Source: Paenirhizobium naphthalenivorans (GTDB lineage Bacteria; Pseudomonadota; Alphaproteobacteria; Rhizobiales; Rhizobiaceae). Taken from it: DNA of 64,000 nt. Positions 1-64,000 of the stretch are shown piece after piece. A program made the position numbers and the translations under genes. Within the stretch, counting starts at the first letter, position 1. Each line of letters opens with the position of its first letter. Where the stretch lies: NCBI RefSeq assembly GCF_007992095.1, contig NZ_BJZP01000014.1, positions 1 through 64,000 on the forward strand, written 5' to 3'. The notes under the pieces were generated by a model that made no database searches, was not told the origin of the DNA, and saw only the letters and a list, made by a program, of their open reading frames with translations.

Positions 1-29
1 CCTCCGGCGCAGATTCAAGGAGAAGGCGA

Positions 30-293
30 ATGAACCTGATGAGCGAAATCCTGGCTTTGCGCTCGGAAATCGAAGCCCATGCCCGCAAGGTACCGTCCGA
101 CGACAGAAGCGAAGATGAGCCGCCGGCAGGCAATGTCACGGAACCGCACGACGTCGAAACCTTGCTGAAGCTGGTGAACGAAACTGTCGATGAGTTTGCC
201 GGTGAACTGGACAGGTTTCCCCGGCTGACAGCGCTTGTCGCGCTCGGTGTCGGCCTTGCCGCCGGCGTCGTCATCAGCCGCCGTTTCCGCTAG
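30..293 (+). CDS. Small membrane-anchored protein, DUF883/YqjD-like
   Basis: An 87-residue protein. The N-terminal two thirds is hydrophilic and charged, followed by one hydrophobic segment at about residues 65-80 (LTALVALGVGLAAGVVI) and a basic end (SRRFR). This layout matches YqjD/ElaB-type (DUF883) proteins, which are tail-anchored in the inner membrane and in E. coli associate with ribosomes in stationary phase; that role is not shown here. The ATG at 30 follows AAGGAG at 17-22 at good spacing. It sits just ahead of a holin-superfamily-like gene on the same strand, a pairing common for YqjD/YqjE proteins in proteobacteria. Family assignment is by architecture only. Confidence 0.6.
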   Translation: MNLMSEILALRSEIEAHARKVPSDDRSEDEPPAGNVTEPHDVETLLKLVNETVDEFAGELDRFPRLTALVALGVGLAAGVVISRRFR

Positions 294-323
294 CCGTTTT
301 CCGCCTCGCCCGAAAGGTCAACC

Positions 324-773
324 ATGTCCACTCTCAGTTCCGCAAAACTCTACGGCCGCGTGGCGCTGCTGCGCCGCCAGGTTCTTCTCAGGCAAATCAT
401 CCGGCGCGCCATCGCCGGCGCGCTCGCGGTTGCTGCCTTCGTCGTTACCGCCGGGCTTGCGACCTATGCCCTGTTCCTCGCGATCAGGGTTCCGCTCGGC
501 GACCTCGGTGCTGCGATGGCAATCGCCGGAATTTATCTCGTCGCAGCGCTGATCCTCCTCGCCTACTCGTTGCGAGAACCGCGTTCGCCGGAATTGCAGG
601 CGCTCGAGGACATGGAGGCGGCAGCATCGGAAACAATCGCGGCGGAAACGCAAGGCATGGTGCAGATGGCCACTGCCGCGGGCCACCGTATCGAGAACCT
701 CGGCAGCAGCCTTTCGCTCGGCATCGGCATCCTGTCGGCCCTGCGCCGGCTGCTTTCATCTCGTAAGGCCTGA
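324..773 (+). CDS. Phage holin family (YqjE/DUF1469-like) membrane protein
   Basis: A 149-residue protein with two strongly hydrophobic helices at about residues 32-55 and 64-84. The N-terminus is short and basic, and the C-terminus is amphipathic and Ala/Gly rich. This is the layout of the YqjE-like 'phage holin family' proteins. It lies 30 bp after the YqjD-like gene on the same strand, so the two probably form one transcription unit affecting the envelope. No lysis genes are nearby, so a true phage holin role is unlikely. Function unknown. Confidence 0.6.
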   Translation: MSTLSSAKLYGRVALLRRQVLLRQIIRRAIAGALAVAAFVVTAGLATYALFLAIRVPLGDLGAAMAIAGIYLVAALILLAYSLREPRSPELQALEDMEAAASETIAAETQGMVQMATAAGHRIENLGSSLSLGIGILSALRRLLSSRKA

Positions 774-936
774 TCGGGCAGATGCGCGCACGTCTCACAT
801 ATCGCGGCATGGGGCCGTTGTGGCCTGGATTCGCAACACATTCACCGGTGTCCCGGACACGCCAGGAGTGGCCTTGAGGCGGCCGGGAAGCTGGACATCC
901 CGCGTCAGAGTGTCCGGGCTTTTCCGGAGCCGGACA

Positions 937-1050
937 ATGCTGAAAAAATGGTCCCGGCTTGCGATGCAAATTGCAATACCAGTCATCCTTCTCGCCGCCC
1001 TGCTCGGAGGGCCGCTGCTCATCCTCATATTGCAACACCAGGGACGATGA
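937..1050 (+). CDS. Possible 37-residue single-pass membrane peptide
   Basis: A short reading frame begins with ATG at 937, preceded by GGAG at 925-928. It encodes a basic N-terminus (MLKKWSRLAMQ) and one hydrophobic helix (IAIPVILLAALLGGPLLILI). The frame is open upstream to 820, but the upstream residues look random, so the inner start is preferred. It follows the holin-like gene after a 160-bp gap. Composition is that of a small inner-membrane peptide; there is no family match I can name. Confidence 0.35.
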   Translation: MLKKWSRLAMQIAIPVILLAALLGGPLLILILQHQGR

Positions 1051-1407
1051 CAGGGACTCTCATCCAGCCCCGCGCAATTCGTCCCGCCGGCTATGGCCAT
1101 CGACCCTGCACATCGTCCTGAATGAACGGTTTGGGAGAGGTTATCACCCCATCGATGAAGAGCAAGCGGCGGCAAGCCACTGGAATAGTTCGATACCGCA
1201 GATCGACGACAAAGCAATCATCCGAAGACCGCGCTGCTCTCGCGCGCGTTGTTGAGGTTCCGTGGGCATTTCTGCAATAGTACCCGCTAGGGGACATCGA
1301 AAGCGCTTGGATTGAAGCGATTGATGGTCGGCAAATTCGTGCAAGTAGCAGACACGGCAGTGGTCTGGACATACTGTTACGGAAGCGATGCGCTGGGTTC
1401 AAAGCCC
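1051..1407. other. Gap without a convincing gene
   Basis: About 360 bases between the small membrane peptide and the stop of the stress protein. Open frames exist on both strands, but their translations show no domain, no good ribosome binding site and codon use unlike the neighbours. I see no clear promoter, repeat or RNA structure. Confidence 0.4.
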
Positions 1408-1866
1408 TTAGGTCTTTGGAAAAAGGTCCTTATCCTCCACGACCTTTTGCGCCAACAGCAGGCTGCATCCAAGGCTGTCGCTCAGCTCGGCAGCAACGGA
1501 CCGGCTCAGCCAACGAGTCCAGAACCCGTGACGGTGGTGTCCGACAACGACGAGATCCGCCCCTGTCTCAGCGGCCACCTTACTGATGCTGGCCACAGGA
1601 TCGCCAAACTGCATCCGAATGCGGGGGGCTAGTCCCATGGCTGTGAGCCTTTGTCGCCCCTCGTCCAGGATCGACCGCAATTCATCTTGCTGATAGCTCA
1701 ACACGCTGGCATCGGCCGCCTGCGCCAACGCATTTCCCGATACGGTTTCAACGACAGCCAAAAGGGTCACCCCGGCGCCCGTGATTTGGGCCAAACGCGC
1801 CCCTTCACGGAGTGCCAACCGTCCTTCGCGTGATCCGTCGTAGCAGAGGAGGATGTTTGTGTACAT
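1408..1866 (-). CDS. Universal stress protein, UspA family
   Basis: A 152-residue single-domain Usp protein. It opens with the family beta strand and Asp (MYTNILLCYDGS), has the central VTLLAVVET strand, and ends with the ATP-binding loop region (DLVVVGHHRHG then SRSVAAELSDSLGCSLLL), close to the G2xG9GS signature. The frame continues 25 codons upstream, but the ATG at 1866 has AGGAGT at the right distance and begins exactly where the Usp fold begins. Usp proteins bind ATP or other nucleotides and act in stress survival. It is divergent from the marR-emrAB operon across about 100 bp, so the two may share regulation. Confidence 0.9.
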   Translation of the reverse strand: MYTNILLCYDGSREGRLALREGARLAQITGAGVTLLAVVETVSGNALAQAADASVLSYQQDELRSILDEGRQRLTAMGLAPRIRMQFGDPVASISKVAAETGADLVVVGHHRHGFWTRWLSRSVAAELSDSLGCSLLLAQKVVEDKDLFPKT

Positions 1867-1917
1867 CGGCGACTCCTGTCCTCGAAATGGTGCTTGCCAG
1901 ATAATTTGCTCTACATT

Positions 1918-1933
1918 AATTAGGTGACTAGTT
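1918..1933. promoter_or_regulatory. Candidate MarR operator (imperfect dyad)
   Basis: AATTAG-GTGA-CTAGTT is an imperfect dyad (5 of 6 arm bases pair) in the 96-bp intergenic region between the divergent Usp gene and marR. MarR repressors usually bind 16-20 bp dyads upstream of their own gene, so this is the natural candidate for autoregulation of marR-emrAB. No binding evidence. Confidence 0.45.
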
Positions 1934-1962
1934 ATTTTCAAGCTACCTTGTAGTGAGGATCG

Positions 1963-2418
1963 ATGGCTGGTGCCCCGGATCTGAATGAGTCCTTCACCCG
2001 TTCACTGGCGACGGTGTTGCGCCAGTGGACGAGGCATGTCGATCTACAGTTTCGTGAACTCGGCTTGTCACAGGCTCGCTGGAGAGTGCTTTTTGAACTC
2101 TCCAGACGTCAGGATGTGACGCAGATTGAATTGGCTCATTCGCTCGGGATCGAAGGGGCCACCTTGGTGCGTCTGCTGGACAGGCTGGAGGCCGACGGCC
2201 TTGTGGAGCGACATCCGTGTGAAGACGACCGACGGGCCAAGAGGCTTCACCTGACCGACGGCACCAAGCCACTGATCGACAAAATGAAGAAGATTGCAGC
2301 TGCCAGCCGGGCTGAACTCCTCGCGGAAGTGTCACCCGACGACCTGCGAACCGCCACACGGGTCCTGAGCCAGATCGAGACCCGGCTTGAACTGTTGAGA
2401 AGTGACCAGAATGGATAA
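1963..2418 (+). CDS. MarR family transcriptional regulator
   Basis: A 151-residue winged-helix protein of MarR size. The DNA-binding region at about 45-110 contains the recognition helix (QIELAHSLGIEGATLVRLLDRLEADGLV) and the wing with the conserved DDRRAKRLHLTD motif. The helical N- and C-termini are the dimerisation parts. It overlaps the start of the membrane fusion protein gene, which is followed by an EmrB-type transporter. That is the emrRAB layout, in which the regulator represses the pump until a lipophilic ligand binds. A dyad just upstream is a likely operator. Confidence 0.92.
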   Translation: MAGAPDLNESFTRSLATVLRQWTRHVDLQFRELGLSQARWRVLFELSRRQDVTQIELAHSLGIEGATLVRLLDRLEADGLVERHPCEDDRRAKRLHLTDGTKPLIDKMKKIAAASRAELLAEVSPDDLRTATRVLSQIETRLELLRSDQNG

Positions 2419-3571
2419 TATGAAGGCGAATAGTCCTAATATTGGCAATACTCCCTCCGAAAGGGCAGAAGATTTCTCCCCACCCAGGCGCAGCCGGGTG
2501 AAATGGCTCAAACTGCTTATTATCGGGGTTCTGGTCGGAGGCACCATCTGGTTGAGCGCACCTTGGCTACGGGCGCGGTTCACGCAAATCCACATCGATG
2601 ACGCCCGGATCGCGGCCAACATCGTGACGGTATCAAGCGAGGTCGCCGGACGTGTGACGGCCTTACCGGTCGTTGTCGGCGATTCTGTCAACGCGGGCGA
2701 TATGCTCGCCACCATCGATCGGGAGTCCTCCGAACCCCAGCTTTCGGCGGTTCTTTCGAAGCTTGATGCAACAGACGCACAACTGGCTGAGATTAGAACG
2801 CGCAAGATGATGCTTGAGAAGCAACTTGCTGCACGTCGTGAAGCCGCGGCAGCCAGCATTGCGGCTGCCAATGCGAACCATGAAGCAGCATTGGCCGCTT
2901 TCAGGAACGCACAGAGTCGACACGACCGGGTGACCAAACTGGCTGGTCAAAACGTCTCCTCGCAGCAAAATCTCGAAGATGCCCGTGCGACGCTTGACGC
3001 AGCCGTGCAACAGGAACGTGCGGCCGCCGCCGCGATCGAGAGCGCAAGAGCCGATCTGGCCATTGTTGAGGCGGACGCAGCGCAGATGGATGTGTTGGAC
3101 TCCCAGGTCGCTTCGGTACTGGCCGGACGGACAGGAACTGAGGCGGAGCGCAGTCTCAAGGAGATCGACCTTGCAAACCGCACGATCAGCGCGGCCTTCC
3201 CCGGTATTGTCGATGCCACTTTCGTTGATGTCGGCGAATATGTGACACCGGGAACGCGGCTGGTCATGTATCACGCCCCTGATGAGGTATGGATCGATGC
3301 CAACGTTAAGGAGACCAGTTTCGGCAGCATCCAGATGGGGTCGAAGGCCCGCATTACCGTCGATGCCTTCCCTGGCCGGGAATTCGCAGGTGAGGTGACC
3401 GCAATGGGCGGCGCAGCGACCAGCCAACTCGCGCTTCTGCCAAGCCCCAATCCCTCGGGTAACTTCACAAAAGTCACCCAGCGCCTGCCGCTCCGGATCT
3501 CCATCAATCCCGACGGGGTGCAACTGCGTCCCGGCATGATGGTCGAAGTCTATGTCGATGTCGCAGATTGA
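2411..3571 (+). CDS. emrA: EmrA/HlyD-family periplasmic adaptor (membrane fusion protein)
   Basis: About 386 residues. There is one N-terminal transmembrane helix (LIIGVLVGGTIWLSAPWL) near residue 38, then a biotinyl-lipoyl-like half (ITVSSEVAGRVTALPVVVGDSVNAGD), a long coiled-coil hairpin rich in Ala/Glu/Gln at about 100-240, and a C-terminal beta-barrel (DATFVDVGEYVTPGTRLVM). It links an inner-membrane MFS pump to an outer-membrane channel. ATG 2411 is preferred: a GTG at 2402 and an ATG at 2420 are alternatives, and GAGAAG lies upstream. It overlaps marR by 8 nt and the next gene by 20 nt, so translation is probably coupled. Confidence 0.92.
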   Translation: MDNMKANSPNIGNTPSERAEDFSPPRRSRVKWLKLLIIGVLVGGTIWLSAPWLRARFTQIHIDDARIAANIVTVSSEVAGRVTALPVVVGDSVNAGDMLATIDRESSEPQLSAVLSKLDATDAQLAEIRTRKMMLEKQLAARREAAAASIAAANANHEAALAAFRNAQSRHDRVTKLAGQNVSSQQNLEDARATLDAAVQQERAAAAAIESARADLAIVEADAAQMDVLDSQVASVLAGRTGTEAERSLKEIDLANRTISAAFPGIVDATFVDVGEYVTPGTRLVMYHAPDEVWIDANVKETSFGSIQMGSKARITVDAFPGREFAGEVTAMGGAATSQLALLPSPNPSGNFTKVTQRLPLRISINPDGVQLRPGMMVEVYVDVAD

Positions 3572-5108
3572 CCGCTATTTCGAGCACCACGGCCCTGCCT
3601 ACAAATGGTATGCGACCGGGACGATCATGGTTGCGACCATTTCCGTGGTGCTGTCCACCACGATCGTGAATGTCGCTATTCCTGCTGTCATGGGTGCATT
3701 CGGGATCAGCTCGGTTCAGGCGCAATGGATTTCGACCGGCTTTCTGGCAGCCATGACGGCGACGATGCTCCTTGCGGATTGGGCGGATCGTGCGTTTGGC
3801 ATGCGGCTGACCATGAACGTGTCGATGGCGATCTTTCTTTTCGGTTCGGTTGTCGGGGGATTTGCGCCGAATGAAACGATCCTAACCCTTGCACGCGTCG
3901 TGCAGGGCGCGGCGGCCGGCATCGTGCAGCCCCTGGCGATGATCATGCTGTTCAAGGTTTTCCCGCCCGACAAACGCGGAGCCGCAATGGGAATTTACGG
4001 CGTGGGCGTCGTTCTTGCCCCGGCGCTCGGACCTTGGATCGGCGGCGTGCTTATGGACGCGTTCAACTGGCGGTTCGTCTTTTATCTGGGCCTGCCCTTT
4101 GCGGGCATTGCCATACTTCTTTCGAACCTCTTTCTTCCCGGCCGGGAGGAAAAAGGCCCCTTGCCGGCGTTCGATTTCGTTGGAGTTGCCATCCTCTCCG
4201 TCTTTCTCGCTGTCCTGCTGAGCACGCTGTCGAGCGCGCAGCGTCTGGGATGGGATTCCAATACGATTTTGCTTGGGTTCGTCGTTTCGATAGTGGCCGC
4301 TTTGGCTTTCATCGGATGGGAAATGCACACGAAAAAGCCCATGCTGGACATGCGGCTCTTCGCCAATTTCGCCTTTTCCTCCGCCTCCCTTGTCTCCTTC
4401 ATCATGGGAGCCGGCCTCTTCGGCTCGACATACCTCCTGCCGGTTTTCGTGCAGCAAATACAAGGAATGACCCCGACCCAGGCCGGCCTTCTGCTGATGC
4501 CGTCAGGGTTTGCCATGCTCTTTGTCTTCCCGATTGCTGGCCGTTTGTCCGACAGGATGGCGCCTGCGATCATGATCGCTGTCGGTATGGCAATCTTTGC
4601 CTGGTCCTCGTGGCTCATGTCCGCATCGGATGTGAACACAGCCTTCTGGACCCTGGCATGGTGGACTGTAATCTCGCGCGTCGGATTGGGCCTTGTGTTC
4701 CCGGCGATCTCGTCCGGTTCGCTGAAAGTCCTGCCGCGCCATCTTCTCGGGCAGGGATCGGGGGCGGTGAACTTCATCCGGCAGCTCGGTGGCGCCTTCG
4801 GTGTGAACCTGCTGACAGTGTTTATCGAGCGGCGAACGATCATGCACGCGGATGCGTTCGCAGCGACGCAGACCAGCGACAATTCTACCACCATGGAGTT
4901 TCTTCGCGAGGTGGCCGGTCTGGTGCGGGCATCCGGGCTGCCGGAGAACCAGCTCTTGCCTACTGCGGCCTCTTTTCTGGGGCAGAGCGTGGTGGCTCAG
5001 GCAACGAATGCCGCATTCCAGGACGGCTTCCTTGTTGTTTTCGGGATATTCCTTCTCGCATTGTTACCTACCTGGTTCATGTGGCGCGCCAGATCGCCTG
5101 CGTCATAG
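3552..5108 (+). CDS. emrB: EmrB/QacA-family (DHA2) multidrug MFS transporter
   Basis: A 518-residue protein with about 14 hydrophobic helices. Helix 1 is TIMVATISVVLSTTIVNVAIP, containing the family signature around a conserved Asn-Val-Ala. The DHA2 motif C region (GIYGVGVVLAPALGPWIGG) is present near residue 140. DHA2 pumps export drugs or lipophilic compounds by proton antiport. It overlaps emrA by 20 nt, completing the marR-emrA-emrB operon. ATG at 3552 or 3558 could be used. No outer-membrane channel gene follows, so a TolC-like partner must be encoded elsewhere. Confidence 0.93.
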   Translation: MSMSQIDRYFEHHGPAYKWYATGTIMVATISVVLSTTIVNVAIPAVMGAFGISSVQAQWISTGFLAAMTATMLLADWADRAFGMRLTMNVSMAIFLFGSVVGGFAPNETILTLARVVQGAAAGIVQPLAMIMLFKVFPPDKRGAAMGIYGVGVVLAPALGPWIGGVLMDAFNWRFVFYLGLPFAGIAILLSNLFLPGREEKGPLPAFDFVGVAILSVFLAVLLSTLSSAQRLGWDSNTILLGFVVSIVAALAFIGWEMHTKKPMLDMRLFANFAFSSASLVSFIMGAGLFGSTYLLPVFVQQIQGMTPTQAGLLLMPSGFAMLFVFPIAGRLSDRMAPAIMIAVGMAIFAWSSWLMSASDVNTAFWTLAWWTVISRVGLGLVFPAISSGSLKVLPRHLLGQGSGAVNFIRQLGGAFGVNLLTVFIERRTIMHADAFAATQTSDNSTTMEFLREVAGLVRASGLPENQLLPTAASFLGQSVVAQATNAAFQDGFLVVFGIFLLALLPTWFMWRARSPAS

Positions 5109-5249
5109 GTCCCACAACGGAAAACAGATGATTTCCGCGTAGCGGTTCGGCTGGTGGAAATCGATAGGAAGAGCCGGCGACTTTTTACGCGACAAACGCT
5201 GTCGGAATGTGAGACTGTGCGGCAAATCCCAATTTGAGGTTTGTCGTGC

Positions 5250-6503
5250 ATGTTGATTGGCTACATGCGGGTATCGAGCAGTGATGAGCGGCAGTCGGTT
5301 GCCTTGCAGCGCGATGCCCTGCTCGCGGCCGGGGTCGATCAGCGTCACCTGCATCAAGATCGCGCTTCGGGCGCACGCGACGATCGGCCGGGGCTGAAGG
5401 CTTGCCTTGCAGAATTGTGCGAAGGTGACGTGCTGGTTGTTTGGAAGCTCGACCGTCTGGACCGGTCACTCTCCCACCTGATTCGGATCGTTGAGGATCT
5501 GAAGACACGCGGGGTCGCCTTCCGCTCGTTGACGGAAGCAATCGATACGACGAATTCGCACGGCGCATTCCTGTTCAACCTGTTTGGTACGCTTGCCGAA
5601 TACGAGAGAGTGCTGATCACGGAGCGGGTCAACGCTGGTCTGGCGGCGGCACGCCGGCGCGGTCGCAAGGGGTCGGAACAAGATCCGCGCAAAATCGTAC
5701 GCGACCTTTATCAACTCCTCGGTACGTTGGCGGAGATCCTTGGGGTGAGCCGACCGACCGCCTGGCGGATAGGTCATGCGTTGCGGCTTATGGGGGCGCG
5801 GGAGACCATGTTGGCCGGCACAGTGGAGATCGACCACTTCCATCGCGGCGGCAGGCCGAGAAAGCGGCCAGATGAACCGCCGCCGGGACGCGGCCGCAAA
5901 GGTCAGGCAAACACGGATACAACGCCGGTCCTCGGGATGGTGCAACGACCGGCGGACGCCGCACTTGGCACACCTGCTGGCGATGCGCGCGCCGCGGTCG
6001 TCACCGGTCTCTCATTGCGGGCGGCAGAGCGTGCTATCGAAGCGCAGATCGACCCGGATGCGCGATTGATGAGCGATGAAGCGAAGGCATTCATGGCGAT
6101 CGGTGAAAGCTTTGCAGATCATGAGACGGTGAACCATTCCAGTCGCGAGTATGTTCGCGATGCGGTTCACGTCAATTCGGTGGAAGGCTTCAATTCCCGG
6201 ATCCGCCGCACCATCGCCGGCGTGTTTCATCACATCAGTCCGCAGCACGTCGATCTCTATTTCCACGAGATGGGCTTTCGCTGGTCCCAGCGTGTCGTTG
6301 ATGGTCAGGCTGTTCGCAAGACCCGCAGTGGTCGCCAAGCCATCAAGACCATTTGGTCGCGTGTGCCGCCGGCACTGCAATTGATGCAGGTCTTCCGTTT
6401 CGCCACCGGACGCCAGATGCGCAGATGGCGGCATCACCATCAAATCGGCCGTCGCTGCATTGGGTCGATAAAGGCCTCGTACGCTAAGGTCGAGCGACCA
6501 TGA
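5250..6503 (+). CDS. Serine resolvase N-domain fused in frame to IS1595-type transposase
   Basis: A 417-residue chimera. Residues 1 to about 138 are a resolvase/invertase catalytic domain, with the Ser motif (GYMRVSSSDERQ), VVWKLDRLDRSLSHL and the helix-E end (NAGLAAARRRGRKG). From about residue 145 the sequence changes to an ISXO2/IS1595 transposase, with the helix-turn-helix LGVSRPTAWRIGHALRL, the first acidic strand VEIDHFHRGG (about 192), SDEAKAF (about 273) and HVNSVEGFNSRIRR (about 306). The transposase lacks its usual N-terminal zinc ribbon, and its usual DE is DH. ATG 5250 is preferred over TTG 5241 because the resolvase fold begins there. Probably a deletion or insertion junction that stayed in frame. 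Activity of either half is uncertain. Confidence 0.75.
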   Translation: MLIGYMRVSSSDERQSVALQRDALLAAGVDQRHLHQDRASGARDDRPGLKACLAELCEGDVLVVWKLDRLDRSLSHLIRIVEDLKTRGVAFRSLTEAIDTTNSHGAFLFNLFGTLAEYERVLITERVNAGLAAARRRGRKGSEQDPRKIVRDLYQLLGTLAEILGVSRPTAWRIGHALRLMGARETMLAGTVEIDHFHRGGRPRKRPDEPPPGRGRKGQANTDTTPVLGMVQRPADAALGTPAGDARAAVVTGLSLRAAERAIEAQIDPDARLMSDEAKAFMAIGESFADHETVNHSSREYVRDAVHVNSVEGFNSRIRRTIAGVFHHISPQHVDLYFHEMGFRWSQRVVDGQAVRKTRSGRQAIKTIWSRVPPALQLMQVFRFATGRQMRRWRHHHQIGRRCIGSIKASYAKVERP

Positions 6504-6581
6504 ACGTCATCACGGACCAGTGATGATGCCCATCAGCTTTCTGCGAATTGGCGAGCCCATCGACCAGAGCTGCGAATTCGC

Positions 6582-6941
6582 CTACGCGGCGGTTAGGTTA
6601 GGCGCGGCCGGCGATGCAAGCACTGATGCATCTGGTTCTTTCTTCACACGCTTCCGCGACGGAACAGGTCCAGGATGTTCGTTTTCTCCATCGTCCTGTT
6701 CCAAATCGCCGCGACCGATTTCGTCGATGCGGTGCTTGATCGCAAGGGCGAAGATTGTGTTCAGTACATGACGATCGGTCACATCCGGATCGGTCAAAGC
6801 CAGCATGGCCGCGCGAACAATCTTCTTGCTCGACGCCTTCCGGCAGCGTTGAACGACAAACTCATACAGCGCCTTGTCGGATAGCCCTTCCGTCGCCCCA
6901 TCAACGAGAGCGTGGTAGATCTTCTTGCGTTTTTCACTCAT
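6582..6941 (-). CDS. Hypothetical 119-residue protein
   Basis: A mostly helical, charged N-terminal domain of about 75 residues (KKIYHALVDGATEGLSDKAL then FVVQRCRKASSKKIVRAAML) is followed by a disordered acidic/Pro/Lys tail. Codon use matches the neighbours, and the start is preceded by a purine-rich GGAA stretch. I recognise it only as a type of small protein seen on rhizobial replicons. The IS1380-type element was inserted about 40 bp upstream of its start, so its promoter may have been replaced or cut off. No function assigned. Confidence 0.55.
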   Translation of the reverse strand: MSEKRKKIYHALVDGATEGLSDKALYEFVVQRCRKASSKKIVRAAMLALTDPDVTDRHVLNTIFALAIKHRIDEIGRGDLEQDDGENEHPGPVPSRKRVKKEPDASVLASPAAPNLTAA

Positions 6942-6981
6942 CGGATTCCACCTTCTTTTCCTCTGGAAGGATAGTCACTAA

Positions 6982-8600
6982 CCCGTCCTATTCATGAGGG
7001 TGATTGGGCGGATGGCGCGCATTGCGGCGGCGCAGATGGTTGCGGCGTCTATTTCACCGCGGCTTGGGCTGGACTTGTTGAACGCGCTGGAGGGTCAAGG
7101 TGTCGGGCTCAGCGGGGCTTCACTGCCCCGGCGCTCATGGTGGTGCCGGCTGCAGGGCGATGGCGATTGCGCGGAACAAGCTGGCTTCGGGACAGGCGGC
7201 GGCGAAGGCCAGCCGGATGCGCGAGACGGTTTCGCTGACGCGGGCGCCGAGCTTGAGGAGCCTGAGGCGCAAAGTGGCGAACTCGGCTTTGCTGAGCTGA
7301 TGTGTTTTCGGCACTGCGTCGCGCAGCGTGAGCATGAGCCAATAAGCGGCGGTATGCAGGACGAGACGAACCTGATTGGCGATCGGTGATCGGCAGGAGG
7401 TGCGGTCGGAGGCGAGCTGGCTCTTGTGCATCTTGATCAGATTTTCGGCCTGGCCGCGGGCGCAGTAGACCACGTCGTAGATGTGCTCGGCCGAGCCGTT
7501 GGCGAGGTTGGTGACGACGAAGCGGATGTCGAGGCCCATCGTCGTGGCCTCGATGCGGGCGCACACGTGGCGTTTCGCCTTCCAGGATTTCGCCTTGTAT
7601 TGGGTTTCGGTATAGCCGCGCAGCGCCGGCTTGTGTTCGAGCGCGCGGCGGGTGCGGATGTCATCGGCGGTTTCATCGACGAGCCGCCTCAAAACCGTAT
7701 TGCCGGCGAGCCCGAAGACGTAGTCGACGCCGTTGCCCTCGCACCATTGCATGACTTCGGCCCGGCCATAGTGGCCGTCGCCGCGGATCAGGATGCCGGT
7801 GGTCGGCCAGCGGGCGCGGATGCGCCGGACAAGGCGACGCAGATGGCCGCGGATCTCCTTGCCCGTCGGCGTCTTTCCCGGACGCAGGATCATGGCGACG
7901 GGGCGGCCGGTGGCGGCGTCGTAGATGTGGATCGGCAGGAAGCAGCGCTCGTCGTAATGAGCGTTGAAGAGCGAGAGCTGCTGATGGCCGTGCACGACGT
8001 CGAGCGTGTCGTCGATGTCGAGCGTGATGCTTTTGGGCGGCGAAGCATAGCTCGATAGCCACAGATCGACCAGCACCCCGCCCAGGCGGATGACGGTCCT
8101 GAGGTCCGGCAGGTTCTCCAATCGCGAGCAGGTCGGCTGCGAGCACAGGTCCGTTCCACTGTCGGGCAGCCGCCCGCAGGCGAGCTTGAAGGCCGGATCG
8201 GTGCGCAGTCGGTCGAGATCATTGGCATCTTCATAGCCACAGGCGATGGCGAAGATGCGGGCACGCAGGATATCGGCCATCGCATGCGTCACCCGCTGTG
8301 GATCACGCGGATCGTGGATCGCCGCGGCAAGCCGGTCGGCCAGCTGTAGGCGCCGCTCGGCCGCCGCCAACAACATGACGCCACCATCCGAGCTGATGCG
8401 TCCGCCGTCGAACGCGGCTCGGATCTTCTTGCGTCCAACGGCTGGAAATGAGAACGGCAGCAACATATCGTCGGTCATGGCGGGTGTGGCTCGCGAGATG
8501 TGGTCGAAAGGAGTGGCTCAGACAACCGAATCCTACGCCAAATCAATCGCTTAAGCTACATCCGCCAACCCTTCAGACCTGTCATCGTGCATAAGACGGG
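6982..8600 (-). mobile_element. IS1380-family insertion sequence with 4-bp TSD
   Basis: A 1,619-bp element. Its ends are related inverted repeats: the left end begins CCCGTCCTATTCATGAG and the inverted right end begins CCCGTCTTATGCACGAT. Both ends are flanked by CTAA (6978-6981 and 8601-8604), a 4-bp target duplication as expected for this family. It carries one transposase gene on the minus strand. It sits between the divergent hypothetical gene and the Nudix gene. Intact ends, TSD and reading frame imply recent insertion. Confidence 0.88.
7135..8478 (-). CDS. IS1380-family transposase
   Basis: A 447-residue DDE transposase. Recognisable parts are the N-terminal segment (AFDGGRISSDGGVMLLAAAE), the first catalytic Asp in SITLDIDDTLDVVHGHQQ, the second acidic strand ILIRGDGHYGRAEVMQW, and the C-terminal YCARGQAENLIKMHKSQL containing the Glu region. 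Full length for the family, with no stop or frameshift. It occupies almost all of the element at 6982-8600. It catalyses cut-and-paste movement of that element. Confidence 0.93.
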   Translation of the reverse strand: MTDDMLLPFSFPAVGRKKIRAAFDGGRISSDGGVMLLAAAERRLQLADRLAAAIHDPRDPQRVTHAMADILRARIFAIACGYEDANDLDRLRTDPAFKLACGRLPDSGTDLCSQPTCSRLENLPDLRTVIRLGGVLVDLWLSSYASPPKSITLDIDDTLDVVHGHQQLSLFNAHYDERCFLPIHIYDAATGRPVAMILRPGKTPTGKEIRGHLRRLVRRIRARWPTTGILIRGDGHYGRAEVMQWCEGNGVDYVFGLAGNTVLRRLVDETADDIRTRRALEHKPALRGYTETQYKAKSWKAKRHVCARIEATTMGLDIRFVVTNLANGSAEHIYDVVYCARGQAENLIKMHKSQLASDRTSCRSPIANQVRLVLHTAAYWLMLTLRDAVPKTHQLSKAEFATLRLRLLKLGARVSETVSRIRLAFAAACPEASLFRAIAIALQPAPP

Positions 8601-8683
8601 CTAAACTGTCATAAACAAGATCGCAGATAACCGGGAGAGTGGCAACGTCTCCGGGCGCCTTTCAATACAGCGTGGAAGCAACG

Positions 8684-9172
8684 ATGAGAGCTGCGTATAG
8701 CGTTGGTAGCACAGGGATCGAACAGGGGTCGCCGCTGGCAATTGCACAAGCCGGGGCAATCTGTTTGCGCATGGGAGATCGACCAGACGAGGACGAAATC
8801 GCCCTTGTTGCCAGCCGCACCAATGGTACCTGGGGCATTCCGAAGGGACATGTCGAACTCGGCGAGAGTCTTCGGCAGGCTGCCGAACGCGAAGCTTTTG
8901 AAGAGGCGGGCGCAAAGGGCGTCACTTTAGAACCGGCGATAGGCCAGTTCTCGTATTACAAGGAAGGACGCCTGTTGCGGTATAGCGTCTCCGTCCATCT
9001 CCTGTTTGTCCAAACGATCGCGCCCTATTTTCCGGAGAATAATGAGAGGCAAATAAAATGGGTTCCGCTGACGGGCGCTGCCCGTGAAGTGGCGAACCGC
9101 GAACTCAGCCGGATCATCGCTTCGGTGAGGACCCATCCGCTCTATGAAGAGCACGCCGGGCGAGACCTGTAG
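8684..9172 (+). CDS. Nudix hydrolase
   Basis: A 162-residue single-domain protein with a complete Nudix box: the Gly of GHVELGE, then REAFEEAG, fitting GX5EX7REUXEEXGU. It is preceded by a WGIPKGH strand typical of diphosphoinositol-polyphosphate/Ap4A-type members. The domain hydrolyses a nucleoside diphosphate linked to another moiety; the substrate cannot be told from the sequence. ATG 8684 has GGAAG 5 bp upstream. An in-frame GTG at 8639 would add 15 residues with no family match. The IS1380-type insertion ends 84 bp upstream, so native promoter sequence may be lost. Confidence 0.85.
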   Translation: MRAAYSVGSTGIEQGSPLAIAQAGAICLRMGDRPDEDEIALVASRTNGTWGIPKGHVELGESLRQAAEREAFEEAGAKGVTLEPAIGQFSYYKEGRLLRYSVSVHLLFVQTIAPYFPENNERQIKWVPLTGAAREVANRELSRIIASVRTHPLYEEHAGRDL

Positions 9173-9852
9173 GAACGATTTTGGACTGCTCCTGTTTCGA
9201 CGCAATATACGGCCAATGGCCGGGCACTTCGGTCTATGACTTTCTGCCAATCGCTTCGCCCCTTTCTTCTCCTGCATTATCCAGAAGTCCGAGGGCGAAG
9301 CGCCCTACATGTTCGACGGACTTGTTTGTCTATACGAAGTATAAACCGCCAGGACGGGCCCTGAAGCATACCGCCTCTCGTCGCTGCGCAAACCACCTGT
9401 GTCCGAAACGACACCCGCTGCATAGCGGCATCTGTCCCGCTCCACCTTCAGCGCCTCCGTGACCGGATAGAACATCCCCCTCGCCTTCCGCCGCCGCTCG
9501 ACGGGGCGGCCGACGAGACCATTGAGGGGCGCCCCAGTAGAACCGGTCCGGCCGGTCCAGGTCCAGGCCGGCGAAGTTCGCGGACGAGTGGAAGAACGCA
9601 GCAAAGCAGGCCAGTTAGTCGACCGGCCATATTGGTCGGGATGGATCTCCTCGCCGGCAGCACCGGCGACACTCGTGACCTGCGTGCCTTCGATCCTGGG
9701 ACGCCTTCGTCTCGCGATGCAGCATCATTGGCACGCGAGAAGGTACAGCCTCGAATAGCTGGGTACATTCCGGCTCCTTCGCATTGGTCTTGTAGGAGCG
9801 ATCGACGACGGTATAGGTCGCCTTGACGATCGCATTGCTTGCTGTCAGTTGC
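9173..9852. other. Degenerate region downstream of trbI; gene remnant likely
   Basis: About 680 bases with no intact gene. On the minus strand, about 9750-9840 gives a plausible protein stretch (SNAIVKATYTVVDRSYKTN then AKEPECTQLFEA), and about 9510-9590 in another frame gives FFHSSANFAGLDLDRPDRFY. These look like pieces of one gene broken by frameshifts, reading in the direction of the trb operon. I do not recognise the family. No terminator with a T run is visible right after trbI. Confidence 0.4.
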
Positions 9853-11157
9853 CTAGTTTCGGTACGCCCCTGGAAACACGATGTCCTGATCCACGAGGAC
9901 GTTGAACTTATATCCCGGCCTCATTTCAAGCGTCGGCTGGACGTTGAGATTCCGGCTGATGGTTTGCTCGGCGACGCGGCCGAAGCTCTCCGCGAAATTC
10001 CGCCTTGCCGCATCAGAAGCCGTCTCCTGCGTGGCGAGCGTCGAGCTTTCCGGCAGCGACGCATCGATCCCGGTCCCGATCAGCGCGATCAGTGCGGCCG
10101 AGCCGAACGTTCTCCAATAGTGGTTGTTCACCTTGTCGTGGAATCCGGCATAGCCCTGAGCATCGGTGCCGGCCATGCCGCCGATCTGGAGCGTTGAGCC
10201 GTTCGGGAAAATGAGGTCCGTCCAGACAACGAGAACGCGGCTTTGCCCGAACGACACCTTGCTGTCATAGCGGCCGAATAGTTTCGCCCCTTGCGGGATC
10301 AGAAGCCGGTGGCCCGTGGCGCTATCATAGACGTTCTGGCCGACTTGAGCGGTAATACGCCCGGGAAGGTCCGAATTGATGCCGGTTATCATCGTCGCCG
10401 GGATGACCGAACCGCGCTTCAGCTCATAGAGGGACTGCTGCGGCACGACGCGGTTCGGCAGATATCCCAGGTCCTTGAGATCGGCGTTGAAGAAATCCTC
10501 CTTGGACTTCTGGCCATTCTGGTCGACATTCTGCTCCGCGAGCCCTGCCCGCAGAGCCGCGGCATAAAGGTCCGGCATCGTTGCGGTTGCCGTTGGCGAT
10601 GCCGTGGACGTATCAGCCGGCGTTTGGTCGCTGGTTTTGGCGCTCGCCTCCAGTTTGCTGCGGTCGATGGCAAGCGGCGCGTCATAGGCCGCGTCGTTGG
10701 CCTGCAGCCGCGCCATTCTCTGGCGCTGCCGCTCGCGCAGATATTGCTCTTGTTGCTCACGCTGCAGACGCGCACGCCAAACCGTATCTGGCTCCAGTAC
10801 CTGCGTTTTTTGTTCCTCCCTTGCCGGCTGCGCCGTAAAGGGATTCGGTGCCTTGTCTTCTTTTTTCTCGACCGGCGTCGGCTGGAACGCAACCCGCTGC
10901 TCGGTGTCGCCAATAATGCCATCGCTGATACCGCGCTTGATCTGATCGGCGAAAGTCGAGGCAGGCGTTCCGGTGTTGGTTTCCAGGCCGGGGTCCTGTT
11001 TGAAAAAGAGCCCGCGTGAGGTGAGCCCGTAAAAGATCACCCCGAGAAAGGCGATCACCAGCACGATCACGATGATGATCGGCAGGCGGTTGATCCGGCG
11101 CATGCCGGATTGGGCCTCCTCGTTCGTGGCCCCGCCAAGCTTGAGAGATTGTATCAT
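9853..11157 (-). CDS. trbI: Conjugal transfer protein TrbI (VirB10-like)
   Basis: A 434-residue bitopic protein. It has a short cytoplasmic N-terminus, one membrane helix (LPIIIVIVLVIAFLGVIFYG) near residue 25-45, a Pro/Gln-rich periplasmic linker, and a C-terminal VirB10 beta-barrel domain from about 230 (SVIPATMITGINSDLPGRITAQ, LLIPQGAKLFGRYDS, LIFPNGSTLQIGGM). TrbI spans both membranes and forms the core channel with TrbG and TrbH. It is the last gene of the traI-trb operon, 12 bp after trbH. Length is normal and nothing is broken. Confidence 0.95.
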   Translation of the reverse strand: MIQSLKLGGATNEEAQSGMRRINRLPIIIVIVLVIAFLGVIFYGLTSRGLFFKQDPGLETNTGTPASTFADQIKRGISDGIIGDTEQRVAFQPTPVEKKEDKAPNPFTAQPAREEQKTQVLEPDTVWRARLQREQQEQYLRERQRQRMARLQANDAAYDAPLAIDRSKLEASAKTSDQTPADTSTASPTATATMPDLYAAALRAGLAEQNVDQNGQKSKEDFFNADLKDLGYLPNRVVPQQSLYELKRGSVIPATMITGINSDLPGRITAQVGQNVYDSATGHRLLIPQGAKLFGRYDSKVSFGQSRVLVVWTDLIFPNGSTLQIGGMAGTDAQGYAGFHDKVNNHYWRTFGSAALIALIGTGIDASLPESSTLATQETASDAARRNFAESFGRVAEQTISRNLNVQPTLEMRPGYKFNVLVDQDIVFPGAYRN

Positions 11158-11169
11158 CGTTTTCTCCCC

Positions 11170-11631
11170 TCACCCGCGCTTGAGCAGCGAGAGCGCGCTT
11201 GCCGGCGTCGCGCCACTCGCGGTCACAGTGTAGGCGCGTCCGAGTTCGACAGTGCTGGTCGACAGTCGGGCCAGCACCTGCCCCTCGAACGGCATGACCA
11301 TATAGGCGAGCGGGATGACGCTCTTGCCGCCATCTGTCTTCTGGTCTGTCACGACGGCATAGCCCCACCCCTTGAGGGCGGCCTCGAGCGCTTGGCCGTA
11401 GGGAGAGGCATCGGGTTTGAGGGCTATCGTCGCCTTGCCGGGCCCGATCTGCTCGGCGAGACGGCTGACCATGTCGCCGGCGACCGCGCCTGCGGCCGCA
11501 CCGGATATCTCCGGCGGCGCCTTGCTGGCGACAAGAGCATCGGTCTCAAGCGACTGGCAACCGGAAAGGAGGAGGACGACGAAACCGGCGGTAGCGAGCC
11601 GACGTGTGATGGGCGTGGCTGAAGCTTTCAT
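11170..11631 (-). CDS. trbH: Conjugal transfer lipoprotein TrbH
   Basis: A 153-residue protein with a lipoprotein signal peptide: basic start, hydrophobic core and lipobox LLSGC with the acylated Cys near residue 25. This is the VirB7-like position in Trb systems, anchoring the core complex in the outer membrane with TrbG and TrbI. A Gly/Ala-rich region follows ([18 protein letters not shown]). The ATG at 11631 shares its A with the trbG TGA stop; a GTG at 11634 is the alternative. Position between trbG and trbI is diagnostic. Confidence 0.9.
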
Positions 11632-12476
11632 CACCGCCCTCCCCGCTTGATCGTCACCTTCTCCTGCTTCCAGCCGACGCCGGATACGAGAACGGCGCGG
11701 TCGACATTGTAGTCGACGATCATCATGTCGTTCTTCATGCGGTAATTGACGATCCGGTTCTGGCCACCGGAAACGACGAACAGCACCGGCGCATCCTGGC
11801 CCGAGATCGTGCGTGGGAACTGGATGTAGGTCTTCTGGCCGTCGCTATAGACGCGTGTCGGCCGCCAGCCGGCGCGGCCGGAGATCGCGTAGGAGAAACT
11901 GAGCTGCTCGGCGGTCACGTTGGCGCCCGGGATCGTGCTTGCCTCTAGCCTGGCGTTGATGTCGGCGAGCTTGGCTGACACATCCTCCGGATATTCAAAG
12001 CCGACGCGCGCCATATATTGGGTGGGATGGGATTTGAGCTGGATATGATAGGTGCGTCGCGAGGTCGTCACCACCATCGAGGTGATAAGGCCCGGCTCGG
12101 ACGGCTTGACGATCAGATGGATCGCCTGCCCGCCGGCGGCCCCGGAAGTCGCGGGCTCGACCTTCCACCGCACGGTGTCGCCGACGAGCACGTCGCGCAC
12201 CACCTCGCCGGGCTGCAGCTCGATATCGCAGACCTGCAGCGGCGAGCAGACGACGGAAGGCTGCACCTCGCCATAGAGGAAGACGACCTTGCCGTCATCG
12301 CCCCTGGTCACCAGGCCGCGGGTGCCGCGCCACTTGCCGGAGATGTCGATGCCCTTTCGTTCGTTTGCGGAAACATCTTGAGCCCACGCATGCGATGCGA
12401 GAGCGGTTCCTGCGATCAAGCTGCATGCCAAGGTAAGGACCAACTTGGCGCGGTAGGGTAGTATGCTCGTATTCAT
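11631..12476 (-). CDS. trbG: Conjugal transfer protein TrbG (VirB9-like)
   Basis: A 281-residue secreted protein. The signal peptide ([22 protein letters not shown]) is followed by the VirB9/CagX beta-rich region ([42 protein letters not shown]) and a C-terminal domain ([28 protein letters not shown]). VirB9-family proteins form the outer-membrane part of the type IV core with TrbH and TrbI. Length is normal. The stop overlaps the trbH start. Confidence 0.94.
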
Positions 12477-12492
12477 GTCGTGGCCATGCCTT

Positions 12493-13155
12493 TCAAAGCT
12501 GTGCAGTCCAGTCGAAGTCCTTGAGGTAAAGGCCGATCGGGTTGAGGCGGATCACGCCCTCGTCCTGAGGCGGGGTCAGCGTCACGGTGGCGATGCCGCG
12601 GAACCGACGAAGAGCGGTCTCCTTGCCCTTCCGGTCGCGTTCGAACTCGGTCCAGTCGATCTGATAGGACTGGTTGGACAGTGCCACGATGTTGTTGACC
12701 TCGATGGCGACAGTCGCGCTCTTCGCCTTCTCGAACGGCGAACTTGTTCTGAACCATGCATTGACCTTCTCGGTCGCCGGGTCCGAAGTCCTGAGCAGCG
12801 CGTATGTGCGGTCGATATACTGCTTCTGGACCACAGCATCCGGTGTGACCGATCGGAAGTTCGAGACGAAGCCGCCAAGGGTGGCGCGCACCACTCTGGC
12901 GTCGGCATATTCGATCTGTTGCGGGAAGCCGGCGGTCGCCGCCGTGCCGAGCTTGTCGACTTCGACAATATAGGGAACGAGCTTGACTTGCGTGCTCTGA
13001 TAAAGCGCATAGGAAAAGCCGACGACCGCCATGACCATGCCGGTGATGCCGACGATGCGCCATGCGGCGGCTGCCTTCACATAAGAGCCGTAGCGTTCGT
13101 TCCATTCATTTCTAGCGGCAATGTAGGGATTGCCGGGCGGTGTTCGTCCAGACAT
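12493..13155 (-). CDS. trbF: Conjugal transfer protein TrbF (VirB8-like)
   Basis: A 220-residue protein with a cytoplasmic N-terminus carrying the TrbF-typical [18 protein letters not shown], one membrane helix ([20 protein letters not shown]) and a periplasmic VirB8-like domain ([40 protein letters not shown]). It is an inner-membrane scaffold of the mating-pair apparatus. Between trbL and trbG, as in Ti and IncP Trb operons. Confidence 0.94.
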
Positions 13156-13173
13156 GCGAGGCTCAGCTTTCGA

Positions 13174-14361
13174 TTATGTATTGTCTTTGAGGGGTGGTGG
13201 TGTCGCCGCCTTGCCGGGATTGCGCGTCTGGTCGAGCTTGGCGTTGGCGAGGCCGAGCAACGAGCCCGCGTAGGCGCCGGGTGAGGCGATCGCTTTTTCC
13301 TTCGCCGCGGAGCCTGCCGCCCACCCGGCATTGCCGATGCTGGACGCCATGCCGCGCAATGCAGCACCGGCGATGGATGACCCCCCTGCCCTGGCGGCGC
13401 TTGCGGTCTCGGCTCCCGCTCTCGCCGCACTGGCGCCGAGGAACGCGCCGCCGGCGGCAAAGGTCGCCGTCTGTCCGCCGTGGCGGATCGCTTCCATGCC
13501 GCCCGAAACCGAAGCACCCTGCACCACGCCCTGGATGATCGGCGGTACATACATGGCGATGACGAAGACGACCACGGAGATGCCGGCGATCGCCAGCGTC
13601 GTGATGAACTGGTCAGTGTCGGCGGAGGGTGCCTCCGCGAGCCCCAACAGGATGTCGGAGCCGATTTTCGAGATCATTACCAGCGCCATCAGCTTCATGC
13701 CGACACTGAAGGCGTAGACCAGATAACGGATCGCGAAGTCCTTCGTGTAGGAGGAACCGCCGAGGCCGAGCATGATCATGCCGGCGAGCAGGCCAATATA
13801 CATTTCCACCATCACTGCGACGAAGATCGCGGCGACAAGGCTGAAGGCAACGACCACGACGACCATGGCGAAGACCGCGGCAATCGCCAGAGCGTTGTCC
13901 TCCCAAAGCCCGAACTTCGCCTGCTCCGACATTTTGGACGCGACGCGGATACCGGCGTCGAAGATATTGGCCGGCGAGGCGGACCCGCCGCCGGCGCCGA
14001 TCTGATAGAGGCTGTCGACGATCGCCTTGCCAAGCGCCGGGCCGCGGTCGAGAATAAAGGCGAACAGCCCGATGAACAGGATGCGGCGGACGAGTTCGGC
14101 GAACCAGGCGTCAAGCGAGGCGGCATTGATCGCAAGCCATACGGCGGCAATGCCGATCTCGATTCCCGCCAGGATCCAGAACAGCGACCGCGCCGCATTG
14201 GTGATGGTCGTTTCCCATCCCTTGGCCGCGGTGACGACCTGATTCTCCAGTGTGGTGAGCACGGCTCCCTGCTGCGCAAGGGCCGGCGCGCTCGCCAGCA
14301 GAACCATGCCGATTGCGATGAAGATGAGCTCTAGTTTCCGTGAGGGGCGAACGATCACCAT
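13174..14361 (-). CDS. trbL: Conjugal transfer protein TrbL (VirB6-like)
   Basis: A 395-residue polytopic protein. It has a signal-like first helix (LIFIAIGMVLLASAPALAQQ), several membrane helices at about 50-290 (RSLFWILAGIEIGIAAVWLA, FAMVVVVVAFSLVAAIFVAV, LAIAGISVVVFVIAMYVPPI) and an Ala/Gly-rich hydrophilic C-terminal tail. TrbL forms part of the inner-membrane channel. The frame is open upstream to 14652, but the ATG at 14361 overlaps the trbK stop and starts at the conserved sequence, so it is preferred. Confidence 0.93.
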   Translation of the reverse strand: MVIVRPSRKLELIFIAIGMVLLASAPALAQQGAVLTTLENQVVTAAKGWETTITNAARSLFWILAGIEIGIAAVWLAINAASLDAWFAELVRRILFIGLFAFILDRGPALGKAIVDSLYQIGAGGGSASPANIFDAGIRVASKMSEQAKFGLWEDNALAIAAVFAMVVVVVAFSLVAAIFVAVMVEMYIGLLAGMIMLGLGGSSYTKDFAIRYLVYAFSVGMKLMALVMISKIGSDILLGLAEAPSADTDQFITTLAIAGISVVVFVIAMYVPPIIQGVVQGASVSGGMEAIRHGGQTATFAAGGAFLGASAARAGAETASAARAGGSSIAGAALRGMASSIGNAGWAAGSAAKEKAIASPGAYAGSLLGLANAKLDQTRNPGKAATPPPLKDNT

Positions 14362-14573
14362 CTCGGCTTCATCTCCTGGCCGCCGCGGATGTTGCGCTCC
14401 GGATCGCCGCTGAAGAATTTCTCCTGGTGCTCGCGGCGTGCGGCGTCGGATGCCGGATGCATAGATCCTGCTCCTGAAGCCGCGGGGCGCGGCTGCATCA
14501 GCATCCAGCTCACGCCGGCACCGACAACGACAATTCCCGCCAGTGCAACGGCGATGATCAGACGCGGGCTCAC
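14355..14573 (-). CDS. trbK: TrbK, entry-exclusion-type small protein
   Basis: A 72-residue protein starting at GTG 14573, which overlaps the trbJ stop (GTGA). It has one N-terminal hydrophobic segment (LIIAVALAGIVVVGAGVSWML) and a hydrophilic tail. In Ti-type operons trbK lies between trbJ and trbL and is tied to entry exclusion. IncP TrbK is a lipoprotein, but this protein has no cysteine, so it should be anchored by the helix instead. Its last 23 residues closely resemble the end of TrbJ (EKFF, then IRGGQ, then PRW in both). Confidence 0.8.
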   Translation of the reverse strand: MSPRLIIAVALAGIVVVGAGVSWMLMQPRPAASGAGSMHPASDAARREHQEKFFSGDPERNIRGGQEMKPRW

Positions 14574-15376
14574 CAGCGCGGCTCCATCGTCTGACCGCCG
14601 CGGATACCGTGCTCCGGCGCGTTGAAGAACTTTTCGCGCCGGGCCTGCGCAAGGTCTTTTTGCGCCTGTTCCGACTGATACCAGGTGCCCATCATGGTCA
14701 TCTGCTGCGAGACCAACCCGCGCAGCTTCTGAATTTGCGCCACCTCTTGTGACGCGATCTCATGACCCACCTGCAAAGCTTTCATCTGGCCGTCGGCACT
14801 TTCCGACATCGAGCGCAACGACGACATGGTGGATTCCTCGCTGGAAAACTGCTCGGCCGTCAGGTTTGCGGCTTTCAGCGTGCCGGCGATCGTGTCGCGG
14901 TTCGTGTCAGACCAGCTCTGATAGGTCGTCGAAAAACTCGCCTCATCAGGCAGGTTGCTTTTCATCTCGGCATAGCTCTGGAACCGCTGCTGAAGCTGGT
15001 CGTCGATATTGCCCATCGAAAACGCGATGCCCTGCCCTTGCCCGACGATGCTCTGCAGCCTGTTGAGATCGCTTTCGACCTGGCCCCAGACGTGCTCCGG
15101 CAATTGCGCGGTGTTCTGCAGCATGTTTTCGTAGATCCTCAACTGGTTCTGGATCTGCTCGGCCAACTGGTTGATCTGGGTGATCTGGTTGTTCACCTGC
15201 TCGGCCGATTTGCCCACAAGCGAGACGAGTTCGGCATTGTTGGCGAGCTGTGTGAACTCTGTCGCCTCGCCGGTCACGCCGCCAGCCATGCCCGTTTCAG
15301 GCAGCGCCATTGCTACCACGACCACAAGAACGCCAGCGATGCAGCGGCGATCAGGCGCGTAAATACGATTCCGCAT
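14570..15376 (-). CDS. trbJ: Conjugal transfer protein TrbJ (VirB5-like)
   Basis: A 268-residue secreted protein. A signal peptide (CIAGVLVVVVAMALPETGMA) precedes a mostly helical, Gln-rich body with coiled-coil character (VNNQITQINQLAEQIQNQLR, ENMLQNTAQLPEHVW). TrbJ is the VirB5-like minor pilus component. ATG 15376 is used (TTG 15382 is weaker) and overlaps the trbE end by 26 nt. The C-terminus (EKFFNAPEHGIRGGQTMEPR) resembles that of TrbK, encoded next. Confidence 0.93.
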   Translation of the reverse strand: MRNRIYAPDRRCIAGVLVVVVAMALPETGMAGGVTGEATEFTQLANNAELVSLVGKSAEQVNNQITQINQLAEQIQNQLRIYENMLQNTAQLPEHVWGQVESDLNRLQSIVGQGQGIAFSMGNIDDQLQQRFQSYAEMKSNLPDEASFSTTYQSWSDTNRDTIAGTLKAANLTAEQFSSEESTMSSLRSMSESADGQMKALQVGHEIASQEVAQIQKLRGLVSQQMTMMGTWYQSEQAQKDLAQARREKFFNAPEHGIRGGQTMEPRW

Positions 15377-17813
15377 GAGCAATCCCTCTCTGTTGCAGCC
15401 AGTGAAGCGGCCATTTGTCGCCGTGTTCGGACCGAAGCGTCCGAATGCGTTTCAGATCCTCCTTGCCGGATGCCCCGACGAAGGAGAGCGCGACAGGCCC
15501 GAGCGCCATGTCGAAGAGGCGGCGGCCGTCGGGCGACGCGACGTAATATTCCCGCTTCGGAAGAGCCGTCGCGACGATCTCGATCTGCCGTTGGTTGAAG
15601 CCGATCCGCTCGTAGAACTCCCGCGTGCCAGGCTCCCGCGCCGCCCCATTCGGCAGGCAGATTTTTGTCGGGCAGCTCTCCTTCAGCACATCGATGATGC
15701 CGGAACGCTCCGCGTCTGAGATCGATTGGGTGGCGAGCACCACCGCACAATTGGCCTTGCGCAGCACCTTCAGCCATTCTCGGATCTTGTCGCGGAACAG
15801 CGGATGGCCGAGCATCAGCCAGGCTTCGTCGAGAATGATGAGGCTTGGGTTCCCGGTGAGTCGCTTCTCGACACGGCGGAACAGATAGGTGAGGACCGGC
15901 ACGAGATTGCGCTCGCCCATGTTCATCAGCTCTTCCACTTCGAAGCACTGGAAGGCGCCGAGCGTCAGCCCGTCCTCTTCCGCGTCGAGAAGCTGACCCA
16001 TCGGTCCGTCGACCGTGTAGTGATGGAGCGCATCCTTGATTTCGCGCATCTGCACGCCGCTCACGAAGTCCGACAGCGATCGCCCACGGGACTCCGCCAT
16101 CAGAGCGATCTGCCGCGAGATGGCGTTGCGATGATCCGGGGTCACCGTGACACCCTGCAAAGCCACAAGCGTTTCCAGCCACTCTGCCGCCCAGGCGCGA
16201 TCGCCGTCGCTCGAGAGTTCCGCCAGCGGGCAGAAGGCCAGCCGCGGTGACGTCCCCTCCCCGTCTATCGTCGCGTCGCCGCCAATCTCGTAGTGGTCGC
16301 CGCCAACGGCCAAGGTCAACGGCAGCATCGACCGTCCCTTATCAAAGGCGAAGATCTGCGCGTCCCTGTAACGGCGGAACTGCGCCGCGATCAGCGAAAG
16401 AAGCGTCGACTTGCCGGACCCGGTCGGGCCGAAGACCAACGTATGGCCAACGTCGTCGACATGGAGGTTCAGCCGGAACGGAGTCGAGCCGCTTGCGACC
16501 TGCATGAGCGGTGGCGAACCGGGCGGGTAAAACGGGCAAGGCGCTGTCGGACTTCCCGACCAGACGGAATTGAGCGGCACGAGATCGGCGAGATTGCGGG
16601 TATTGATCAGCGGCTCGCGGATATTGGCGTAGGAGACACCCGGCAGGCTGCCGAGAAAGGCATCCGTTGCATTGAGCGTCTCGATCCGAGCGCCAAAACC
16701 TTCCGCCTGGATCAGCCGGCGGATTGCCTCGCATTTTTCCTGCAGGCGTGGTTGCTCGTCGAAGAGGACGATGACCGGCGTGTAGTAGCCATAGGCGACG
16801 AGTTGGGAGGCCGCTTGCGCGATGGCATCCTCGGTTTCCGCCACCATCATCATCGCGTCCTGGTCGAGCGAACGACTTTGCGTCTGGAAGAGCTGATCGA
16901 AGAACGGCCGCACCTTTTGCTGCCATTTCTTGCGCGTGCGCTCGAGCCTCGCCCGCGCTTCCTGTTCATCGAGAAAGACGAAGCGGCTCGACCAGCGATA
17001 GGTCAGTGGCATGAGGTCGAGCGCGTTGAGAATTCCTGGCCAGCTCTCCGCCGGCAGGCCGTCGATCGCCACGACGCCAAGGAAGCGGTTTTCGACAGTC
17101 GGCGTCAGGCCATGCTGCAGTTCGGCCGTGACCAGCCAGTCGAGATACATCGGGATTTCGGGGAGGCGAATTGGATGGTTTTCGCCCGTGATGCAGAAGC
17201 GGATGAATTGGAAGAGTTCGTCGTATCGCGCGATCCGAAAGCCGCCGCGGTCCTCCGTCTCCTGCGTCAGCATCCGGCGGACGGAGACGACATTGGCGAG
17301 ATACTGTTCGACCTCGCGGATAGATGTGCGGAAGGCGTCGAGTGCGCTGTCGGCATAGGTCGTGGAGCGACTGCCGGCATCCGAATAGACGTATCGCGTC
17401 AGCCCCGAACGCCGACGCTCCGGCGGCCGCCATGTCAGGATCAGAGCCTGCCGGCTTTCGAAATGCCCGCTCTCCCGCTCGAAATGTGCCCGTCGCTCGG
17501 CGTCGATCGCGCGCGTGACGGGATCCGGGAAGTGGCAGTCCGCTTCGGCCGGATAGTCGGTCGTCGGAACGCGTGCTGCCTCGACCTGGATCATCCAGCC
17601 GGAGCCGAGGCGTGCCAGGATTGCGTTGATCTGGCGGCTGATCTCGTTGCGCTCGGCGTCGGTCGAACTCTCGCTATCCGGACCGGCAAAATACCAGCCG
17701 GCTATGAGGCTACCGTCCTTCAGGAGCATGATGCCGTTGTCGACGAGAGCGGCATAAGGAACGAGATCGGCAAACGAAGGGCCGGAATGCCGGAAAGGCT
17801 TCAAAGCTACCAT
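15351..17813 (-). CDS. trbE: Conjugal transfer ATPase TrbE (VirB4-like)
   Basis: An 820-residue VirB4-family ATPase. The N-terminal CagE domain spans about 1-400. The Walker A motif (FGPTGSGKSTLL) is near residue 458 and Walker B (LIILDEAWLMLGHP) near 655. TrbE powers pilus assembly and substrate transport at the inner membrane. ATG 17813 is chosen because conserved sequence begins there (MVALKPFRHSGPSFADLVPY); the frame is open 22 codons further. It lies 10 bp after trbD. Full length, no lesions. Confidence 0.95.
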   Translation of the reverse strand: MVALKPFRHSGPSFADLVPYAALVDNGIMLLKDGSLIAGWYFAGPDSESSTDAERNEISRQINAILARLGSGWMIQVEAARVPTTDYPAEADCHFPDPVTRAIDAERRAHFERESGHFESRQALILTWRPPERRRSGLTRYVYSDAGSRSTTYADSALDAFRTSIREVEQYLANVVSVRRMLTQETEDRGGFRIARYDELFQFIRFCITGENHPIRLPEIPMYLDWLVTAELQHGLTPTVENRFLGVVAIDGLPAESWPGILNALDLMPLTYRWSSRFVFLDEQEARARLERTRKKWQQKVRPFFDQLFQTQSRSLDQDAMMMVAETEDAIAQAASQLVAYGYYTPVIVLFDEQPRLQEKCEAIRRLIQAEGFGARIETLNATDAFLGSLPGVSYANIREPLINTRNLADLVPLNSVWSGSPTAPCPFYPPGSPPLMQVASGSTPFRLNLHVDDVGHTLVFGPTGSGKSTLLSLIAAQFRRYRDAQIFAFDKGRSMLPLTLAVGGDHYEIGGDATIDGEGTSPRLAFCPLAELSSDGDRAWAAEWLETLVALQGVTVTPDHRNAISRQIALMAESRGRSLSDFVSGVQMREIKDALHHYTVDGPMGQLLDAEEDGLTLGAFQCFEVEELMNMGERNLVPVLTYLFRRVEKRLTGNPSLIILDEAWLMLGHPLFRDKIREWLKVLRKANCAVVLATQSISDAERSGIIDVLKESCPTKICLPNGAAREPGTREFYERIGFNQRQIEIVATALPKREYYVASPDGRRLFDMALGPVALSFVGASGKEDLKRIRTLRSEHGDKWPLHWLQQRGIAHAESYLRA

Positions 17814-17823
17814 TGCGCCGCCC

Positions 17824-18123
17824 TCAATAGCGCCGCCAGGGCGTCGATGTGGCCCTGTACAAGGATTTGTATGAGACATGCCGGAGGTAAACGCGGCGCA
17901 TCAGGGGATCGGCTTTCGCCATCATTCGAAGGGCGGCGACGGCGACGAGCCAGAGCGCCACTCCGAAAATCGCTGCATACCAGGTAAGGACGACGAAGAT
18001 CAGAATGACGGCCGCCAGCCCGCTCAGCAGCACAAGTTCCCGATCCGCGCCCATCAGCAGATTGGGCCGCGACAGTGCGCGATGGATGCGCGAGCGAATG
18101 AGAGCGGAGCCGGACTCAGCCAT
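17824..18123 (-). CDS. trbD: Conjugal transfer protein TrbD (VirB3-like)
   Basis: A 99-residue inner-membrane protein. A VirB3-type N-terminus ([20 protein letters not shown]) is followed by two adjacent hydrophobic helices ([20 protein letters not shown] and [17 protein letters not shown]) and a basic tail. VirB3/TrbD works with the VirB4-like ATPase encoded immediately downstream. ATG 18123 overlaps the trbC stop by 8 nt. Confidence 0.92.
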
Positions 18124-18523
18124 GAGCCCCCTCCCCTTGCCTCTGCGCGAACCCAACCTGCTTTGTCAGACTGTCGCGCATCTGTGGCTCGAGGCTGCTG
18201 ATCGTCGCACCGGTTGCTCCGAACAGGCCGACGATCTGGGTTGCACCCAGCAGAACGCCGCCGACGAGTGCGATGTAGCAAAGCCGTCTGGCAAAGTCGT
18301 TGAGCTCACCGCCGAAGATCAGCATCCCGCCCGCGATCGCGACGGCAGCGAGCGCAATGAAGCCGGCGACAGGACCCGTGATCGATTGCTGGATCTGTTG
18401 CAGCGGCGACTCCCAGGGCAGGCCGCCGCCACCCGATGATGCAAGTGCCGGCGGGGCCATGGCGATCAATGCCAGCAGAGCAACCGCGCCGCCGGCCACT
18501 GCGTGATGATGCTTACGCTGCAT
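18116..18523 (-). CDS. trbC: Conjugal transfer pilin TrbC (VirB2-like)
   Basis: A 135-residue prepilin. It has a long signal peptide ending in an AMAPPALAS-type cleavage region, then two hydrophobic helices ([20 protein letters not shown] and [20 protein letters not shown]) separated by a short polar loop. This is the VirB2/TrbC pilin layout; such pilins are processed and often cyclised. Start ATG 18523 (or 18535) overlaps the trbB end. Confidence 0.92.
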
Positions 18524-19484
18524 GACTATCCTCATCGATCTGGGCATAGTGTTCAGTCTGGTACGTCGAGCCCTTGAAGCCTTCGACATGGATCACGTCG
18601 CGGACACGCCGGCCGCGGCCGGTCCGCTCGATGGAGACGACGAGGTCGACGGCTTCGCCGATCACCTCGCGCATGGGCTGCTGGCTGGCTTCCGCCGTGA
18701 GCTGTTCGAGGCGACGCAAGGCGGACATCGCCGTGTTGGAATGCACGGTCGTGACACCGCCGGGGTGGCCGGTGTTCCACGCTTTGAGTAGTGTGAGGGC
18801 GGCGCCGTCGCGGACTTCGCCGACAATGATCCTGTCCGGACGCAAACGCATGGTGCTCTTAAGGAGTCGTGCCATGTCGACGCTGTCGCTCGTATGGAGA
18901 GAGACCGCGTTTTCGGCCGCGCATTGGATCTCGGCGGTATCCTCCAGGATCACCATACGATCCTCCGGCGCGGTCTCGACGATCTCCGCGATGACGGAGT
19001 TCGCGAGCGTCGTCTTGCCGGAACCTGTGCCGCCCGAGATGACGATGTTCATGCGTGACGAGATCGCGCTCCTGATGACCGAGGCCTGCGCTTCGGTCAT
19101 CACCTTGTTCTTCACATAGTCGTCGAGTGGAATGAGGCGCGACGCGCGACGGCGGATCGTGAAGGTCGGCGCAGAGACCACCGGGGGAAGAAGACCCTCG
19201 AACCGGTGGCCGCCGATCGGCAGCTCCCCGGATATGATCGGCTGCTCGTGGTCGGCCTCGGACTGAAGCGAATGGGCGACACTGCCGATGACGACTTCCG
19301 CCGCGGCCCGGGTCATTCCTCCGGCCGGAGCTACGCCATGGCCAAGTCGCTCGATGAACAGCCGTCCGTCAGGGTTCAGCATGATCTCGACAACGCTCGC
19401 ATCGTCGAGGGCGACGCAGAGTTCGTCTCCGAGGGCATCCTGCAGCTTGCGGACCAGGCGGGGATGGGAGCGGAGCTGGGTCAC
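18513..19484 (-). CDS. trbB: Conjugal transfer ATPase TrbB (VirB11-like)
   Basis: A 323-residue hexameric traffic ATPase. An N-terminal domain is followed by Walker A ([12 protein letters not shown]) near residue 150, an Asp box ([11 protein letters not shown]), Walker B ([19 protein letters not shown]) near 210 and a His box ([11 protein letters not shown]). VirB11-like ATPases energise pilus assembly and DNA transfer. The ATG overlaps the traI stop as ATGA, a strong sign of translational coupling. First trb gene after traI, as in Ti plasmids. Confidence 0.95.
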
Positions 19485-20119
19485 GCCGCACTCCTGATCG
19501 AAGCGGTGTCGCTTCGTGTGATCGCCGAATGGTAGCCTGCCGGGCAGACACGCTCGAAGCTCGCGTGGTCAGCCGGAAGGCTTCCGGCTACCGCCATCGT
19601 GTTGCCGATCGCGGCAGGTTCGCCGAGCCGCTTCATCGGCCATCCGGCGCGGTTCAGGATGCGTTCGAAGCGAAGGTCTGTGGCGGTGACGATTTCGGTG
19701 TAGCCGTTCGCTATCGACCACTCGATGATGCCCGCGAACATCGTGAGCGTCGCCAGATGCAACTGGCCCCCTCCCCTGCCAGCTTCAAGGGAAGTATCGA
19801 CGCAGAAGCGTGAGCTCTCGACCATCCCTGGGTGCGCATCAAGCGAGCCGTTGGCCAGCAGTCCGGGAAAGGTTTGATCGAGCATGGTCGGACCGGACGC
19901 AGGAAGTAGGCGGGCGCAGCCGGCGATCCGGTCGGTCGCGTCGACTGCCAGGACATAGGTCGGACTGACCTCGTCATACTGATCTCGCTCCTCGCCGGCT
20001 GAGATCGTCACGTCCCAGCCCAGACGTGATCCAAAGACGGTCGCGCGAAGGCGGCGCATCTGTGTGAGTAAGCTGGAATGCCTCTGGTAGAGGTCGGGAG
20101 AGACGGCAAGTATGCGCAT
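19481..20119 (-). CDS. traI: Acyl-homoserine-lactone synthase TraI (LuxI family)
   Basis: 212 residues, the usual length. From ATG 20119 the invariant LuxI residues fall at their canonical places: R25, F29, W35, D46, D49, R70, E101 and R104 (motifs RLRATVFGSRLGWDV, ERDQYDE, CARLLP, ESSRFCVDT). The enzyme makes an acyl-HSL from SAM and acyl-ACP. In Ti plasmids the product is 3-oxo-C8-HSL; chain length here cannot be read from sequence. It is the promoter-proximal gene of the trb operon, preceded by two TraR-type boxes, so a positive feedback loop is likely. No traR or traM lies in this window. Confidence 0.94.
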   Translation of the reverse strand: MRILAVSPDLYQRHSSLLTQMRRLRATVFGSRLGWDVTISAGEERDQYDEVSPTYVLAVDATDRIAGCARLLPASGPTMLDQTFPGLLANGSLDAHPGMVESSRFCVDTSLEAGRGGGQLHLATLTMFAGIIEWSIANGYTEIVTATDLRFERILNRAGWPMKRLGEPAAIGNTMAVAGSLPADHASFERVCPAGYHSAITRSDTASIRSAA

Positions 20120-20178
20120 GATCCACTCCATGAGAATCGAACTGCGCATACCAAGACCATCACGACTCACGTGTGGCT

Positions 20179-20196
20179 ATGTGCAGATTTGCACCT
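20179..20196. promoter_or_regulatory. tra box 1 (TraR/LuxR-type operator), traI-proximal
   Basis: ATGTGCAGATTTGCACCT matches the 18-bp Ti tra-box dyad (ATGTGCAGATCTGCACAT) at 15 of 18 positions. Its centre lies 68 bp upstream of the traI start codon, consistent with activation of traI-trb by a TraR-like protein bound to acyl-HSL. Confidence 0.85.
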
Positions 20197-20200
20197 CAGT

Positions 20201-20214
20201 GATTCTGCAGAATC
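20201..20214. promoter_or_regulatory. Perfect 14-bp palindrome between the tra boxes
   Basis: GATTCTGCAGAATC is a perfect dyad only 4 bp from tra box 1. It shares the CTGCAG heart with a relaxed tra box but lacks the flanking consensus. It could be an extra regulator site or a degenerate box. Seen directly; role unknown. Confidence 0.5.
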
Positions 20215-20257
20215 AGCATCTATTGCGGCGGAGGAGATCAATGAATGTGTGGATGAG

Positions 20258-20275
20258 ATATGCAGATCTGCATTT
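20258..20275. promoter_or_regulatory. tra box 2 (TraR/LuxR-type operator), repA-proximal
   Basis: ATATGCAGATCTGCATTT contains a perfect 12-bp core dyad (TGCAGATCTGCA) and matches the Ti tra box at 15 of 18. It is centred 79 bp from box 1 and about 213 bp upstream of repA. In Ti plasmids the equivalent divergent region lets TraR activate both trb and repABC, raising copy number during quorum induction. Confidence 0.85.
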
Positions 20276-20365
20276 CGGGCCCGGCCCGGCTAGCCTCGCC
20301 AATGGCGCTAAGATGCTGGTTCATATAGGTAAATATGCGTTATGAGAGTATTTGGTTCAGACGCA

Positions 20366-20382
20366 TTAACCTTTCGTTAACC
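20366..20382. promoter_or_regulatory. CtrA-like box upstream of repA
   Basis: TTAACCTTTCGTTAACC fits the CtrA consensus TTAA-N7-TTAA exactly, about 100 bp upstream of the repA start. CtrA is the alphaproteobacterial cell-cycle regulator. This would link plasmid replication or partition expression to the cell cycle, if real; a short motif like this can also occur by chance. Confidence 0.4.
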
Positions 20383-20479
20383 TTAAACCGCTGGACGCGT
20401 GGCTGGAATCATGCGTTATCCTTGACGGCAAAAGGGCATTAGATCGGCCATTGGCCGTCAGGAAGGTCTAGTAGCAACA

Positions 20480-21691
20480 ATGTCGAATCTAGCTAGAGCA
20501 CAGATCAGTGAGGATCCGGCCGACAAGATCATTCGTCACGCGAGGACCCTGTCAGGCGAATTGCAAGCGCGGCGCGAGCAAATGTATCCACCCAACGCGC
20601 AGAAACAGCTTCGGTACTTCCTCACGAATGAAGTCTCCAAGCTCACGAACATTCCAGAGTCGACGCTGCGGACTATGTCAATAGAGGGTAAGGGTCCTGT
20701 CCCGGCGCGACTTGAGAACAACCATCGTGCCTACACTTTAGAACAGATCAATGAGCTACGCGAGATATTCGCAGAGGCTCGGCCATCCGACGCCCGCAGA
20801 TTCTTACCGCGCCGACGGAGTGGCGAGCACTTGCAGGTGTTGGCTGTCGCAAATTTCAAAGGGGGTAGCGCGAAAACAACAACGAGTGCGCACCTTGCGC
20901 ACTATCTCGCGCTGCACGGCTTCAGGGTTTTAGCCATTGACCTGGATCCGCAAGCATCTCTTTCAGCTATGTTTGGCGCGCAGCCAGAAATGGATGTCGG
21001 CGACAATGAGACGATTTATGGAGCGTTGCGGTACGACGGAGACCGTCGGGCGATGCGCGACATCATTCGGCCAACATACTTCTCCGGGATTGATCTAATT
21101 CCCGGCAATATTGAGGTTATGGAATACGAGCACGAAACGCCGCGGGCTCTTGCCGATCGACGAATTGGAACCGGCGAAATCTTCTTTGAGCGCCTTCGGC
21201 TTGCAATCGCCGAGGTGGAAAACGATTACGATATCGTAGTGCTGGATACCCCCCCTTCCCTCGGCTTCCTCACGCTTGGGGCAATCTATGCGGCCACCGG
21301 GCTTATCGTTACCGTGCATCCCGCAATGCTGGACGTGATGTCGATGAGCCAGTTTCTATTGATGATGGGGGACCTGATCGGTGTCATTCGAGATGCCGGC
21401 GCAAAGATGCAACAGGACTTCCTTCGCTATCTCGTTACTCGTCACGATCCTAACGACCAGTCACAAGTGCACGTCGTCGGAATGATGCGCAGCCTGTTCG
21501 GGGATGACGTACTGACACCGACCGCCGTGGAAAGCAGCGCGGTTGAGACTGCGGGTCTAGCGAAGCGGACGCTCTATGAACTCGAACCGGGGAACATTGG
21601 CGCTAACACTGTTAAGCGGGCGCGGGAATCGATTGACGCTGTCAATCAACGAATTGTCGAGCTGATCGAGCGAAGCTGGGGTAGGCCATGA
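20480..21691 (+). CDS. repA: Plasmid partition ATPase RepA (ParA family)
   Basis: A 403-residue protein of the repABC type. The N-terminal DNA-binding part includes LTNEVSKLTNIPESTLRTMS, followed by a ParA ATPase domain with the deviant Walker A motif (KGGSAKTTTS, residues 127-136), A-prime (LAIDLDPQASLS) and Walker B (YDIVVLDTPPSLG). RepA segregates the plasmid with RepB and, in known repABC units, represses the operon promoter. Divergent from traI with two tra boxes between. The ATGA overlap with repB indicates coupled translation. Confidence 0.96.
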   Translation: MSNLARAQISEDPADKIIRHARTLSGELQARREQMYPPNAQKQLRYFLTNEVSKLTNIPESTLRTMSIEGKGPVPARLENNHRAYTLEQINELREIFAEARPSDARRFLPRRRSGEHLQVLAVANFKGGSAKTTTSAHLAHYLALHGFRVLAIDLDPQASLSAMFGAQPEMDVGDNETIYGALRYDGDRRAMRDIIRPTYFSGIDLIPGNIEVMEYEHETPRALADRRIGTGEIFFERLRLAIAEVENDYDIVVLDTPPSLGFLTLGAIYAATGLIVTVHPAMLDVMSMSQFLLMMGDLIGVIRDAGAKMQQDFLRYLVTRHDPNDQSQVHVVGMMRSLFGDDVLTPTAVESSAVETAGLAKRTLYELEPGNIGANTVKRARESIDAVNQRIVELIERSWGRP

Positions 21692-22689
21692 GCAAGCAAA
21701 CGGGCCGAAAATCGATCCTCGCAAGCTTCGCGTCTTACACGCCACAGCAAAATGAGGCAGAGGCCCCGAACGCCGCAGGCGAGGCGACGACATCGTCGTC
21801 GCGTGTTGCAGGGGTGATTGGGGCCACGCAGCGCACGCTTGCAGAGTTGCGGGAAGAGAGAGATGAACTCAAGGCGCTCGTCGCGGCCAGCGGCGAGGTG
21901 GAGCTTGATCCGGAAACGGTCGATCCCTCGCCTTTTCCTGACCGCCTAAATGACGACGACGATGCGGAATTCGAAGCGTTCAAGGCGCTTATTGCCTCTG
22001 AAGGGCAGGTAATGCCCATCCTGGTGCGGCGGCATCCCGCAGATCCGGCTCGATATCAGGTGAGCTATGGTCACCGGCGACTGCGTGCCGCGCGGGAGCT
22101 GGGGCTGAAGGTTAGAGCGAAGATCGAAAGTCTCGACGACCGTCAACTCGTTATTGCCCAAGGCATAGAGAATTCTGCGCGCCAAGACCTTAGCTGGGCA
22201 GAGAAGGCACTATTCGTCACTGGAATGGACTCCGCTGGTGTAAAGGCACGCGATATCCGGGCGGCTCTGGCGGTTGATGATCCCGAACTGGCGAGGTTCA
22301 GATCGGTTTGCCGAGCCGTGCCGGAAGATGTGATGAGGGCAATCGGGCGAGCACCGAAAGCTGGGCGTACACGCTGGACCGCATTGGCAAAATCCTGCTC
22401 GGATGGAGATGCTATCGCCCGAGTTCGAGAAACCTTGGCAGCTGCCAAGGTTTCAAAATCCGATGATCGGTTTGTTCTGGCATTGAACGCCGCTGCTGCA
22501 AAGACGCGCAGAAAGGCGGAAACGGTGACGGTCGCAGATGATAGCGGCCGCAAGCTTGGAATAGCCAGCTTCAAGCCGACGGAAGTAAAGATAACATTCA
22601 ATCCGTCCGTTGCGCCCGGGTTTGCCGACTTCATGCAGAGCGAATTGCCTGCGCTGGTGGAGCGGTACAAAACGACACGAGATTCATAA
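21688..22689 (+). CDS. repB: Plasmid partition protein RepB (ParB family)
   Basis: A 333-residue ParB-type protein. The RepB N-terminus (MSKQTGRKSILASFASY) precedes the ParB nuclease-like motif region (QVMPILVRRHP, VSYGHRRLRAARELG, IAQGIENSARQDLSWAEKAL) at about 105-175 and a helix-turn-helix after it. RepB binds palindromic parS and works with RepA. One 26-bp palindrome (22429-22454) lies inside this gene, encoding about residues 248-256 (ETLAAAKVS); a near-identical one lies immediately after the stop. Start overlaps repA by 4 nt. Confidence 0.96.
   Translation: MSKQTGRKSILASFASYTPQQNEAEAPNAAGEATTSSSRVAGVIGATQRTLAELREERDELKALVAASGEVELDPETVDPSPFPDRLNDDDDAEFEAFKALIASEGQVMPILVRRHPADPARYQVSYGHRRLRAARELGLKVRAKIESLDDRQLVIAQGIENSARQDLSWAEKALFVTGMDSAGVKARDIRAALAVDDPELARFRSVCRAVPEDVMRAIGRAPKAGRTRWTALAKSCSDGDAIARVRETLAAAKVSKSDDRFVLALNAAAAKTRRKAETVTVADDSGRKLGIASFKPTEVKITFNPSVAPGFADFMQSELPALVERYKTTRDS
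22429..22454. other. 26-bp perfect palindrome inside repB (parS candidate)
   Basis: Left half GAAACCTTGGCAG is followed directly by its exact complement. Its central 24 bp are identical to the palindrome after repB. RepB-family proteins bind palindromes near or within repABC, so these two are the best parS candidates. The sequence does not fit the common GTT-N4-GC-N4-AAC repABC parS pattern, suggesting a distinct incompatibility group. Confidence 0.7.
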
Positions 22690-22712
22690 ACCTTGGCAGC
22701 TGCCAAGGTTTA
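22687..22712. other. 26-bp perfect palindrome after repB (parS candidate)
   Basis: Left half TAAACCTTGGCAG is followed directly by its exact complement. It includes the repB stop codon and is 232 bp from the start of the intragenic copy. It lies at the head of the repB-repC intergenic region, a usual place for parS in repABC plasmids. Its hairpin form could also affect repC readthrough. Confidence 0.75.
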
Positions 22713-22766
22713 ATGCGTTGCCGATCCGCCCGATCGGTGTGGAAAGAGGAGCGGAAGCGAAGAAAG

Positions 22767-22821
22767 GTAAAAAGAAAGGCCCCCGAGCGGCGAACCATCC
22801 GAGAGCCTTGTTCCTTGTAGC
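22767..22821 (-). ncRNA. Antisense ctRNA of repABC (inc-alpha type)
   Basis: The minus strand carries a promoter (22828-22856) followed about 50-55 nt later by a strong intrinsic terminator: a stem beginning AAGGCTCTCGG pairs with TCGGGGGCCTT, then TTTCTTTTT. Size, position between repB and repC, and antisense orientation match the repABC ctRNA. In known plasmids it pairs with the repC leader, favouring premature termination or masking the repC start, and is a main incompatibility determinant. Ends are inferred from the promoter and terminator. Confidence 0.85.
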
Positions 22822-22827
22822 AAAGAG

Positions 22828-22856
22828 ACAATAGCCCTCTCTGATTCGGCTGTCAA
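22828..22856 (-). promoter_or_regulatory. Promoter of the antisense ctRNA
   Basis: On the minus strand: TTGACA (-35, 22851-22856), a 17-bp spacer and TATTGT (-10, 22828-22833). This is near-consensus sigma-70 and would start transcription near 22821, fitting a constitutive antisense RNA. Confidence 0.85.
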
Positions 22857-22914
22857 ATCCGAACATCGTTGACTGCGGTGCATTTCGTTTTGCCCCTCGC
22901 TCAAAGGCGAAGGT

Positions 22915-24234
22915 ATGAGAGAGACTATTGTAGCGACGCCCTTTGGGCGGCGGCCGATGACGCTTAGCCAGATTTCTAGGCAGATGGCAGCGAAAGCGAT
23001 CAAGCCGGACACCGCGGCCCACAAATGGCACGTGTTCAAGGATATCCGAGAGGCGCGGGAACTTATTGGCGCTACAGATCGTGGGCTGGCGATCCTCAAC
23101 GCGCTGCTCACCTTCCATCCGGAAACAACCCTTGCAGGCGACGCTGAGCTTGTCGTCTGGCCGTCGAACGAGCAGCTTATGGCGCGGGCGAACGGCATGC
23201 CGGCAACGACGCTACGCCGACATCTCGCAGTGCTGGTCGACTGCGGTCTTATCATCCGCCGCGACAGCCCCAACGGGAAGCGCTTCGCCCGCAAGGGTAG
23301 GAGCGGAGAGATTGAGCAGGCTTATGGCTTCGACCTCTCCCCGATCGTCGCCCGCGCGGAAGAGTTTAAGGATCTGGCTGAGGCTGTTCGGGACGAGAAG
23401 AAGGCTTTCCGGGTCGCCAAGGAGCAATTGACTCTCCTGCGTCGGGATATTGTCAAGCTTATCGACGTTGGCATTGAGGAGCGTGTTCCCGGCAACTGGG
23501 GCAGGGTGCAGCAGAGCTATCAGGCTATCGTCGGCCGCCTTCCGCGGTCTGCACCCAGACAGACCGTCGAGGAGGTTTGCATGGACCTCCATGGGTTATG
23601 CTCGGAAATTCGAGACGTATTGGAATCTTTTGCAAAAACACAGAATCTGGACGCCAATGAGTCCCATTTCGGACGTCACATACAGAATTCAAATCCAGAC
23701 TCTATATCTGAATCTGAATACAGCTTTGGAAAAGAAGATGAAGCGGGCGGCAACGCTGCCGAAACCGACAACGTGCGGAGCCTGCCGAGGCGGGATCTAC
23801 CATTGGGGATCGTGCTGGATGCCTGCCCGGAAATCCGCGAGCTGGCGCAAGGAGGGGTAATCCGGCACTGGCGCGACTTGCTGGCCGCGGCGGAGGTCGC
23901 CCGGCCGATGCTGGGGATCAGCCCGAGCGCCTGGCGGGAAGCTTGCGAGGTCATCGGCGAGCAGCATGCCGCGATTACGCTGGCCGGGATCTACCAGAGG
24001 GCCGGCCAGATCAACAACGCCGGTGGCTATTTGCGCAGCCTGACAGACCGCGCCAGAGATGGGAAGTTCTCGACCTGGCCGATGGTCATGGCCTTGCTTC
24101 GGGCTAAGCTTGATGCGCAGAAGGCGGCGGACACCCTGGATAGGGGCCGATCGAATGATGCGGCCGAAGCCGGAGATCGGCTGCAGGTGTCGGATTCGCT
24201 GTTGAAGAGCCTGCAGAGGCCGAAATCGCGATGA
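22915..24234 (+). CDS. repC: Plasmid replication initiator RepC
   Basis: A 439-residue RepC with the typical start (GRRPMTLSQISRQMAAKAI), winged-helix DNA-binding N-domain to about 165 (NEQLMARANGMPATTLRRHL) and C-domain (SPSAWREACEVIGEQHAAIT, AGGYLRSLTDRARDGKF). RepC initiates replication, and the origin lies within its own gene in this family. It starts 225 bp after repB with the antisense RNA in between, so expression is expected to be limited by that RNA. SD is weak (GAAGG). Confidence 0.96.
   Translation: MRETIVATPFGRRPMTLSQISRQMAAKAIKPDTAAHKWHVFKDIREARELIGATDRGLAILNALLTFHPETTLAGDAELVVWPSNEQLMARANGMPATTLRRHLAVLVDCGLIIRRDSPNGKRFARKGRSGEIEQAYGFDLSPIVARAEEFKDLAEAVRDEKKAFRVAKEQLTLLRRDIVKLIDVGIEERVPGNWGRVQQSYQAIVGRLPRSAPRQTVEEVCMDLHGLCSEIRDVLESFAKTQNLDANESHFGRHIQNSNPDSISESEYSFGKEDEAGGNAAETDNVRSLPRRDLPLGIVLDACPEIRELAQGGVIRHWRDLLAAAEVARPMLGISPSAWREACEVIGEQHAAITLAGIYQRAGQINNAGGYLRSLTDRARDGKFSTWPMVMALLRAKLDAQKAADTLDRGRSNDAAEAGDRLQVSDSLLKSLQRPKSR
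23620..23760. other. AT-rich segment in repC, probable oriV
   Basis: A clearly AT-rich stretch in the middle of repC (codons about 235-280) with runs such as TCTTTTGCAAAAACACAGAA and TCTATATCTGAATCTGAAT, unlike the GC-rich surroundings. In studied repABC plasmids the replication origin is an AT-rich region at this place within repC. Assigned by position and composition only. Confidence 0.65.
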
Positions 24235-24245
24235 AGGCCGTGCGG

Positions 24246-25145
24246 CTATCCGGTGCTGGAAATCAGTCCCGATCGGCGGGCACGGTCGATCAGGTTCTTC
24301 ACGGAAGAGGGCGACCATTTCGAGCCACCGCGCGGGGTTCGCTCGTGCAACCTTTCGAGCTGCCCCGCGATTTCGCGCAGCGTCAGGTCCGGGTTCGACG
24401 AATGAATGCCGGCGACCAGCGTCATCAACCGATCCTCGGGCAGACGGGGAGGGGACTTGCGAAGCAGAGCCGGATCGGCCATGCGCTGCGCGACCATCCA
24501 CTTCACGGCGCGACGAAGGCGTTCCGGCGTCCAGTCGAGGCCGCGCTGCTTGAGCACTCGGGCGATGTCGTCCCAGGTATGATCCGGTCGCATGCGCCGA
24601 ACCGTTGGAAGCCATTGGTTGGCGGAAGCCTGGATGCGATCGCCGTAAGCCGCTTTCTGCACCGCGGTCATTTTGGCCAGCGCCTCGGGGCGCTTTTCCC
24701 GGATGCCGGGGTTGCCGGGCAGCCGGCCCTTCGCTTTTGCGGCCTTGATGCCTGCCTTGGTTCGCTCGGAGATCAGCGCGCGTTCGAGCTGCGCCACGGC
24801 GCCGAGCACCTGGAGCGAAAACATTCCCTGCGGCGTGGCCGTATCGATCGGATCGCGCAGCGAACGAAAATGCGCATTCTTCGCCGTCAGATCCTCGATT
24901 ACTTCGAGCAGATGGCTGACGGAGCGCGCGAGACGGTCGAGCCGCACGACCACGAGCGTGTCGCCGGCGCTGATCTCTCGTAGCAGCTTGGCAAGGGCAG
25001 GACGCGCCCGCGATGCGCCGGAACCGTGCTCTTGGACGATGACGTCACAGCCGGCCGAGCGGAGCTCGATCTCCTGAGCCTCTGTCGCCTGCTCTTCAGT
25101 GGAGACTCGTGCGTAGCCGATAAGCTGGCCCCTCACCTGTTTCAT
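24246..25145 (-). CDS. Serine recombinase (resolvase/invertase)
   Basis: A 299-residue protein. The resolvase catalytic domain is complete: LIGYARVSTEEQ with the nucleophilic Ser near residue 15, GSGASRARPALAKLL, VVRLDRLARSVSHLLEVI and the helix-E motif ISERTKAGIKAAKAKGR. After it comes a longer C-terminal region (about 150-299) with two HTH-like segments. It is convergent with repC, ending 11 bp from it. Plasmid-borne resolvases next to rep genes usually resolve multimers. Longer than a Tn3 resolvase (about 185), so a different DNA-binding tail is used. Confidence 0.9.
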   Translation of the reverse strand: MKQVRGQLIGYARVSTEEQATEAQEIELRSAGCDVIVQEHGSGASRARPALAKLLREISAGDTLVVVRLDRLARSVSHLLEVIEDLTAKNAHFRSLRDPIDTATPQGMFSLQVLGAVAQLERALISERTKAGIKAAKAKGRLPGNPGIREKRPEALAKMTAVQKAAYGDRIQASANQWLPTVRRMRPDHTWDDIARVLKQRGLDWTPERLRRAVKWMVAQRMADPALLRKSPPRLPEDRLMTLVAGIHSSNPDLTLREIAGQLERLHERTPRGGSKWSPSSVKNLIDRARRSGLISSTG

Positions 25146-25329
25146 GCCGGTCTCGTTTGAAGATCGAGCAGACCCGATATGACGACGTGAGCGACATTTC
25201 GCGAAAACGTGTCAATGAAATCGAAAAATGGCGACATATTCCCCTCGGCGCGTGCTCTGTAGGATAGGCAGGCCTGAGCTTCCGTTGAACCAGCTTCGCA
25301 AAGCTCTCTAAGCCGGAATATCTGGTCGT

Positions 25330-25728
25330 TCAGGACACGAGCCGCGCTGCTTGTCCTTGTTCCGTCAACAGTTCGACGGCCTGCTTATCAAACGAGACAA
25401 ACGTTTCGCCGCCCAGCCAATTGCCCTCATAGGCCATGATACCATCCGCAAAATCACCGCCGGCTTCGAGGATGGCAAGCCCGGCTTCAACCGCAGGACG
25501 GTTCATGACGACATTGCCTGCATCCAGCAAGTCGCGAATTGTTACGGCTACATCTGCTTTTGGCAGCTTGGCGCCGCGGCGCAGTATCCAAACGAGTTCG
25601 CATAGGCAGGGCAAGGAAACCGCGATCAGTGATGCCTCTTTCAGCAGTTTGCTGGCAGTCTCCGCTTGCTTTGCATCGTCCTGCAAAACGGCGCGAACCA
25701 GGACATTCGTATCGACGGAGATTTTCAT
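25330..25728 (-). CDS. vapC: PIN-domain toxin, VapC-like
   Basis: A 132-residue PIN domain. The acidic metal-binding residues sit in the usual places: Asp in MKISVDTNVLVRA, Glu in LCELVWIL, Asp in GGDFADGIMAYE and Asp near the end (FVSFDKQAVELL). VapC toxins are Mg-dependent RNases that often cut tRNA or rRNA. ATG 25728 overlaps the antitoxin stop by 4 nt (ATGA), so it is the second gene of a toxin-antitoxin operon. A stabilising role for the plasmid is likely. Confidence 0.9.
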   Translation of the reverse strand: MKISVDTNVLVRAVLQDDAKQAETASKLLKEASLIAVSLPCLCELVWILRRGAKLPKADVAVTIRDLLDAGNVVMNRPAVEAGLAILEAGGDFADGIMAYEGNWLGGETFVSFDKQAVELLTEQGQAARLVS

Positions 25729-25976
25729 TCGTCTCCCGCCCAACCAGAAGCGGCAATCTCGTTCATTTCTTCGATCGTCAGCGGCTTTTTGACCTTACCA
25801 GCATGCCGGCCGATGAAATTATCAATGGTCCCGGTTGGCCGGGCCGCCTTTACCCGAAGCTCACCCCCCGGGAGCTTGTCGAAGTCGATCCGTTCTCCGG
25901 GCTTGATGCCCAGATGCTGCAGGAGATCCCGCTTCAGCGTGACCTGCCCTTTCATTGTTACGGCTAGTGACGTCAT
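25725..25976 (-). CDS. AbrB/MazE-type antitoxin of the PIN module
   Basis: An 83-residue protein. The N-terminus is a swapped-hairpin AbrB domain (VTMKGQVTLKRDLLQHLGIK then GERIDF); the C-terminal half is a flexible, charged toxin-binding tail (GRHAGKVKKPLTIEEMNEIA). ATG 25976 is favoured over an upstream start because the AbrB fold begins there. It sits first in the operon and probably binds its own promoter, where a short dyad (ACATT-N8-AATGT, 26005-26022) is seen. Confidence 0.88.
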   Translation of the reverse strand: MTSLAVTMKGQVTLKRDLLQHLGIKPGERIDFDKLPGGELRVKAARPTGTIDNFIGRHAGKVKKPLTIEEMNEIAASGWAGDE

Positions 25977-26301
25977 TGGAAGTTCCTTACGTTGAGATTG
26001 CTCCACATTGTAATTGAAATGTTCATTACCATCAAGCTGAATCGGGATGGTTTTCCAATTATAGAAGATACGGATAACTGATCATTTGTAAACGTCTCTT
26101 GAGGTGAGTTCGCGGTCGCCTTGGCTTGAAAATGCGTTGAAAAACAACGTTTTTGGGCGCTGCAAGGCCCGCCGGCGGGCCCGTTGTACAGTCCGGAGCG
26201 TCAGTCCGCTCTATATATAATGCGGGCGAAAATTGTATCACAGACGGTTGAAGCTAATGCTATGATAGCTTCAGGATCAAACAATTTACCGAGATATAAC
26301 A
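25977..26301. other. Intergenic region between antitoxin and DUF1612 gene
   Basis: About 325 bp without a gene. Near the antitoxin it holds the short dyad ACATT-N8-AATGT (26005-26022), a possible operator. Around 26211-26221 is CTATATATAAT, a plausible -10 for the rightward DUF1612 gene, but no good -35 at 16-18 bp is seen. Confidence 0.4.
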
Positions 26302-27411
26302 ATGGCCTATGAAATAGGTGATTTGCCTCTGGCGACCCTTTTTCCGGCGGTCGCTCACGCCGAGGATCAACTGGCGCGCCTCGATGAAATTGTACGGCGC
26401 AGCCCAGTCGGACCGGGGTTCATCGAGCGGGCACACTTCCATGACGCCGCCGCCAGCATGTGGATCGCCGGCGAGCTCGTGCACGTCGAAGACCTGGTTC
26501 TCCACGATGCTGAGCGGGATGTTCGGGCTCCAACGCACGACATCACCATCGCGCATTCTATCCTCCGGACACGGCGGCGCATAGCCGGGGCGGAGGCGGA
26601 TTGGGCGACCAACCCATCGGGGATCGAAAACCTGATTAGCCGGGCTTCTATCCCGCCCGGGTGCGAGGGGTTAGGGGAGGGCGCGCGGGCGTCGTTCGCA
26701 GAGGCGGCGTTGGATGAGGACCATGATGCCTTCGCTGCGGAGATGGCCGAAATCGACGCGCTTCTTGACCGTTCGGCTCGCACGCTCGCTGCCGCGGGGA
26801 AGGACCGGGAACACAAGGCAGGGTCGTTGGCAGTCGGTGAACTGATCATCCGGGATCCGGACTGGGACGAAGGCGGCCGGCTTTCGGAATGGAAAGCCGT
26901 CATGCAGCAGGTTGCGGCAATGCCGCCGACGCTCGGCGCTGCGATCCTTTGGGATGCGTGGGAAATTCTGGAACCGCTGCAAAGACAACATTGGCTCGGT
27001 GCGCAGCTCGTGAGTTCCTATCTTCGCGCGCGCGGCAAGCTCGCATCGCACCTGTTCGGCCTCAATTTTGGCCTGAAGACTATTTCGCGCGAACGGCGCC
27101 GGTCTCGGGACCGGACGTCGCGACTGCTCGCCGGGCTTGAGGCCATGGCGGAGGGAGCAGCGTTGGGGATGAAGGAGATCATTCGGCTCGGCCAGGCGCG
27201 GGATCGCCTCGAGCGAAAGCTGCAAGGAAAGCGGTCGTCAAGCAGCCTTCCCGGTGTCGTGGATTTGCTTTTAACCCGGCCGATCGTCTCGTCATCGATG
27301 ATCGTGAAACAACTGAAAGTGAGCCATCGCGCTGCGCTCGATCTGGTCGCCGAACTTGGCGTCCGGGAAGTGACGGGGCGGGGAAGCTTTCGGGCGTGGG
27401 GCGTGTGGTAG
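26302..27411 (+). CDS. DUF1612 / HTH protein of the RHE_PE00001 family
   Basis: A 369-residue protein. The N-terminal part (PLATLFPAVAHAEDQLARLD, ERAHFHDAAASMWIAGELVH, HDITIAHSILRTRRRIAGAE) matches the rhizobial plasmid family named after RHE_PE00001. The C-terminus is a helix-turn-helix (GVVDLLLTRPIVSSSMIVKQ, SHRAALDLVAELGVREVTGR). Function is unknown; DNA binding or control of integration/recombination has been suggested by the HTH only. A diverged, broken copy of its 3' end lies at 34.2-34.5 kb, beyond the CBASS module. Confidence 0.8.
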   Translation: MAYEIGDLPLATLFPAVAHAEDQLARLDEIVRRSPVGPGFIERAHFHDAAASMWIAGELVHVEDLVLHDAERDVRAPTHDITIAHSILRTRRRIAGAEADWATNPSGIENLISRASIPPGCEGLGEGARASFAEAALDEDHDAFAAEMAEIDALLDRSARTLAAAGKDREHKAGSLAVGELIIRDPDWDEGGRLSEWKAVMQQVAAMPPTLGAAILWDAWEILEPLQRQHWLGAQLVSSYLRARGKLASHLFGLNFGLKTISRERRRSRDRTSRLLAGLEAMAEGAALGMKEIIRLGQARDRLERKLQGKRSSSSLPGVVDLLLTRPIVSSSMIVKQLKVSHRAALDLVAELGVREVTGRGSFRAWGVW

Positions 27412-27420
27412 TTGTAGAGC

Positions 27421-27447
27421 CCGCGGGGCATCGATTCGATGCCGCGG
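27421..27447. terminator. Hairpin between convergent genes (possible bidirectional terminator)
   Basis: CCGCGGGGCATCGA followed by TTCGATGCCGCGG forms a strong GC-rich hairpin with a two-base bulge. It lies between the end of the DUF1612 gene and the end of the CBASS effector gene. There is no T run on either strand, so intrinsic termination is uncertain. Confidence 0.4.
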
Positions 27448-27508
27448 AAGGCTATGGCGGGACCCGGACGTGTCAGAGCCGATCGGCGCCTGTTTGGTTT
27501 CTCCCGCT

Positions 27509-29062
27509 CTACTGTGGCTGCACAGTCAGCATTCCGCTGTTCGGCTTCGACATGGGCAAGGTGAGGGCGGCCGCGTAGGATCGTCCGCGCGCCCCGTCGA
27601 AATCAAATTCGTAGAGCCGAACCGTGCCGAGCGCCGTCTGGCGCTGGCCGAGGAAAAAGGTGAAGGCGTTCGGCGCCGCAACGAAGAGATGCGCCAATCC
27701 GCTGCCGCCCGCCTTTGCATCGCGCACCGCTCCGCTTGCCGCATCCGCGAGCTCAAATGCGTGCCGTCCGCACCTCACCGATTGCGCGCCTGGCCCCGTT
27801 CTGGGTTTGAGGATGAGGAGCCGGCCGACTGTCGAGAGCGTGGTTTCGCAAAAACGCCGGACATCGGCCGCCACGTCATGCGTCAGCCCGATCGCTACGG
27901 CAAGGTCCGGTTCGTCCGGCCGCAATTCGACGATCTCTGAATCGAGGGTAGGCCATTCGGGATCCGGGATCGAGTCGTCGGCCGACCAGATGCGACGGCC
28001 AGTCCCTCGCTGCTCCAGCTCGACCTGACGCCCCGACTTGATGTTGATCACCGATCCCGCGGCAAAGGCGAGCGTAGCGTGTGCATCGAGGGCGAGCCGT
28101 AGGCGCGGCTGATCCTTCGCCGCAGCAAGGAGGAAGGCTCTCAATTCGGGATAGAGCTTCGCCTCCCAGTCCGCGTCGCTACGGATATAACGCTCGTCGA
28201 AGGACGGGATCAGGTCGAGGACGAGGTGGCAGCGTTCCTCGAGCCTGTCGAAGGCGTGCTCAAAGGATTTGACGCCATAGACCCTGGGCCCGCTCTGTGT
28301 CGATCCAAGAATATCCTCCCGAGCGCAAACCGCGCGGAAGCTTGCGCGATCAAATTCGAGGCGTCCCTGTGCCATCCACTGGAAGATGATGTCGTCATAG
28401 GGAAACGCGCTCTGGTTCGCCGGGATGCGTTGCAGGCCCACCAATCCGAACAGAATGTCGAGCTGATCACGGAGGCCATCCAGGGTGTCGGTTGCCTCGC
28501 CGAACGCGAGCGTGCGCGCCAGGATGCGCAGCTCCGCCTCGTCGATACCGAGATGCTCCCGCCATGCCTTGCGCACGGAGCCCGCCTTGCTGTTGTCGGT
28601 GACGGAGCCATAAAGGCGATCGAGACGCACAGCGCCTGAACGCATTCCGACCATCTGGCGCAATGGGTCGGCGCGATCGAGTCGCCAGTTCGTCACCAGC
28701 TTGAAGCGCACGCCGCTCCCGGATGGAGCATAGCTGAGCTGCGCCTCTCGTGCCCGCTGCAGCAATGAGCGGGCATTGGCGTTGATGAACTCCGGATCGA
28801 CGAGATGAGCGTAGCCGTAGTTGTCGGGCGTCACGTGCCATTTGCACTGCATGTGTTCGCGCAGCAGCGGCTCACCATACTGATCGGAAGCGCAGCGAAC
28901 GGGGTCATACTCGACCCAGATGTCATCGAAGCTCTTTGGCCCGCTCTCGAACCCGACTTTCATGACGGGGCTTAGCGGATCCAGCAGGCGAGCGGCGTGC
29001 CACCAGAAAAGCCGGGCCTGGAAGGTGTCGCCGTCGCGCCGGACAGTTACGGCCTGTGTCAT
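27509..29062 (-). CDS. cap4: CBASS effector: nuclease-SAVED protein (Cap4-like)
   Basis: A 517-residue effector. Residues about 1-150 resemble the DUF4297/PD-(D/E)XK nuclease of Cap4, with an acidic pair (KSFDDIWVEYDP, D46-D47) and a QCK strand (EHMQCKWHV, about 72-74). The C-terminal half is a SAVED domain: DLAVAIGLTHDVAADVRRF, LILKPRTGPGAQSVRCGRHA, LAHLFVAAPNAFTFFLGQRQ, VRLYEFDFD. SAVED binds the cyclic oligonucleotide made by the CD-NTase, switching on the nuclease to degrade DNA and halt infection. Last gene of the operon, 9 bp after the ATPase gene. Confidence 0.88.
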   Translation of the reverse strand: MTQAVTVRRDGDTFQARLFWWHAARLLDPLSPVMKVGFESGPKSFDDIWVEYDPVRCASDQYGEPLLREHMQCKWHVTPDNYGYAHLVDPEFINANARSLLQRAREAQLSYAPSGSGVRFKLVTNWRLDRADPLRQMVGMRSGAVRLDRLYGSVTDNSKAGSVRKAWREHLGIDEAELRILARTLAFGEATDTLDGLRDQLDILFGLVGLQRIPANQSAFPYDDIIFQWMAQGRLEFDRASFRAVCAREDILGSTQSGPRVYGVKSFEHAFDRLEERCHLVLDLIPSFDERYIRSDADWEAKLYPELRAFLLAAAKDQPRLRLALDAHATLAFAAGSVINIKSGRQVELEQRGTGRRIWSADDSIPDPEWPTLDSEIVELRPDEPDLAVAIGLTHDVAADVRRFCETTLSTVGRLLILKPRTGPGAQSVRCGRHAFELADAASGAVRDAKAGGSGLAHLFVAAPNAFTFFLGQRQTALGTVRLYEFDFDGARGRSYAAALTLPMSKPNSGMLTVQPQ

Positions 29063-29071
29063 GCCTTCACC

Positions 29072-30019
29072 TCACGCCGCCGCTTCGCCGTCCCGGAAGG
29101 GCGGTGTTGGAACCATGGTTCGGGCGATCTCCACGGCGCGAGCACCATCGATCGGTTTCGACGGATAGGCGTCGAGCACGATCGCAGGGAGAAGCCTTTG
29201 GGTCAGGTCAGAAAAGGTGAAACCATAGTCGCGGCCGCCGCGCTGTGGTCCGGTTGCTGCCACCAGCGCGTCGATCTGCTGGCGAGCGAGGCCGATCGGC
29301 TGCAGGCGGGCGGCGAGGACGAATCGGCGCTGCTCGTCGCCAGGACGCGCGAAAGTCAGCACGTCGGCCGCCCTGCGGCGCACCGCCGGGTCGAGCGCGC
29401 TGATGCGGTTGGTGCACATGAGAACCGCCGCTGGCAGTTTCGCGTTGGCAATACGGTCGATGCCCCGGATAAAGGCATTCACGCCCGCCTTGTCCTCATG
29501 ATGCATCTGCGCTGCCTCGCGCGATTGGGCGAGGGCATCCGCCTCATCGACGAGCAGAATGACGGCGCCACGAGCTTTGCCCGAGGCGGATTTTAGCTTG
29601 CTCGCCTCTGCCACGGTGTAGTCGAAGGCGGCAGAGATGAGTTGCGTCATCTCGCCCACACGCCCCTGGCCGCGGGTCGAGAGACTGAGCGGCAGGAGCG
29701 TGATATCGATCTTCTCCTGCCGAGCGACGGCGTCGCCGATCGTCTCGGCAAGCTCCGTCTTTCCCGAGCCGACGTCGCCGGCGAGAACAACAAGCGGCGG
29801 ACGCCGCAACACCGTGTCGAGAAGAGCGTCAGCATCGGGATGATGCTGGCGCGCCCAGGCTGCAAGGCCCGCCGGGTTAACGAGCAGACCGAGAATTTTC
29901 GCCAGACGGCTCTTCTGATCATCTAGGCCGATCAACCGCGCGAGCCGAGCCTGCGGGTCGAAGTCGGGATATGTGATGCGCCGTTCGAAGAGTTCGTCCA
30001 GTGTCGGCTTCGTATTCAT
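29072..30019 (-). CDS. cap6: CBASS TRIP13/Pch2-like AAA+ ATPase (Cap6)
   Basis: A 315-residue AAA+ protein. Walker A is GDVGSGKTEL (about 81-90), Walker B AVILLVDEADAL (about 152-163), sensor 1 VLMCTNRISALDP and arginine-finger region RRRAADVLTF. In type III CBASS the TRIP13-like ATPase unfolds or remodels the HORMA protein and so turns the enzyme off. Start ATG 30019 shares a base with the HORMA gene stop (TGATG), so production is coupled to its substrate. Identification rests on the AAA motifs plus the HORMA and CD-NTase neighbours. Confidence 0.88.
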   Translation of the reverse strand: MNTKPTLDELFERRITYPDFDPQARLARLIGLDDQKSRLAKILGLLVNPAGLAAWARQHHPDADALLDTVLRRPPLVVLAGDVGSGKTELAETIGDAVARQEKIDITLLPLSLSTRGQGRVGEMTQLISAAFDYTVAEASKLKSASGKARGAVILLVDEADALAQSREAAQMHHEDKAGVNAFIRGIDRIANAKLPAAVLMCTNRISALDPAVRRRAADVLTFARPGDEQRRFVLAARLQPIGLARQQIDALVAATGPQRGGRDYGFTFSDLTQRLLPAIVLDAYPSKPIDGARAVEIARTMVPTPPFRDGEAAA

Positions 30020-30534
30020 CAGAAGCTCCTCACGGTCGCGCGATCGAGGGCCTTGCCACCAGACGAATAGGTCCGGTCGCTGGCGAGATAGCCGGTGATG
30101 CCAGGTTCTGCCGCTCCGCCACGCGAAATCGGGAGCGTCTTCTCGAAGGCGTCGCGCTCCGCTTGCGTGAGCTGGCTCCAGGCCGCGCTGTAGGTGAGGT
30201 AGCTCTTGAAAACCGCACCGCTGACATTGGCGTTGTGGCGAACGCGGCCGGGATCGTCGTCATTCGCAGAGGCGCCGGCGAGATCCTTCGCGGTGTAGCG
30301 CAGCGTCGGCTCGATCCAGTTGCCGTTCCTCTGAAAGCCATAGGTGACCGTGCCGAGATAGCCGGCCCGGATCAACTCGGTGACCTCGGCCTCAAACTGC
30401 TCGATGCGCTCATCTGAAGGGCTGCCGTAAAAGCGCTGCATGCGCTTGAGATCGGCCGCGACCTTGGCGGCCATGTGCCGCGCATGGGTGACCGTGAAGG
30501 TTGCGGTTTCCGTGTAGCTGTAGCTCGTGGACAT
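30019..30534 (-). CDS. cap7: CBASS HORMA-domain protein (Cap7)
   Basis: 171 residues starting at MSTSYSYTETATFTVTHARH. The N-terminal helix AAKVAADLKRMQRFYGSP, the strands around IRAGYLGTVTYGFQRNGNWI and the TLRYTAKDLAG segment fit bacterial HORMA1-type proteins found with CD-NTases. HORMA proteins bind a closure peptide, then activate the CD-NTase. The C-terminal tail (ASDRTYSSGGKALDRATVRS) may act as the safety belt or a binding tail. ATG 30534 follows GAGG and lies 8 bp after the CD-NTase stop; upstream in-frame starts overlap that gene. Confidence 0.82.
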   Translation of the reverse strand: MSTSYSYTETATFTVTHARHMAAKVAADLKRMQRFYGSPSDERIEQFEAEVTELIRAGYLGTVTYGFQRNGNWIEPTLRYTAKDLAGASANDDDPGRVRHNANVSGAVFKSYLTYSAAWSQLTQAERDAFEKTLPISRGGAAEPGITGYLASDRTYSSGGKALDRATVRSF

Positions 30535-30542
30535 GGGCGACC

Positions 30543-31508
30543 TCATACCTGGAACGAAGAGCCGAAGACCTTTTGCCAATAGGCGACGGTCAACTGCTTG
30601 TTGGGAGCGGCGAGCGCTGCGTCGATGGCGTCGCCAGCATCGAGGGCGGCCTCGACGATCGAATCGGCATTCGCGGCCGTGTAGAGACGCGCGACGTTGT
30701 TGACGGCGTTCACCGGGTCGACGATCTGGACCGGGTCGGTGAATGTTCCGACCGAAGAGGCGGGATAGTAGTCTCCGAAAACGATCTTCTCCCGGAAATC
30801 GGTGCGGGCGATATAGGTGAAGAAATGCTGTAGCGCCTCCGGATAGTCGGAGAAATCCAGCCCGTCATCGCAAAGCTTGGCGAGGATCATCTCGATCATG
30901 AAGGACTTGAAGCGGAAGCCATCGCGCTCCTGCTTCATGCGCCTTGACCAGAATTTCGCGAGACGCACCACCTGTGCAAAATGCTTCTCCTGGGCACGCT
31001 TGCGCTTGCCCGCGAACTCCAAGTGCAAAGGAATGCTCGTCTTCAGGAACGAGCCGTCATCCTGGCTGACGAGGTTCCCGTACCACTGCGCGTCGCCGTC
31101 ATAGAGGATCGGCACCACGTCGACATCGAGCCCGCTGCCCCGGAAGGAGACAGTGACCGAGTAGGTCTGCGGCTGGACCTGGTCCGGGCTGAAGTTCGGG
31201 AATGCCTTGCGCAGCCGTTCGGCCAGATAATCGAGCAGCGCCTTGACGTCCTTCGGCGCCGCCGCGCCGCTGATGTAGCAGGCGACATCGATATCGTTGA
31301 GCGAACGAAGCGCCGTGCCTTTCGCCAGGCTGCCGGAGAGCATCATCTTCCTGAGCGTGAAGTCGGGGTGCTCAGACAGATAACCCTCGAGCTTCTCGCG
31401 AAGCCGCCGGGCTTGGGCCCGGTATTCATCCGCCTTGTCCTTCGGCAGGTTCACCTTGTCCTGCGCGAAGGCGGCGATCTCATTATGATCGACGTGCTGT
31501 CGCCCCAT
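30543..31508 (-). CDS. CBASS cGAS/DncV-like nucleotidyltransferase (CD-NTase, clade C/D type)
   Basis: A 321-residue CD-NTase. The active-site motif is GSLAKGTALRSLNDIDVACY: GS at about 59-60 and the two metal Asp at 72 and 74; the third Asp is in SGLDVDVVPILYDGD (about 128-130). Helical C-domain follows (RLAKFWSRRMKQERDGFRFK). On sensing infection, with HORMA help, it makes a cyclic oligonucleotide that binds the SAVED effector. HORMA/TRIP13 partners point to the CdnC or CdnD clade. First gene of the operon, with AGGAG upstream; its promoter lies at 31553-31581. Confidence 0.9.
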   Translation of the reverse strand: MGRQHVDHNEIAAFAQDKVNLPKDKADEYRAQARRLREKLEGYLSEHPDFTLRKMMLSGSLAKGTALRSLNDIDVACYISGAAAPKDVKALLDYLAERLRKAFPNFSPDQVQPQTYSVTVSFRGSGLDVDVVPILYDGDAQWYGNLVSQDDGSFLKTSIPLHLEFAGKRKRAQEKHFAQVVRLAKFWSRRMKQERDGFRFKSFMIEMILAKLCDDGLDFSDYPEALQHFFTYIARTDFREKIVFGDYYPASSVGTFTDPVQIVDPVNAVNNVARLYTAANADSIVEAALDAGDAIDAALAAPNKQLTVAYWQKVFGSSFQV

Positions 31509-31552
31509 ATCCCGCTCCTGTTTCCGGGCGCCTTGGGCCCAGCTGTCGCATG

Positions 31553-31581
31553 GATATAGTAGCTAAAAAATAGCTATTCAA
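31553..31581 (-). promoter_or_regulatory. Predicted CBASS operon promoter
   Basis: On the minus strand: TTGAAT (-35, 31576-31581), 17-bp spacer, TATATC (-10, 31553-31558), about 45 bp before the CD-NTase start. The -35 overlaps the first AATAGCTATT palindrome, so a protein bound there would block or alter CBASS transcription. Confidence 0.6.
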
Positions 31582-31601
31582 GAGGTGTAGCAATAGCTAT
31601 T
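31569..31601. promoter_or_regulatory. Twin operator candidate, two AATAGCTATT palindromes
   Basis: Two identical perfect 10-bp palindromes AATAGCTATT (31569-31578 and 31592-31601), centres 23 bp apart (about two helical turns). They lie between the CBASS promoter and the rightward promoter. Twin dyads at this spacing are typical of RHH or XRE repressor binding, and both protein types are encoded in the adjoining operon. Confidence 0.65.
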
Positions 31602-31606
31602 TCTCG

Positions 31607-31635
31607 TTGACAAATTCCCCTTGATTCTCTATATG
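31607..31635 (+). promoter_or_regulatory. Predicted promoter of the RHH-GNAT-XRE-ImmA operon
   Basis: TTGACA (31607-31612), 17-bp spacer, TATATG (31630-31635). Near-consensus sigma-70, 25 bp upstream of the RHH start codon. The second AATAGCTATT ends 5 bp upstream of the -35. Confidence 0.75.
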
Positions 31636-31659
31636 TTGCATATAACGACGGAGGATGAG

Positions 31660-31872
31660 ATGACGGCGAAGCGAACCATGACGCTGAACCTCACCGACGC
31701 CGAGATGCGTGTTCTGGACGATCTTTCGGCCCGGAAGGACATCACCAAGACCGCCGTGCTCCGGCAGGCCTTGCGCCTTTACCAGACGATCGATGCTAGG
31801 GTCGAAAGGGGTGAAAAGCTCCTGTTCGAGAATGACGCGACCAAGGAAAAGGCGGAGCTGATGCTTCTATGA
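31660..31872 (+). CDS. Ribbon-helix-helix (CopG/Arc-type) regulator or antitoxin
   Basis: A 70-residue protein. The N-terminal strand KRTMTLNLTDAEMRVLDDLS and helix KTAVLRQALRLYQTIDAR are a standard RHH fold; the C-terminal tail is charged. RHH proteins bind short palindromes as dimers and are common antitoxins. ATG 31660 is preceded by GGAGG, and 13 upstream codons in frame lie inside the promoter region. It is first in an operon with a GNAT gene, overlapping it as ATGA, the usual order for RHH-GNAT toxin-antitoxin pairs. Confidence 0.82.
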   Translation: MTAKRTMTLNLTDAEMRVLDDLSARKDITKTAVLRQALRLYQTIDARVERGEKLLFENDATKEKAELMLL

Positions 31873-32498
31873 CGGTCGAGGTATCGAAGGTCTATCTTCT
31901 CGACGTGTCAACGGGTGACGGCGTCGAAGCCGAACTGCGGGATGCCATCGAGCAGGCGCAGACCGATGATTGGGCAAAACACTGGATTCCCGCGATACTC
32001 GCAGCGATCCAGGATCTGGTCGCACGGCAGGTGCCGCGCGCGGATTGGCCTCAGAGCTTGCATTGGAACTGGCCGAAGAAGATTGCTCGCGTGCAGGGTA
32101 TGCTGGCCTTTCCCGGGTTCAGCGTTATCGCGCAGGGGATCACCCAAGGGCTCGCGCAACTCGACCTGACGAGGGCCTGCCAGGAGCCGAGCCAGAAGGG
32201 CAAGCCTCTCGTTTATGTCGAGTATCTCGAGGTCGCGCCCTGGAATCGCTCCGAACTCGGGGCGGCTCCTCGTCTGCGCGGCGTCGGGACCGTGCTGCTC
32301 ACGGCCGCCGTCGCGCTGAGTCACGAAGAAGGGTTCAAGGGGCGGATCGGCCTGCATTCCCTGCCTCAAGCCGACGCCTTCTACCGCAAGACCGGCATGA
32401 CCGACCTCGGGCCGGATCCTGCCTGTCAGAATTTGAGATATTTCGAGATGACCGTCGAGCAGGCTCGCGCATTCTTCGAAAAGGAGGAAGGACGATGA
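31869..32498 (+). CDS. GNAT-family N-acetyltransferase (possible toxin)
   Basis: A 209-residue protein. The central region has the GNAT strand YVEYLEVAPWNRSE followed by the acetyl-CoA loop RLRGVGTVLLTAAV (Arg/Gln-x-x-Gly-x-Gly pattern) at about 137-150, and a late helix-strand IGLHSLPQADAFYRKTGM typical of the C-terminal GNAT half. The first 100 residues are not recognised. RHH-paired GNAT toxins acetylate aminoacyl-tRNA, but this protein is longer and divergent, so the substrate is open. ATGA overlaps at both ends tie it to the RHH and XRE genes. Confidence 0.72.
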   Translation: MTVEVSKVYLLDVSTGDGVEAELRDAIEQAQTDDWAKHWIPAILAAIQDLVARQVPRADWPQSLHWNWPKKIARVQGMLAFPGFSVIAQGITQGLAQLDLTRACQEPSQKGKPLVYVEYLEVAPWNRSELGAAPRLRGVGTVLLTAAVALSHEEGFKGRIGLHSLPQADAFYRKTGMTDLGPDPACQNLRYFEMTVEQARAFFEKEEGR

Positions 32499-32995
32499 AA
32501 CTGGAACGGAGCAAAGAGTGGTGGATGGCTCGGGCACGTCGTGAAGGCGACGCCGTCATCGGCGCCGGCTTGCTCGCGTTCGATCCGATGCCGGAGGAGC
32601 GCCCTGCCGGCGCGTCGGCGGCGGTCGTCGAGGAAACCCGCATTGCGTTTGGCCGGTTCGTGAATCTGATGCGCCGGCGTTGCGGTTTCTCGATGGAGCG
32701 GCTGGCCCAGGTCGCGGACCTCGATGCCAGCGAGCTTCTGGTGATCGAGGACGATCTTCATTACGTCCCGGAACCACGCACGGTGTTCAAGCTGGCGGAG
32801 ACCTTCGAGGTTTCCCAGCAGCGGCTCATGCAGCTTGCGGGATTGGCCGCAGCGAACGATGCTGGCTTCCGTCAGGAAGCGGTGCGTTTTGCCGCGCGCT
32901 CCGAGGCCGTGCATAAACTGACCCCCGAGGAAAGCTCGGCTCTGGAGGCGTTCGTCGCCGTTCTGAGCGAGCAGCAGCCCAAGCGAGTGAAGTGA
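32495..32995 (+). CDS. XRE-family helix-turn-helix regulator
   Basis: A 166-residue protein. The region at about 50-115 is an XRE/Cro-like HTH: FGRFVNLMRRRCGFSMERLA, VADLDASELLVIEDDL, RTVFKLAETFEVSQQRLMQL. The C-terminal helices are acidic/Ala-rich. It overlaps the GNAT gene (ATGA) and the downstream metalloprotease gene (GTGA). XRE repressors next to ImmA/IrrE proteases are commonly cleaved by them to relieve repression; CapH/CapP pairs do this in some CBASS loci. It is a candidate repressor of the divergent CBASS operon. Confidence 0.85.
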   Translation: MKLERSKEWWMARARREGDAVIGAGLLAFDPMPEERPAGASAAVVEETRIAFGRFVNLMRRRCGFSMERLAQVADLDASELLVIEDDLHYVPEPRTVFKLAETFEVSQQRLMQLAGLAAANDAGFRQEAVRFAARSEAVHKLTPEESSALEAFVAVLSEQQPKRVK

Positions 32996-33918
32996 AGAAC
33001 GTCAGTCTCGGACATCGCACTATCGCCGACATCAACGGACAGGTTGCCAAGGTCCTGCGCGGTCTTGGCAACCCCGCGCCGCCCATAGACCTGCGCATCG
33101 TTCGCGATCTCCTGAAACTCGATCGAGGCTACTACAGCACGACCGACGACAGTCTCCTGCGAGAGATGTTCTCACGCATGAAGGTCGCTGGCCTGCAGGT
33201 CCTCAAGCGCCCGACAATCCTGCGCGAGGCCGTACAGACCCTCAGCCTCAAGGCTCTCTATCTTCCCGATCAGAAGCGCATCCTTCTCGACAAGGATCTC
33301 CCACCGCTCAAGCACCGCTGGAATGAGGCGCACGAGATCGGTCACGATATCATTCCCTGGCATGCGGGGATGATGTTGGGCGATACCGAGCAAACCCTCA
33401 CGCCTTCCTGCCACGCAGTCATGGAAGCCGAGGCGAACTTCGCGGCCGGGCAATTGCTCTTTCTGTCCGATCGCTTTGCTGAGGAGGCCATCTCCTCGGC
33501 GCCGAGCTTGGAGCTTGTAAAAAGCCTTAGCAAGAGCTTCGGCAATACTATGACGTCAACGCTTTGGCGGTTCGTCGAACAGGCGCATGGCGGTCGACCG
33601 ATCGTTGCCCTTGTGACCGGACATCCGCATCCCACACGCCGAAAGGCCGATTTCGACGCGGCAAATCCCTGCCGCTATTGTGTTGAATCGCCCCCCTTTC
33701 GTGAACGCTTTGGTGCCTTGCGCGAGATCGATCTGTTTGCTGCCATCGTCGGCTATTGTGGAGCACAGAGGGGCGGGTTTCTCGGCCGGAGCGAAGTCCT
33801 GCTGCAAGACCTCAATGGCGATCGGCACATGTTTGAGTTCGAGACCTTCTTCAACAGCCATGAAGCCTTGACGCTTGGTTCTTGGCTACGTCCATATAGT
33901 GCGTCGACGTGGCTGTAA
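32992..33918 (+). CDS. ImmA/IrrE-family metallo-endopeptidase
   Basis: A 308-residue protein. The zinc site is HEIGH (in NEAHEIGHDIIPWH, about residue 113), with the downstream Glu in MEAEANFAAGQLL. ImmA/IrrE (COG2856) proteases cut HTH repressors in response to DNA damage or other signals. Starts with GTG overlapping the XRE stop. The region after about 190 (GGRPIVALVTGHPHPTRRKA, PCRYCVESPPFRERF) may be a sensor part. With the XRE gene it resembles CapH/CapP, known CBASS regulators. Confidence 0.88.
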   Translation: MKNVSLGHRTIADINGQVAKVLRGLGNPAPPIDLRIVRDLLKLDRGYYSTTDDSLLREMFSRMKVAGLQVLKRPTILREAVQTLSLKALYLPDQKRILLDKDLPPLKHRWNEAHEIGHDIIPWHAGMMLGDTEQTLTPSCHAVMEAEANFAAGQLLFLSDRFAEEAISSAPSLELVKSLSKSFGNTMTSTLWRFVEQAHGGRPIVALVTGHPHPTRRKADFDAANPCRYCVESPPFRERFGALREIDLFAAIVGYCGAQRGGFLGRSEVLLQDLNGDRHMFEFETFFNSHEALTLGSWLRPYSASTWL

Positions 33919-34087
33919 GCATGATCAATCGTGGTCAGATCGCCTCGCGGCACACCGGTCAGGTTGTCGATGTAAACTCGGCGAAGGCACCTTCCTCACA
34001 TCCATGACGATCATGAGAGCGTAGGACTTCGCCCCCTTCCGCAAAACGCCCTCTTTATGGAGGCCGATCGTCCCTCTTATTCCATGC

Positions 34088-34494
34088 CTAATCACAGCCG
34101 GAAAGAGCGTCTACTTCTGCACCCTGGCCGACCTTATTACCTCACTTGCGCGCGGCGAGCGGGAGGGCAGGTTGCAGGAACGGACAGGCGGGCTACATCC
34201 AGACGCTTGGCGACGTTCTCGGGAAGCGATAGCCCTAGGCGCCGATCTGGTGATGAAGGAGATCATCCGGCTCGGCCAGGTGCGGACCGCTTCGAACCAA
34301 AGCTGCAAGGAAAACGCTCGTCGAGTAGCTTGCCCGGCGTCATCGAACTTTTCATTGCGCGGCCGATCGTGTCCTCGTCGATGATTACCAAGGAATTGAA
34401 GGTGAGCCATCGAGCAGCTCTCAATCTCGTCGCCGAGCTTGGCGTCCGTGAAGTGACGGGGCGAGGTAGTTTCCGCGCCTGGGGTTTAATTTGA
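34088..34494 (+). pseudogene. Composite remnant: IS21 istB fragment joined to DUF1612 3' end
   Basis: The first part reads LITAGKSVYFCTLADLITSL then ARGEREGRL, which matches the C-terminal half of an IS21-type IstB ATPase. It then runs into the 3' end of a DUF1612/RHE_PE00001 gene (MKEIIRLGQ, then KLQGKRSSSSLPGVIELF, then SHRAALNLVAELGVREVTGR). A 1-nt deletion near 34279 shifts the frame between MKEIIRLGQ and KLQGKRSS relative to the intact gene at 26302. Nucleotide similarity to that gene is high but clearly not identical. It is a scar of past insertion and recombination. Confidence 0.75.
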
Positions 34495-34686
34495 GGTGGA
34501 CGCACTTTTCGAGGATGAAATTTGTCACGTCTGCGTGTCCGGTGTCCTGGGACCAAGGACGGGTGAGATGCTGCGATGATATTCGAGCCACGCGATGACG
34601 AATTGAGGGATTTTACGCTCCTCGATCGCAGGTCCGAGTTCACGGCGTTGACATTGCAATGAACCACATGTTTACCTGTCCTTGGT

Positions 34687-34726
34687 CAGAGGACAGAGGA
34701 CAGAGGACAGAGGACAGAGGACAGGA
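34687..34726. repeat. 7-bp tandem repeat (CAGAGGA x5) ahead of the wHTH gene
   Basis: Five exact CAGAGGA units plus a partial CAGGA, ending in the AGGAG that serves as Shine-Dalgarno for the ATG at 34736. Copy-number change would alter promoter-to-RBS spacing, a known way to vary expression. An in-frame TTG at 34682 reads through the repeat, so a 7-nt change could also switch the frame of an extended form. Confidence 0.85.
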
Positions 34727-34735
34727 GCGCTTTCG

Positions 34736-35305
34736 ATGATGAAGAGCCAGGATGTGGTCGTCCTGCTCAAGCTGGCGAGCTTGGAGGACGGCGAGCAAGA
34801 GATCGGTCAGCAACCCGCACGGCATGGCGTGGCGACGGGAGAAGATCCCTATTCCGTGCGCGGCCTCGAGGCGGCGCTCGGAATCAGCAAGACCGAGGTC
34901 AGTGCTTCGATCAAGCGCAGTCTCGGTTCAGGCCTTGCCATCAAGGATAGGAAGTTCGGGCGGCCGAAGCCGAACCGGCGCCAGCTCCGCGAGTTCATCG
35001 TCCATGGTCTGAAGTTCGTCTTTCCCGCCAAGCCAGGCCCAATGCAGCGCGGTGTACCTACTGCATTTGCCGCGCCTGTGCTTCGGGAATCCCTTCATAG
35101 CGCCGGCAGCCTCATCAGTGTGTGGGCCTATGCGCGTGGCCAGGAAATGGGGCAATCGATCGAGCCGCTCTTCAAAACGGTCCCGGAAGCCGCGGAAAAG
35201 GACGAGCGCCTGTACGCCTATCTCGCGCTCACCGACGCCATCCGCATCGGCAATCAACGCGAAGCTAGTGTAGCCGCCAACCTGCTGACGGAGAGGTTGG
35301 GATGA
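34736..35305 (+). CDS. Winged-helix protein, first gene of NTase-PP2C operon
   Basis: A 189-residue protein. The N-terminal HTH region (VVVLLKLASL, then SVRGLEAALGISKTEVSASI and KRSLGSGLAIKDRKFGRPK) is like the DNA-binding half of AbiEi-type antitoxins. The rest (REFIVHGLKFVFPAKPGPMQ, VWAYARGQEMGQSIEPLF) is unfamiliar. It overlaps the nucleotidyltransferase gene by 4 nt (ATGA). By analogy with AbiEi/AbiEii it may be the antitoxin and autorepressor of that enzyme. Start ATG 34736 has AGGAG 8 bp upstream. Confidence 0.7.
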   Translation: MMKSQDVVVLLKLASLEDGEQEIGQQPARHGVATGEDPYSVRGLEAALGISKTEVSASIKRSLGSGLAIKDRKFGRPKPNRRQLREFIVHGLKFVFPAKPGPMQRGVPTAFAAPVLRESLHSAGSLISVWAYARGQEMGQSIEPLFKTVPEAAEKDERLYAYLALTDAIRIGNQREASVAANLLTERLG

Positions 35306-36003
35306 CGGTACAGGGCCAATTGAAGGAAATGCTGAAGGCCGTCGCCGTGGCGCTCGGCGACGAGCTTCGGGCGCGCCTCGTCTTTGTCGGTGGCTGTACG
35401 ACCGCTCTCTACATTACCGATCCGATCACATTGGAAGGCGTCAGGGCGACCGACGATGTCGACTTGATCGTGGATCTCGCCGGTTTTGCGGAATGGGCGG
35501 AACTGATGGATCGGCTACGAGAGCGCGGTTTCGCAGAGGCAGCGGACGACAATGTCATCTGCCGCATGAGGCTTGGCGAGCTCAAGGTCGACTTCATGCC
35601 GGACGATGCGACGATCCTCGGCTTCAGCAATCGCTGGTATGCCAAAGGGGTTGAGACGGCGGTCCCGGCAATGCTGGAGAAAGCGCTCGAGATCCGGCAC
35701 CTCACGCCTCCTCTCTTCGTCGCGACGAAACTGGAGGCCTATCGCGGCCGTGGCGGAGGCGACCTCATCGGCAGTCGCGACACGGAGGACATCCTCTTGC
35801 TCGTTGACGGCCGCGAGGAGCTCGTGGAGGAGATCGCTGCGGCTGATCCCGAGATCCGAATCTATATCGCCGAGCAGATAACGGGCCTGCTGGCAGATCC
35901 CAACTTCGAGCATTTCCTTCAAGGAAATGTTCGGGGACCTGCAGGCCGTGCCGACATCGTCTACGAGCGCCTCGTCGAGATCAGCCGGTTGGACGGTCGC
36001 TGA
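35302..36003 (+). CDS. Nucleotidyltransferase, AbiEii-like
   Basis: A 233-residue protein with a minimal nucleotidyltransferase core: FVGGCTTALYITD, then RATDDVDLIVDL holding the metal Asp pair, and a third acid in ELKVDFMPDD. Lower motifs similar to AbiEii follow (ATKLEAYRGRG, IGSRDTEDILLLVDGR). AbiEii-like toxins (e.g. MenT) add nucleotides to tRNA 3' ends; the substrate here is unknown. Coupled to the upstream winged-helix gene, and 1 bp before the PP2C gene. Confidence 0.75.
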   Translation: MTVQGQLKEMLKAVAVALGDELRARLVFVGGCTTALYITDPITLEGVRATDDVDLIVDLAGFAEWAELMDRLRERGFAEAADDNVICRMRLGELKVDFMPDDATILGFSNRWYAKGVETAVPAMLEKALEIRHLTPPLFVATKLEAYRGRGGGDLIGSRDTEDILLLVDGREELVEEIAAADPEIRIYIAEQITGLLADPNFEHFLQGNVRGPAGRADIVYERLVEISRLDGR

Positions 36004-36004
36004 C

Positions 36005-36733
36005 ATGGCGTTCGCGATCCAATGGCACTGTCAGCAGGGAACGAGAACCGCGGACAATCGCGACCACGTTGGTATCGGCATTCGCGGCGATTCAATCCTG
36101 TCAATCGTTCTCGATGGATCGACGGCAGGATCGGCCAGCGGTCTGTTTGCGCGCGAAATTGCGCGGCGCGTGGTCGACTGGTTCGTGACCACGGTCGCCG
36201 AGATCACCGCCGAGACCGTGACTGAACAGCTTCGCATGACACATGCCGTCCTTGCCGCGGACTTCAAGAAGGACTCGGCAAGCTATGTCTTGGTGTATGC
36301 GGCAGCCGCGCTGCCTGCTATCGTGCTGCACGCAGGCGATTGCCTGCTTGGCCATCGCGATGCCGATGGACGGATATCATGGCTCTTGCAGCCTCATACG
36401 CTCGCGAATGCGCTCACGGCTGTTCCGCACGACGTTCTCGCGAAGTCGGACGCTCGGCACGTTCTCACACGAAGTTTCCGCTCTCGGAGCTTCATCGCTC
36501 CCGATCTGACGATGATCGACCTGCGGGATCAGACGTTGTTTGTCGCGACCGACGGATTCTGGGCAGACCTCGATCTCGACGGGCAGAATGCCTTTGTTGA
36601 AGGGCGGTTTCCCTCGAATGACGCGGAGCGGGATGATCGCGGTGTTCTCTCCATTTCGAGAACAACAGCGACGTCTTTGACCTCGGTCGCGGGCACCCAC
36701 GCGCCGGAAAGCCTTTATTTGCGACGAACCTGA
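36005..36733 (+). CDS. PP2C-like serine/threonine phosphatase
   Basis: A 242-residue protein with degenerate but recognisable PP2C motifs in order: GTRTADNRDHVGIG near residue 12-25 (canonical N-E-D replaced by N-R-D), SIVLDGSTAGSASG (canonical DGxGG altered), IVLHAGDCLLGHRDADG (GDS-like) and TLFVATDGFWADLD (SDG-like). The key metal-binding Asp residues appear kept. No kinase gene is adjacent. It starts 1 bp after the nucleotidyltransferase stop, so the three genes form one operon. It may act on a nucleotidylated or phosphorylated partner; that is inference. Confidence 0.75.
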   Translation: MAFAIQWHCQQGTRTADNRDHVGIGIRGDSILSIVLDGSTAGSASGLFAREIARRVVDWFVTTVAEITAETVTEQLRMTHAVLAADFKKDSASYVLVYAAAALPAIVLHAGDCLLGHRDADGRISWLLQPHTLANALTAVPHDVLAKSDARHVLTRSFRSRSFIAPDLTMIDLRDQTLFVATDGFWADLDLDGQNAFVEGRFPSNDAERDDRGVLSISRTTATSLTSVAGTHAPESLYLRRT

Positions 36734-36888
36734 GAGGCCAGGGGCCCAGCAGATCAATAAATCATGTCAGAAAGTCCGAGTGTAGCGCGGAGATCGCAAC
36801 ATGATTTGTGACGCTGTGCCGCGCAAAGCGGCGATCCCTGACCTTCGCGACATGACGTACCAGGCTCCTCTTTCAATAAGATTGGCTC

Positions 36889-36906
36889 TTTCACTATTCA
36901 GTGAAA
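36889..36906. promoter_or_regulatory. Inverted repeat upstream of abiEi (IR1)
   Basis: TTTCACT-ATTC-AGTGAAA, a perfect 7-bp inverted repeat. It shares TTTCAC with the larger repeat next to it. AbiEi antitoxins autorepress by binding inverted repeats upstream of the operon. Confidence 0.65.
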
Positions 36907-36911
36907 GCCTG

Positions 36912-36948
36912 CGTTCTGGTGAAATGCCTTGCCAATTTCACCAGAACG
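36912..36948. promoter_or_regulatory. Inverted repeat upstream of abiEi (IR2)
   Basis: CGTTCTGGTGAAAT, a 9-base loop, then its exact complement: a perfect 14-bp inverted repeat ending 17 bp before the abiEi start. Together with IR1 it is the likely AbiEi operator; a transcript would also form a strong hairpin near the start codon. Confidence 0.75.
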
Positions 36949-36965
36949 AGTTATTTCACTAGCCA

Positions 36966-38075
36966 ATGAAAGCCTATGAACGAATGAAAGAGATCGAACT
37001 CCAGCTTGCGGGCGCCCTGCGCCAGCAATTGGAAAGGATTCCTTCGCTCGAAATCCGCTCGATCGTGGCAGAGGCAGAGTTGCGGACGAACGGCTCCATG
37101 CGAGCGCAGCGCCCCGATGTGCTGGCCCAAGTTCGTATCCACAATCACGAAGTCACATTGGTCTGCGAGGTGAAGGAGCCGGCATACCCGCGACAGATCA
37201 GACAGGCCATCGATACGCTATCCCTCTACATAGCCAGGAGCGAAAACAAGGCCCTTCACGAGAGCATGGTTCCGCTCGTTGCTGCCTCGTGGCTTTCGCC
37301 CGAATCGCGCGAGATCTGCGCGGGGGCCGGAATGGGGTGGCTCGACCTGGCCGGCAACTGCCGCATCGCGTTCGACGGCGTCTTCATTGAACGGGAAACG
37401 GCAGAGCGCCCGAAGCCGGCCGCCCGCAACTATCGCGCCGTGTTCTCGCCAAAGGCTGGCCAGGTTCTACGCACGCTTCTGCGCGATCCGGCGCGGACCT
37501 GGAGAGTGACCGAGCTTGCGGAGGCATCGGACGTCAGCCTTGGCCACGTCAGTAACGTCCGTTCAGCCCTGCGCGATCGTGAATGGGGGACCGTCGGTGA
37601 GGAGGGTCTCCACCTGACTGCGCCCGACGCTCTGCTCGACGCATGGCGTGATTCCTATGAGCCGGTCCGGGGCAAGCGAACGTCCTGGTACAGCATTCTC
37701 CATGGGCGGCAGTGGGAAGAGACGCTGCGTGAGGCATTGTGGAGGCCGCAAACCGAAGGGCATGCCATGCTTGGCGGGCTTTCGGCCGCGCAGTGGCTTG
37801 CGCCCTACATGCGCGGCAATACCACGACACTCTACGCCGATACCTCCGTGGTGCCGGAGCTGATCGAAACACTCAAGTTGAAGTCAACCAAAAGCGGCGC
37901 CAATGTCGAGATTATCGAGCCCGATGATCCAGCTATCCTGAAGGAGCGCGTGGAGATTCCCGGCGCCCCACCCGTGTCGTCACCGGTTCTGACGTATCTA
38001 GACCTTTCGCAGCTCGACGATCGAGGGCGAGAGGCCGCCGATCATCTGAGAGAGAAGCTGCTAAAATGGCATTAG
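36966..38075 (+). CDS. abiEi: Type IV TA antitoxin, AbiEi family
   Basis: A 369-residue protein. The first about 150 residues look like a nuclease-fold-like or ligand domain (PDVLAQVRIHNHEVTLVCEV, GMGWLDLAGNCRIAFDGVFI). A winged helix lies at about 160-220 (AGQVLRTLLRDPARTWRVTE, EASDVSLGHVSNVRSALRDR). The C-terminal domain (GLSAAQWLAPYMRGNTTTLY) matches the AbiEi C-domain. It should neutralise AbiEii and repress the operon through the inverted repeats just upstream. No good SD precedes ATG 36966. It overlaps abiEii by 10 nt. Confidence 0.85.
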   Translation: MKAYERMKEIELQLAGALRQQLERIPSLEIRSIVAEAELRTNGSMRAQRPDVLAQVRIHNHEVTLVCEVKEPAYPRQIRQAIDTLSLYIARSENKALHESMVPLVAASWLSPESREICAGAGMGWLDLAGNCRIAFDGVFIERETAERPKPAARNYRAVFSPKAGQVLRTLLRDPARTWRVTELAEASDVSLGHVSNVRSALRDREWGTVGEEGLHLTAPDALLDAWRDSYEPVRGKRTSWYSILHGRQWEETLREALWRPQTEGHAMLGGLSAAQWLAPYMRGNTTTLYADTSVVPELIETLKLKSTKSGANVEIIEPDDPAILKERVEIPGAPPVSSPVLTYLDLSQLDDRGREAADHLREKLLKWH

Positions 38076-38923
38076 CGCCTGACCCACAATCTGCTGCCGA
38101 CTATACCGATCGCGTCACCGAAGCGGTCAAATCCGCGCTCCTCGAGATTGGCCAGATCCTTGGCAGCTTCGAGGGCAAATTTGCCGTTGTCGGCGGCGCG
38201 GTTCCTTGGCTGCTCCTTCAGGCCGACGACATGCGGCATGTCGGCACGATCGACGTGGATTTGACGCTCAATGCGGAAGCGCTCGGCGATGGCGAGTATG
38301 TTCGGCTCGTCGATGCCTTGATGAAAAACGGATACGCGCAAAGCGCCGACCACAAACGCTTTCAGCTTGTGCGTACGGTCGAGGCCGCGGATGGCGGCCC
38401 GCCTATCGAGGTGATCGTCGACTTTCTGATGCCGCGCGATGCTGAGATCGAGAAGAACATTCCGCCGATCCTGTCGGAGTTCGCGGTCCAGCGTGCATCC
38501 GGCGCCGAGCTCGCAATTCGCTTCCACCAGCTGACGGCAGTTGAAGGAGTAATGCCCGGCGGCGGCCGCAACCGCGTCGAGATCGCGGTCGCTTCCATCC
38601 CGGCCCTGCTTGCCATGAAGGGACAGGCGCTTCTGCGGCGGAAGAAACGCAAGGACGCCTATGACGTCTACTACTGCATTCGCAACTACGAAGGCGGGCC
38701 CGAGGCGCTGGCGGAGCTCTGCCGCCCTCTGCTTGAGATCAAGGAGGCGCGCGAGGGCTATCTGGGAATTGCCGAGAAATTCTCTGCCGAAGACATGATC
38801 GGACCGGTGTGGGTCCGCCAGTTCGTCGAGGGAACGCCGGCCATCGGTGATAGGACCCCGGAGCAGTGGCAGCGGGATGCCTTCGGTCAGGTGCAGGCCT
38901 GGATGGCCGCACTCGGCCTCTAG
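38066..38923 (+). CDS. abiEii: Nucleotidyltransferase toxin, AbiEii family
   Basis: A 285-residue protein. Motif I is FAVVGGAVPWLLLQADD leading to TIDVDLTLNAEAL with the Asp pair; motif II includes IEVIVDFLMPRD; lower motifs include LAMKGQALLRRKKRKDAYDV, the conserved Lys and Asp of AbiEii. AbiEii-type toxins modify tRNA and stop growth, giving abortive infection. Coupled to abiEi by a 10-nt overlap. It ends 4 nt into the truncated dinB gene on the other strand. Confidence 0.88.
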   Translation: MALAPDPQSAADYTDRVTEAVKSALLEIGQILGSFEGKFAVVGGAVPWLLLQADDMRHVGTIDVDLTLNAEALGDGEYVRLVDALMKNGYAQSADHKRFQLVRTVEAADGGPPIEVIVDFLMPRDAEIEKNIPPILSEFAVQRASGAELAIRFHQLTAVEGVMPGGGRNRVEIAVASIPALLAMKGQALLRRKKRKDAYDVYYCIRNYEGGPEALAELCRPLLEIKEAREGYLGIAEKFSAEDMIGPVWVRQFVEGTPAIGDRTPEQWQRDAFGQVQAWMAALGL

Positions 38924-39450
38924 ATAAGGCTAAGCTGGTCCTGACCGATCTCCCGGTCTTCATCAAAGGACGAGATCGTCACACCGATCAGGCGAATTCC
39001 CTTCTCGGTCGGAAATAGCGGCTCGAGCAAGCTGCACGCGATGCTTTCCACGTCGGATGCTGCACGCAGCGACGTGCCCACGGTCCGGCTACGGGTGATC
39101 TGCCGGAAGTCGGCAAACTTGATCTTCAGCGTGACCGTCCGGCCGAGCAGGTTCTTCGCCTCGCAGTGGCGCCAGACCTTATCGACGAGCGGCGTCACTT
39201 CGGCACGCGCGGCCTGAAGATCGTGTATGTCGACGGCGAAGGTGTCCTCCGCTCCGACCGACTTTCGCGGTCGATCGGGCTGGACGGGGCGATCGTCGAT
39301 CCCGCGCGCAATCCTGTAATACCAGGCACCGGCCTTGCCGAAATGCTCCTGCAGGAACGCCAGCGGCTTCGCCTTCAGGTCCGCTCCGGTCAAAATGCCG
39401 AGCCGCTCCATCTTTGCCGCCGTCGCCGGCCCCAACTGGGCGAGCGGCGC
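38920..39450 (-). pseudogene. dinB: 5'-truncated dinB (DNA polymerase IV) fragment
   Basis: Only the C-terminal half survives: [57 protein letters not shown] and [20 protein letters not shown] are the thumb and little-finger regions. The palm and fingers with the catalytic acids are missing. At about 39450 the sequence runs straight into dnaE2 on the other strand. No polymerase activity is possible. Confidence 0.88.
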
Positions 39451-39453
39451 GAG

Positions 39454-42078
39454 CGCCACGCCGACCGCTATCTGAAGCCGCCCGAGGAAATGCACCGGCT
39501 GTTTGCCCGTTACCCCGAGGCCTTGGCGCGCACCGTTGAGATTGCGTCCCGTTGCCGCTTCTCCCTCGACGAGCTGAAGTACCAGTATCCCGAGGAACGC
39601 GACGACCCGTCGCTGACGCCGCAACAGACGCTGGAGAAGCTGACCTGGGAGGGTGCTGCGCAGCGCTATCCTGAAGGCGTGCCCGATCATGTCGTCTCAA
39701 CGTTGCGTCATGAGTTGCGGCTGATCGAGAAGCTCGACTACGCCCCATATTTCCTGACGGTGAACTCGATCGTGCGCTTCGCCCGTTCGCGAGACATCCT
39801 CTGTCAGGGCCGCGGCTCGGCGGCGAACTCGGCCGTCTGCTATGTCCTCGGTATCACCTCGATCGATCCCGGCCGCAACGATCTCCTGTTCGAGCGCTTC
39901 GTCTCGGAGGAGCGCCGGGAGCCGCCGGACATCGATGTCGATTTCGAGCATGAGCGGCGCGAGATCGTCATGCAGTGGGTGTTCGAGACCTATGGCCGCG
40001 ACCGTTCGGCACTGTGTTCGACCGTCATTCGCTATCGCACCAAAGGCGCGCTGCGTGATGTCGGGAAGGCGCTTGGGCTGCCGGAAGACCTCATCAAGAC
40101 GCTCTCCGGCCAAGTCTGGGGCTGGTCCGAGGAAGGCGTCTCGGAAGCTCAGGCCGAGCAGCTCAACCTCAACACCGCCGATCGGCGCCTGCGCCTGACG
40201 CTCGACCTTGCGCGCCAGCTTCACGGCGCACCGCGTCATCTTTCCCAGCATCCCGGCGGTTTCGTGCTCACCCATGACCGGCTCGATGATCTCGTGCCCA
40301 TCGAGCCGGCGGCGATGGCCGATCGGCAAGTTATTGAATGGGACAAGGACGACATCGACGCCCTGCGCTTCATGAAAGTCGACGTGCTGGCGCTCGGCAT
40401 GCTGACCTGCATGAAGAAGGGCCTGGACCTCCTCGCCGAGCACAAGGGCGTCGCGCTCGACCTCGCCACCATCCCGGCCGAAGATCCTCGCACCTATGCG
40501 ATGATCCGCAAGGCCGACACGCTCGGCACCTTTCAAATCGAGTCACGCGCGCAGATGTCGATGCTGCCGAGGCTGAAGCCCCGGACCTATTACGACCTCG
40601 TCGTTCAGGTCGCGATCGTGCGGCCGGGCCCGATCCAGGGCGACATGGTGCATCCTTATCTGCGGTGCCGGGAAGGGCTGGAGCCGGTCCACTATCCCAA
40701 GCCCGAGCTGGAGAAGGTGCTGGGCAAAACGCTCGGCGTGCCACTCTTTCAGGAGCAGGCGATGCGCGTCGCCATCGAATGCGCCGGCTTCACGCCCGGC
40801 GAAGCCGACATGCTGCGCAAGTCGATGGCCACATTCAAACATACGGGCGGCGTCTCCTCCTTCAAGGCAAAGCTGATCGACGGCATGGTAGCGAACGGCT
40901 ACGCGCCGGACTTTGCCGAGCAGACCTTCAAGCAGCTCGAAGGCTTCGGCTCTTACGGATTTCCGGAAAGCCACGCCGCCTCCTTCGCGCTGATCGCCTA
41001 CGCGTCGGCTTGGCTCAAATGCTGGCATCCCGACGTTTTTTGCGCGGCCCTTCTCAATTCACAGCCCATGGGTTTCTACGCGCCGGCGCAGATCGTGCGC
41101 GACGCGCGTGACCACGCTGTCGAGATTCGGCCCGTCTGCGCCAACGCCTCACGCTGGGACTGCACGTTGGAACCAACCGACGACGACGGCCGCTTCGCGG
41201 TGCGCCTCGGTCTGCGCATGGTCAAAGGCCTTGCCAATGTACATGCGGCCGCGATCGTCGCCGCGCGGGCCGACTAGGCCTTCGCCTCGATTGACGATCT
41301 CTGGCGACGCGCGGGCGTGCCATCAGCGGCCTTGGTCCAACTCGCCGAGGCCGACACCTTCCGCCCTGCCCTCGCTCTCGCCCGCCGCGAGGCGTTATGG
41401 GCGATCAAGGCGCTGCGCGACGAGCCGCTTCCACTGTTCGCGGCCGCGTCCGCCCGCGAGGCGGAGATCGTGCCCGAGGTGAGCGAGCCCGCCATCGTGC
41501 TGCGGCCGATGACGGCGGGCAGCGAAGTCGTCGAGGACTATGGCCATGTCGGTCTGACGCTCCGGACCCATCCCCTGAGCTTCCTCCGCGAGGATCTCCG
41601 CCGCCGGCGGATCGTCACCTGCGCCGAGGCGATGACGACGCGCGACGGGCATTGGCTGGAGGCGGCGGGCATCGTTCTCGTCCGCCAACGCCCGGGCAGC
41701 GCGAAAGGCGTGATGTTCATCACGCTGGAGGATGAGACCGGCATCGCCAATCTCGTGGTCTGGGCAAAGGTGTTCGAGGCGAACCGCCGAGCGGTTCTGT
41801 CGGCCAGCATGATGGCGGTGCGCGGCCGTATCCAACGCGAGGGCGACGTCGTTCACCTGGTCGCCCAGCGCATCACGGACCTCTCGGCCGACCTCGCCAG
41901 CGTCGGCAGCCGCGATGCGGCGTTTCCGCTCCCGCACGGCCGGGGCGACCAGGTCCGCAATGGCGGCTCCGGTTCCGATCCGCGCGATCTGCCGCCGAAG
42001 AATCTGCGTACTGGCGAGATCCACATTCCCGACCTGCACATCGACACCATCAAGGTGAAGGCGCGAAATTTTCATTAG
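39454..42078 (+). pseudogene. dnaE2: dnaE2 (error-prone polymerase) lacking its N-terminus and with an internal TAG
   Basis: Homology starts at [20 protein letters not shown] and runs to the C-terminus. The palm keeps its catalytic Asp ([15 protein letters not shown]), and the OB fold is present (GVMFITLEDETGIANLVVWA). The PHP domain and the rest of the N-terminus are gone. A TAG at 41275-41277 interrupts the frame after AAIVAARAD; the same frame continues (AFASIDDLWRRAG) to 42078. DnaE2 works with ImuA/ImuB in SOS mutagenesis, but neither is present. Two lesions make loss of function near certain. Confidence 0.9.
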
Positions 42079-42278
42079 TCGGCGCGTCCGCCGCCTCGCT
42101 TATACTTCCGCCAGCCACCGTGTTGTTTTCCGCGGAGAAGACAGTGGACGGCGACAATATATTGCGCGGCGCTAGTTTCAGGAAATATTCCTACGATAGA
42201 ATGCACGGCGCTGCGCTACCGTGCAGTTGCATCACGGTGACGGAGCAGGGCAACAGAAGGAAGGACACCAGGGAGCGT

Positions 42279-45254
42279 ATGATCAGTCGCGGTTCGGAAT
42301 GGCACCGTTGGGAGCCGCATATTCATGCGCCTGGCACCATCCTCAACAACCAGTTCGGTGCGGCCGATCCCTGGGGTGAATATCTCACGTCGCTCGAAGG
42401 GCTGACGCCAACGATCGAAGCGATCGCCGTTACCGACTATTACGTCACCGACACCTACGAGCAATTCCTCAAGCACAAGGCCGCCGGCCGGTTGCCCGGC
42501 GTGAAGCTGCTGTTCCCGAACATCGAGCTGCGGCTCGACGTGGCTGCAAAGTCCGGCTTCGTGAACATCCATCTCTTGGTGAGCCCCGAGGACCCCGATC
42601 ATGTCAACGAGGTCAAGCGCATCCTTAAACGGCTGCAATTCGGCGCCCATAACGATCGCTTCGATTGCACGCGCGAGGAGCTGATCAAGCTCGGCAAGCG
42701 CTCCGACACAACGATCACAGACGATGGGGCAGCGCTCCGGCATGGCGCGACCCAATTCAAGGTCAACTTCGACCAATTGCGCAAAGTCATCCATGAGAGC
42801 GAATGGGCGAAAAAGAACATCCTGATCGCTGTCGCCGGCGGCGCTGGAGACGGCACGTCCGGCCTGCGGCAGGCCGCCGACGCGACGATGCGTCAGGAAA
42901 TCGAAAAGTTCGCGCACATCATCTTTTCGAGCAGCCCGGCGCAGCGTGAGTTCTGGCTCGGCCAACGCGGTGTGACGATCGAGGAACTGCGTTCGCGCTA
43001 CGACGGGTGCAAGCCATGTCTCCATGGTAGTGACTCCCATGACCAGAAGTCCGTGGGCCAGCCCGTCGAGAACCGCTTCTCGTGGATCAAGGGCGCACTC
43101 GAGTTCGATACTCTCCGGCAGGCATGCATCGACCCGGACGGTCGCGCCTATGTCGGCGAACAGCCGCCGCGCTCGGCAATGCCATCTCAGGTCCTCTCGC
43201 ATGTCAGGATCGACGACGCGGATTGGGCAACCACACCGGAAATCCCGCTCAACCCGGGCTTAGTCGCCATCATCGGCCCACGGGGCTCAGGAAAGACCGC
43301 TCTGGCGGACGTCATCGCTGCGGGCTGTGATGCGATCACACCCTCGGGGTGGGACGCGGACGAGAACATCAGCCCTTCCTTCCTGGCGCGTGCGCGCCGG
43401 CTGATCGGGGACGCGACGACAACGCTGACCTGGGGCGGAGGCGCGACGGTCACGCGCGCGCTCGATGGCGCCGACGCCAACGGCCATATGTCGTTTCCAC
43501 GAGCCCGCTATTTGTCCCAGCAATTCGTCGAGGAGCTTTGCTCGGCAAAAGGCGTCTCTGACGGCTTGGTCGAGGAAATCGAGCGCGTGATCTTCGAGTC
43601 CCACTCGCAAGACGATCGCGAATGGGCGCTCGACTTCGCCGAGCTGCGCGACCAGCAGACGTCACGGTTTCAGCAGGCGCGCGAGCGCGAGGCCGAGGCG
43701 ATTTCCGACATCTCGGATCGCATCGCGACCGAGTTCGAAAAAGAGAGCCTCGTCGCCTCGCTGACCACCCAGGTCGGGCAGAAGAACAAGCTTATCGCCG
43801 ACTATACCGCCGATCGGGCGAAGCTCGTCGTCAAGGGCACCGAGGCGCAGGTTGCCCGCCACACCCAACTCAGCGAGGCAGCGCAAAAACTCAGGAACAA
43901 AATACAGAACCTGGGGAATCAACGCCGCACCTTCGTCGCGTTGCAAGACGAGGTCCGCAGCATGCGGGCGACGGGCGCCCCTGAGATGCTCCGCCAGGCA
44001 CAGGCGCGACACACCAATAGCGGCCTCGACGCCAAGCAGTGGGACGACTTCCTGCTGATTTACAAAGGGGACGTCGATAAGAGCCTCACGGCCTACATCA
44101 CCTGGGCCGACGGCGAGGTTGGCAAGCTCAACGGCGTCCCGCCACTGCCTGGCGATCCGAGCGTCCCACTGATCGCCGACACTGCCGACGTCTTGGCGCT
44201 ACCGCTTGCGCCGATCGCCGCAGAGATGACGCGCCTGGAAGCGTTGTTCAGTGCTGACAAGCTGGTGCGCGAGCAATATGCGGCACTGACCGGACGCATT
44301 GCGCAGGAGAACTCCGCCCTTCAAATCTTGACAACCCGCCTTACCGATGCGCAGGGCGCCGCCGCGCGACGGAAGGACCTGCAGACCGAGCGCGATGACA
44401 CCTACGGCCGGGTGTTCGAGGCAATCATCAACGAACAGAATGCCCTGGCCGGCCTTTATGCGCCCCTGATGGCACGTCTTGCGGCATCCTCGGGCACGCT
44501 GAAGAAGCTCAGCTTCTCTGTCCGCAGGATCGCCGATGTCCAGGCTTGGGGCGCCGTCGCGGAGGAAGAACTTCTCGACCGACGCAAGACCGGCCCCTTC
44601 TATGGGCGCGGCTCGCTCATCGCCGCGGCCACGGAAGCGCTCAAGCCCGCATGGGAGACCGGAACGGCGGCCGAGGTGCAGGCGGCAATGACCGCCTTCA
44701 TGGCGAAATATTTGCGGGACCTGCTGTCGCATGCGCCTTACGCGCCGACGCAGCAGGCCGAATTCCGGACTTGGTCGAAGCAGTTCGCTCACTGGCTTTT
44801 CAGCACCGACCACATCACCGTTCGGTACGAGATTTCCTATGACGGGGTCGACATCCGCAAGCTCTCGCCCGGCACGCGAGGCATTGTGCTTCTATTGCTC
44901 TATCTGGCGCTCGACGACTCCGACGATCGGCCGCTGATCATCGACCAGCCTGAAGAGAATCTCGATCCCAAGTCCGTCTTCGACGAGCTTGTCGCGCTCT
45001 TCATCGCCGCGAAGGCGAAGCGCCAGGTGATCATGGTCACGCACAACGCCAACCTCGTCATCAATACCGACGCCGATCAGATCATCGTCGCCGAAGCAGG
45101 ACCGCATCCCTCGGGCGGTCTGCCGCCGATCAGCTATGCGGCGGGCGGGCTGGAGAACGCGGCGATCCGCAAGGCGGTTTGCGACATCCTCGAAGGTGGC
45201 GAAGCTGCTTTTCGCGAGCGCGCTCGGCGTCTTCGTGTCCGCCTCGACCGATAG
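42279..45254 (+). CDS. PHP-domain AAA-like ATPase, TrlF family
   Basis: A 991-residue protein. The N-terminal PHP phosphoesterase has metal motifs HIH (EWHRWEPHIHAPGT), VTDYYVTD, NIELRLDV and HGSDSHDQ. Then an ABC/SMC-type ATPase: Walker A IIGPRGSGKTALA near 330, a Q-loop-like RYLSQQF, a coiled-coil region about 440-750, the signature LSPGTRGIVLLLLYLAL and Walker B RPLIIDQPEENLDPK. Such PHP-SMC proteins occur in defence islands and may act on nucleic acids. ATG 42279 is chosen because the PHP motif follows at once; the frame is open upstream to 42120. First gene of a four-gene operon. Confidence 0.85.
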   Translation: MISRGSEWHRWEPHIHAPGTILNNQFGAADPWGEYLTSLEGLTPTIEAIAVTDYYVTDTYEQFLKHKAAGRLPGVKLLFPNIELRLDVAAKSGFVNIHLLVSPEDPDHVNEVKRILKRLQFGAHNDRFDCTREELIKLGKRSDTTITDDGAALRHGATQFKVNFDQLRKVIHESEWAKKNILIAVAGGAGDGTSGLRQAADATMRQEIEKFAHIIFSSSPAQREFWLGQRGVTIEELRSRYDGCKPCLHGSDSHDQKSVGQPVENRFSWIKGALEFDTLRQACIDPDGRAYVGEQPPRSAMPSQVLSHVRIDDADWATTPEIPLNPGLVAIIGPRGSGKTALADVIAAGCDAITPSGWDADENISPSFLARARRLIGDATTTLTWGGGATVTRALDGADANGHMSFPRARYLSQQFVEELCSAKGVSDGLVEEIERVIFESHSQDDREWALDFAELRDQQTSRFQQAREREAEAISDISDRIATEFEKESLVASLTTQVGQKNKLIADYTADRAKLVVKGTEAQVARHTQLSEAAQKLRNKIQNLGNQRRTFVALQDEVRSMRATGAPEMLRQAQARHTNSGLDAKQWDDFLLIYKGDVDKSLTAYITWADGEVGKLNGVPPLPGDPSVPLIADTADVLALPLAPIAAEMTRLEALFSADKLVREQYAALTGRIAQENSALQILTTRLTDAQGAAARRKDLQTERDDTYGRVFEAIINEQNALAGLYAPLMARLAASSGTLKKLSFSVRRIADVQAWGAVAEEELLDRRKTGPFYGRGSLIAAATEALKPAWETGTAAEVQAAMTAFMAKYLRDLLSHAPYAPTQQAEFRTWSKQFAHWLFSTDHITVRYEISYDGVDIRKLSPGTRGIVLLLLYLALDDSDDRPLIIDQPEENLDPKSVFDELVALFIAAKAKRQVIMVTHNANLVINTDADQIIVAEAGPHPSGGLPPISYAAGGLENAAIRKAVCDILEGGEAAFRERARRLRVRLDR

Positions 45255-45263
45255 GACAGCGAG

Positions 45264-45950
45264 ATGGCTATACGCGACATTGCCGTCTCCGATCCCGGAC
45301 CGATTTTCGGCTCGCTGGCGGAGCGCGGCTGGTCGCGTCACAGGAGCGAGGGCGCAGACTTCGATTCGATCGTCTGCGAGTTGGGCCGGCTCGGTGATCG
45401 GCTCGGCTCGCGCGTTCCGGGCCGTGCAGGCTCGCTCGAAGAGGTCGTCCAGCCGCGTGCAGCCGATGATGCACATCCTCGATCCTTGAGCGCGCGCTAC
45501 GGCCTGGGCGCCTTGCCGTTCCATACGGAACTCAGCCATCGCACCAGACCCTGCCGTTATCTCCTTCTCGGGTGTATCGATCGCGGATCGCCGGCTGCAG
45601 CGACAATGCTCCTCGACTGGCGAACGCTCGGCTTTTCGCGCGAGGACCTTGACCTTCTCGAAAACGCTCCGGTCCTCGTCCGCACGGGTCGGCGCTCCTT
45701 CTACGCGACGATCCTGTCGCCGGGCGGAGCCTTCTTGCGCTACGATCCCGGCTGTCTTGAAGCCTTGGACGAGCGCGGCAAGCAAGCCCTGAAGCTTGTC
45801 GGAGACCGGGTCGCCAGCGCCCCTGCGGAGGCGCATCATTGGCGCCAGGGCGACATCCTCATCATTGACAACTGGCGCGTCCTGCACGGGCGCAGCCCGT
45901 CGGACCGAGGGTCCGGCCGACGCCTAGCGAGGATTCTCATCGATGCCTGA
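45264..45950 (+). CDS. TauD/clavaminate-synthase-like 2-oxoglutarate oxygenase
   Basis: A 228-residue protein. An HxE metal pair (PFHTELSHRTRPCRYLLLGC) and the distal His-Arg segment (DILIIDNWRVLHGRSPSD, then RRLARILIDA) fit the Fe(II)/2OG fold. HxE rather than HxD is typical of the clavaminate-synthase/amino-acid hydroxylase branch. At 228 residues it is shorter than usual (about 300-350). It starts 9 bp after the PHP-ATPase and overlaps the next gene by 8 nt. What it hydroxylates is unknown. An oxygenase in a defence-type operon is unusual. Confidence 0.7.
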   Translation: MAIRDIAVSDPGPIFGSLAERGWSRHRSEGADFDSIVCELGRLGDRLGSRVPGRAGSLEEVVQPRAADDAHPRSLSARYGLGALPFHTELSHRTRPCRYLLLGCIDRGSPAAATMLLDWRTLGFSREDLDLLENAPVLVRTGRRSFYATILSPGGAFLRYDPGCLEALDERGKQALKLVGDRVASAPAEAHHWRQGDILIIDNWRVLHGRSPSDRGSGRRLARILIDA

Positions 45951-46881
45951 AGACGTCTTCATCGCAATCAACGGCGACGCGCTTCATGCGAAGTCGAAGG
46001 TCTACATCGGCCGTGCCCTCGCGCGGAAAGGCGCCAGCGATCTCGACGAGTATCAGCTCTGGGCCTCGCTCGCGCTCGAGCTGCTCGGCAAGGCAGCGCT
46101 CGCCCGGAAGCATCCGAGCCTCGTGGTCGATCCGACCCACTGGCAGTCGATGTTCGTCGCCGCCGGCATCAACGTCACCACCGACGTCAAGACGATCGCC
46201 GCCAAGACCTTGTTCGAGCGCCTCGCACATCTCGTCCCTCGCTTCGACAAGACGGTCCAAAAGTTCTGCCAGGACATCGCCGAACGTCGGAACGCCGAGC
46301 TCCACTCGGCCGACCTTCCATTCCGGACCATGCGTCTTGACGCCTGGGAGGCGCGCTATTGGCATGCATGCGATACGATCCTGCACCAGATGGGATCGTC
46401 CCTGGAGCAGTGGCTTGGCGCAGCGGACGCAAAGGCGCCCCGTCAATTGCTCGACGAAGCCGCCAAGGCCCTCGAAGCGGCGGTCAAACTTCGCGTCGAA
46501 GCCGCCAGGGAGCAGTTCGAGGCGTTGAAAAGAGCCGAACGAGAGCGCCTCGCAGCCGAAGCCGAATTGCGCGAGCCACAACATCAGGCAGGAATTTTCA
46601 AGGGTCGCTACGACGAGATCTGGGTGGAGAGCTGCCCCGCCTGCAAATGCCGCGCTTTCATGACCGGCGAGCAGTCCGGTGAGGACATCAGCGAGGAGCG
46701 CGACGAGCACGCCATCTGGGAAATCGTCGACCGCGAGTTTCTCGGCGAAGAGTTCCGCTGCCCAACGTGCGACCTGACGCTGATGGGAAGCGATGAAATC
46801 GATGCCTCCGGCCTCAGCTACGTCCATGAGGACCAGCAGGAGCGCGAAATGGAATACGAGCCAGACTACGGCAACGACTAG
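45943..46881 (+). CDS. HEPN-like protein with C-terminal zinc-binding motif
   Basis: A 312-residue protein. The helical N-terminal part holds an R-x4-H motif (AERRNAELHSADLPFRTM, about residue 112), the signature of HEPN RNases. A coiled coil follows (KRAERERLAAEAELREPQHQ). The C-terminus has CPACKC and, later, CPTC, which would bind zinc. HEPN proteins commonly act as toxin RNases in defence systems. It overlaps the oxygenase gene by 8 nt. No family name can be given. Confidence 0.7.
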   Translation: MPEDVFIAINGDALHAKSKVYIGRALARKGASDLDEYQLWASLALELLGKAALARKHPSLVVDPTHWQSMFVAAGINVTTDVKTIAAKTLFERLAHLVPRFDKTVQKFCQDIAERRNAELHSADLPFRTMRLDAWEARYWHACDTILHQMGSSLEQWLGAADAKAPRQLLDEAAKALEAAVKLRVEAAREQFEALKRAERERLAAEAELREPQHQAGIFKGRYDEIWVESCPACKCRAFMTGEQSGEDISEERDEHAIWEIVDREFLGEEFRCPTCDLTLMGSDEIDASGLSYVHEDQQEREMEYEPDYGND

Positions 46882-46925
46882 AACCGGGACATCCCGAACG
46901 GCGCAGACAAAGTAGGGGCACGAAA

Positions 46926-48110
46926 TTGGCGAGACGACCAGGGAATACGCTTGAAAAGTGGGAGGTCGCGATCGTGAAAGCGATGTTATCCCGCAAATAC
47001 GTGCCCCAGGATATCCAGGCATATTTCTCCCGGCCTACCCGTTCGATCAACAATGCGCGCATCTCCGAGATAAAGGATGGCACGAAGCACAAGGCCATTA
47101 AGGCCGCGTCCGACGATGAGCTGGATACCTTCCTCGACAGTTGGCCAAATATTGATCCCGCTACCGGCCTTCATCTCCAAGGCGACGAGCTGCTGGTCAA
47201 AGCGCGTGAAGCCATGATTGCGGCCGTTCACACATTCAATAGCGCTGGCCTCCACTTCAGGGCCGAACTCTTCATCGTCACCGCGATCATCGCGTGGACC
47301 TACCTGCTGCATGCCTATTACAAGCGCGAGGGCATCGACTACCGCCACAAGAAAGCCGGCGTAGTTGAGCGCACGCCATCCGGAGCCGAGAGATATTGGG
47401 AACTGAGCCAGTGCATCACCACCGGCGCCTGTCCCCTCCAGAGCGGCGTTGTCAACAATCTCAAGTTCCTGATCGAGATCAGGAACGAGATCGAGCATCG
47501 ATCCACCAACAGGATCGATGATGCCCTCAGCGCTAAGCTTCAGGCCTGCTGCATCAACTTCAACGACGCCATCAAGGACCTCTTCGGACGCGAATTCGCC
47601 CTGGAGAAGCGGCTTCCGATCGCGTTGCAATTCGTGACGTTCGACGGTGTCCAACGGCAAAGCCTGATCGCGACCGACCTGCCGACGCATATCGCGACGG
47701 TGATGGACAACTTCCACGCGGCCCTCTCAGAGGAGGAGCAGAAAGATCCGAAATTCCGCTTCCGCGTCGCCTTCGTTCCCAAGATCGCGAGCAAACCCAG
47801 CAAGGCGGATCTCGCGGTCGAATTCATCAAGCCCGGCTCACCGGAAGCAGAGGCCGTCGAGCGCGTTCTGTTGAAGGAGGTCGAGCGTCCGAAATTCCTA
47901 CCCGGTGAAATCGTCGCGAAGGCGCAGGCGGCGGGATACGCCGGATTCAATATGTACGATCACACGAAGCTCACCCAGCAGCTCGACGCGCGCAACCCCG
48001 GCAAGGGCTATGGCGTGAAGGTCGCGAACACCTGGTACTGGTACGAAAACTGGCTGGAAAAGGTGCTTGAGAAACTCAACGAAGGCTGGACCCGGCCGCC
48101 CAAGACGTGA
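46926..48110 (+). CDS. DUF3644 domain protein (HEPN-like)
   Basis: A 394-residue protein. The N-terminus (KWEVAIVKAMLSRKYVPQDI, ISEIKDGTKHKAIKA) is an HTH-like region. The middle contains the DUF3644 core (FIVTAIIAWTYLLHAYYKRE then LKFLIEIRNEIEHRSTNRID) with a classical R-x4-H HEPN motif (RNEIEH, near 188). The C-terminus resembles a winged helix ending in NTWYWYENWLEKVLEKLN. It starts 44 bp after the previous gene and ends the operon. DUF3644 proteins are frequently found near restriction and other defence genes. Confidence 0.78.
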   Translation: MARRPGNTLEKWEVAIVKAMLSRKYVPQDIQAYFSRPTRSINNARISEIKDGTKHKAIKAASDDELDTFLDSWPNIDPATGLHLQGDELLVKAREAMIAAVHTFNSAGLHFRAELFIVTAIIAWTYLLHAYYKREGIDYRHKKAGVVERTPSGAERYWELSQCITTGACPLQSGVVNNLKFLIEIRNEIEHRSTNRIDDALSAKLQACCINFNDAIKDLFGREFALEKRLPIALQFVTFDGVQRQSLIATDLPTHIATVMDNFHAALSEEEQKDPKFRFRVAFVPKIASKPSKADLAVEFIKPGSPEAEAVERVLLKEVERPKFLPGEIVAKAQAAGYAGFNMYDHTKLTQQLDARNPGKGYGVKVANTWYWYENWLEKVLEKLNEGWTRPPKT

Positions 48111-48125
48111 GATCGAGCGCCGATT

Positions 48126-48818
48126 TCAGTCGTGCCAATGCACGGCGCGCAGAAACTCCTCGCTGGTGAGATGACATAGCGCAAAATGTCCTCGCTTGAG
48201 CTGCCCGCCCAGGCGCTGCGAAACTTCGTTGCTGGCGAGGTAGAATATATGGCCAGACCAATCGAAGAAGACGTGAGCCTTCGCGCGTTTCCACTTTTCA
48301 ATGAACTGCTGGCTGCGGCCGACCCAGCGCATCACCGCGAACTTCTTGCCGTCTAGCACATGCGTCCTGGATTGGAAGTCCATCGACATGCCGAAATTGT
48401 GGGCCAGGAACGAAGTCTCGCTATGAATGTGGATAAGCCAGAACATGCGATGCGCCTGGCGATAGAACGCCTCGCGCGCGTTACGCTCGTCCTCGGAGAT
48501 TGATGAGTGCTGCAATTCCAACACCGTCGCGCGGTTCGTGCCCATCCCGCATAGGACGTCCGCCCGATGACGCTCGCCGGTCGCCGAATCGACCAAGCCG
48601 ATTTCGCGGCAGGCGATATCGAACTTCTCTTTCCACCCAAGGTGCCAGGCGCCTTCAGGCTCGCTCCAGGGATCACAGTCGCCGGCCTTATGCCGCCAGT
48701 GTCGAACGTTTTCGACCGGGATAACTGCTGTCAGTGATCCACCGCAATCGCGACACGTTGTGTGCTCGCCCTTAAAAGCTGGCGGACGTTTAACTCCATC
48801 AATCCAAGCGTACAGCAC
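48126..48818 (-). CDS. CoiA-like nuclease-fold protein
   Basis: A 230-residue protein. A zinc-like CRDCGGS and H-W-R-H cluster (VRHWRHKAGDCDPW) comes first; then the nuclease region EGAWHLGWKEKFD, HRADVLCGMGTNRATVLELQ, HSSISEDERNAREAFYRQAH. The D...ELQH pattern is the PD-(D/E)XK-like core of CoiA. GTG 48818 with GGGGAG upstream is preferred; a TTG at 48857 would add 13 residues. It is convergent with the DUF3644 gene. CoiA was named for competence in Gram-positives; this relative may be a plasmid or defence nuclease. Confidence 0.75.
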   Translation of the reverse strand: MLYAWIDGVKRPPAFKGEHTTCRDCGGSLTAVIPVENVRHWRHKAGDCDPWSEPEGAWHLGWKEKFDIACREIGLVDSATGERHRADVLCGMGTNRATVLELQHSSISEDERNAREAFYRQAHRMFWLIHIHSETSFLAHNFGMSMDFQSRTHVLDGKKFAVMRWVGRSQQFIEKWKRAKAHVFFDWSGHIFYLASNEVSQRLGGQLKRGHFALCHLTSEEFLRAVHWHD

Positions 48819-48877
48819 CCTAAGTTCTCCCCGCCGACCTCCATGTTTTGTCAGCAAAAAAGCTAAACCTCGCAGCT

Positions 48878-49468
48878 TTACCCAATCTGTTCAACCATGA
48901 GCGTACCTGCCGGCAGCGGACGGATCAGCGATTGCGCCGGCACAGACGGATCGAGCCAGTCGGCCCAGGCATCGCGTTCGAGGATGACGATCTGCCGATC
49001 ATGGTATGGCGCGATGTCGGGCCCGGGCTCCATGGTCAGCAGGGTGAAGGCCTCGCCCACATCTTCCGTCTCGCGCCAGATGCCGGCGATGCAGAAGATT
49101 GGCTCGTGGCGCTTGGTGAACAGCCACTTGTCCTTCCGCTTCTTTCCCTTCTCGGCGGGATCGGTGAACTCGTAGAAGCCGTCGGCGACGATCAGGCAGC
49201 GGTTGGAGGAAAATTCGCGGCCCTCCGACCGGAAATTGTAGACCGGGCGCTTGTTCTTACCCGGCCAGCTCCACCGCCGCTGCACCAGGTCGCCTTCGCC
49301 GCGCACGCCATCGACCGTGCGGATGATCGGCGCGGCATCGGTGATTTTGATGTCGTCGCGCGCCTCGATGTTCGGGGCGCCTTCGCCAAAACGGATCTTG
49401 ATCTTCAGATCGGCGAATTCCTCCCCGATCGAAGCGACATCCACCTTCAGTCGATAGTCATTGCACAT
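48878..49468 (-). CDS. SOS-response-associated peptidase (SRAP/YedK family)
   Basis: A 196-residue SRAP protein. It begins MCNDYRL, putting the catalytic and DNA-crosslinking Cys at position 2, as required. Other motifs are the Asn of RPVYNFRSEGREFSSNRCL, the Glu in IVADGFYEF and the His in PGPDIAPYHDRQIVIL. SRAP proteins form a DNA-protein crosslink at abasic sites in single-stranded DNA, shielding them. ATG 49468 is chosen since Cys2 must follow the start; the frame is open upstream. It may belong to the same SOS repair set as the ruined dinB and dnaE2. Confidence 0.92.
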   Translation of the reverse strand: MCNDYRLKVDVASIGEEFADLKIKIRFGEGAPNIEARDDIKITDAAPIIRTVDGVRGEGDLVQRRWSWPGKNKRPVYNFRSEGREFSSNRCLIVADGFYEFTDPAEKGKKRKDKWLFTKRHEPIFCIAGIWRETEDVGEAFTLLTMEPGPDIAPYHDRQIVILERDAWADWLDPSVPAQSLIRPLPAGTLMVEQIG

Positions 49469-50041
49469 CGGTCCTCCGTCTCGATCGCCTTTGCCTCGCG
49501 GCCAAGTTCTATTTTGTGTTCGAAGATGATGAGCGTCAGATTTCGATTCCGACGCATCGATCGACGATCGCCGTCCCAACATAAAGCGCGACGCCGGCGT
49601 TGTTGAGATGGTGGAGCTGCGCTGGCGCCTTCAACCTCGCGAACTCGGCGGCCCCCTTTCACCGTCGAGCGTGCCGAGGTCGACCTTCCCATCCTATTAT
49701 TGACTCGCGTCGGCCTCCGAATTCCGCCGTCGCAGCCATGGCAAGCATTTCAACTTCTCGCTTCTCAGAGGGCGACTGGTCCTGGTTTGCGGGCAAGATG
49801 AAAACCACGGATTTCCGGTAACGGCTGATCGGACGAAAGGGCTCCAAGGGAGCAGTCCAATTCCCGCTCTCTGGTGATGGCTTCCTGGTCCGGCCCCGGA
49901 TCTTCCACGATCAACCCGCAGGGGGTCCGCTACGCAAGCGTGCGGCCGCTACGGCTTCGCCTTCGCGGTGATCTCGACCGGGGCCGGACACTGACGGAGC
50001 CATCGAGCGGGATTGGCCCGCTCCGAAGATGGAGCCCTCAG
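49469..50041. other. Gap without a convincing gene
   Basis: About 570 bases between the SRAP gene and a 60-residue gene. Short frames on both strands have no good start or recognisable domain. I see no clear tRNA, terminator or repeat. It marks the border between the defence region and the conserved plasmid gene block. Confidence 0.4.
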
Positions 50042-50224
50042 ATGTCGACCGATCTTTCCCTCGCACGAACCCACGCTTTCCACCTTGCCCGCACCCTCAT
50101 GGTCCCCGTCACGCTCTTCCGTTCCGGCGACGAATTCGGAGTTCTGCCGAGCGACGAGATCGAAGACGGCGAGGTCGAGACCATCACCGAATTCGATCCC
50201 TTCGAGTACGGGCCGGCTCATTGA
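50042..50224 (+). CDS. Small conserved plasmid protein (60 residues)
   Basis: A 60-residue acidic protein: MSTDLSLARTHAFHLARTLM then a short strand-rich middle and an acidic end (DEIEDGEVETITEFDPFEYG). ATG 50042 follows GGAG at 50031-50034. Its stop codon sits in the stem of an intrinsic terminator, so it is transcribed alone. Similar short acidic proteins are common on rhizobial plasmids in this gene block. Function unknown. Confidence 0.65.
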   Translation: MSTDLSLARTHAFHLARTLMVPVTLFRSGDEFGVLPSDEIEDGEVETITEFDPFEYGPAH

Positions 50225-50235
50225 GCCGGCTTTTT
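50212..50235 (+). terminator. Intrinsic terminator after the 60-residue gene
   Basis: GCCGGCTCA, one base, TGAGCCGGC, then TTTTT: a perfect 9-bp GC-rich stem with a T run. The stop codon of the upstream gene is inside the second arm. Confidence 0.85.
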
Positions 50236-50310
50236 GCCTCCGGAGGTGCCACTGGCGAGCGGCAGACGGCAAGGGAAGCGGCGCCGCGGCTGGCCGCAAG
50301 CGGCCGTTGC

Positions 50311-50332
50311 CAAGGTGCAAATTGGCACCTTG
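50311..50332. other. 22-bp near-perfect palindrome
   Basis: CAAGGTGCAAATTG followed by GCACCTTG; only one mirrored base pair breaks the symmetry. It lies in the 217-bp leader of the TOPRIM gene. It could be an operator, a ParB-type site or an RNA hairpin. Confidence 0.5.
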
Positions 50333-50441
50333 CGAGCCGCGCCCTTGCCGTCTTCGCTCTTCGTGGCGTCCGGAAGCCGCCCCGCAAGGTGCGGGCAGAA
50401 GGAAGACAAAGGAAGGGCGGCCGCAAAAAGCGCCGGAAAGT

Positions 50442-51404
50442 ATGATGGAGAAGAAAGAAGTAGAGGAGCTCAAAAGCCGCGTTTTCTGCGCGGCCGTCCT
50501 GGAAAAGGCCGGATACACAGTCGACCTGAAAGAGAGCACCCGGCGGGCCGTGAAATATCGGCGCGGCGACGACATCGTCATCGTGATCCATGACGGCAAG
50601 GGCTGGTTCGATCCGCTGTCGGACGCCAAGGGTGACGTGTTCTCGCTCATCCGGAACCTTCACGGCTTCGATTTCACAGAGGCGCTCGCGTGCGCGGCCG
50701 AACTTGTCGGCTTCACCCCCGTCGAGCCGGCCTGGACACGACCCGCACGCGATCGGGAACGAGACACATCACTGGCGGAACGCTGGCAGATCCGACGCAA
50801 GCCGTGGCGGGGTTCGGCGACCTGGCGCTATCTTGCCGGCGAGCGATGTCTCCCTGAGAGCGTCCTGCAGGCGGCGATCCGACAAGACCGCTTGCGCGAA
50901 GGGCCATATGGCAGCATGTGGGCGGCCCATGTCGACGACGACGGCGCCGTCACCGGCTGGGAAGAGAGAGGTCCCGACTGGCGCGGTTTTTCGACGGGGG
51001 GCGCGAAGGCGCTCTTTCGTCTTGGTACGCCCGACGCTGTGCGGCTCTGCGTCACCGAAGCGGCAATCGACGCCATGAGCCTCGCCTCCTTCGAAGGCCT
51101 GCGGGAGGGCAGCCTCTATCTCAGCACCGGTGGAGGGTGGTCGCCGTCGACCGAGACCGCGGTGCGGGTACTCGCCGCGCGCGCCGATGCCCAGCTTGTG
51201 GCCGCGACCGACGACAATCCGCAAGGGGAGGCTTTTGCCGATCGGCTGCGCGAGATCGCCCAGGTCGTCGGCTGCGACTGGGTACGGCTCAAGCCGCCTG
51301 CCGAGGACTGGAATGACGCATGGAGGGCAAAGGGGGTGGAGGAAAGGAAAAGGAGGGAAGGGAGAAGCGGCCTGCCGCATGCTCGCCGGCCGCGTCAAGG
51401 GTAA
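50442..51404 (+). CDS. DUF3991/TOPRIM domain protein
   Basis: A 320-residue protein. The N-terminal DUF3991-like part (AVKYRRGDDIVIVIHDGKGW, FDPLSDAKGDVFSLIRNLHG) resembles the CHC2/DUF3991 start of plasmid primase-like proteins. The TOPRIM part has the acidic strands LCVTEAAIDAMSLASFEG and AQLVAATDDNPQGEAFADRL, giving the E...DxD metal pattern. TOPRIM proteins handle DNA strand or primer chemistry. Such genes lie in the accessory transfer block of rhizobial plasmids. Start ATG 50442 or 50445. Confidence 0.82.
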   Translation: MMEKKEVEELKSRVFCAAVLEKAGYTVDLKESTRRAVKYRRGDDIVIVIHDGKGWFDPLSDAKGDVFSLIRNLHGFDFTEALACAAELVGFTPVEPAWTRPARDRERDTSLAERWQIRRKPWRGSATWRYLAGERCLPESVLQAAIRQDRLREGPYGSMWAAHVDDDGAVTGWEERGPDWRGFSTGGAKALFRLGTPDAVRLCVTEAAIDAMSLASFEGLREGSLYLSTGGGWSPSTETAVRVLAARADAQLVAATDDNPQGEAFADRLREIAQVVGCDWVRLKPPAEDWNDAWRAKGVEERKRREGRSGLPHARRPRQG

Positions 51405-51550
51405 CGCTTCGCCCGGCTCAAGCCGGCCCTTGACCCGGCCGAACGGAGATGCGGCCGCGGAGGAGGGGTCAGGAAGGGCTGAAGAGAAGATGGCGACATC
51501 GAGAGGATGAGCCGCGCTCCAGCCCGACGGGCGTGACAAGGAGCTCACCC

Positions 51551-52153
51551 ATGACCCTTCTATCCATCCGCAAGGTTTATCAAGGCATCGCCGATCGTCG
51601 GCAGATGTTCCGCATGTTCGATCGCCATGCCAAGCGTCCGAGCAGATTCCAGGACGATGCCACTGCGCTTTATCGCGGTGAGTGGTTCGAAATCAACCAG
51701 GCCGGGCACGATTACATGTTCGAGGTGCTGCCGCCGCTCTGGATGCCTGGCGACATGTTCGCCCTGCGCGAATTCCTCACCGGCAACGTCACCAGCGTCT
51801 TCTTCTCCCTGAAGATCGATGGGCAGTTTCGTTACTTCCACGGCTATTGCGACCTCTCCGACAGGGGCTCGCCGGCGCAAATGCGGGATACGATCGTCGA
51901 ACGGGAATCGCGGCCTGTCCGGGCAATGACCCGCGAAGAGCGGCTCGAGCACATCTGGTCGGCCACCCATGACCAGTATCGGGCCTATGCCGATTGGCGG
52001 TATCCCGGCCCGCAGCGAGGCAAGCGGCTCGTCATGAATTTCGCTGCGGGCGGACATCGTGATTTCGACCTTCTCGACCAGCTCACCGATGCACAGATCG
52101 CTGGGAAGCTGCCGGTGCATCTGCGCTATCTGCCTGACGCGATCGCAGCGTGA
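51551..52153 (+). CDS. DUF1419 domain protein
   Basis: A 200-residue protein. It opens MTLLSIRKVYQGIADRRQMF and contains RMFDRHAKRPSRFQDDATAL, HDYMFEVLPPLWMPGDMFAL and FFSLKIDGQFRYFHGYCDLS, which I recognise as DUF1419 of rhizobial plasmids. Function unknown. ATG 51551 follows GGAG at 51539-51542. The leader (51405-51550) has GC-rich inverted segments like those ahead of other genes in this block. Confidence 0.8.
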   Translation: MTLLSIRKVYQGIADRRQMFRMFDRHAKRPSRFQDDATALYRGEWFEINQAGHDYMFEVLPPLWMPGDMFALREFLTGNVTSVFFSLKIDGQFRYFHGYCDLSDRGSPAQMRDTIVERESRPVRAMTREERLEHIWSATHDQYRAYADWRYPGPQRGKRLVMNFAAGGHRDFDLLDQLTDAQIAGKLPVHLRYLPDAIAA

Positions 52154-52170
52154 GGGAGGTCGGTGCGGTC

Positions 52171-52569
52171 ATGTTCACCTTTCCTCTCGAAAAGGTGCGC
52201 GAGATTATCGCGCGCGGGATCTCCGACGCTGCCACAAACGGCGGCTTTCGCAATCCCCACTACGGCCTTTACCCCGGAAAGGACGAGAAACCCGGGCTTT
52301 GGCTCGTCGGCGACGAGGGTGTCTACCTTTGCTCCAATGGAACCCTTGCCGCGGGGCGGAAGCCTCTCGTCTGCTACGCCGAAGAGTGCGATCCGTCCAC
52401 CAATCCGGACTACTGGCACTACAAGCGCCAGCATTTCGGGGGCGACGACGGCGTTGACTTCCTCGACGCCGTCGAGCTCGAACGGCTGATGGCGGCCTCA
52501 CCCTCAGCCACGCATCTCAGGATCGAGATGACCGACACCAGCATGTCGCTTGGCCTGATGCGCCGCTGA
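52171..52569 (+). CDS. DUF3085 domain protein
   Basis: A 132-residue protein. Conserved parts: MFTFPLEKVREIIARGISDA, FRNPHYGLYPGKDEKPGLWL, GDEGVYLCSNG and CYAEECDPSTNPDYWHYKRQ. These fit DUF3085, found with DUF1419 on rhizobial and other alphaproteobacterial plasmids. ATG 52171 has GGGAGG upstream; GTG 52150 is an alternative. Directly after the DUF1419 gene, so probably co-transcribed. Function unknown. Confidence 0.8.
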   Translation: MFTFPLEKVREIIARGISDAATNGGFRNPHYGLYPGKDEKPGLWLVGDEGVYLCSNGTLAAGRKPLVCYAEECDPSTNPDYWHYKRQHFGGDDGVDFLDAVELERLMAASPSATHLRIEMTDTSMSLGLMRR

Positions 52570-52737
52570 TCCGGCGGCCGCGCCACCCGCTACCCATCCC
52601 ACAACCTGCGCCGCCCGTCTTCGCCCAAGCTTTCGGCGGGGTCGATGGCGCGCGCCTGCTCAAAAGGAGGTGGCATGAAAGAGGCCGCGCCCGCTGAGAG
52701 AACGGATCACTGAGATGCAGGCGATGATCGAGGGACA

Positions 52738-53954
52738 GTCACACTTCCGGCCTTTCGGCTTATCCTGTTGGGGTTTTGCAAATCTCAACAAGGGAGTTGG
52801 AAGCATGACTGCCTCTTATGATTACCATATTGGCGTCGACTACCACAAATCCTACAGCCACCTGGTGGTCCAGGACAGCTGCGGCAAGACGCTGAGATCC
52901 GGTCGGGTGAAGAACGATCGCCAGTCGCTTGGCGGGTTTCTCGAACGCTACCGCGAGAACTCACATGCCGTGGTTGAGGCGACGCGCAACTGGATGGTTA
53001 TGTACGACTGGCTCGACGACATTTGTGATGATGTCGTTCTCGCCCATCCCCTCAAGGTCAAGGCGATTGCCGACGCCAAGATCAAGACCGACAAGATCGA
53101 TGCGACGGTGCTGGCGCATCTGCTCAGAGCCGACCTGGTGCCGGAAGCCTGGGCACCGACCGACAAGGCCCGTGAGCTGCGCGTCGCGCTACGCGAGCGG
53201 ATGTTTTACGTCAGGCTGCGCACGATGACGAAGAACCGGATCGTCACGGTGTTCGACCGTTATCCGGAGCAGACGGCACAGCTGAAGAAGCTCGGTGACC
53301 TGTTCGGTAAGGCCGGCCGCATCCAGCTGGCGCAGGTCAACGTCTCGGAGATCGACCGCATCCAGATCGACCGGGGCCTCGACTTCATCGGCGACATTGA
53401 TGGCCGGATCAAGCAGTCGGAGGCGACGATCCGGGCGATGACCAAGGCGAATGCCAATGTGAAGCTGTTGAAGACGATCCCCGGCGTCGGCGAGTTCTTT
53501 GCAAGGCTGATCGATGCAGAGATCGACGACATTGACCGCTTCCGTAGCCCGAAGAAGCTGGCCGCCTATGCCGGTCTTGTGCCCTCGACCTATTCCTCCG
53601 GCGGCAAGACCTATCACGGCAAGATCATCAAGCAGGGCAACAAGTGGCTGCGCTGGGCTTTCGTCGAGGCGGTTGCTCCGGCTGTCGCCAGCGATCCGCA
53701 GCTTCGTGCCCAATATGAGCACCTGAAGCTCAGAGGAACCAACAAGGCGCGCGTCGCGATCGCGCGCAAGCTTTTGACGATCGCCTTCCAGATCCTGCGT
53801 GACCAGCGCGCTTATGAGCTGCGCGGCGCCAGCACCACTGAAGGCGTGTCGACGATATCCCGGTTGTCCTGATGGCAAGCTAGCGAACCCGGCAGGCCTG
53901 GGTTGCGCTCTTAAAGGAGAATGGGAAACCGGGAGCCGAATGCCACTGTGTGAC
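52738..53954 (+). mobile_element. IS110-family insertion, with subterminal inverted repeats
   Basis: A roughly 1.2-kb element. GTCACACTTCCGGCCTTTCG on the left (from 52738) is matched by an inverted copy at 53934-53954 (GTCACACAGTGGCATTCGGC read inward). Such subterminal repeats mark the IS1111 branch of IS110. Exact ends lie a few bases outside and no TSD is expected. It splits the conserved plasmid block between DUF3085 and the large helicase gene. Confidence 0.7.
52805..53872 (+). CDS. IS110-family transposase (DEDD)
   Basis: A 355-residue DEDD recombinase. The RuvC-like N-domain has the first Asp in YHIGVDYHKSYSHLVV, Glu in AVVEATRNWMVMY and the DxxD pair in IKTDKIDATVLAHLL. The C-terminal Tnp_2 domain has the helix-hairpin-helix LLKTIPGVGEFFARLIDAEI and the Ser region LVPSTYSSGGKTYHGKIIKQ. 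IS110 enzymes are guided by a bridge RNA from the non-coding end of the element. Full length. ATG 52805 begins at the conserved fold. Confidence 0.93.
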   Translation: MTASYDYHIGVDYHKSYSHLVVQDSCGKTLRSGRVKNDRQSLGGFLERYRENSHAVVEATRNWMVMYDWLDDICDDVVLAHPLKVKAIADAKIKTDKIDATVLAHLLRADLVPEAWAPTDKARELRVALRERMFYVRLRTMTKNRIVTVFDRYPEQTAQLKKLGDLFGKAGRIQLAQVNVSEIDRIQIDRGLDFIGDIDGRIKQSEATIRAMTKANANVKLLKTIPGVGEFFARLIDAEIDDIDRFRSPKKLAAYAGLVPSTYSSGGKTYHGKIIKQGNKWLRWAFVEAVAPAVASDPQLRAQYEHLKLRGTNKARVAIARKLLTIAFQILRDQRAYELRGASTTEGVSTISRLS

Positions 53955-54148
53955 CGAAGTCGGAAACAGACCGGTGTTAGGGTCACGAATTGGAGAATGG
54001 TTCAGAACCGCAGGACGGCAAAGAAACTGTCCGGCGGAAAGAAGGACTTTGCCGATCGCGCGATTGCCGGTCAAAACGAAACCGAACCCAAGGAAAAGCC
54101 GCGAAATGGTGGTGTTATGCCCCTTGAGTTCTTTCATTGGAGAACGCC
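53873..54148. other. Non-coding 3' end of the IS and leader of the large helicase gene
   Basis: About 275 bases. The first about 80 are the right end of the IS110-type element, where an IS1111-type bridge RNA could be encoded. The rest leads to the ATG at 54149, with GGAG at 54139-54142. No separate gene is supported. Confidence 0.4.
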
Positions 54149-57100
54149 ATGAGCAACGACCCCTTCACCTTCGACCTTTTCGGCAACACCGCGCTTTCGT
54201 CTGGCCTGGGCCTCGGCGTCACCGCCTTCGCGGGAGATTTTCCGGCCAACGATGACGACGACGATCCCGATCCGACCCAGCCGGCCCCGGCCATGCGGAG
54301 AACACCATCGGCGCAACGAACTCAGTCTGCTCGCGCACGCGGCGTCAATTTCGTGCTCGATGGCGAACGGGGCCTGGCAGTGAACTGGAAGGACCGGGCT
54401 CGCGACAATATCGACGCGATCCGTCTGGCCGCTGAGATCGAGGCAGAGGACCGGCCCGCAACCGCGGAAGAGCAGGCACGGCTGATCAAATTCATCGGCT
54501 TCGGTTCGAGCGATCTTGCCAATGGCATGTTTCGCCGGCCGGGCGAAGCCGAGTTCCGCAAAAACTGGGAGACGCTCGGCGCCGACCTGCAGGACGCCGT
54601 CAGCGAGAGCGAGTACGCCTCGCTCTCGCGCTGCACGCAGTATGCGCATTTCACGCCGCAATTCATCATCCGCGCGATATGGGCTGGGCTCCGGCGTCTC
54701 GGCTGGCGCGGCGGCCGCGTGCTCGAGCCGGGCGTAGGCACGGGGTTGTTTCCGGCATTGATGCCAGAGGCATTGCGCGAGGCATCGCAAGTCACCGGCG
54801 TCGAGCTCGATCCGGTCACGGCCCGCATCGTGCGCCTGTTACAGCCGCGGGCACGAATCGTCGTCGGCGATTTCGCGCGCACGGAGCTGCCTGCGAGCTT
54901 CGACCTCGTGATCGGCAATCCGCCGTTCTCCGATCGCACCGTCCGCTCCGACCGGGCCTATCGCTCGCAAGGCTTTCGCCTGCACGACTATTTCATCGCG
55001 CGTTCGATCGACCTGTTGAAGCCGGGCGCCTTCGCCGCCTTCGTCACCAGCTCCGGCACTTTTGATAAGGCGGATTTTTCCGCGCGCGAACACATCGCCA
55101 AATCGGCCGATCTGATCGCGGCGATTCGCCTGCCTGAAGGCAGTTTCCGGCCGGACGCCGGCACGGATGTTGTGGTTGACGTCCTCTTTTTCCGGAAGCG
55201 CAAGGTTGCCGAACCCGAGGGCGATATGTCCTGGCTCGACACCGACGAGGTGCGGCCCGCCACTGCCGACGAGGGCGCCATCCGCGTCAATCGCTGGTTC
55301 GCCCGCCATCCGGATTTCGTGCTCGGCACGCATGCTCTAACATCCGGCCCCTTCGGCGAAACGTATACCTGCCTGCCGAAGCCTGGCGTCGATTTGGAAG
55401 CCGCGCTCGCTTCCGCCATGCTTCTCCTTCCGGAAGCCCTCTATGACGGCGAGCCGACCGCGATCGATTTCGACCTAGATGATGCTGGCGACAGCGTCAT
55501 CGTTGATTTGCCGTCCGACCGCCATGTCCGGGAAGGCAGCTATTTCTTCGACCGGGCGCAAGGCCTGAAGCAGGTGATCGACGGCGAACCGATCGCGGTG
55601 AAGGTGCGCAAGGGCCGCAGCGCCGACGGTATCCCCGAAAAGCACGTCCGCATCATCAGCAAGCTGATCCCCATCCGCGACGCCGTGCGCGAGGTCTTGA
55701 AGTGCCAGGAGCAGGACCGGCCGTGGAAAGATGCACAGGTTCGCCTCCGCATCGCCTGGTCGAGCTTCGTGCGCGATTTCGGCCCGATCAATCACACGAC
55801 CGTCTCCATCAGCGAGGATGACGAGACCGGCGAAATCCGTGAGACGCATAGGCGTCCCAATATCCAGCCTTTTGTGGACGACCCCGATTGCTGGCTCGTC
55901 GCCTCGATCGAGAACTACGATCTTGACACCGACACGGCCAAGCCCGGCCCGGTCTTCACCGACCGCGTTATCGCTCCGCCGGCGCCGCCGGTTATCACCT
56001 CGGCCGCCGATGCGCTCGCCGTCGTGCTCAATGAGCGCGGGCGCGTCGACCTCGAGCACATCGCCGAATTCCTCCACCAGGATGTCGCCGGTGTGATCGC
56101 CGAGCTCGGCGACGCGATCTTCCAGGACCCCGCCGATGGCGCGTGGCAGACGGCCGACGCCTATCTCTCCGGTCCCGTGCGCGACAAACTGAAGGCAGCG
56201 GAAGCGGCGGCCGTTCTCGATCCCGTCTTCGAGCGCAATGTCCGCGCGCTCGTCGCGGTCCAGCCCGCCGATCTCGGCCCCTCCGAAATCACCGCGCGGC
56301 TCGGCGCACCGTGGATCCCGGCCGCCGATGTCGTCGCCTTCGTCAAGGAGACGATGGAGGCGGACATCAAGGTCCACCACATGCCCGAACTGGCATCGTG
56401 GACGGTCGATGCGCGCCAACTCGGCTGGTCGGCGGCCGGAACGTCGGAATGGGGCACGGATCGCCGCCACGCCGGTGAATTGCTCTCCGATGCGTTGAAC
56501 AGTCGCGTGCCGCAGATCTTCGACACGGTGAAGGATGGCGACAGCGAGCGCCGCGTGCTCAATGTCGTCGATACCGAGGCGGCCAAGGAGAAGCTGCACA
56601 AGATCAAGTCGACCTTCCAGAACTGGGTCTGGTCCGATCCCGATCGCACCGATCGCCTGGCGCGCGTCTATAACGACCGCTTCAACAATATCGCTCCCCG
56701 ACGATTCAACGGGAATCATCTGCGACTTCCGGGCGCTTCTGGCGCCTTTTCCTTATATGCCCACCAGAAACGCGGCATCTGGCGCATCATTTCGGCGGGT
56801 TCGACCTATCTCGCCCACGCCGTCGGCGCCGGCAAGACGATGACGATGGCGGCCGCCATCATGGAGCAACGACGACTCGGGCTGATCGCCAAGGCGATGC
56901 TGGTCGTTCCTGGCCATTGCCTCGCGCAAGCCGCACGCGAATTCCTGGCGCTCTATCCCTCCGCCCGCATTCTCGTTGCCGACGAGACGAACTTCACCAA
57001 GGACAAGCGTGCGCGTTTTCTTAGCCGGGCCGCGACGGCAACGTGGGATGCGATCATCATCACGCATAGCGCGTTCAAGTTCATCGGCGTGCCGTCGACT

Positions 57101-59245
57101 TTCGAACAGAGCCTGATCCAGGATGAGCTGCAGCTGTTCGAGACCCTGCTCACCAAGGTCGAGAGCGACGACCGCGTTTCGCGCAAACGCCTCGAGCGCC
57201 TGAAGGAGGGTTTGCAGGAACGGCTTGAAGCGCTGTCGACGCGCAAGGACGACCTGCTCACCATTGCCGAGATCGGCGTCGACCAGATCATCGTCGACGA
57301 GGCGCAGGAGTTCCGCAAGCTCTCCTTCGCCACCAACATGAGCACGTTGAAAGGCATCGATCCGAACGGATCGCAGAGGGCCTGGGACCTTTATGTGAAG
57401 TCCCGTTTCATCGAGACGAAGAATCCGGGCCGCGCGCTCGTGCTGGCATCCGGCACGCCGATCACCAATACCTTGGGCGAGATGTTCTCGGTCCAAAGAC
57501 TGATGGATTTTGCCGCCCTGATGCAGCGCGGCCTGCATGAATTTGATGCCTGGGCAAGCACCTTCGGCGACACGACGACCGAACTCGAGCTTCAGCCGTC
57601 CGGCAAATACAAGCCCGTCAGCCGGTTCGCCAGTTTTGTGAACGTTCCGGAATTGATCGCCATGTTCCGCGCCTTCGCAGATGTCGTGCTGGCGGAGGAC
57701 CTGCGCCAGTTCGTCAAGGTGCCGGCGATCTCGACCGGCCGACGGCAGATCGTCACGGCGAAGCCAACCGCGGCCTTCAAGCGCTACCAGCTTGTGCTCG
57801 ATGCTCGCATCAAGGCGATCGAGGAGCGCGACCGGCCGCCGGAGCCCGGTGACGATATCCTGCTCTCCGTCATCACCGACGGACGCCATGCCGCCATCGA
57901 TCTGCGCCTGGTCGACGCGGACAACGACAACGAGCCCGACAACAAGCTCAATATGCTGATCTCCAACGCCTTCCGCATCTGGCGGGAGACGGCGGAGCGC
58001 AACTATGTCCAGCCGGACGGCAAGGCGTTCGAGCTTCCCGGCGCCGCCCAGATGATCTTTTCCGATCTCGGCACGATCAATGTGGAGAAGACACGCGGCT
58101 TCTCGGCCTATCGTTGGATTCGCGACGAGTTGGTCCGGCTCGGCGTGCCGCCCGAAGAAATCGCCTTCATGCAGGACTTCAAGAAGTCCGAGGCCAAGCA
58201 GCGTCTGTTCGGCGACGTCCGCGCCGGCAGGGTCCGGTTCCTGATCGGCTCCTCCGAGACGATGGGCACCGGGGTCAACGCCCAGCTTCGCCTGAAGGCT
58301 CTGCATCACCTCGATGTGCCATGGCTGCCGTCGCATATCGAGCAGCGCGAGGGCCGTATCGTGCGGCAAGGCAACCAGCACGACGAGGTCGATATATACG
58401 CCTACGCGACCGAGGGCAGTCTCGACGCGACGATGTGGCAGAACAACGAGCGCAAGGCCCGGTTCATCGCCGCGGCGTTGTCGGGCGATACCTCGATCCG
58501 CAAGCTGGAAGATCTCGGCGAGGGACAGGCGAACCAGTTCGCGATGGCCAAGGCGATCGCATCGGGTGATCAACGCCTGATGCAGAAGGCCGGGCTCGAG
58601 GCCGATATCGCAAGGCTCGAGCGGCTTCGTGCCGCGCATCGGGACGATCTGTTCGCGGTGCGCCGGCAGCTCCGCGATGCCGAGCGCGACATCGAAATCT
58701 CAACACGCCGCATCGCGGAGATCGGGCAGGATATCGACCGCCTCGTTCCTACCGCCGGCGATGCCTTCGCCATGCGTGTCATCGACGCCTCCTTCGCTCA
58801 GCGTAAGGAAGCTGGCCGCGCGCTTATGAAGGAAATCCTGACAATGGTGCAGCTCCAGCAGGAGGGCGAAATCGTCATCGCCTCGATCGGCGGTTTCGAT
58901 CTCGAATATGCGGGCCAGCGCTTCGGCAAGGATGGCTATCGCTACACCACCATGCTGGTGCGCACCGGCGCCGATTACGAGATCGATCTTCCCGTCACCG
59001 TGACGCCGCTCGGGGCTGTTGCCCGCCTCGAGCACGCCCTTGACGACTTTGAGGGTGAGCGGGAGCGCTGCCGTCAACGTCTTGCCGACGGGCATCGCCG
59101 GCTCGCCTCATATCAATCGCGCGGGGAGGGCGAATTCGCCTTCGCGGACGAACTTGCCGAAAAGCACCGGCAGCTTGCCGAGGTCGAGCGAGCACTCGCT
59201 ACCGATAGCGAGCGCCCCGACGATGATCTCCAGATAGCGGCCTGA
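54149..59245 (+). CDS. Giant methyltransferase-helicase protein (DarB-like)
   Basis: A 1,698-residue protein. N-terminal N6-adenine methyltransferase: VLEPGVGTGLFPALMPEA (SAM loop, about 190) and DLVIGNPPFSD (about 253). Then a SNF2-like helicase: Walker A AHAVGAGKTMTMAAAIMEQ (about 890), DEAQEF (about 1049), SGTPITNTLGEMFSVQRL, and C-terminal motifs SSETMGTGVNAQLRLKALHH and QREGRIVRQGNQ (about 1370-1410). A coiled coil ends it. This layout matches phage P1 DarB-type proteins, which shield incoming DNA from restriction, and large methylase-helicase genes common on rhizobial plasmids. A protective role during conjugation is plausible. Confidence 0.85.
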   Translation: MSNDPFTFDLFGNTALSSGLGLGVTAFAGDFPANDDDDDPDPTQPAPAMRRTPSAQRTQSARARGVNFVLDGERGLAVNWKDRARDNIDAIRLAAEIEAEDRPATAEEQARLIKFIGFGSSDLANGMFRRPGEAEFRKNWETLGADLQDAVSESEYASLSRCTQYAHFTPQFIIRAIWAGLRRLGWRGGRVLEPGVGTGLFPALMPEALREASQVTGVELDPVTARIVRLLQPRARIVVGDFARTELPASFDLVIGNPPFSDRTVRSDRAYRSQGFRLHDYFIARSIDLLKPGAFAAFVTSSGTFDKADFSAREHIAKSADLIAAIRLPEGSFRPDAGTDVVVDVLFFRKRKVAEPEGDMSWLDTDEVRPATADEGAIRVNRWFARHPDFVLGTHALTSGPFGETYTCLPKPGVDLEAALASAMLLLPEALYDGEPTAIDFDLDDAGDSVIVDLPSDRHVREGSYFFDRAQGLKQVIDGEPIAVKVRKGRSADGIPEKHVRIISKLIPIRDAVREVLKCQEQDRPWKDAQVRLRIAWSSFVRDFGPINHTTVSISEDDETGEIRETHRRPNIQPFVDDPDCWLVASIENYDLDTDTAKPGPVFTDRVIAPPAPPVITSAADALAVVLNERGRVDLEHIAEFLHQDVAGVIAELGDAIFQDPADGAWQTADAYLSGPVRDKLKAAEAAAVLDPVFERNVRALVAVQPADLGPSEITARLGAPWIPAADVVAFVKETMEADIKVHHMPELASWTVDARQLGWSAAGTSEWGTDRRHAGELLSDALNSRVPQIFDTVKDGDSERRVLNVVDTEAAKEKLHKIKSTFQNWVWSDPDRTDRLARVYNDRFNNIAPRRFNGNHLRLPGASGAFSLYAHQKRGIWRIISAGSTYLAHAVGAGKTMTMAAAIMEQRRLGLIAKAMLVVPGHCLAQAAREFLALYPSARILVADETNFTKDKRARFLSRAATATWDAIIITHSAFKFIGVPSTFEQSLIQDELQLFETLLTKVESDDRVSRKRLERLKEGLQERLEALSTRKDDLLTIAEIGVDQIIVDEAQEFRKLSFATNMSTLKGIDPNGSQRAWDLYVKSRFIETKNPGRALVLASGTPITNTLGEMFSVQRLMDFAALMQRGLHEFDAWASTFGDTTTELELQPSGKYKPVSRFASFVNVPELIAMFRAFADVVLAEDLRQFVKVPAISTGRRQIVTAKPTAAFKRYQLVLDARIKAIEERDRPPEPGDDILLSVITDGRHAAIDLRLVDADNDNEPDNKLNMLISNAFRIWRETAERNYVQPDGKAFELPGAAQMIFSDLGTINVEKTRGFSAYRWIRDELVRLGVPPEEIAFMQDFKKSEAKQRLFGDVRAGRVRFLIGSSETMGTGVNAQLRLKALHHLDVPWLPSHIEQREGRIVRQGNQHDEVDIYAYATEGSLDATMWQNNERKARFIAAALSGDTSIRKLEDLGEGQANQFAMAKAIASGDQRLMQKAGLEADIARLERLRAAHRDDLFAVRRQLRDAERDIEISTRRIAEIGQDIDRLVPTAGDAFAMRVIDASFAQRKEAGRALMKEILTMVQLQQEGEIVIASIGGFDLEYAGQRFGKDGYRYTTMLVRTGADYEIDLPVTVTPLGAVARLEHALDDFEGERERCRQRLADGHRRLASYQSRGEGEFAFADELAEKHRQLAEVERALATDSERPDDDLQIAA

Positions 59246-59440
59246 TCCGGCCGTCGGGCCAGTCGCGTCGGTGCGCGTGGCTGGCTCTTTTCACGTCGAT
59301 GGTCAGATCGCCGGCACGGTGCCCGCCCTCCTATCGGGGCAGGAAAAAAGAAATGAAAAGAAGGGGGGAAAGGTCCGCTCGCAGATCGGGCGGGCCGCTG
59401 ACGCTGGCGCTCAACCGCGCCGCTCGCCATTCCGGCCCGT

Positions 59441-59474
59441 CGTCCTTCGCAGGGCTGTCAGCCCCGCTTGTCCG
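59441..59474. repeat. Conserved leader hairpin motif, copy A
   Basis: CGTCCTTCGCAGGGCTGTCA then GCCCCGCTTGTCCG, containing a GGGCT/AGCCC stem. It is nearly repeated at 63679-63713 and lies 128 bp upstream of the ParB-like gene start. The 59246-59601 gap also has a second GC hairpin (around 59511-59531) but no gene. Confidence 0.6.
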
Positions 59475-59601
59475 GACGGGCAGGGATGCTCGGCCGCAAT
59501 TGCACCGGCCCGCCCGCTCCGCGGGCCGGAGGGGGTCTTCGGGAAGAAGACGGAAAAGGACCGGCGAGAGGCCGCGTCCGCAACTCCTAAGGAGCAACAC
59601 C

Positions 59602-61284
59602 ATGCATCTCATGAAGGTCGATCCGCGCGCGCTGAAGGACAACCCGGACCGCGCCCGTCAGACGAAATCCACGCCGCAGGCGGACGCGCTGCTGCTTGCG
59701 ACCATCAAGGCGGTCGGTGTCGTGCAGCCTCCGGTCATCGCGCCGGAAACCGGCGGCGGTAATGGCTACATCATCGATTCCGGCCATCGCCGCGTGAAGC
59801 AGGCGATCGCTGCCGGCCTCGAGGAAATCGACGTTCTTGTCGTCGAAGCCGCGAACGACAATGGCGCCATGCGCTCATTCATTGAGAACCTCGTCCGGGA
59901 GAACCTCAACCCGGTCGACCAGTGGCGTGCGATCGAGCGGCTCGTCGCGCTCGGCTGGACCGAGGAGGCGATCGGCGTCGCGCTCGCGCTGCCTGTGCGG
60001 CAGATCAAGAAGCTGCGTCTGCTGGCCAACGTGCTGCCGGCGATGCTTGACCAGATGGCGAAGGGCGACATGCCCAACGAGCAGCAGCTCCGCACCATCG
60101 CGGCGGCCGCGCTTGAGGAGCAGAAGGAGGTCTGGAAGAAGCACAAGCCCTCCAAGGGCGATCCCCAGGTGTCGTGGTGGAGCGTTGCGCAGGCGCTGCA
60201 GAAGAAGCGCATGTATGCGCGCGATGCGAGCTTCGGCGACGATCTGCGTGAGGCCTATGGCATCCAGTGGGTCGAGGACCTGTTTGCGCCGGCCGACCAG
60301 GACGGCCGCTACACCACCGATGTCGAGGCGTTTCTCGGCGCCCAGCAGGAGTGGATGAGCAACAACCTTCCGAAGAAGGGGATCATTGTCGAGCAGAACG
60401 GTTACGGCCAACCCGAGCTGCCCAAGAAGGCCGAGCGCGTCCACGGCAAGCCCCAGAAGGGCGACTGCACGGCAATGTATCTCGATCGCGAGGGCAAGGT
60501 GCAGTCGGTGCACTACCGCATGCCCGAGGTGAAAAAGCCGAAGGGGAAGGGGGCCGCTGGCTCGGATGATGCTGGCAACGATGTCGGTTCGGTTTCCAAG
60601 CCGCGTCCCGATGTCACCCGCAACGGCATCGAGATGATCGGCGACTATCGCACCGACGCGCTCCACGAGGCGCTCGGCCGGGCTCCGATCGAGGACGACA
60701 TGTTGATGGCGCTCCTCATCCTCGCGTTCGCTGGCCAGAACGTGTCGGTCACGACAGGGAACGGCGGCAGCTACTATGGCCATAGCAAGCTGGCGAAACA
60801 CGCCGTTGTGCTGTTCGACGCCGAGGGCAAGCTCTTCTTTGACATGGACACGCTGCGGGTTGCGGCCCGCTCGATGCTGATCGACGTGCTTTCGTGCCGC
60901 GAGAACGCCACCAAGAGCGGCATCGTCGCTCGCGTCGCCGGCGACACGATCGGGGCGAACGGGTTCCTGCCGAACATGGGCACGGAGGATTTCCTGTCGT
61001 GCCTGTCGCGGCCGGCGCTGGAGGGCTCGTGCAAGGACACGTCGGTCCTGCCGCGCCAGCGGGTGAAGGATACGCGCGCTGCCCTCGTCGAGCATTTCAA
61101 GGAAGGTCACTTCGTCCATCCTTCCGCGCTGTTCGCGCCGGATGCGGCGAGCCTCTCGGCATGGCTGTCGTCCAATGCCGTCGCCGCGAATGACGACGAA
61201 GAGGACGAGCAGGACGCGGGCGACGCTCCCACCGAGGAACTCGCCGACGACGAGGCGGACGAATTCCTGGAGGCGGCCGAGTAG
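59602..61284 (+). CDS. ParB-like nuclease-domain protein of plasmid backbone
   Basis: A 560-residue protein. The N-terminal ParB domain has VVQPPVIAPE, then IIDSGHRRVKQAIAAGLEEI (GHRR near 61) and RSFIENLVRENLNPVDQWRA, followed by an HTH (LGWTEEAIGVALALPVRQIK). The long C-terminal part (YGIQWVEDLFAPADQDGRYT, GNGGSYYGHSKLAKHAVVLF) is specific to rhizobial plasmid and ICE proteins; the end is very acidic. It is not the partition ParB of this plasmid, which is RepB. A nuclease or transfer role is possible. Start ATG 59602 has AAGGAG at a 7-bp spacing. Confidence 0.85.
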   Translation: MHLMKVDPRALKDNPDRARQTKSTPQADALLLATIKAVGVVQPPVIAPETGGGNGYIIDSGHRRVKQAIAAGLEEIDVLVVEAANDNGAMRSFIENLVRENLNPVDQWRAIERLVALGWTEEAIGVALALPVRQIKKLRLLANVLPAMLDQMAKGDMPNEQQLRTIAAAALEEQKEVWKKHKPSKGDPQVSWWSVAQALQKKRMYARDASFGDDLREAYGIQWVEDLFAPADQDGRYTTDVEAFLGAQQEWMSNNLPKKGIIVEQNGYGQPELPKKAERVHGKPQKGDCTAMYLDREGKVQSVHYRMPEVKKPKGKGAAGSDDAGNDVGSVSKPRPDVTRNGIEMIGDYRTDALHEALGRAPIEDDMLMALLILAFAGQNVSVTTGNGGSYYGHSKLAKHAVVLFDAEGKLFFDMDTLRVAARSMLIDVLSCRENATKSGIVARVAGDTIGANGFLPNMGTEDFLSCLSRPALEGSCKDTSVLPRQRVKDTRAALVEHFKEGHFVHPSALFAPDAASLSAWLSSNAVAANDDEEDEQDAGDAPTEELADDEADEFLEAAE

Positions 61285-61317
61285 CCGCGCGCACCTGTCA
61301 TCTTCCAATCAATCCCG

Positions 61318-61351
61318 CCGCCGCCGGTCACCCCGGCGGCGGTTTCGGTTT
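61318..61351 (+). terminator. Probable intrinsic terminator after the ParB-like gene
   Basis: CCGCCGCCGG, 5-base loop, CCGGCGGCGG, then TTTCGGTTT. A 10-bp GC stem with a broken T run, 33 bp after the stop codon. Confidence 0.6.
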
Positions 61352-61377
61352 CACCAGTGCAATCACGGAGGACACCC

Positions 61378-61851
61378 ATGTCCGCGCATCTCATTTCTCG
61401 AGCCCCCATCGGCTCAATCATCGCCTGGTCGGACGGCGCGCCGCGCCCGCCCGAACGTCATCGCAAAAAGCTGTCCGCCTGGAAGACCAACAATGGCAGC
61501 GGGCGCCTGATCCGCAAGGAGGACGAACGTTCCGTCGGCAGCGTCATCCTTCCCGCGAATTTCACGCTTCATGAGGCGGATCATGGCGCGGGCGGCGTCA
61601 TCGCCATTTGCGTCCATCGGACCTTCTCGCTGGGATCCAGCCTGCGGTTCACGATCATCGAGCGACCAGCCATCGGCTCAGTCCGCATTTTCAACCAGAT
61701 GGGCGAGCATGCCGAACTGGTGCATCTCGCCGCCGACCGGCAGGCCGCGGAGGAATGGCTGTCCCGGCATGGCTATCCCTACGCCAGGTTCGAAGAAGTC
61801 ACGGCGGACGAGATCGCGGCCGACGTCGTGGAAGGGAGGGTTGCGGCATGA
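61378..61851 (+). CDS. Conserved hypothetical plasmid protein (157 residues)
   Basis: Reads MSAHLISRAPIGSIIAWSDG, RLIRKEDERSVGSVILPANF, TLHEADHGAGGVIAICVHRT and RPAIGSVRIFNQMGEHAELV. Mixed alpha/beta, no membrane segments, no catalytic motif I can name. GGAGG lies just upstream of ATG 61378, and the stop overlaps the next gene (ATGA), so the two are made together. Part of the block of conserved rhizobial plasmid genes. Function unknown. Confidence 0.75.
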   Translation: MSAHLISRAPIGSIIAWSDGAPRPPERHRKKLSAWKTNNGSGRLIRKEDERSVGSVILPANFTLHEADHGAGGVIAICVHRTFSLGSSLRFTIIERPAIGSVRIFNQMGEHAELVHLAADRQAAEEWLSRHGYPYARFEEVTADEIAADVVEGRVAA

Positions 61852-62735
61852 GCACCGTCCCTAGCACGACCGAGGCGGCTGAAGCCCTCGGATTTCCGGG
61901 GGTGCAATTCGGTATAAGTTCCGATGGCCTTCCCGTTGCCCTCGTGGCGGACACGGCGTTCGCGATGATGACCTCACGCGGCGGCACATTCTCACACGCG
62001 ACGGCCTGGAAGATCAACCGGCCCCTCGACCAGTGGAAGCGATCGGATTTCTACAGCTTTTCCGGTGAACTCGCCGATGAAGCGGACTTCCGCGCCAAAG
62101 TCGCGGAAAACGCCGAGCATCAGCGCGAGAAGCAGGCGCTCGGCCGTCGAGAGATTGGCGGCAATTCAAGCAGCCCCTGGGGTACGGCACAGAGTGCGCA
62201 CCTCTATGCCGAAGGTGTCATTTTCTTCTCGACGGCCAGCCACGGCGGATTTCGTCTTTCCCCCGATCGGAACGCTGAGGTGCGCGCCGATCTTCGAAGC
62301 AGTGGTGGATGGTATGAGGAGGATGAGGCATGGGCGATTGTCGCTCTTACTTTCCCCGCGCTCTTCACGGCTTTCGAGCGGCGTTGCGCGGAGCAAACCA
62401 TCAAGGACAACTGGCCCCAGGCATGGGAGGCTATTCACGGAACGGTCCTTACGCCCGGCGAATCCCGCACCAAGGACCGGCACCTGTTCGAGCGCGAGCA
62501 TGAGGCGGATTGGGTGGTGATCTCAACCATCAATTCCAGCCACCGGGAGGGCTTTGTCGAGTGTGTCGCGACGATGGGTGGCAAGCGTGATCGCCAATCG
62601 CAAGAACGGCGTTTCCTCGTCCCCAAGTCCGAATACGACATGGGCCGGTTCGGCTTTGTGATCGATCCCGCACGGCATAGCGATTACGATGGCCCGTCGG
62701 ATTTCATCGGCTGGCAGCGGGGGAACGCCGCATAA
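61848..62735 (+). CDS. DUF7007 domain protein
   Basis: A 295-residue protein: GVQFGISSDGLPVALVADTA, then RRE-x-GG-x-SSPWGTAQSAH and GVIFFSTASHGGFRLSPDRN, ending DWVVISTINSSHREGFVECV and GRFGFVIDPARHSD. The segment around WGTAQSAH/STASHGGFRLS is typical of DUF7007 proteins on alphaproteobacterial plasmids. Function unknown. ATG 61848 overlaps the upstream stop by 4 nt. Confidence 0.72.
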   Translation: MSTVPSTTEAAEALGFPGVQFGISSDGLPVALVADTAFAMMTSRGGTFSHATAWKINRPLDQWKRSDFYSFSGELADEADFRAKVAENAEHQREKQALGRREIGGNSSSPWGTAQSAHLYAEGVIFFSTASHGGFRLSPDRNAEVRADLRSSGGWYEEDEAWAIVALTFPALFTAFERRCAEQTIKDNWPQAWEAIHGTVLTPGESRTKDRHLFEREHEADWVVISTINSSHREGFVECVATMGGKRDRQSQERRFLVPKSEYDMGRFGFVIDPARHSDYDGPSDFIGWQRGNAA

Positions 62736-62770
62736 TCCCGTCAGTTGATCGTCAGGTGCTGCTCTTCCGC

Positions 62771-63061
62771 ATGGAAGAGGCACGCAGACAGACACAGCAC
62801 CAGCTCGATCTTATCGAGCGGCGGATCACGCGACGCATGACGGCGCTGATCCCCAGCCTGAAACCGAAGCGCAGGGTGTATCGGGGCGGCAGGCCGCCCG
62901 ATGCGAGCGCGTTTCTCGAACAGTATCGCGCCAATCTCGCGGCCATCACCGCCGAGCGGCAGCCCGAGATAGATGCATTGTCCCGCAAACTCGCCCGGCA
63001 GGACCGGGCGATCGCATTGCTGCGCGAGCGGGACGGCAGCCCGACCGCCCGCGCGGCCTGA
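62771..63061 (+). CDS. Small basic hypothetical protein
   Basis: 96 residues, very Arg-rich and helical: MEEARRQTQHQLDLIERRIT then RRMTALIPSLKPKRRVYRGG and a heptad-like end (IDALSRKLARQDRAIALLRE). Probably nucleic-acid binding or coiled-coil. ATG 62771 is the first good start; a GTG at 62756 is also in frame. It follows the DUF7007 gene by 35 bp. Family not recognised. Confidence 0.55.
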   Translation: MEEARRQTQHQLDLIERRITRRMTALIPSLKPKRRVYRGGRPPDASAFLEQYRANLAAITAERQPEIDALSRKLARQDRAIALLRERDGSPTARAA

Positions 63062-63092
63062 CGTCCCGCAAAAGATAACCGGGACAGCCGCC

Positions 63093-63308
63093 ATGATCTT
63101 CCGCTGCTACCGATGCGGCCAGTCATGGTCGGATCACCCAGTCACGCGCGTCAGATGCCCGACCTGCCGGGCGGCGCCAGGTGCATGGTGCCGCCGGCCA
63201 TCCGGACACCGGGCGATGGAGCTGCATGTCGATCGCGAACATGCAGCGCGCCCAGGGCGTCCATCAGCTGATCTGGAGCATCTGCGGAACCGGTATAGGC
63301 GCCGGTGA
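63093..63308 (+). CDS. Small zinc-ribbon protein
   Basis: 71 residues. It has CYRCGQSWSDHP and VRCPTCRAAPGAWCRRPSGH, i.e. two CxxC pairs plus further Cys and His, followed by ELHVDREHAARPG. The second half matches the zinc-finger type found in small mobile-element proteins (CPTC, then APGAWC, RPSGH, H-x-DR). Likely DNA binding. ATG 63093 follows the basic small gene by 31 bp. Confidence 0.68.
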   Translation: MIFRCYRCGQSWSDHPVTRVRCPTCRAAPGAWCRRPSGHRAMELHVDREHAARPGRPSADLEHLRNRYRRR

Positions 63309-63850
63309 CGCGATAGGGTTGGGATACATCCGGCCCTCGCTCGCATCCTGACGACCTCGGCCGGGATTCTCGGCACGCCCGTCGGTTCGTTGCGATCGCC
63401 GCAAACGGATGGACTCGCTCATCCCGACGCTGACCTGAAAACGGGCGGAACGGGGCGGTCTTCGAGCTGCTGCTCCGTCCGTTGCGCAGGAGCGGTCTCT
63501 TCTTCCGGGAGAGCGGCCCAGCCATGTTTTCGTCCTCCTGCCGCATCGATGGAGCGACGCAGCGCTCACCGGCATCCCCTCGGTGTGGGCTGCGGTCTGA
63601 ACCGTCTGCCGGAGGTTTCAAGGCCGCGTGCCGCGCCGCGTTGCGGCCGGTCCTCGCCGATCTCGCAGGCCGGGGCCGCGTCCTTCGCAAGGGCTGAAAG
63701 CCCTGCTCGTCCGCAACCCCCTCCCGCTCGCCTGGCAAGGGCCGGACCCTGAAACCTCCGGCGCGCGCCGGTTCCTTTCGGCCGCACCCGAGGGGACGCC
63801 GGCAAGCGCCGGCGAGTCTCCCAAGGGCGAACCGAAGAAAGGACTTCAAC
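63309..63850. other. Long leader region without a gene
   Basis: About 540 GC-rich bases. Open frames on both strands are long only because stops are rare; none has a domain. It contains the conserved hairpin motif copy B (63679-63713) and other GC-rich inverted segments (for example GGCGCGCGCC around 63759). It looks like an untranslated leader of the gene at 63851. Confidence 0.45.
63679..63713. repeat. Conserved leader hairpin motif, copy B
   Basis: CGTCCTTCGCAAGGGCTGAA then AGCCCTGCTCGTCCG; nearly the same as copy A at 59441-59474, with the GGGCT/AGCCC stem kept. It ends 137 bp upstream of the next start codon, similar to copy A (127 bp). Confidence 0.6.
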
Positions 63851-64000
63851 ATGGCCAAGACCGCTCAATCTCCGCGTCAGACCCCCCGCGTCGTGCAACT
63901 GCGCAAGGGCGTCAACCTCGAAATGGTCAGGCTCTGCTGCCCCGACGCCAGCCAGGCCACCCTCATCTCCGAAAGCTTCGGCCTTGCCCTCCTCGACAGC
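63851..64000 (+). CDS. Partial gene, N-terminal 50 codons (hypothetical)
   Basis: Begins at ATG 63851, with GAAAGGA shortly upstream, and runs off the window. Visible sequence: MAKTAQSPRQTPRVVQLRKG then VNLEMVRLCCPDASQATLIS. The basic, Pro-containing start and good codon use suggest a real conserved plasmid gene. Family unknown from this fragment. Confidence 0.6.
   Translation, partial: MAKTAQSPRQTPRVVQLRKGVNLEMVRLCCPDASQATLISESFGLALLDS

Follow-up and report, generated by a model that had tools for sequence, protein, structure and literature searches.

A conserved lattice of short dyads beside an RHH-GNAT-XRE-ImmA cassette as a predicted shared operator of divergent defence operons

The window is a stretch of 64,000 nt at the start of Paenirhizobium naphthalenivorans contig NZ_BJZP01000014.1. 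Its minus strand carries a complete type III CBASS operon (CD-NTase, HORMA, TRIP13, effector), and divergent from it on the plus strand lies a tight four-gene operon, RHH-GNAT-XRE-ImmA, hereafter the cassette:

27509..29062, minus strand: CBASS SAVED endonuclease effector (profile searches)
29072..30019, minus strand: CBASS TRIP13-like ATPase (profile searches)
30019..30579, minus strand: CBASS HORMA protein (profile searches)
30543..31508, minus strand: CBASS CD-NTase (profile searches)
31660..31872, plus strand: RHH (CopG-like), 70 aa, predicted reader of TRGCYA (profile evidence)
31869..32498, plus strand: GNAT acetyltransferase, 209 aa (profile and model)
32495..32995, plus strand: XRE, 166 aa, CapH/SinR-like HTH with acidic recognition segment (profile)
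32992..33918, plus strand: ImmA/IrrE (CapP-like) metallopeptidase, 308 aa, HExxH (profile)

Against RHH_1, the RHH of the window scored 17.4 bits (E 0.0042), below the Pfam gathering score of 20.5, and profile comparison placed CopG as the nearest solved sequence (E 0.0093). Its strand TMTLNL is invariant in 37 of 37 sequences, although K[KR]TMTLNL was also among the two search patterns by which RHH relatives were collected. The end of the RHH gene (31872) overlaps the start of the GNAT gene (31869), whose product was modelled with a pLDDT of 91.6. The model returned 290 PDB matches at E ≤ 0.001 to many different GNATs, AtaT, the 7byy toxin and GmvT among them, the best structural matches being unspecific; in the acetyl-CoA loop, G140 is invariant and G138 nearly so (29 sequences). 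For the XRE protein, profile comparison returned SinR first and CapH (7t5u) at E 0.0011, while its structural model (pLDDT 76) gave weak PDB matches, the best at E 0.003. The ImmA profile matches IrrE and CapP, with PADLOC capP at E 7.7e-12, and H114, E115, H118 and E145, i.e. HExxH plus a further glutamate, are invariant in 36 sequences.

The intergenic region contains two exact copies of the 10-bp palindrome AATAGCTATT, at 31569–31578 and 31592–31601, spaced by 23 bp as the preliminary description had reported. They are the only copies in the 64-kb window, for which shuffling gave a mean of 0.01 and no case of two copies in 100 shuffles. Likewise, none of 5000 local dinucleotide shuffles of 31509–31659 contained two copies of AATAGCTATT, three TAGCTA hexamers, or a TAGCTA pair at 11 bp. 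TAGCTA forms the core of both palindromes (starting at 31571 and 31594) and is present a third time at 31560–31565, a copy overlooked previously that lies 11 bp from the core of palindrome 1. Together with the predicted promoters, the region reads as follows:

31553..31558, minus strand: predicted -10 of the CBASS operon, TATATC (17 bp from TTGAAT)
31560..31565, no strand: predicted operator site 1, TAGCTA (window sequence and family grid)
31571..31576, no strand: predicted operator site 2, TAGCTA, core of palindrome 1 (11 bp from site 1)
31576..31581, minus strand: predicted -35 of the CBASS operon, TTGAAT (comparative conservation)
31582..31587, no strand: grid position of site 3, degenerate in the window (GAGGTG)
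31594..31599, no strand: predicted operator site 4, TAGCTA, core of palindrome 2 (window sequence)
31607..31612, plus strand: predicted -35 of the RHH operon, TTGACA (7-bp gap after site 4)
31630..31635, plus strand: predicted -10 of the RHH operon, TATATG (17-bp spacer)

Palindrome 1 shares 3 bp with the minus-strand TTGAAT, and palindrome 2 ends 5 bp ahead of TTGACA; the earlier placement of one on the CBASS -35 and of the other just before the -35 of the divergent operon was thus correct. Site 1 falls entirely within the 17-bp spacer of the predicted CBASS promoter, as do five bases of site 2, the sixth and last being part of the predicted -35. In the plasmid locus L002 of Nitrobacter, site 3 reads TAGCTA without a mismatch; site 4 of the window is 34 rather than 33 bp from site 1, i.e. 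1 bp off the family grid. A stricter sigma-70 consensus scan called no promoter in 30000–33500, since its -10 rule admits only T as the sixth base; the window promoters are predicted from comparative conservation. TATATGTTGCATATA, considered as a third palindrome over the RHH -10 (31630–31644), was discarded as an operator, relatives inspected by eye keeping only the -10.

Scanning genomes with an RHH alignment yielded 205 relatives; the best 80 were retained and, joined by the window and by seven loci on plasmids, gave a set of 88 loci. Removal of 22 near-duplicates (>30% shared upstream 8-mers) left 66 distinct upstream regions, 58 from the RHH scan and eight (the window and the seven plasmid loci) found by, or selected for, DNA similarity that can include the operator. 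Across its whole length, the CBASS-plus-cassette block is matched at 73–77% DNA identity in four plasmid records, two from Methylocystis bryophila; three of the four were fetched. Genes in fetched loci were called by profile search plus longest open frames. Judged by profile hits, 52 of the 66 loci have all four genes, seven RHH-GNAT-XRE, four RHH-GNAT, two RHH-XRE and one RHH alone, the label ‘RHH-GNAT’ being unreliable for L018 (a GNAT remnant only) and L052 (a Peptidase_M78 gene found later), and ImmA matches being partial in L047, L068 and L073 among others. L091–L093, L098–L100, L122 (probably the same as L073) and L123 were read later and stand outside the 66.

Cassette-bearing records are titled Alpha-, Beta- and Gammaproteobacteria, Planctomycetes, Gemmatimonadetes, Acidobacteria and others. 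An RHH of the cassette family is nevertheless rare, being found at E ≤ 1e-5 in two of 385 genomes of the class and two of 398 of the phylum, the own genome included in both cases. A GNAT search in 100 relatives of the own genome returned the own copy and one weak partial match. Among the cyanobacterial GNAT relatives listed, the three that were read (L095–L097) were set aside, being without an annotated cassette and without sites in the stretches examined.

Comparison of the upstream regions revealed the conserved unit as a 6-bp dyad, TRGCYA, repeated at 11-bp steps, and not the 10-bp palindrome. In total, 153 sites were found, with at least one in each of the 66 regions—a predicted short dyadic operator upstream of every cassette's own RHH gene—at least two in 54 and a pair at 11 bp in 48. 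TAGCTA accounts for 88 sites, TGGCTA for 25, TAGCCA for 22 and TGGCCA for 18. Distances between sites peak at 11 bp (56 pairs), 22 bp (19), 33 bp (15) and 44 bp (5), with shoulders at 23 bp (4) and 34 bp (5), where the last core of the window falls; the Nitrobacter locus L002 has four TAGCTA at exact 11-bp steps. By comparison, 200 shuffles gave 15.4 sites and a mean of 0.01 pair at 11 bp against the 56 observed, and control windows at four offsets (59–66 regions each, 251 in total) contained 19 sites and no pair. Of the 56 pairs, 45, spread over 41 loci, come from the set of 58 fetched by RHH protein similarity alone. An 11-bp pair is missing from 18 of the 66 relatives; 12 of the 66 have a single hexamer, and ten of those 12 belong to the ‘other’ partner class described below. 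Among five further plasmid loci with RHH outside the count, L098 and L099 have an 11-bp pair, while L092, L093 and L100 have sites without one; L123, from the 398-genome search, combines the pair with all four genes and a Bub-like operon.

These data bear on the idea that the twin AATAGCTATT copies are two operators lying two helical turns apart and cooperatively bound, as the preliminary description had it. Two exact copies are present in the window, but in the window alone (1/66), and a single copy occurs in seven of the 66 relatives; the AA..TT flanks that extend the core accompany just 14 of the 153 sites. The conserved step is 11 and not 23 bp (56 versus 4 pairs), and the near relatives L009 and L010 (95% protein identity) keep the cores while losing the left flank of palindrome 2. 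Conservation therefore holds for the TRGCYA cores and not for the exact twin palindromes, and neither the 10-bp palindrome as functional unit nor the two-turn working distance is supported by comparison; we regard this reading as very improbable. Within the own 4.95-Mb genome, TRGCYA-N5-TRGCYA occurs at three places versus ten for the reversed control. The genome encodes a single RHH of the cassette family, and a wider regulon was rejected, no other TRGCYA-N5-TRGCYA there adjoining such an RHH.

The partners of the 66 cassettes fall into CBASS (18), Bub (24) and other (24), so that CBASS or Bub is divergent to the cassette in 42 loci. Bub here denotes the multiubiquitin/ThiF/DUF6527 operons from which the same four genes diverge on other plasmids, and which we take to be the ‘Bub’ operons of the CapK+CapS literature. 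The ‘other’ class includes L006, with a Bub-like operon downstream of the cassette, Bil-like genes in L044, a DUF2188/TIR operon in L085 and an MBL gene matching PDC-M48B in L088, as well as array-bearing loci for which no divergent defence operon was recognised. Bil-like genes also lie opposite the cassette in Bradyrhizobium L092, which is not among the 66. A four-protein tree (72 loci, quick method) implies at least two CBASS/Bub changes, and eight over the three partner classes; partners are therefore stable within clades yet exchanged. In five related type III CBASS operons without RHH, the slot of the cassette is filled by HTH+ImmA in two (Burkholderia L130, Thauera L134) and by a WYL regulator in two (A. 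vitis L131, R. brockwellii L132), with nothing annotated in one (L133).

Promoters in relatives were called by a -35 at a fixed place, a spacer of 16–18 bp and at least four of six matches in each hexamer. Among loci having the operator pair, such promoters surround it in 13 of 18 CBASS, 10 of 22 Bub and one of eight other loci, the last being L085, which has a divergent operon. The divergent -35/-10 elements around the pair are thus kept mainly where a divergent defence operon is present. Comparison in this way bears out the back-to-back promoters proposed earlier, and the promoter hexamers flanking the operator pair in relatives agree with the proposal of one shared region placed to control both operons.

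We consider it likely that the intergenic region is the shared operator of the RHH-GNAT-XRE-ImmA cassette, bound by RHH with repression of both operons. The preliminary description had considered both RHH and XRE as binders. That XRE reads the array as CapH does, with ImmA cleaving it directly off the DNA, would fit its CapH/SinR-like character by profile and, weakly, by structure, its good conservation and its pairing with a CapP-like protease. Sites persist, however, in L045, L049 and L050, where no XRE/ImmA was detected, two of the three with an 11-bp pair; in L049, the gene two places after RHH weakly matches a putative zinc peptidase (below cut-off) and may encode a far-diverged protease. 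Conversely, TRGCYA was absent upstream in eight of eight RHH-less XRE-ImmA loci, six of them facing ThiF-containing Bub-like operons, and in five of five RHH-less type III CBASS loci, these controls being hand-picked, not random, from lists of 34 and 63 records. As few chance hexamers are expected in these 13 short regions anyway (0.23 per 160-bp region in shuffles), it is the contrast with 66/66 that counts. L091, an XRE-ImmA locus outside the eight with no RHH seen, has no site upstream and one inside a coding stretch. Some RHH-less loci instead have longer spaced inverted repeats, e.g. CTCGACAT-N7-ATGTCGAG, and no second operator for XRE was seen by eye within the cassette region.

The recognition segment of XRE is acidic in 39 of 39 cassettes (net charge -2 to -6, median -5). 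Eight RHH-less XREs range from -2 to +1, the two groups thus meeting at -2, and SinR has +1. It is the RHH gene, and not the defence system, that the array accompanies, since it is kept beside Bub operons too. Together, the RHH-linked sites and the acidic segment lead us to infer RHH as the reader and point to an XRE that would not bind DNA in the usual way. RHH thus stands as the predicted binder; XRE is a decidedly unlikely one. Another alternative is an ordinary autoregulated RHH-GNAT toxin-antitoxin that happens to adjoin CBASS, with CBASS repression incidental and XRE-ImmA a separate unit. Gene order and overlap are as in AtaRT and KacAT, L045 and L050 have RHH-GNAT without detected XRE-ImmA or defence genes, and the array also occurs in loci without a recognised divergent defence operon. 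Yet 42 of the 66 cassettes face CBASS or Bub and some others Bil-like or candidate systems, the operator pair sits within the spacer of the defence promoter, the same slot is elsewhere occupied by known kinds of controller, and 52 of 66 loci have hits to all four genes. We deem this alternative unlikely.

The sequence itself shows the array, its association with the RHH gene, its position within the predicted promoters and an intact protease motif; how RHH might control both operons can be sketched from these. RHH dimers would bind one per TRGCYA dyad, one helical turn apart, along one face of the DNA. At sites 1 and 2, they would occupy the CBASS promoter spacer, and at site 4 they would adjoin the cassette's own -35; given this placement in or near both promoters, bound RHH is proposed to shut both operons, with GNAT possibly acting as a co-repressor in the manner of AtaR-AtaT. 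Cleavage of DdrO by PprI/IrrE is triggered by ssDNA, and CapP is reported to act on CapH likewise (PMC10904395). In the proposed relay, a DNA-damage or phage signal would cause the CapP-like ImmA protease to cut the CapH-like XRE, and loss of XRE would weaken the RHH complex and release both promoters. This relay relieving repression is speculative, and our judgement leans somewhat against it; a candidate contact of XRE to the RHH complex is its conserved N-terminal segment (W9, E17, G25). More tentative still, and rather doubtful, is the idea that DNA reading has moved from a CapH-like protein to the RHH-GNAT pair, XRE having become a DNA-blind, protease-cut adaptor that holds RHH-GNAT on a one-turn lattice within the spacer of the promoter of the respective partner defence system, be it CBASS, Bub, Bil-like, TIR or MBL, i.e. 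a two-layer interchangeable immune controller.

Several known systems invite comparison. Like CapH+CapP, the cassette pairs a CapH-like HTH XRE with a CapP/IrrE-like HExxH protease, divergent beside CBASS or Bub, and type III CBASS operons related to that of the window have such HTH+ImmA pairs in place of the cassette; in contrast to CapH+CapP, it has two extra leading genes (RHH, GNAT), its operator follows RHH, and its XREs carry an acidic recognition segment and an N-terminal extension. It resembles CapK+CapS and CapW/BrxR as a controller adjoining an immune operon—a WYL gene, of the CapW kind, takes the slot in L131 and L132—but its protein families are unrelated to theirs. Arc binds tandem small dyads about one turn apart, and the cassette resembles the CopG/Arc class in that CopG is the nearest solved sequence to its RHH and in its small tandem dyads at about this spacing; what differs is that the TRGCYA array can comprise four dyads, with two lying in the spacer of a divergent promoter. 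AtaR is an RHH protein, and KacAT, TacAT and GmvAT are further RHH-GNAT toxin-antitoxin pairs. As in AtaRT, the RHH gene comes first and overlaps the GNAT gene; unlike in these pairs, the 209-aa GNAT has unspecific best matches and is a putative toxin only, and the operon continues into XRE-ImmA. In AtaRT, antitoxin and toxin form a 2:1 complex with high affinity for the operator, and an excess of toxin weakens this binding (PMC10135005); by analogy, the cassette GNAT may act on operator binding as AtaT does.

According to the EMBO J 2026 CapK+CapS paper (PMC13373217), CapK+CapS adjoin CBASS, Bil and Bub, and CapW or CapH+CapP accompany 219 of the 544 Bub operons; the terms ‘ribbon-helix-helix’, ‘CopG’, ‘GNAT’ and ‘ImmA’ are absent from its main text. 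A search of the literature on CBASS with GNAT and CopG found no description of the cassette; the main CapH+CapP and Bub papers lay outside its coverage and may describe or count it. Judged by sequence comparison, the cassette is a variant of known defence-operon controllers, and comparison supports the one-regulator idea. Silencing of self-killing defence systems has few worked cases (CapW, CapH+CapP, CapK+CapS), to which the cassette would add another arrangement. Its operator is simple enough for prediction from sequence, the TRGCYA lattice together with RHH could mark defence operons, and the cassette may link GNAT toxin-antitoxin-like pairs to CBASS/Bub control.

Inspection of individual loci yielded further observations. 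On the Jiella plasmid L006, two controllers surround one Bub-like operon: besides the cassette there is an independent HTH+ImmA pair, which has an inverted repeat of its own, CTCGACAT-N7-ATGTCGAG, at 9951–9973; a related repeat, ATGTCGA-N2-TCGACAT, precedes the HTH gene of the CBASS locus L130. DUF2188 genes are divergent to the cassette in Gemmobacter L100 (3915–4145) and in Herminiimonas L085 (7021–8721), where the gene is assigned to PDC-S16 and precedes one for a PDC-S35 TIR protein; they possibly represent another defence system under the same control. A Rhodothermales MAG (L060, 9848–11023) has RHH and XRE, with no GNAT detected, followed by a DrmC-like gene of DISARM type.

Viral contigs contain 16 RHH relatives, eight with TMTLNL, and no array was found in the stretches examined, one of the 16 having a single TRGCYA hexamer beside its start. 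A phage-borne cassette was rejected, the GNAT search of viral contigs giving 28 pattern matches and no relative by tblastn. The RHH proteins of phage contigs L101–L110 combine a TMTLNL-like strand with an RQALRLYQ helix, without the operator array; it is conceivable that such a phage RHH is a mimic repressing or titrating the host controller.

In the window, an intact RHE_PE00001-family gene (26302–27411) flanks the CBASS-plus-cassette block on one side, and a partial 3′ copy of this gene, about 7083 bp further on, flanks it on the other (34223–34484; 76–77% identical). L003 and L004 likewise have RHE_PE00001 genes close to the block, which suggests a hot spot at which defence genes insert. 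Shortly after the cassette, at 34682–36733, three adjacent genes match the PADLOC candidates PDC-M21A, B and C, and a two-gene unit at 36966–38923, its second gene with a weak AbiEii match, is possibly an AbiE-like pair.
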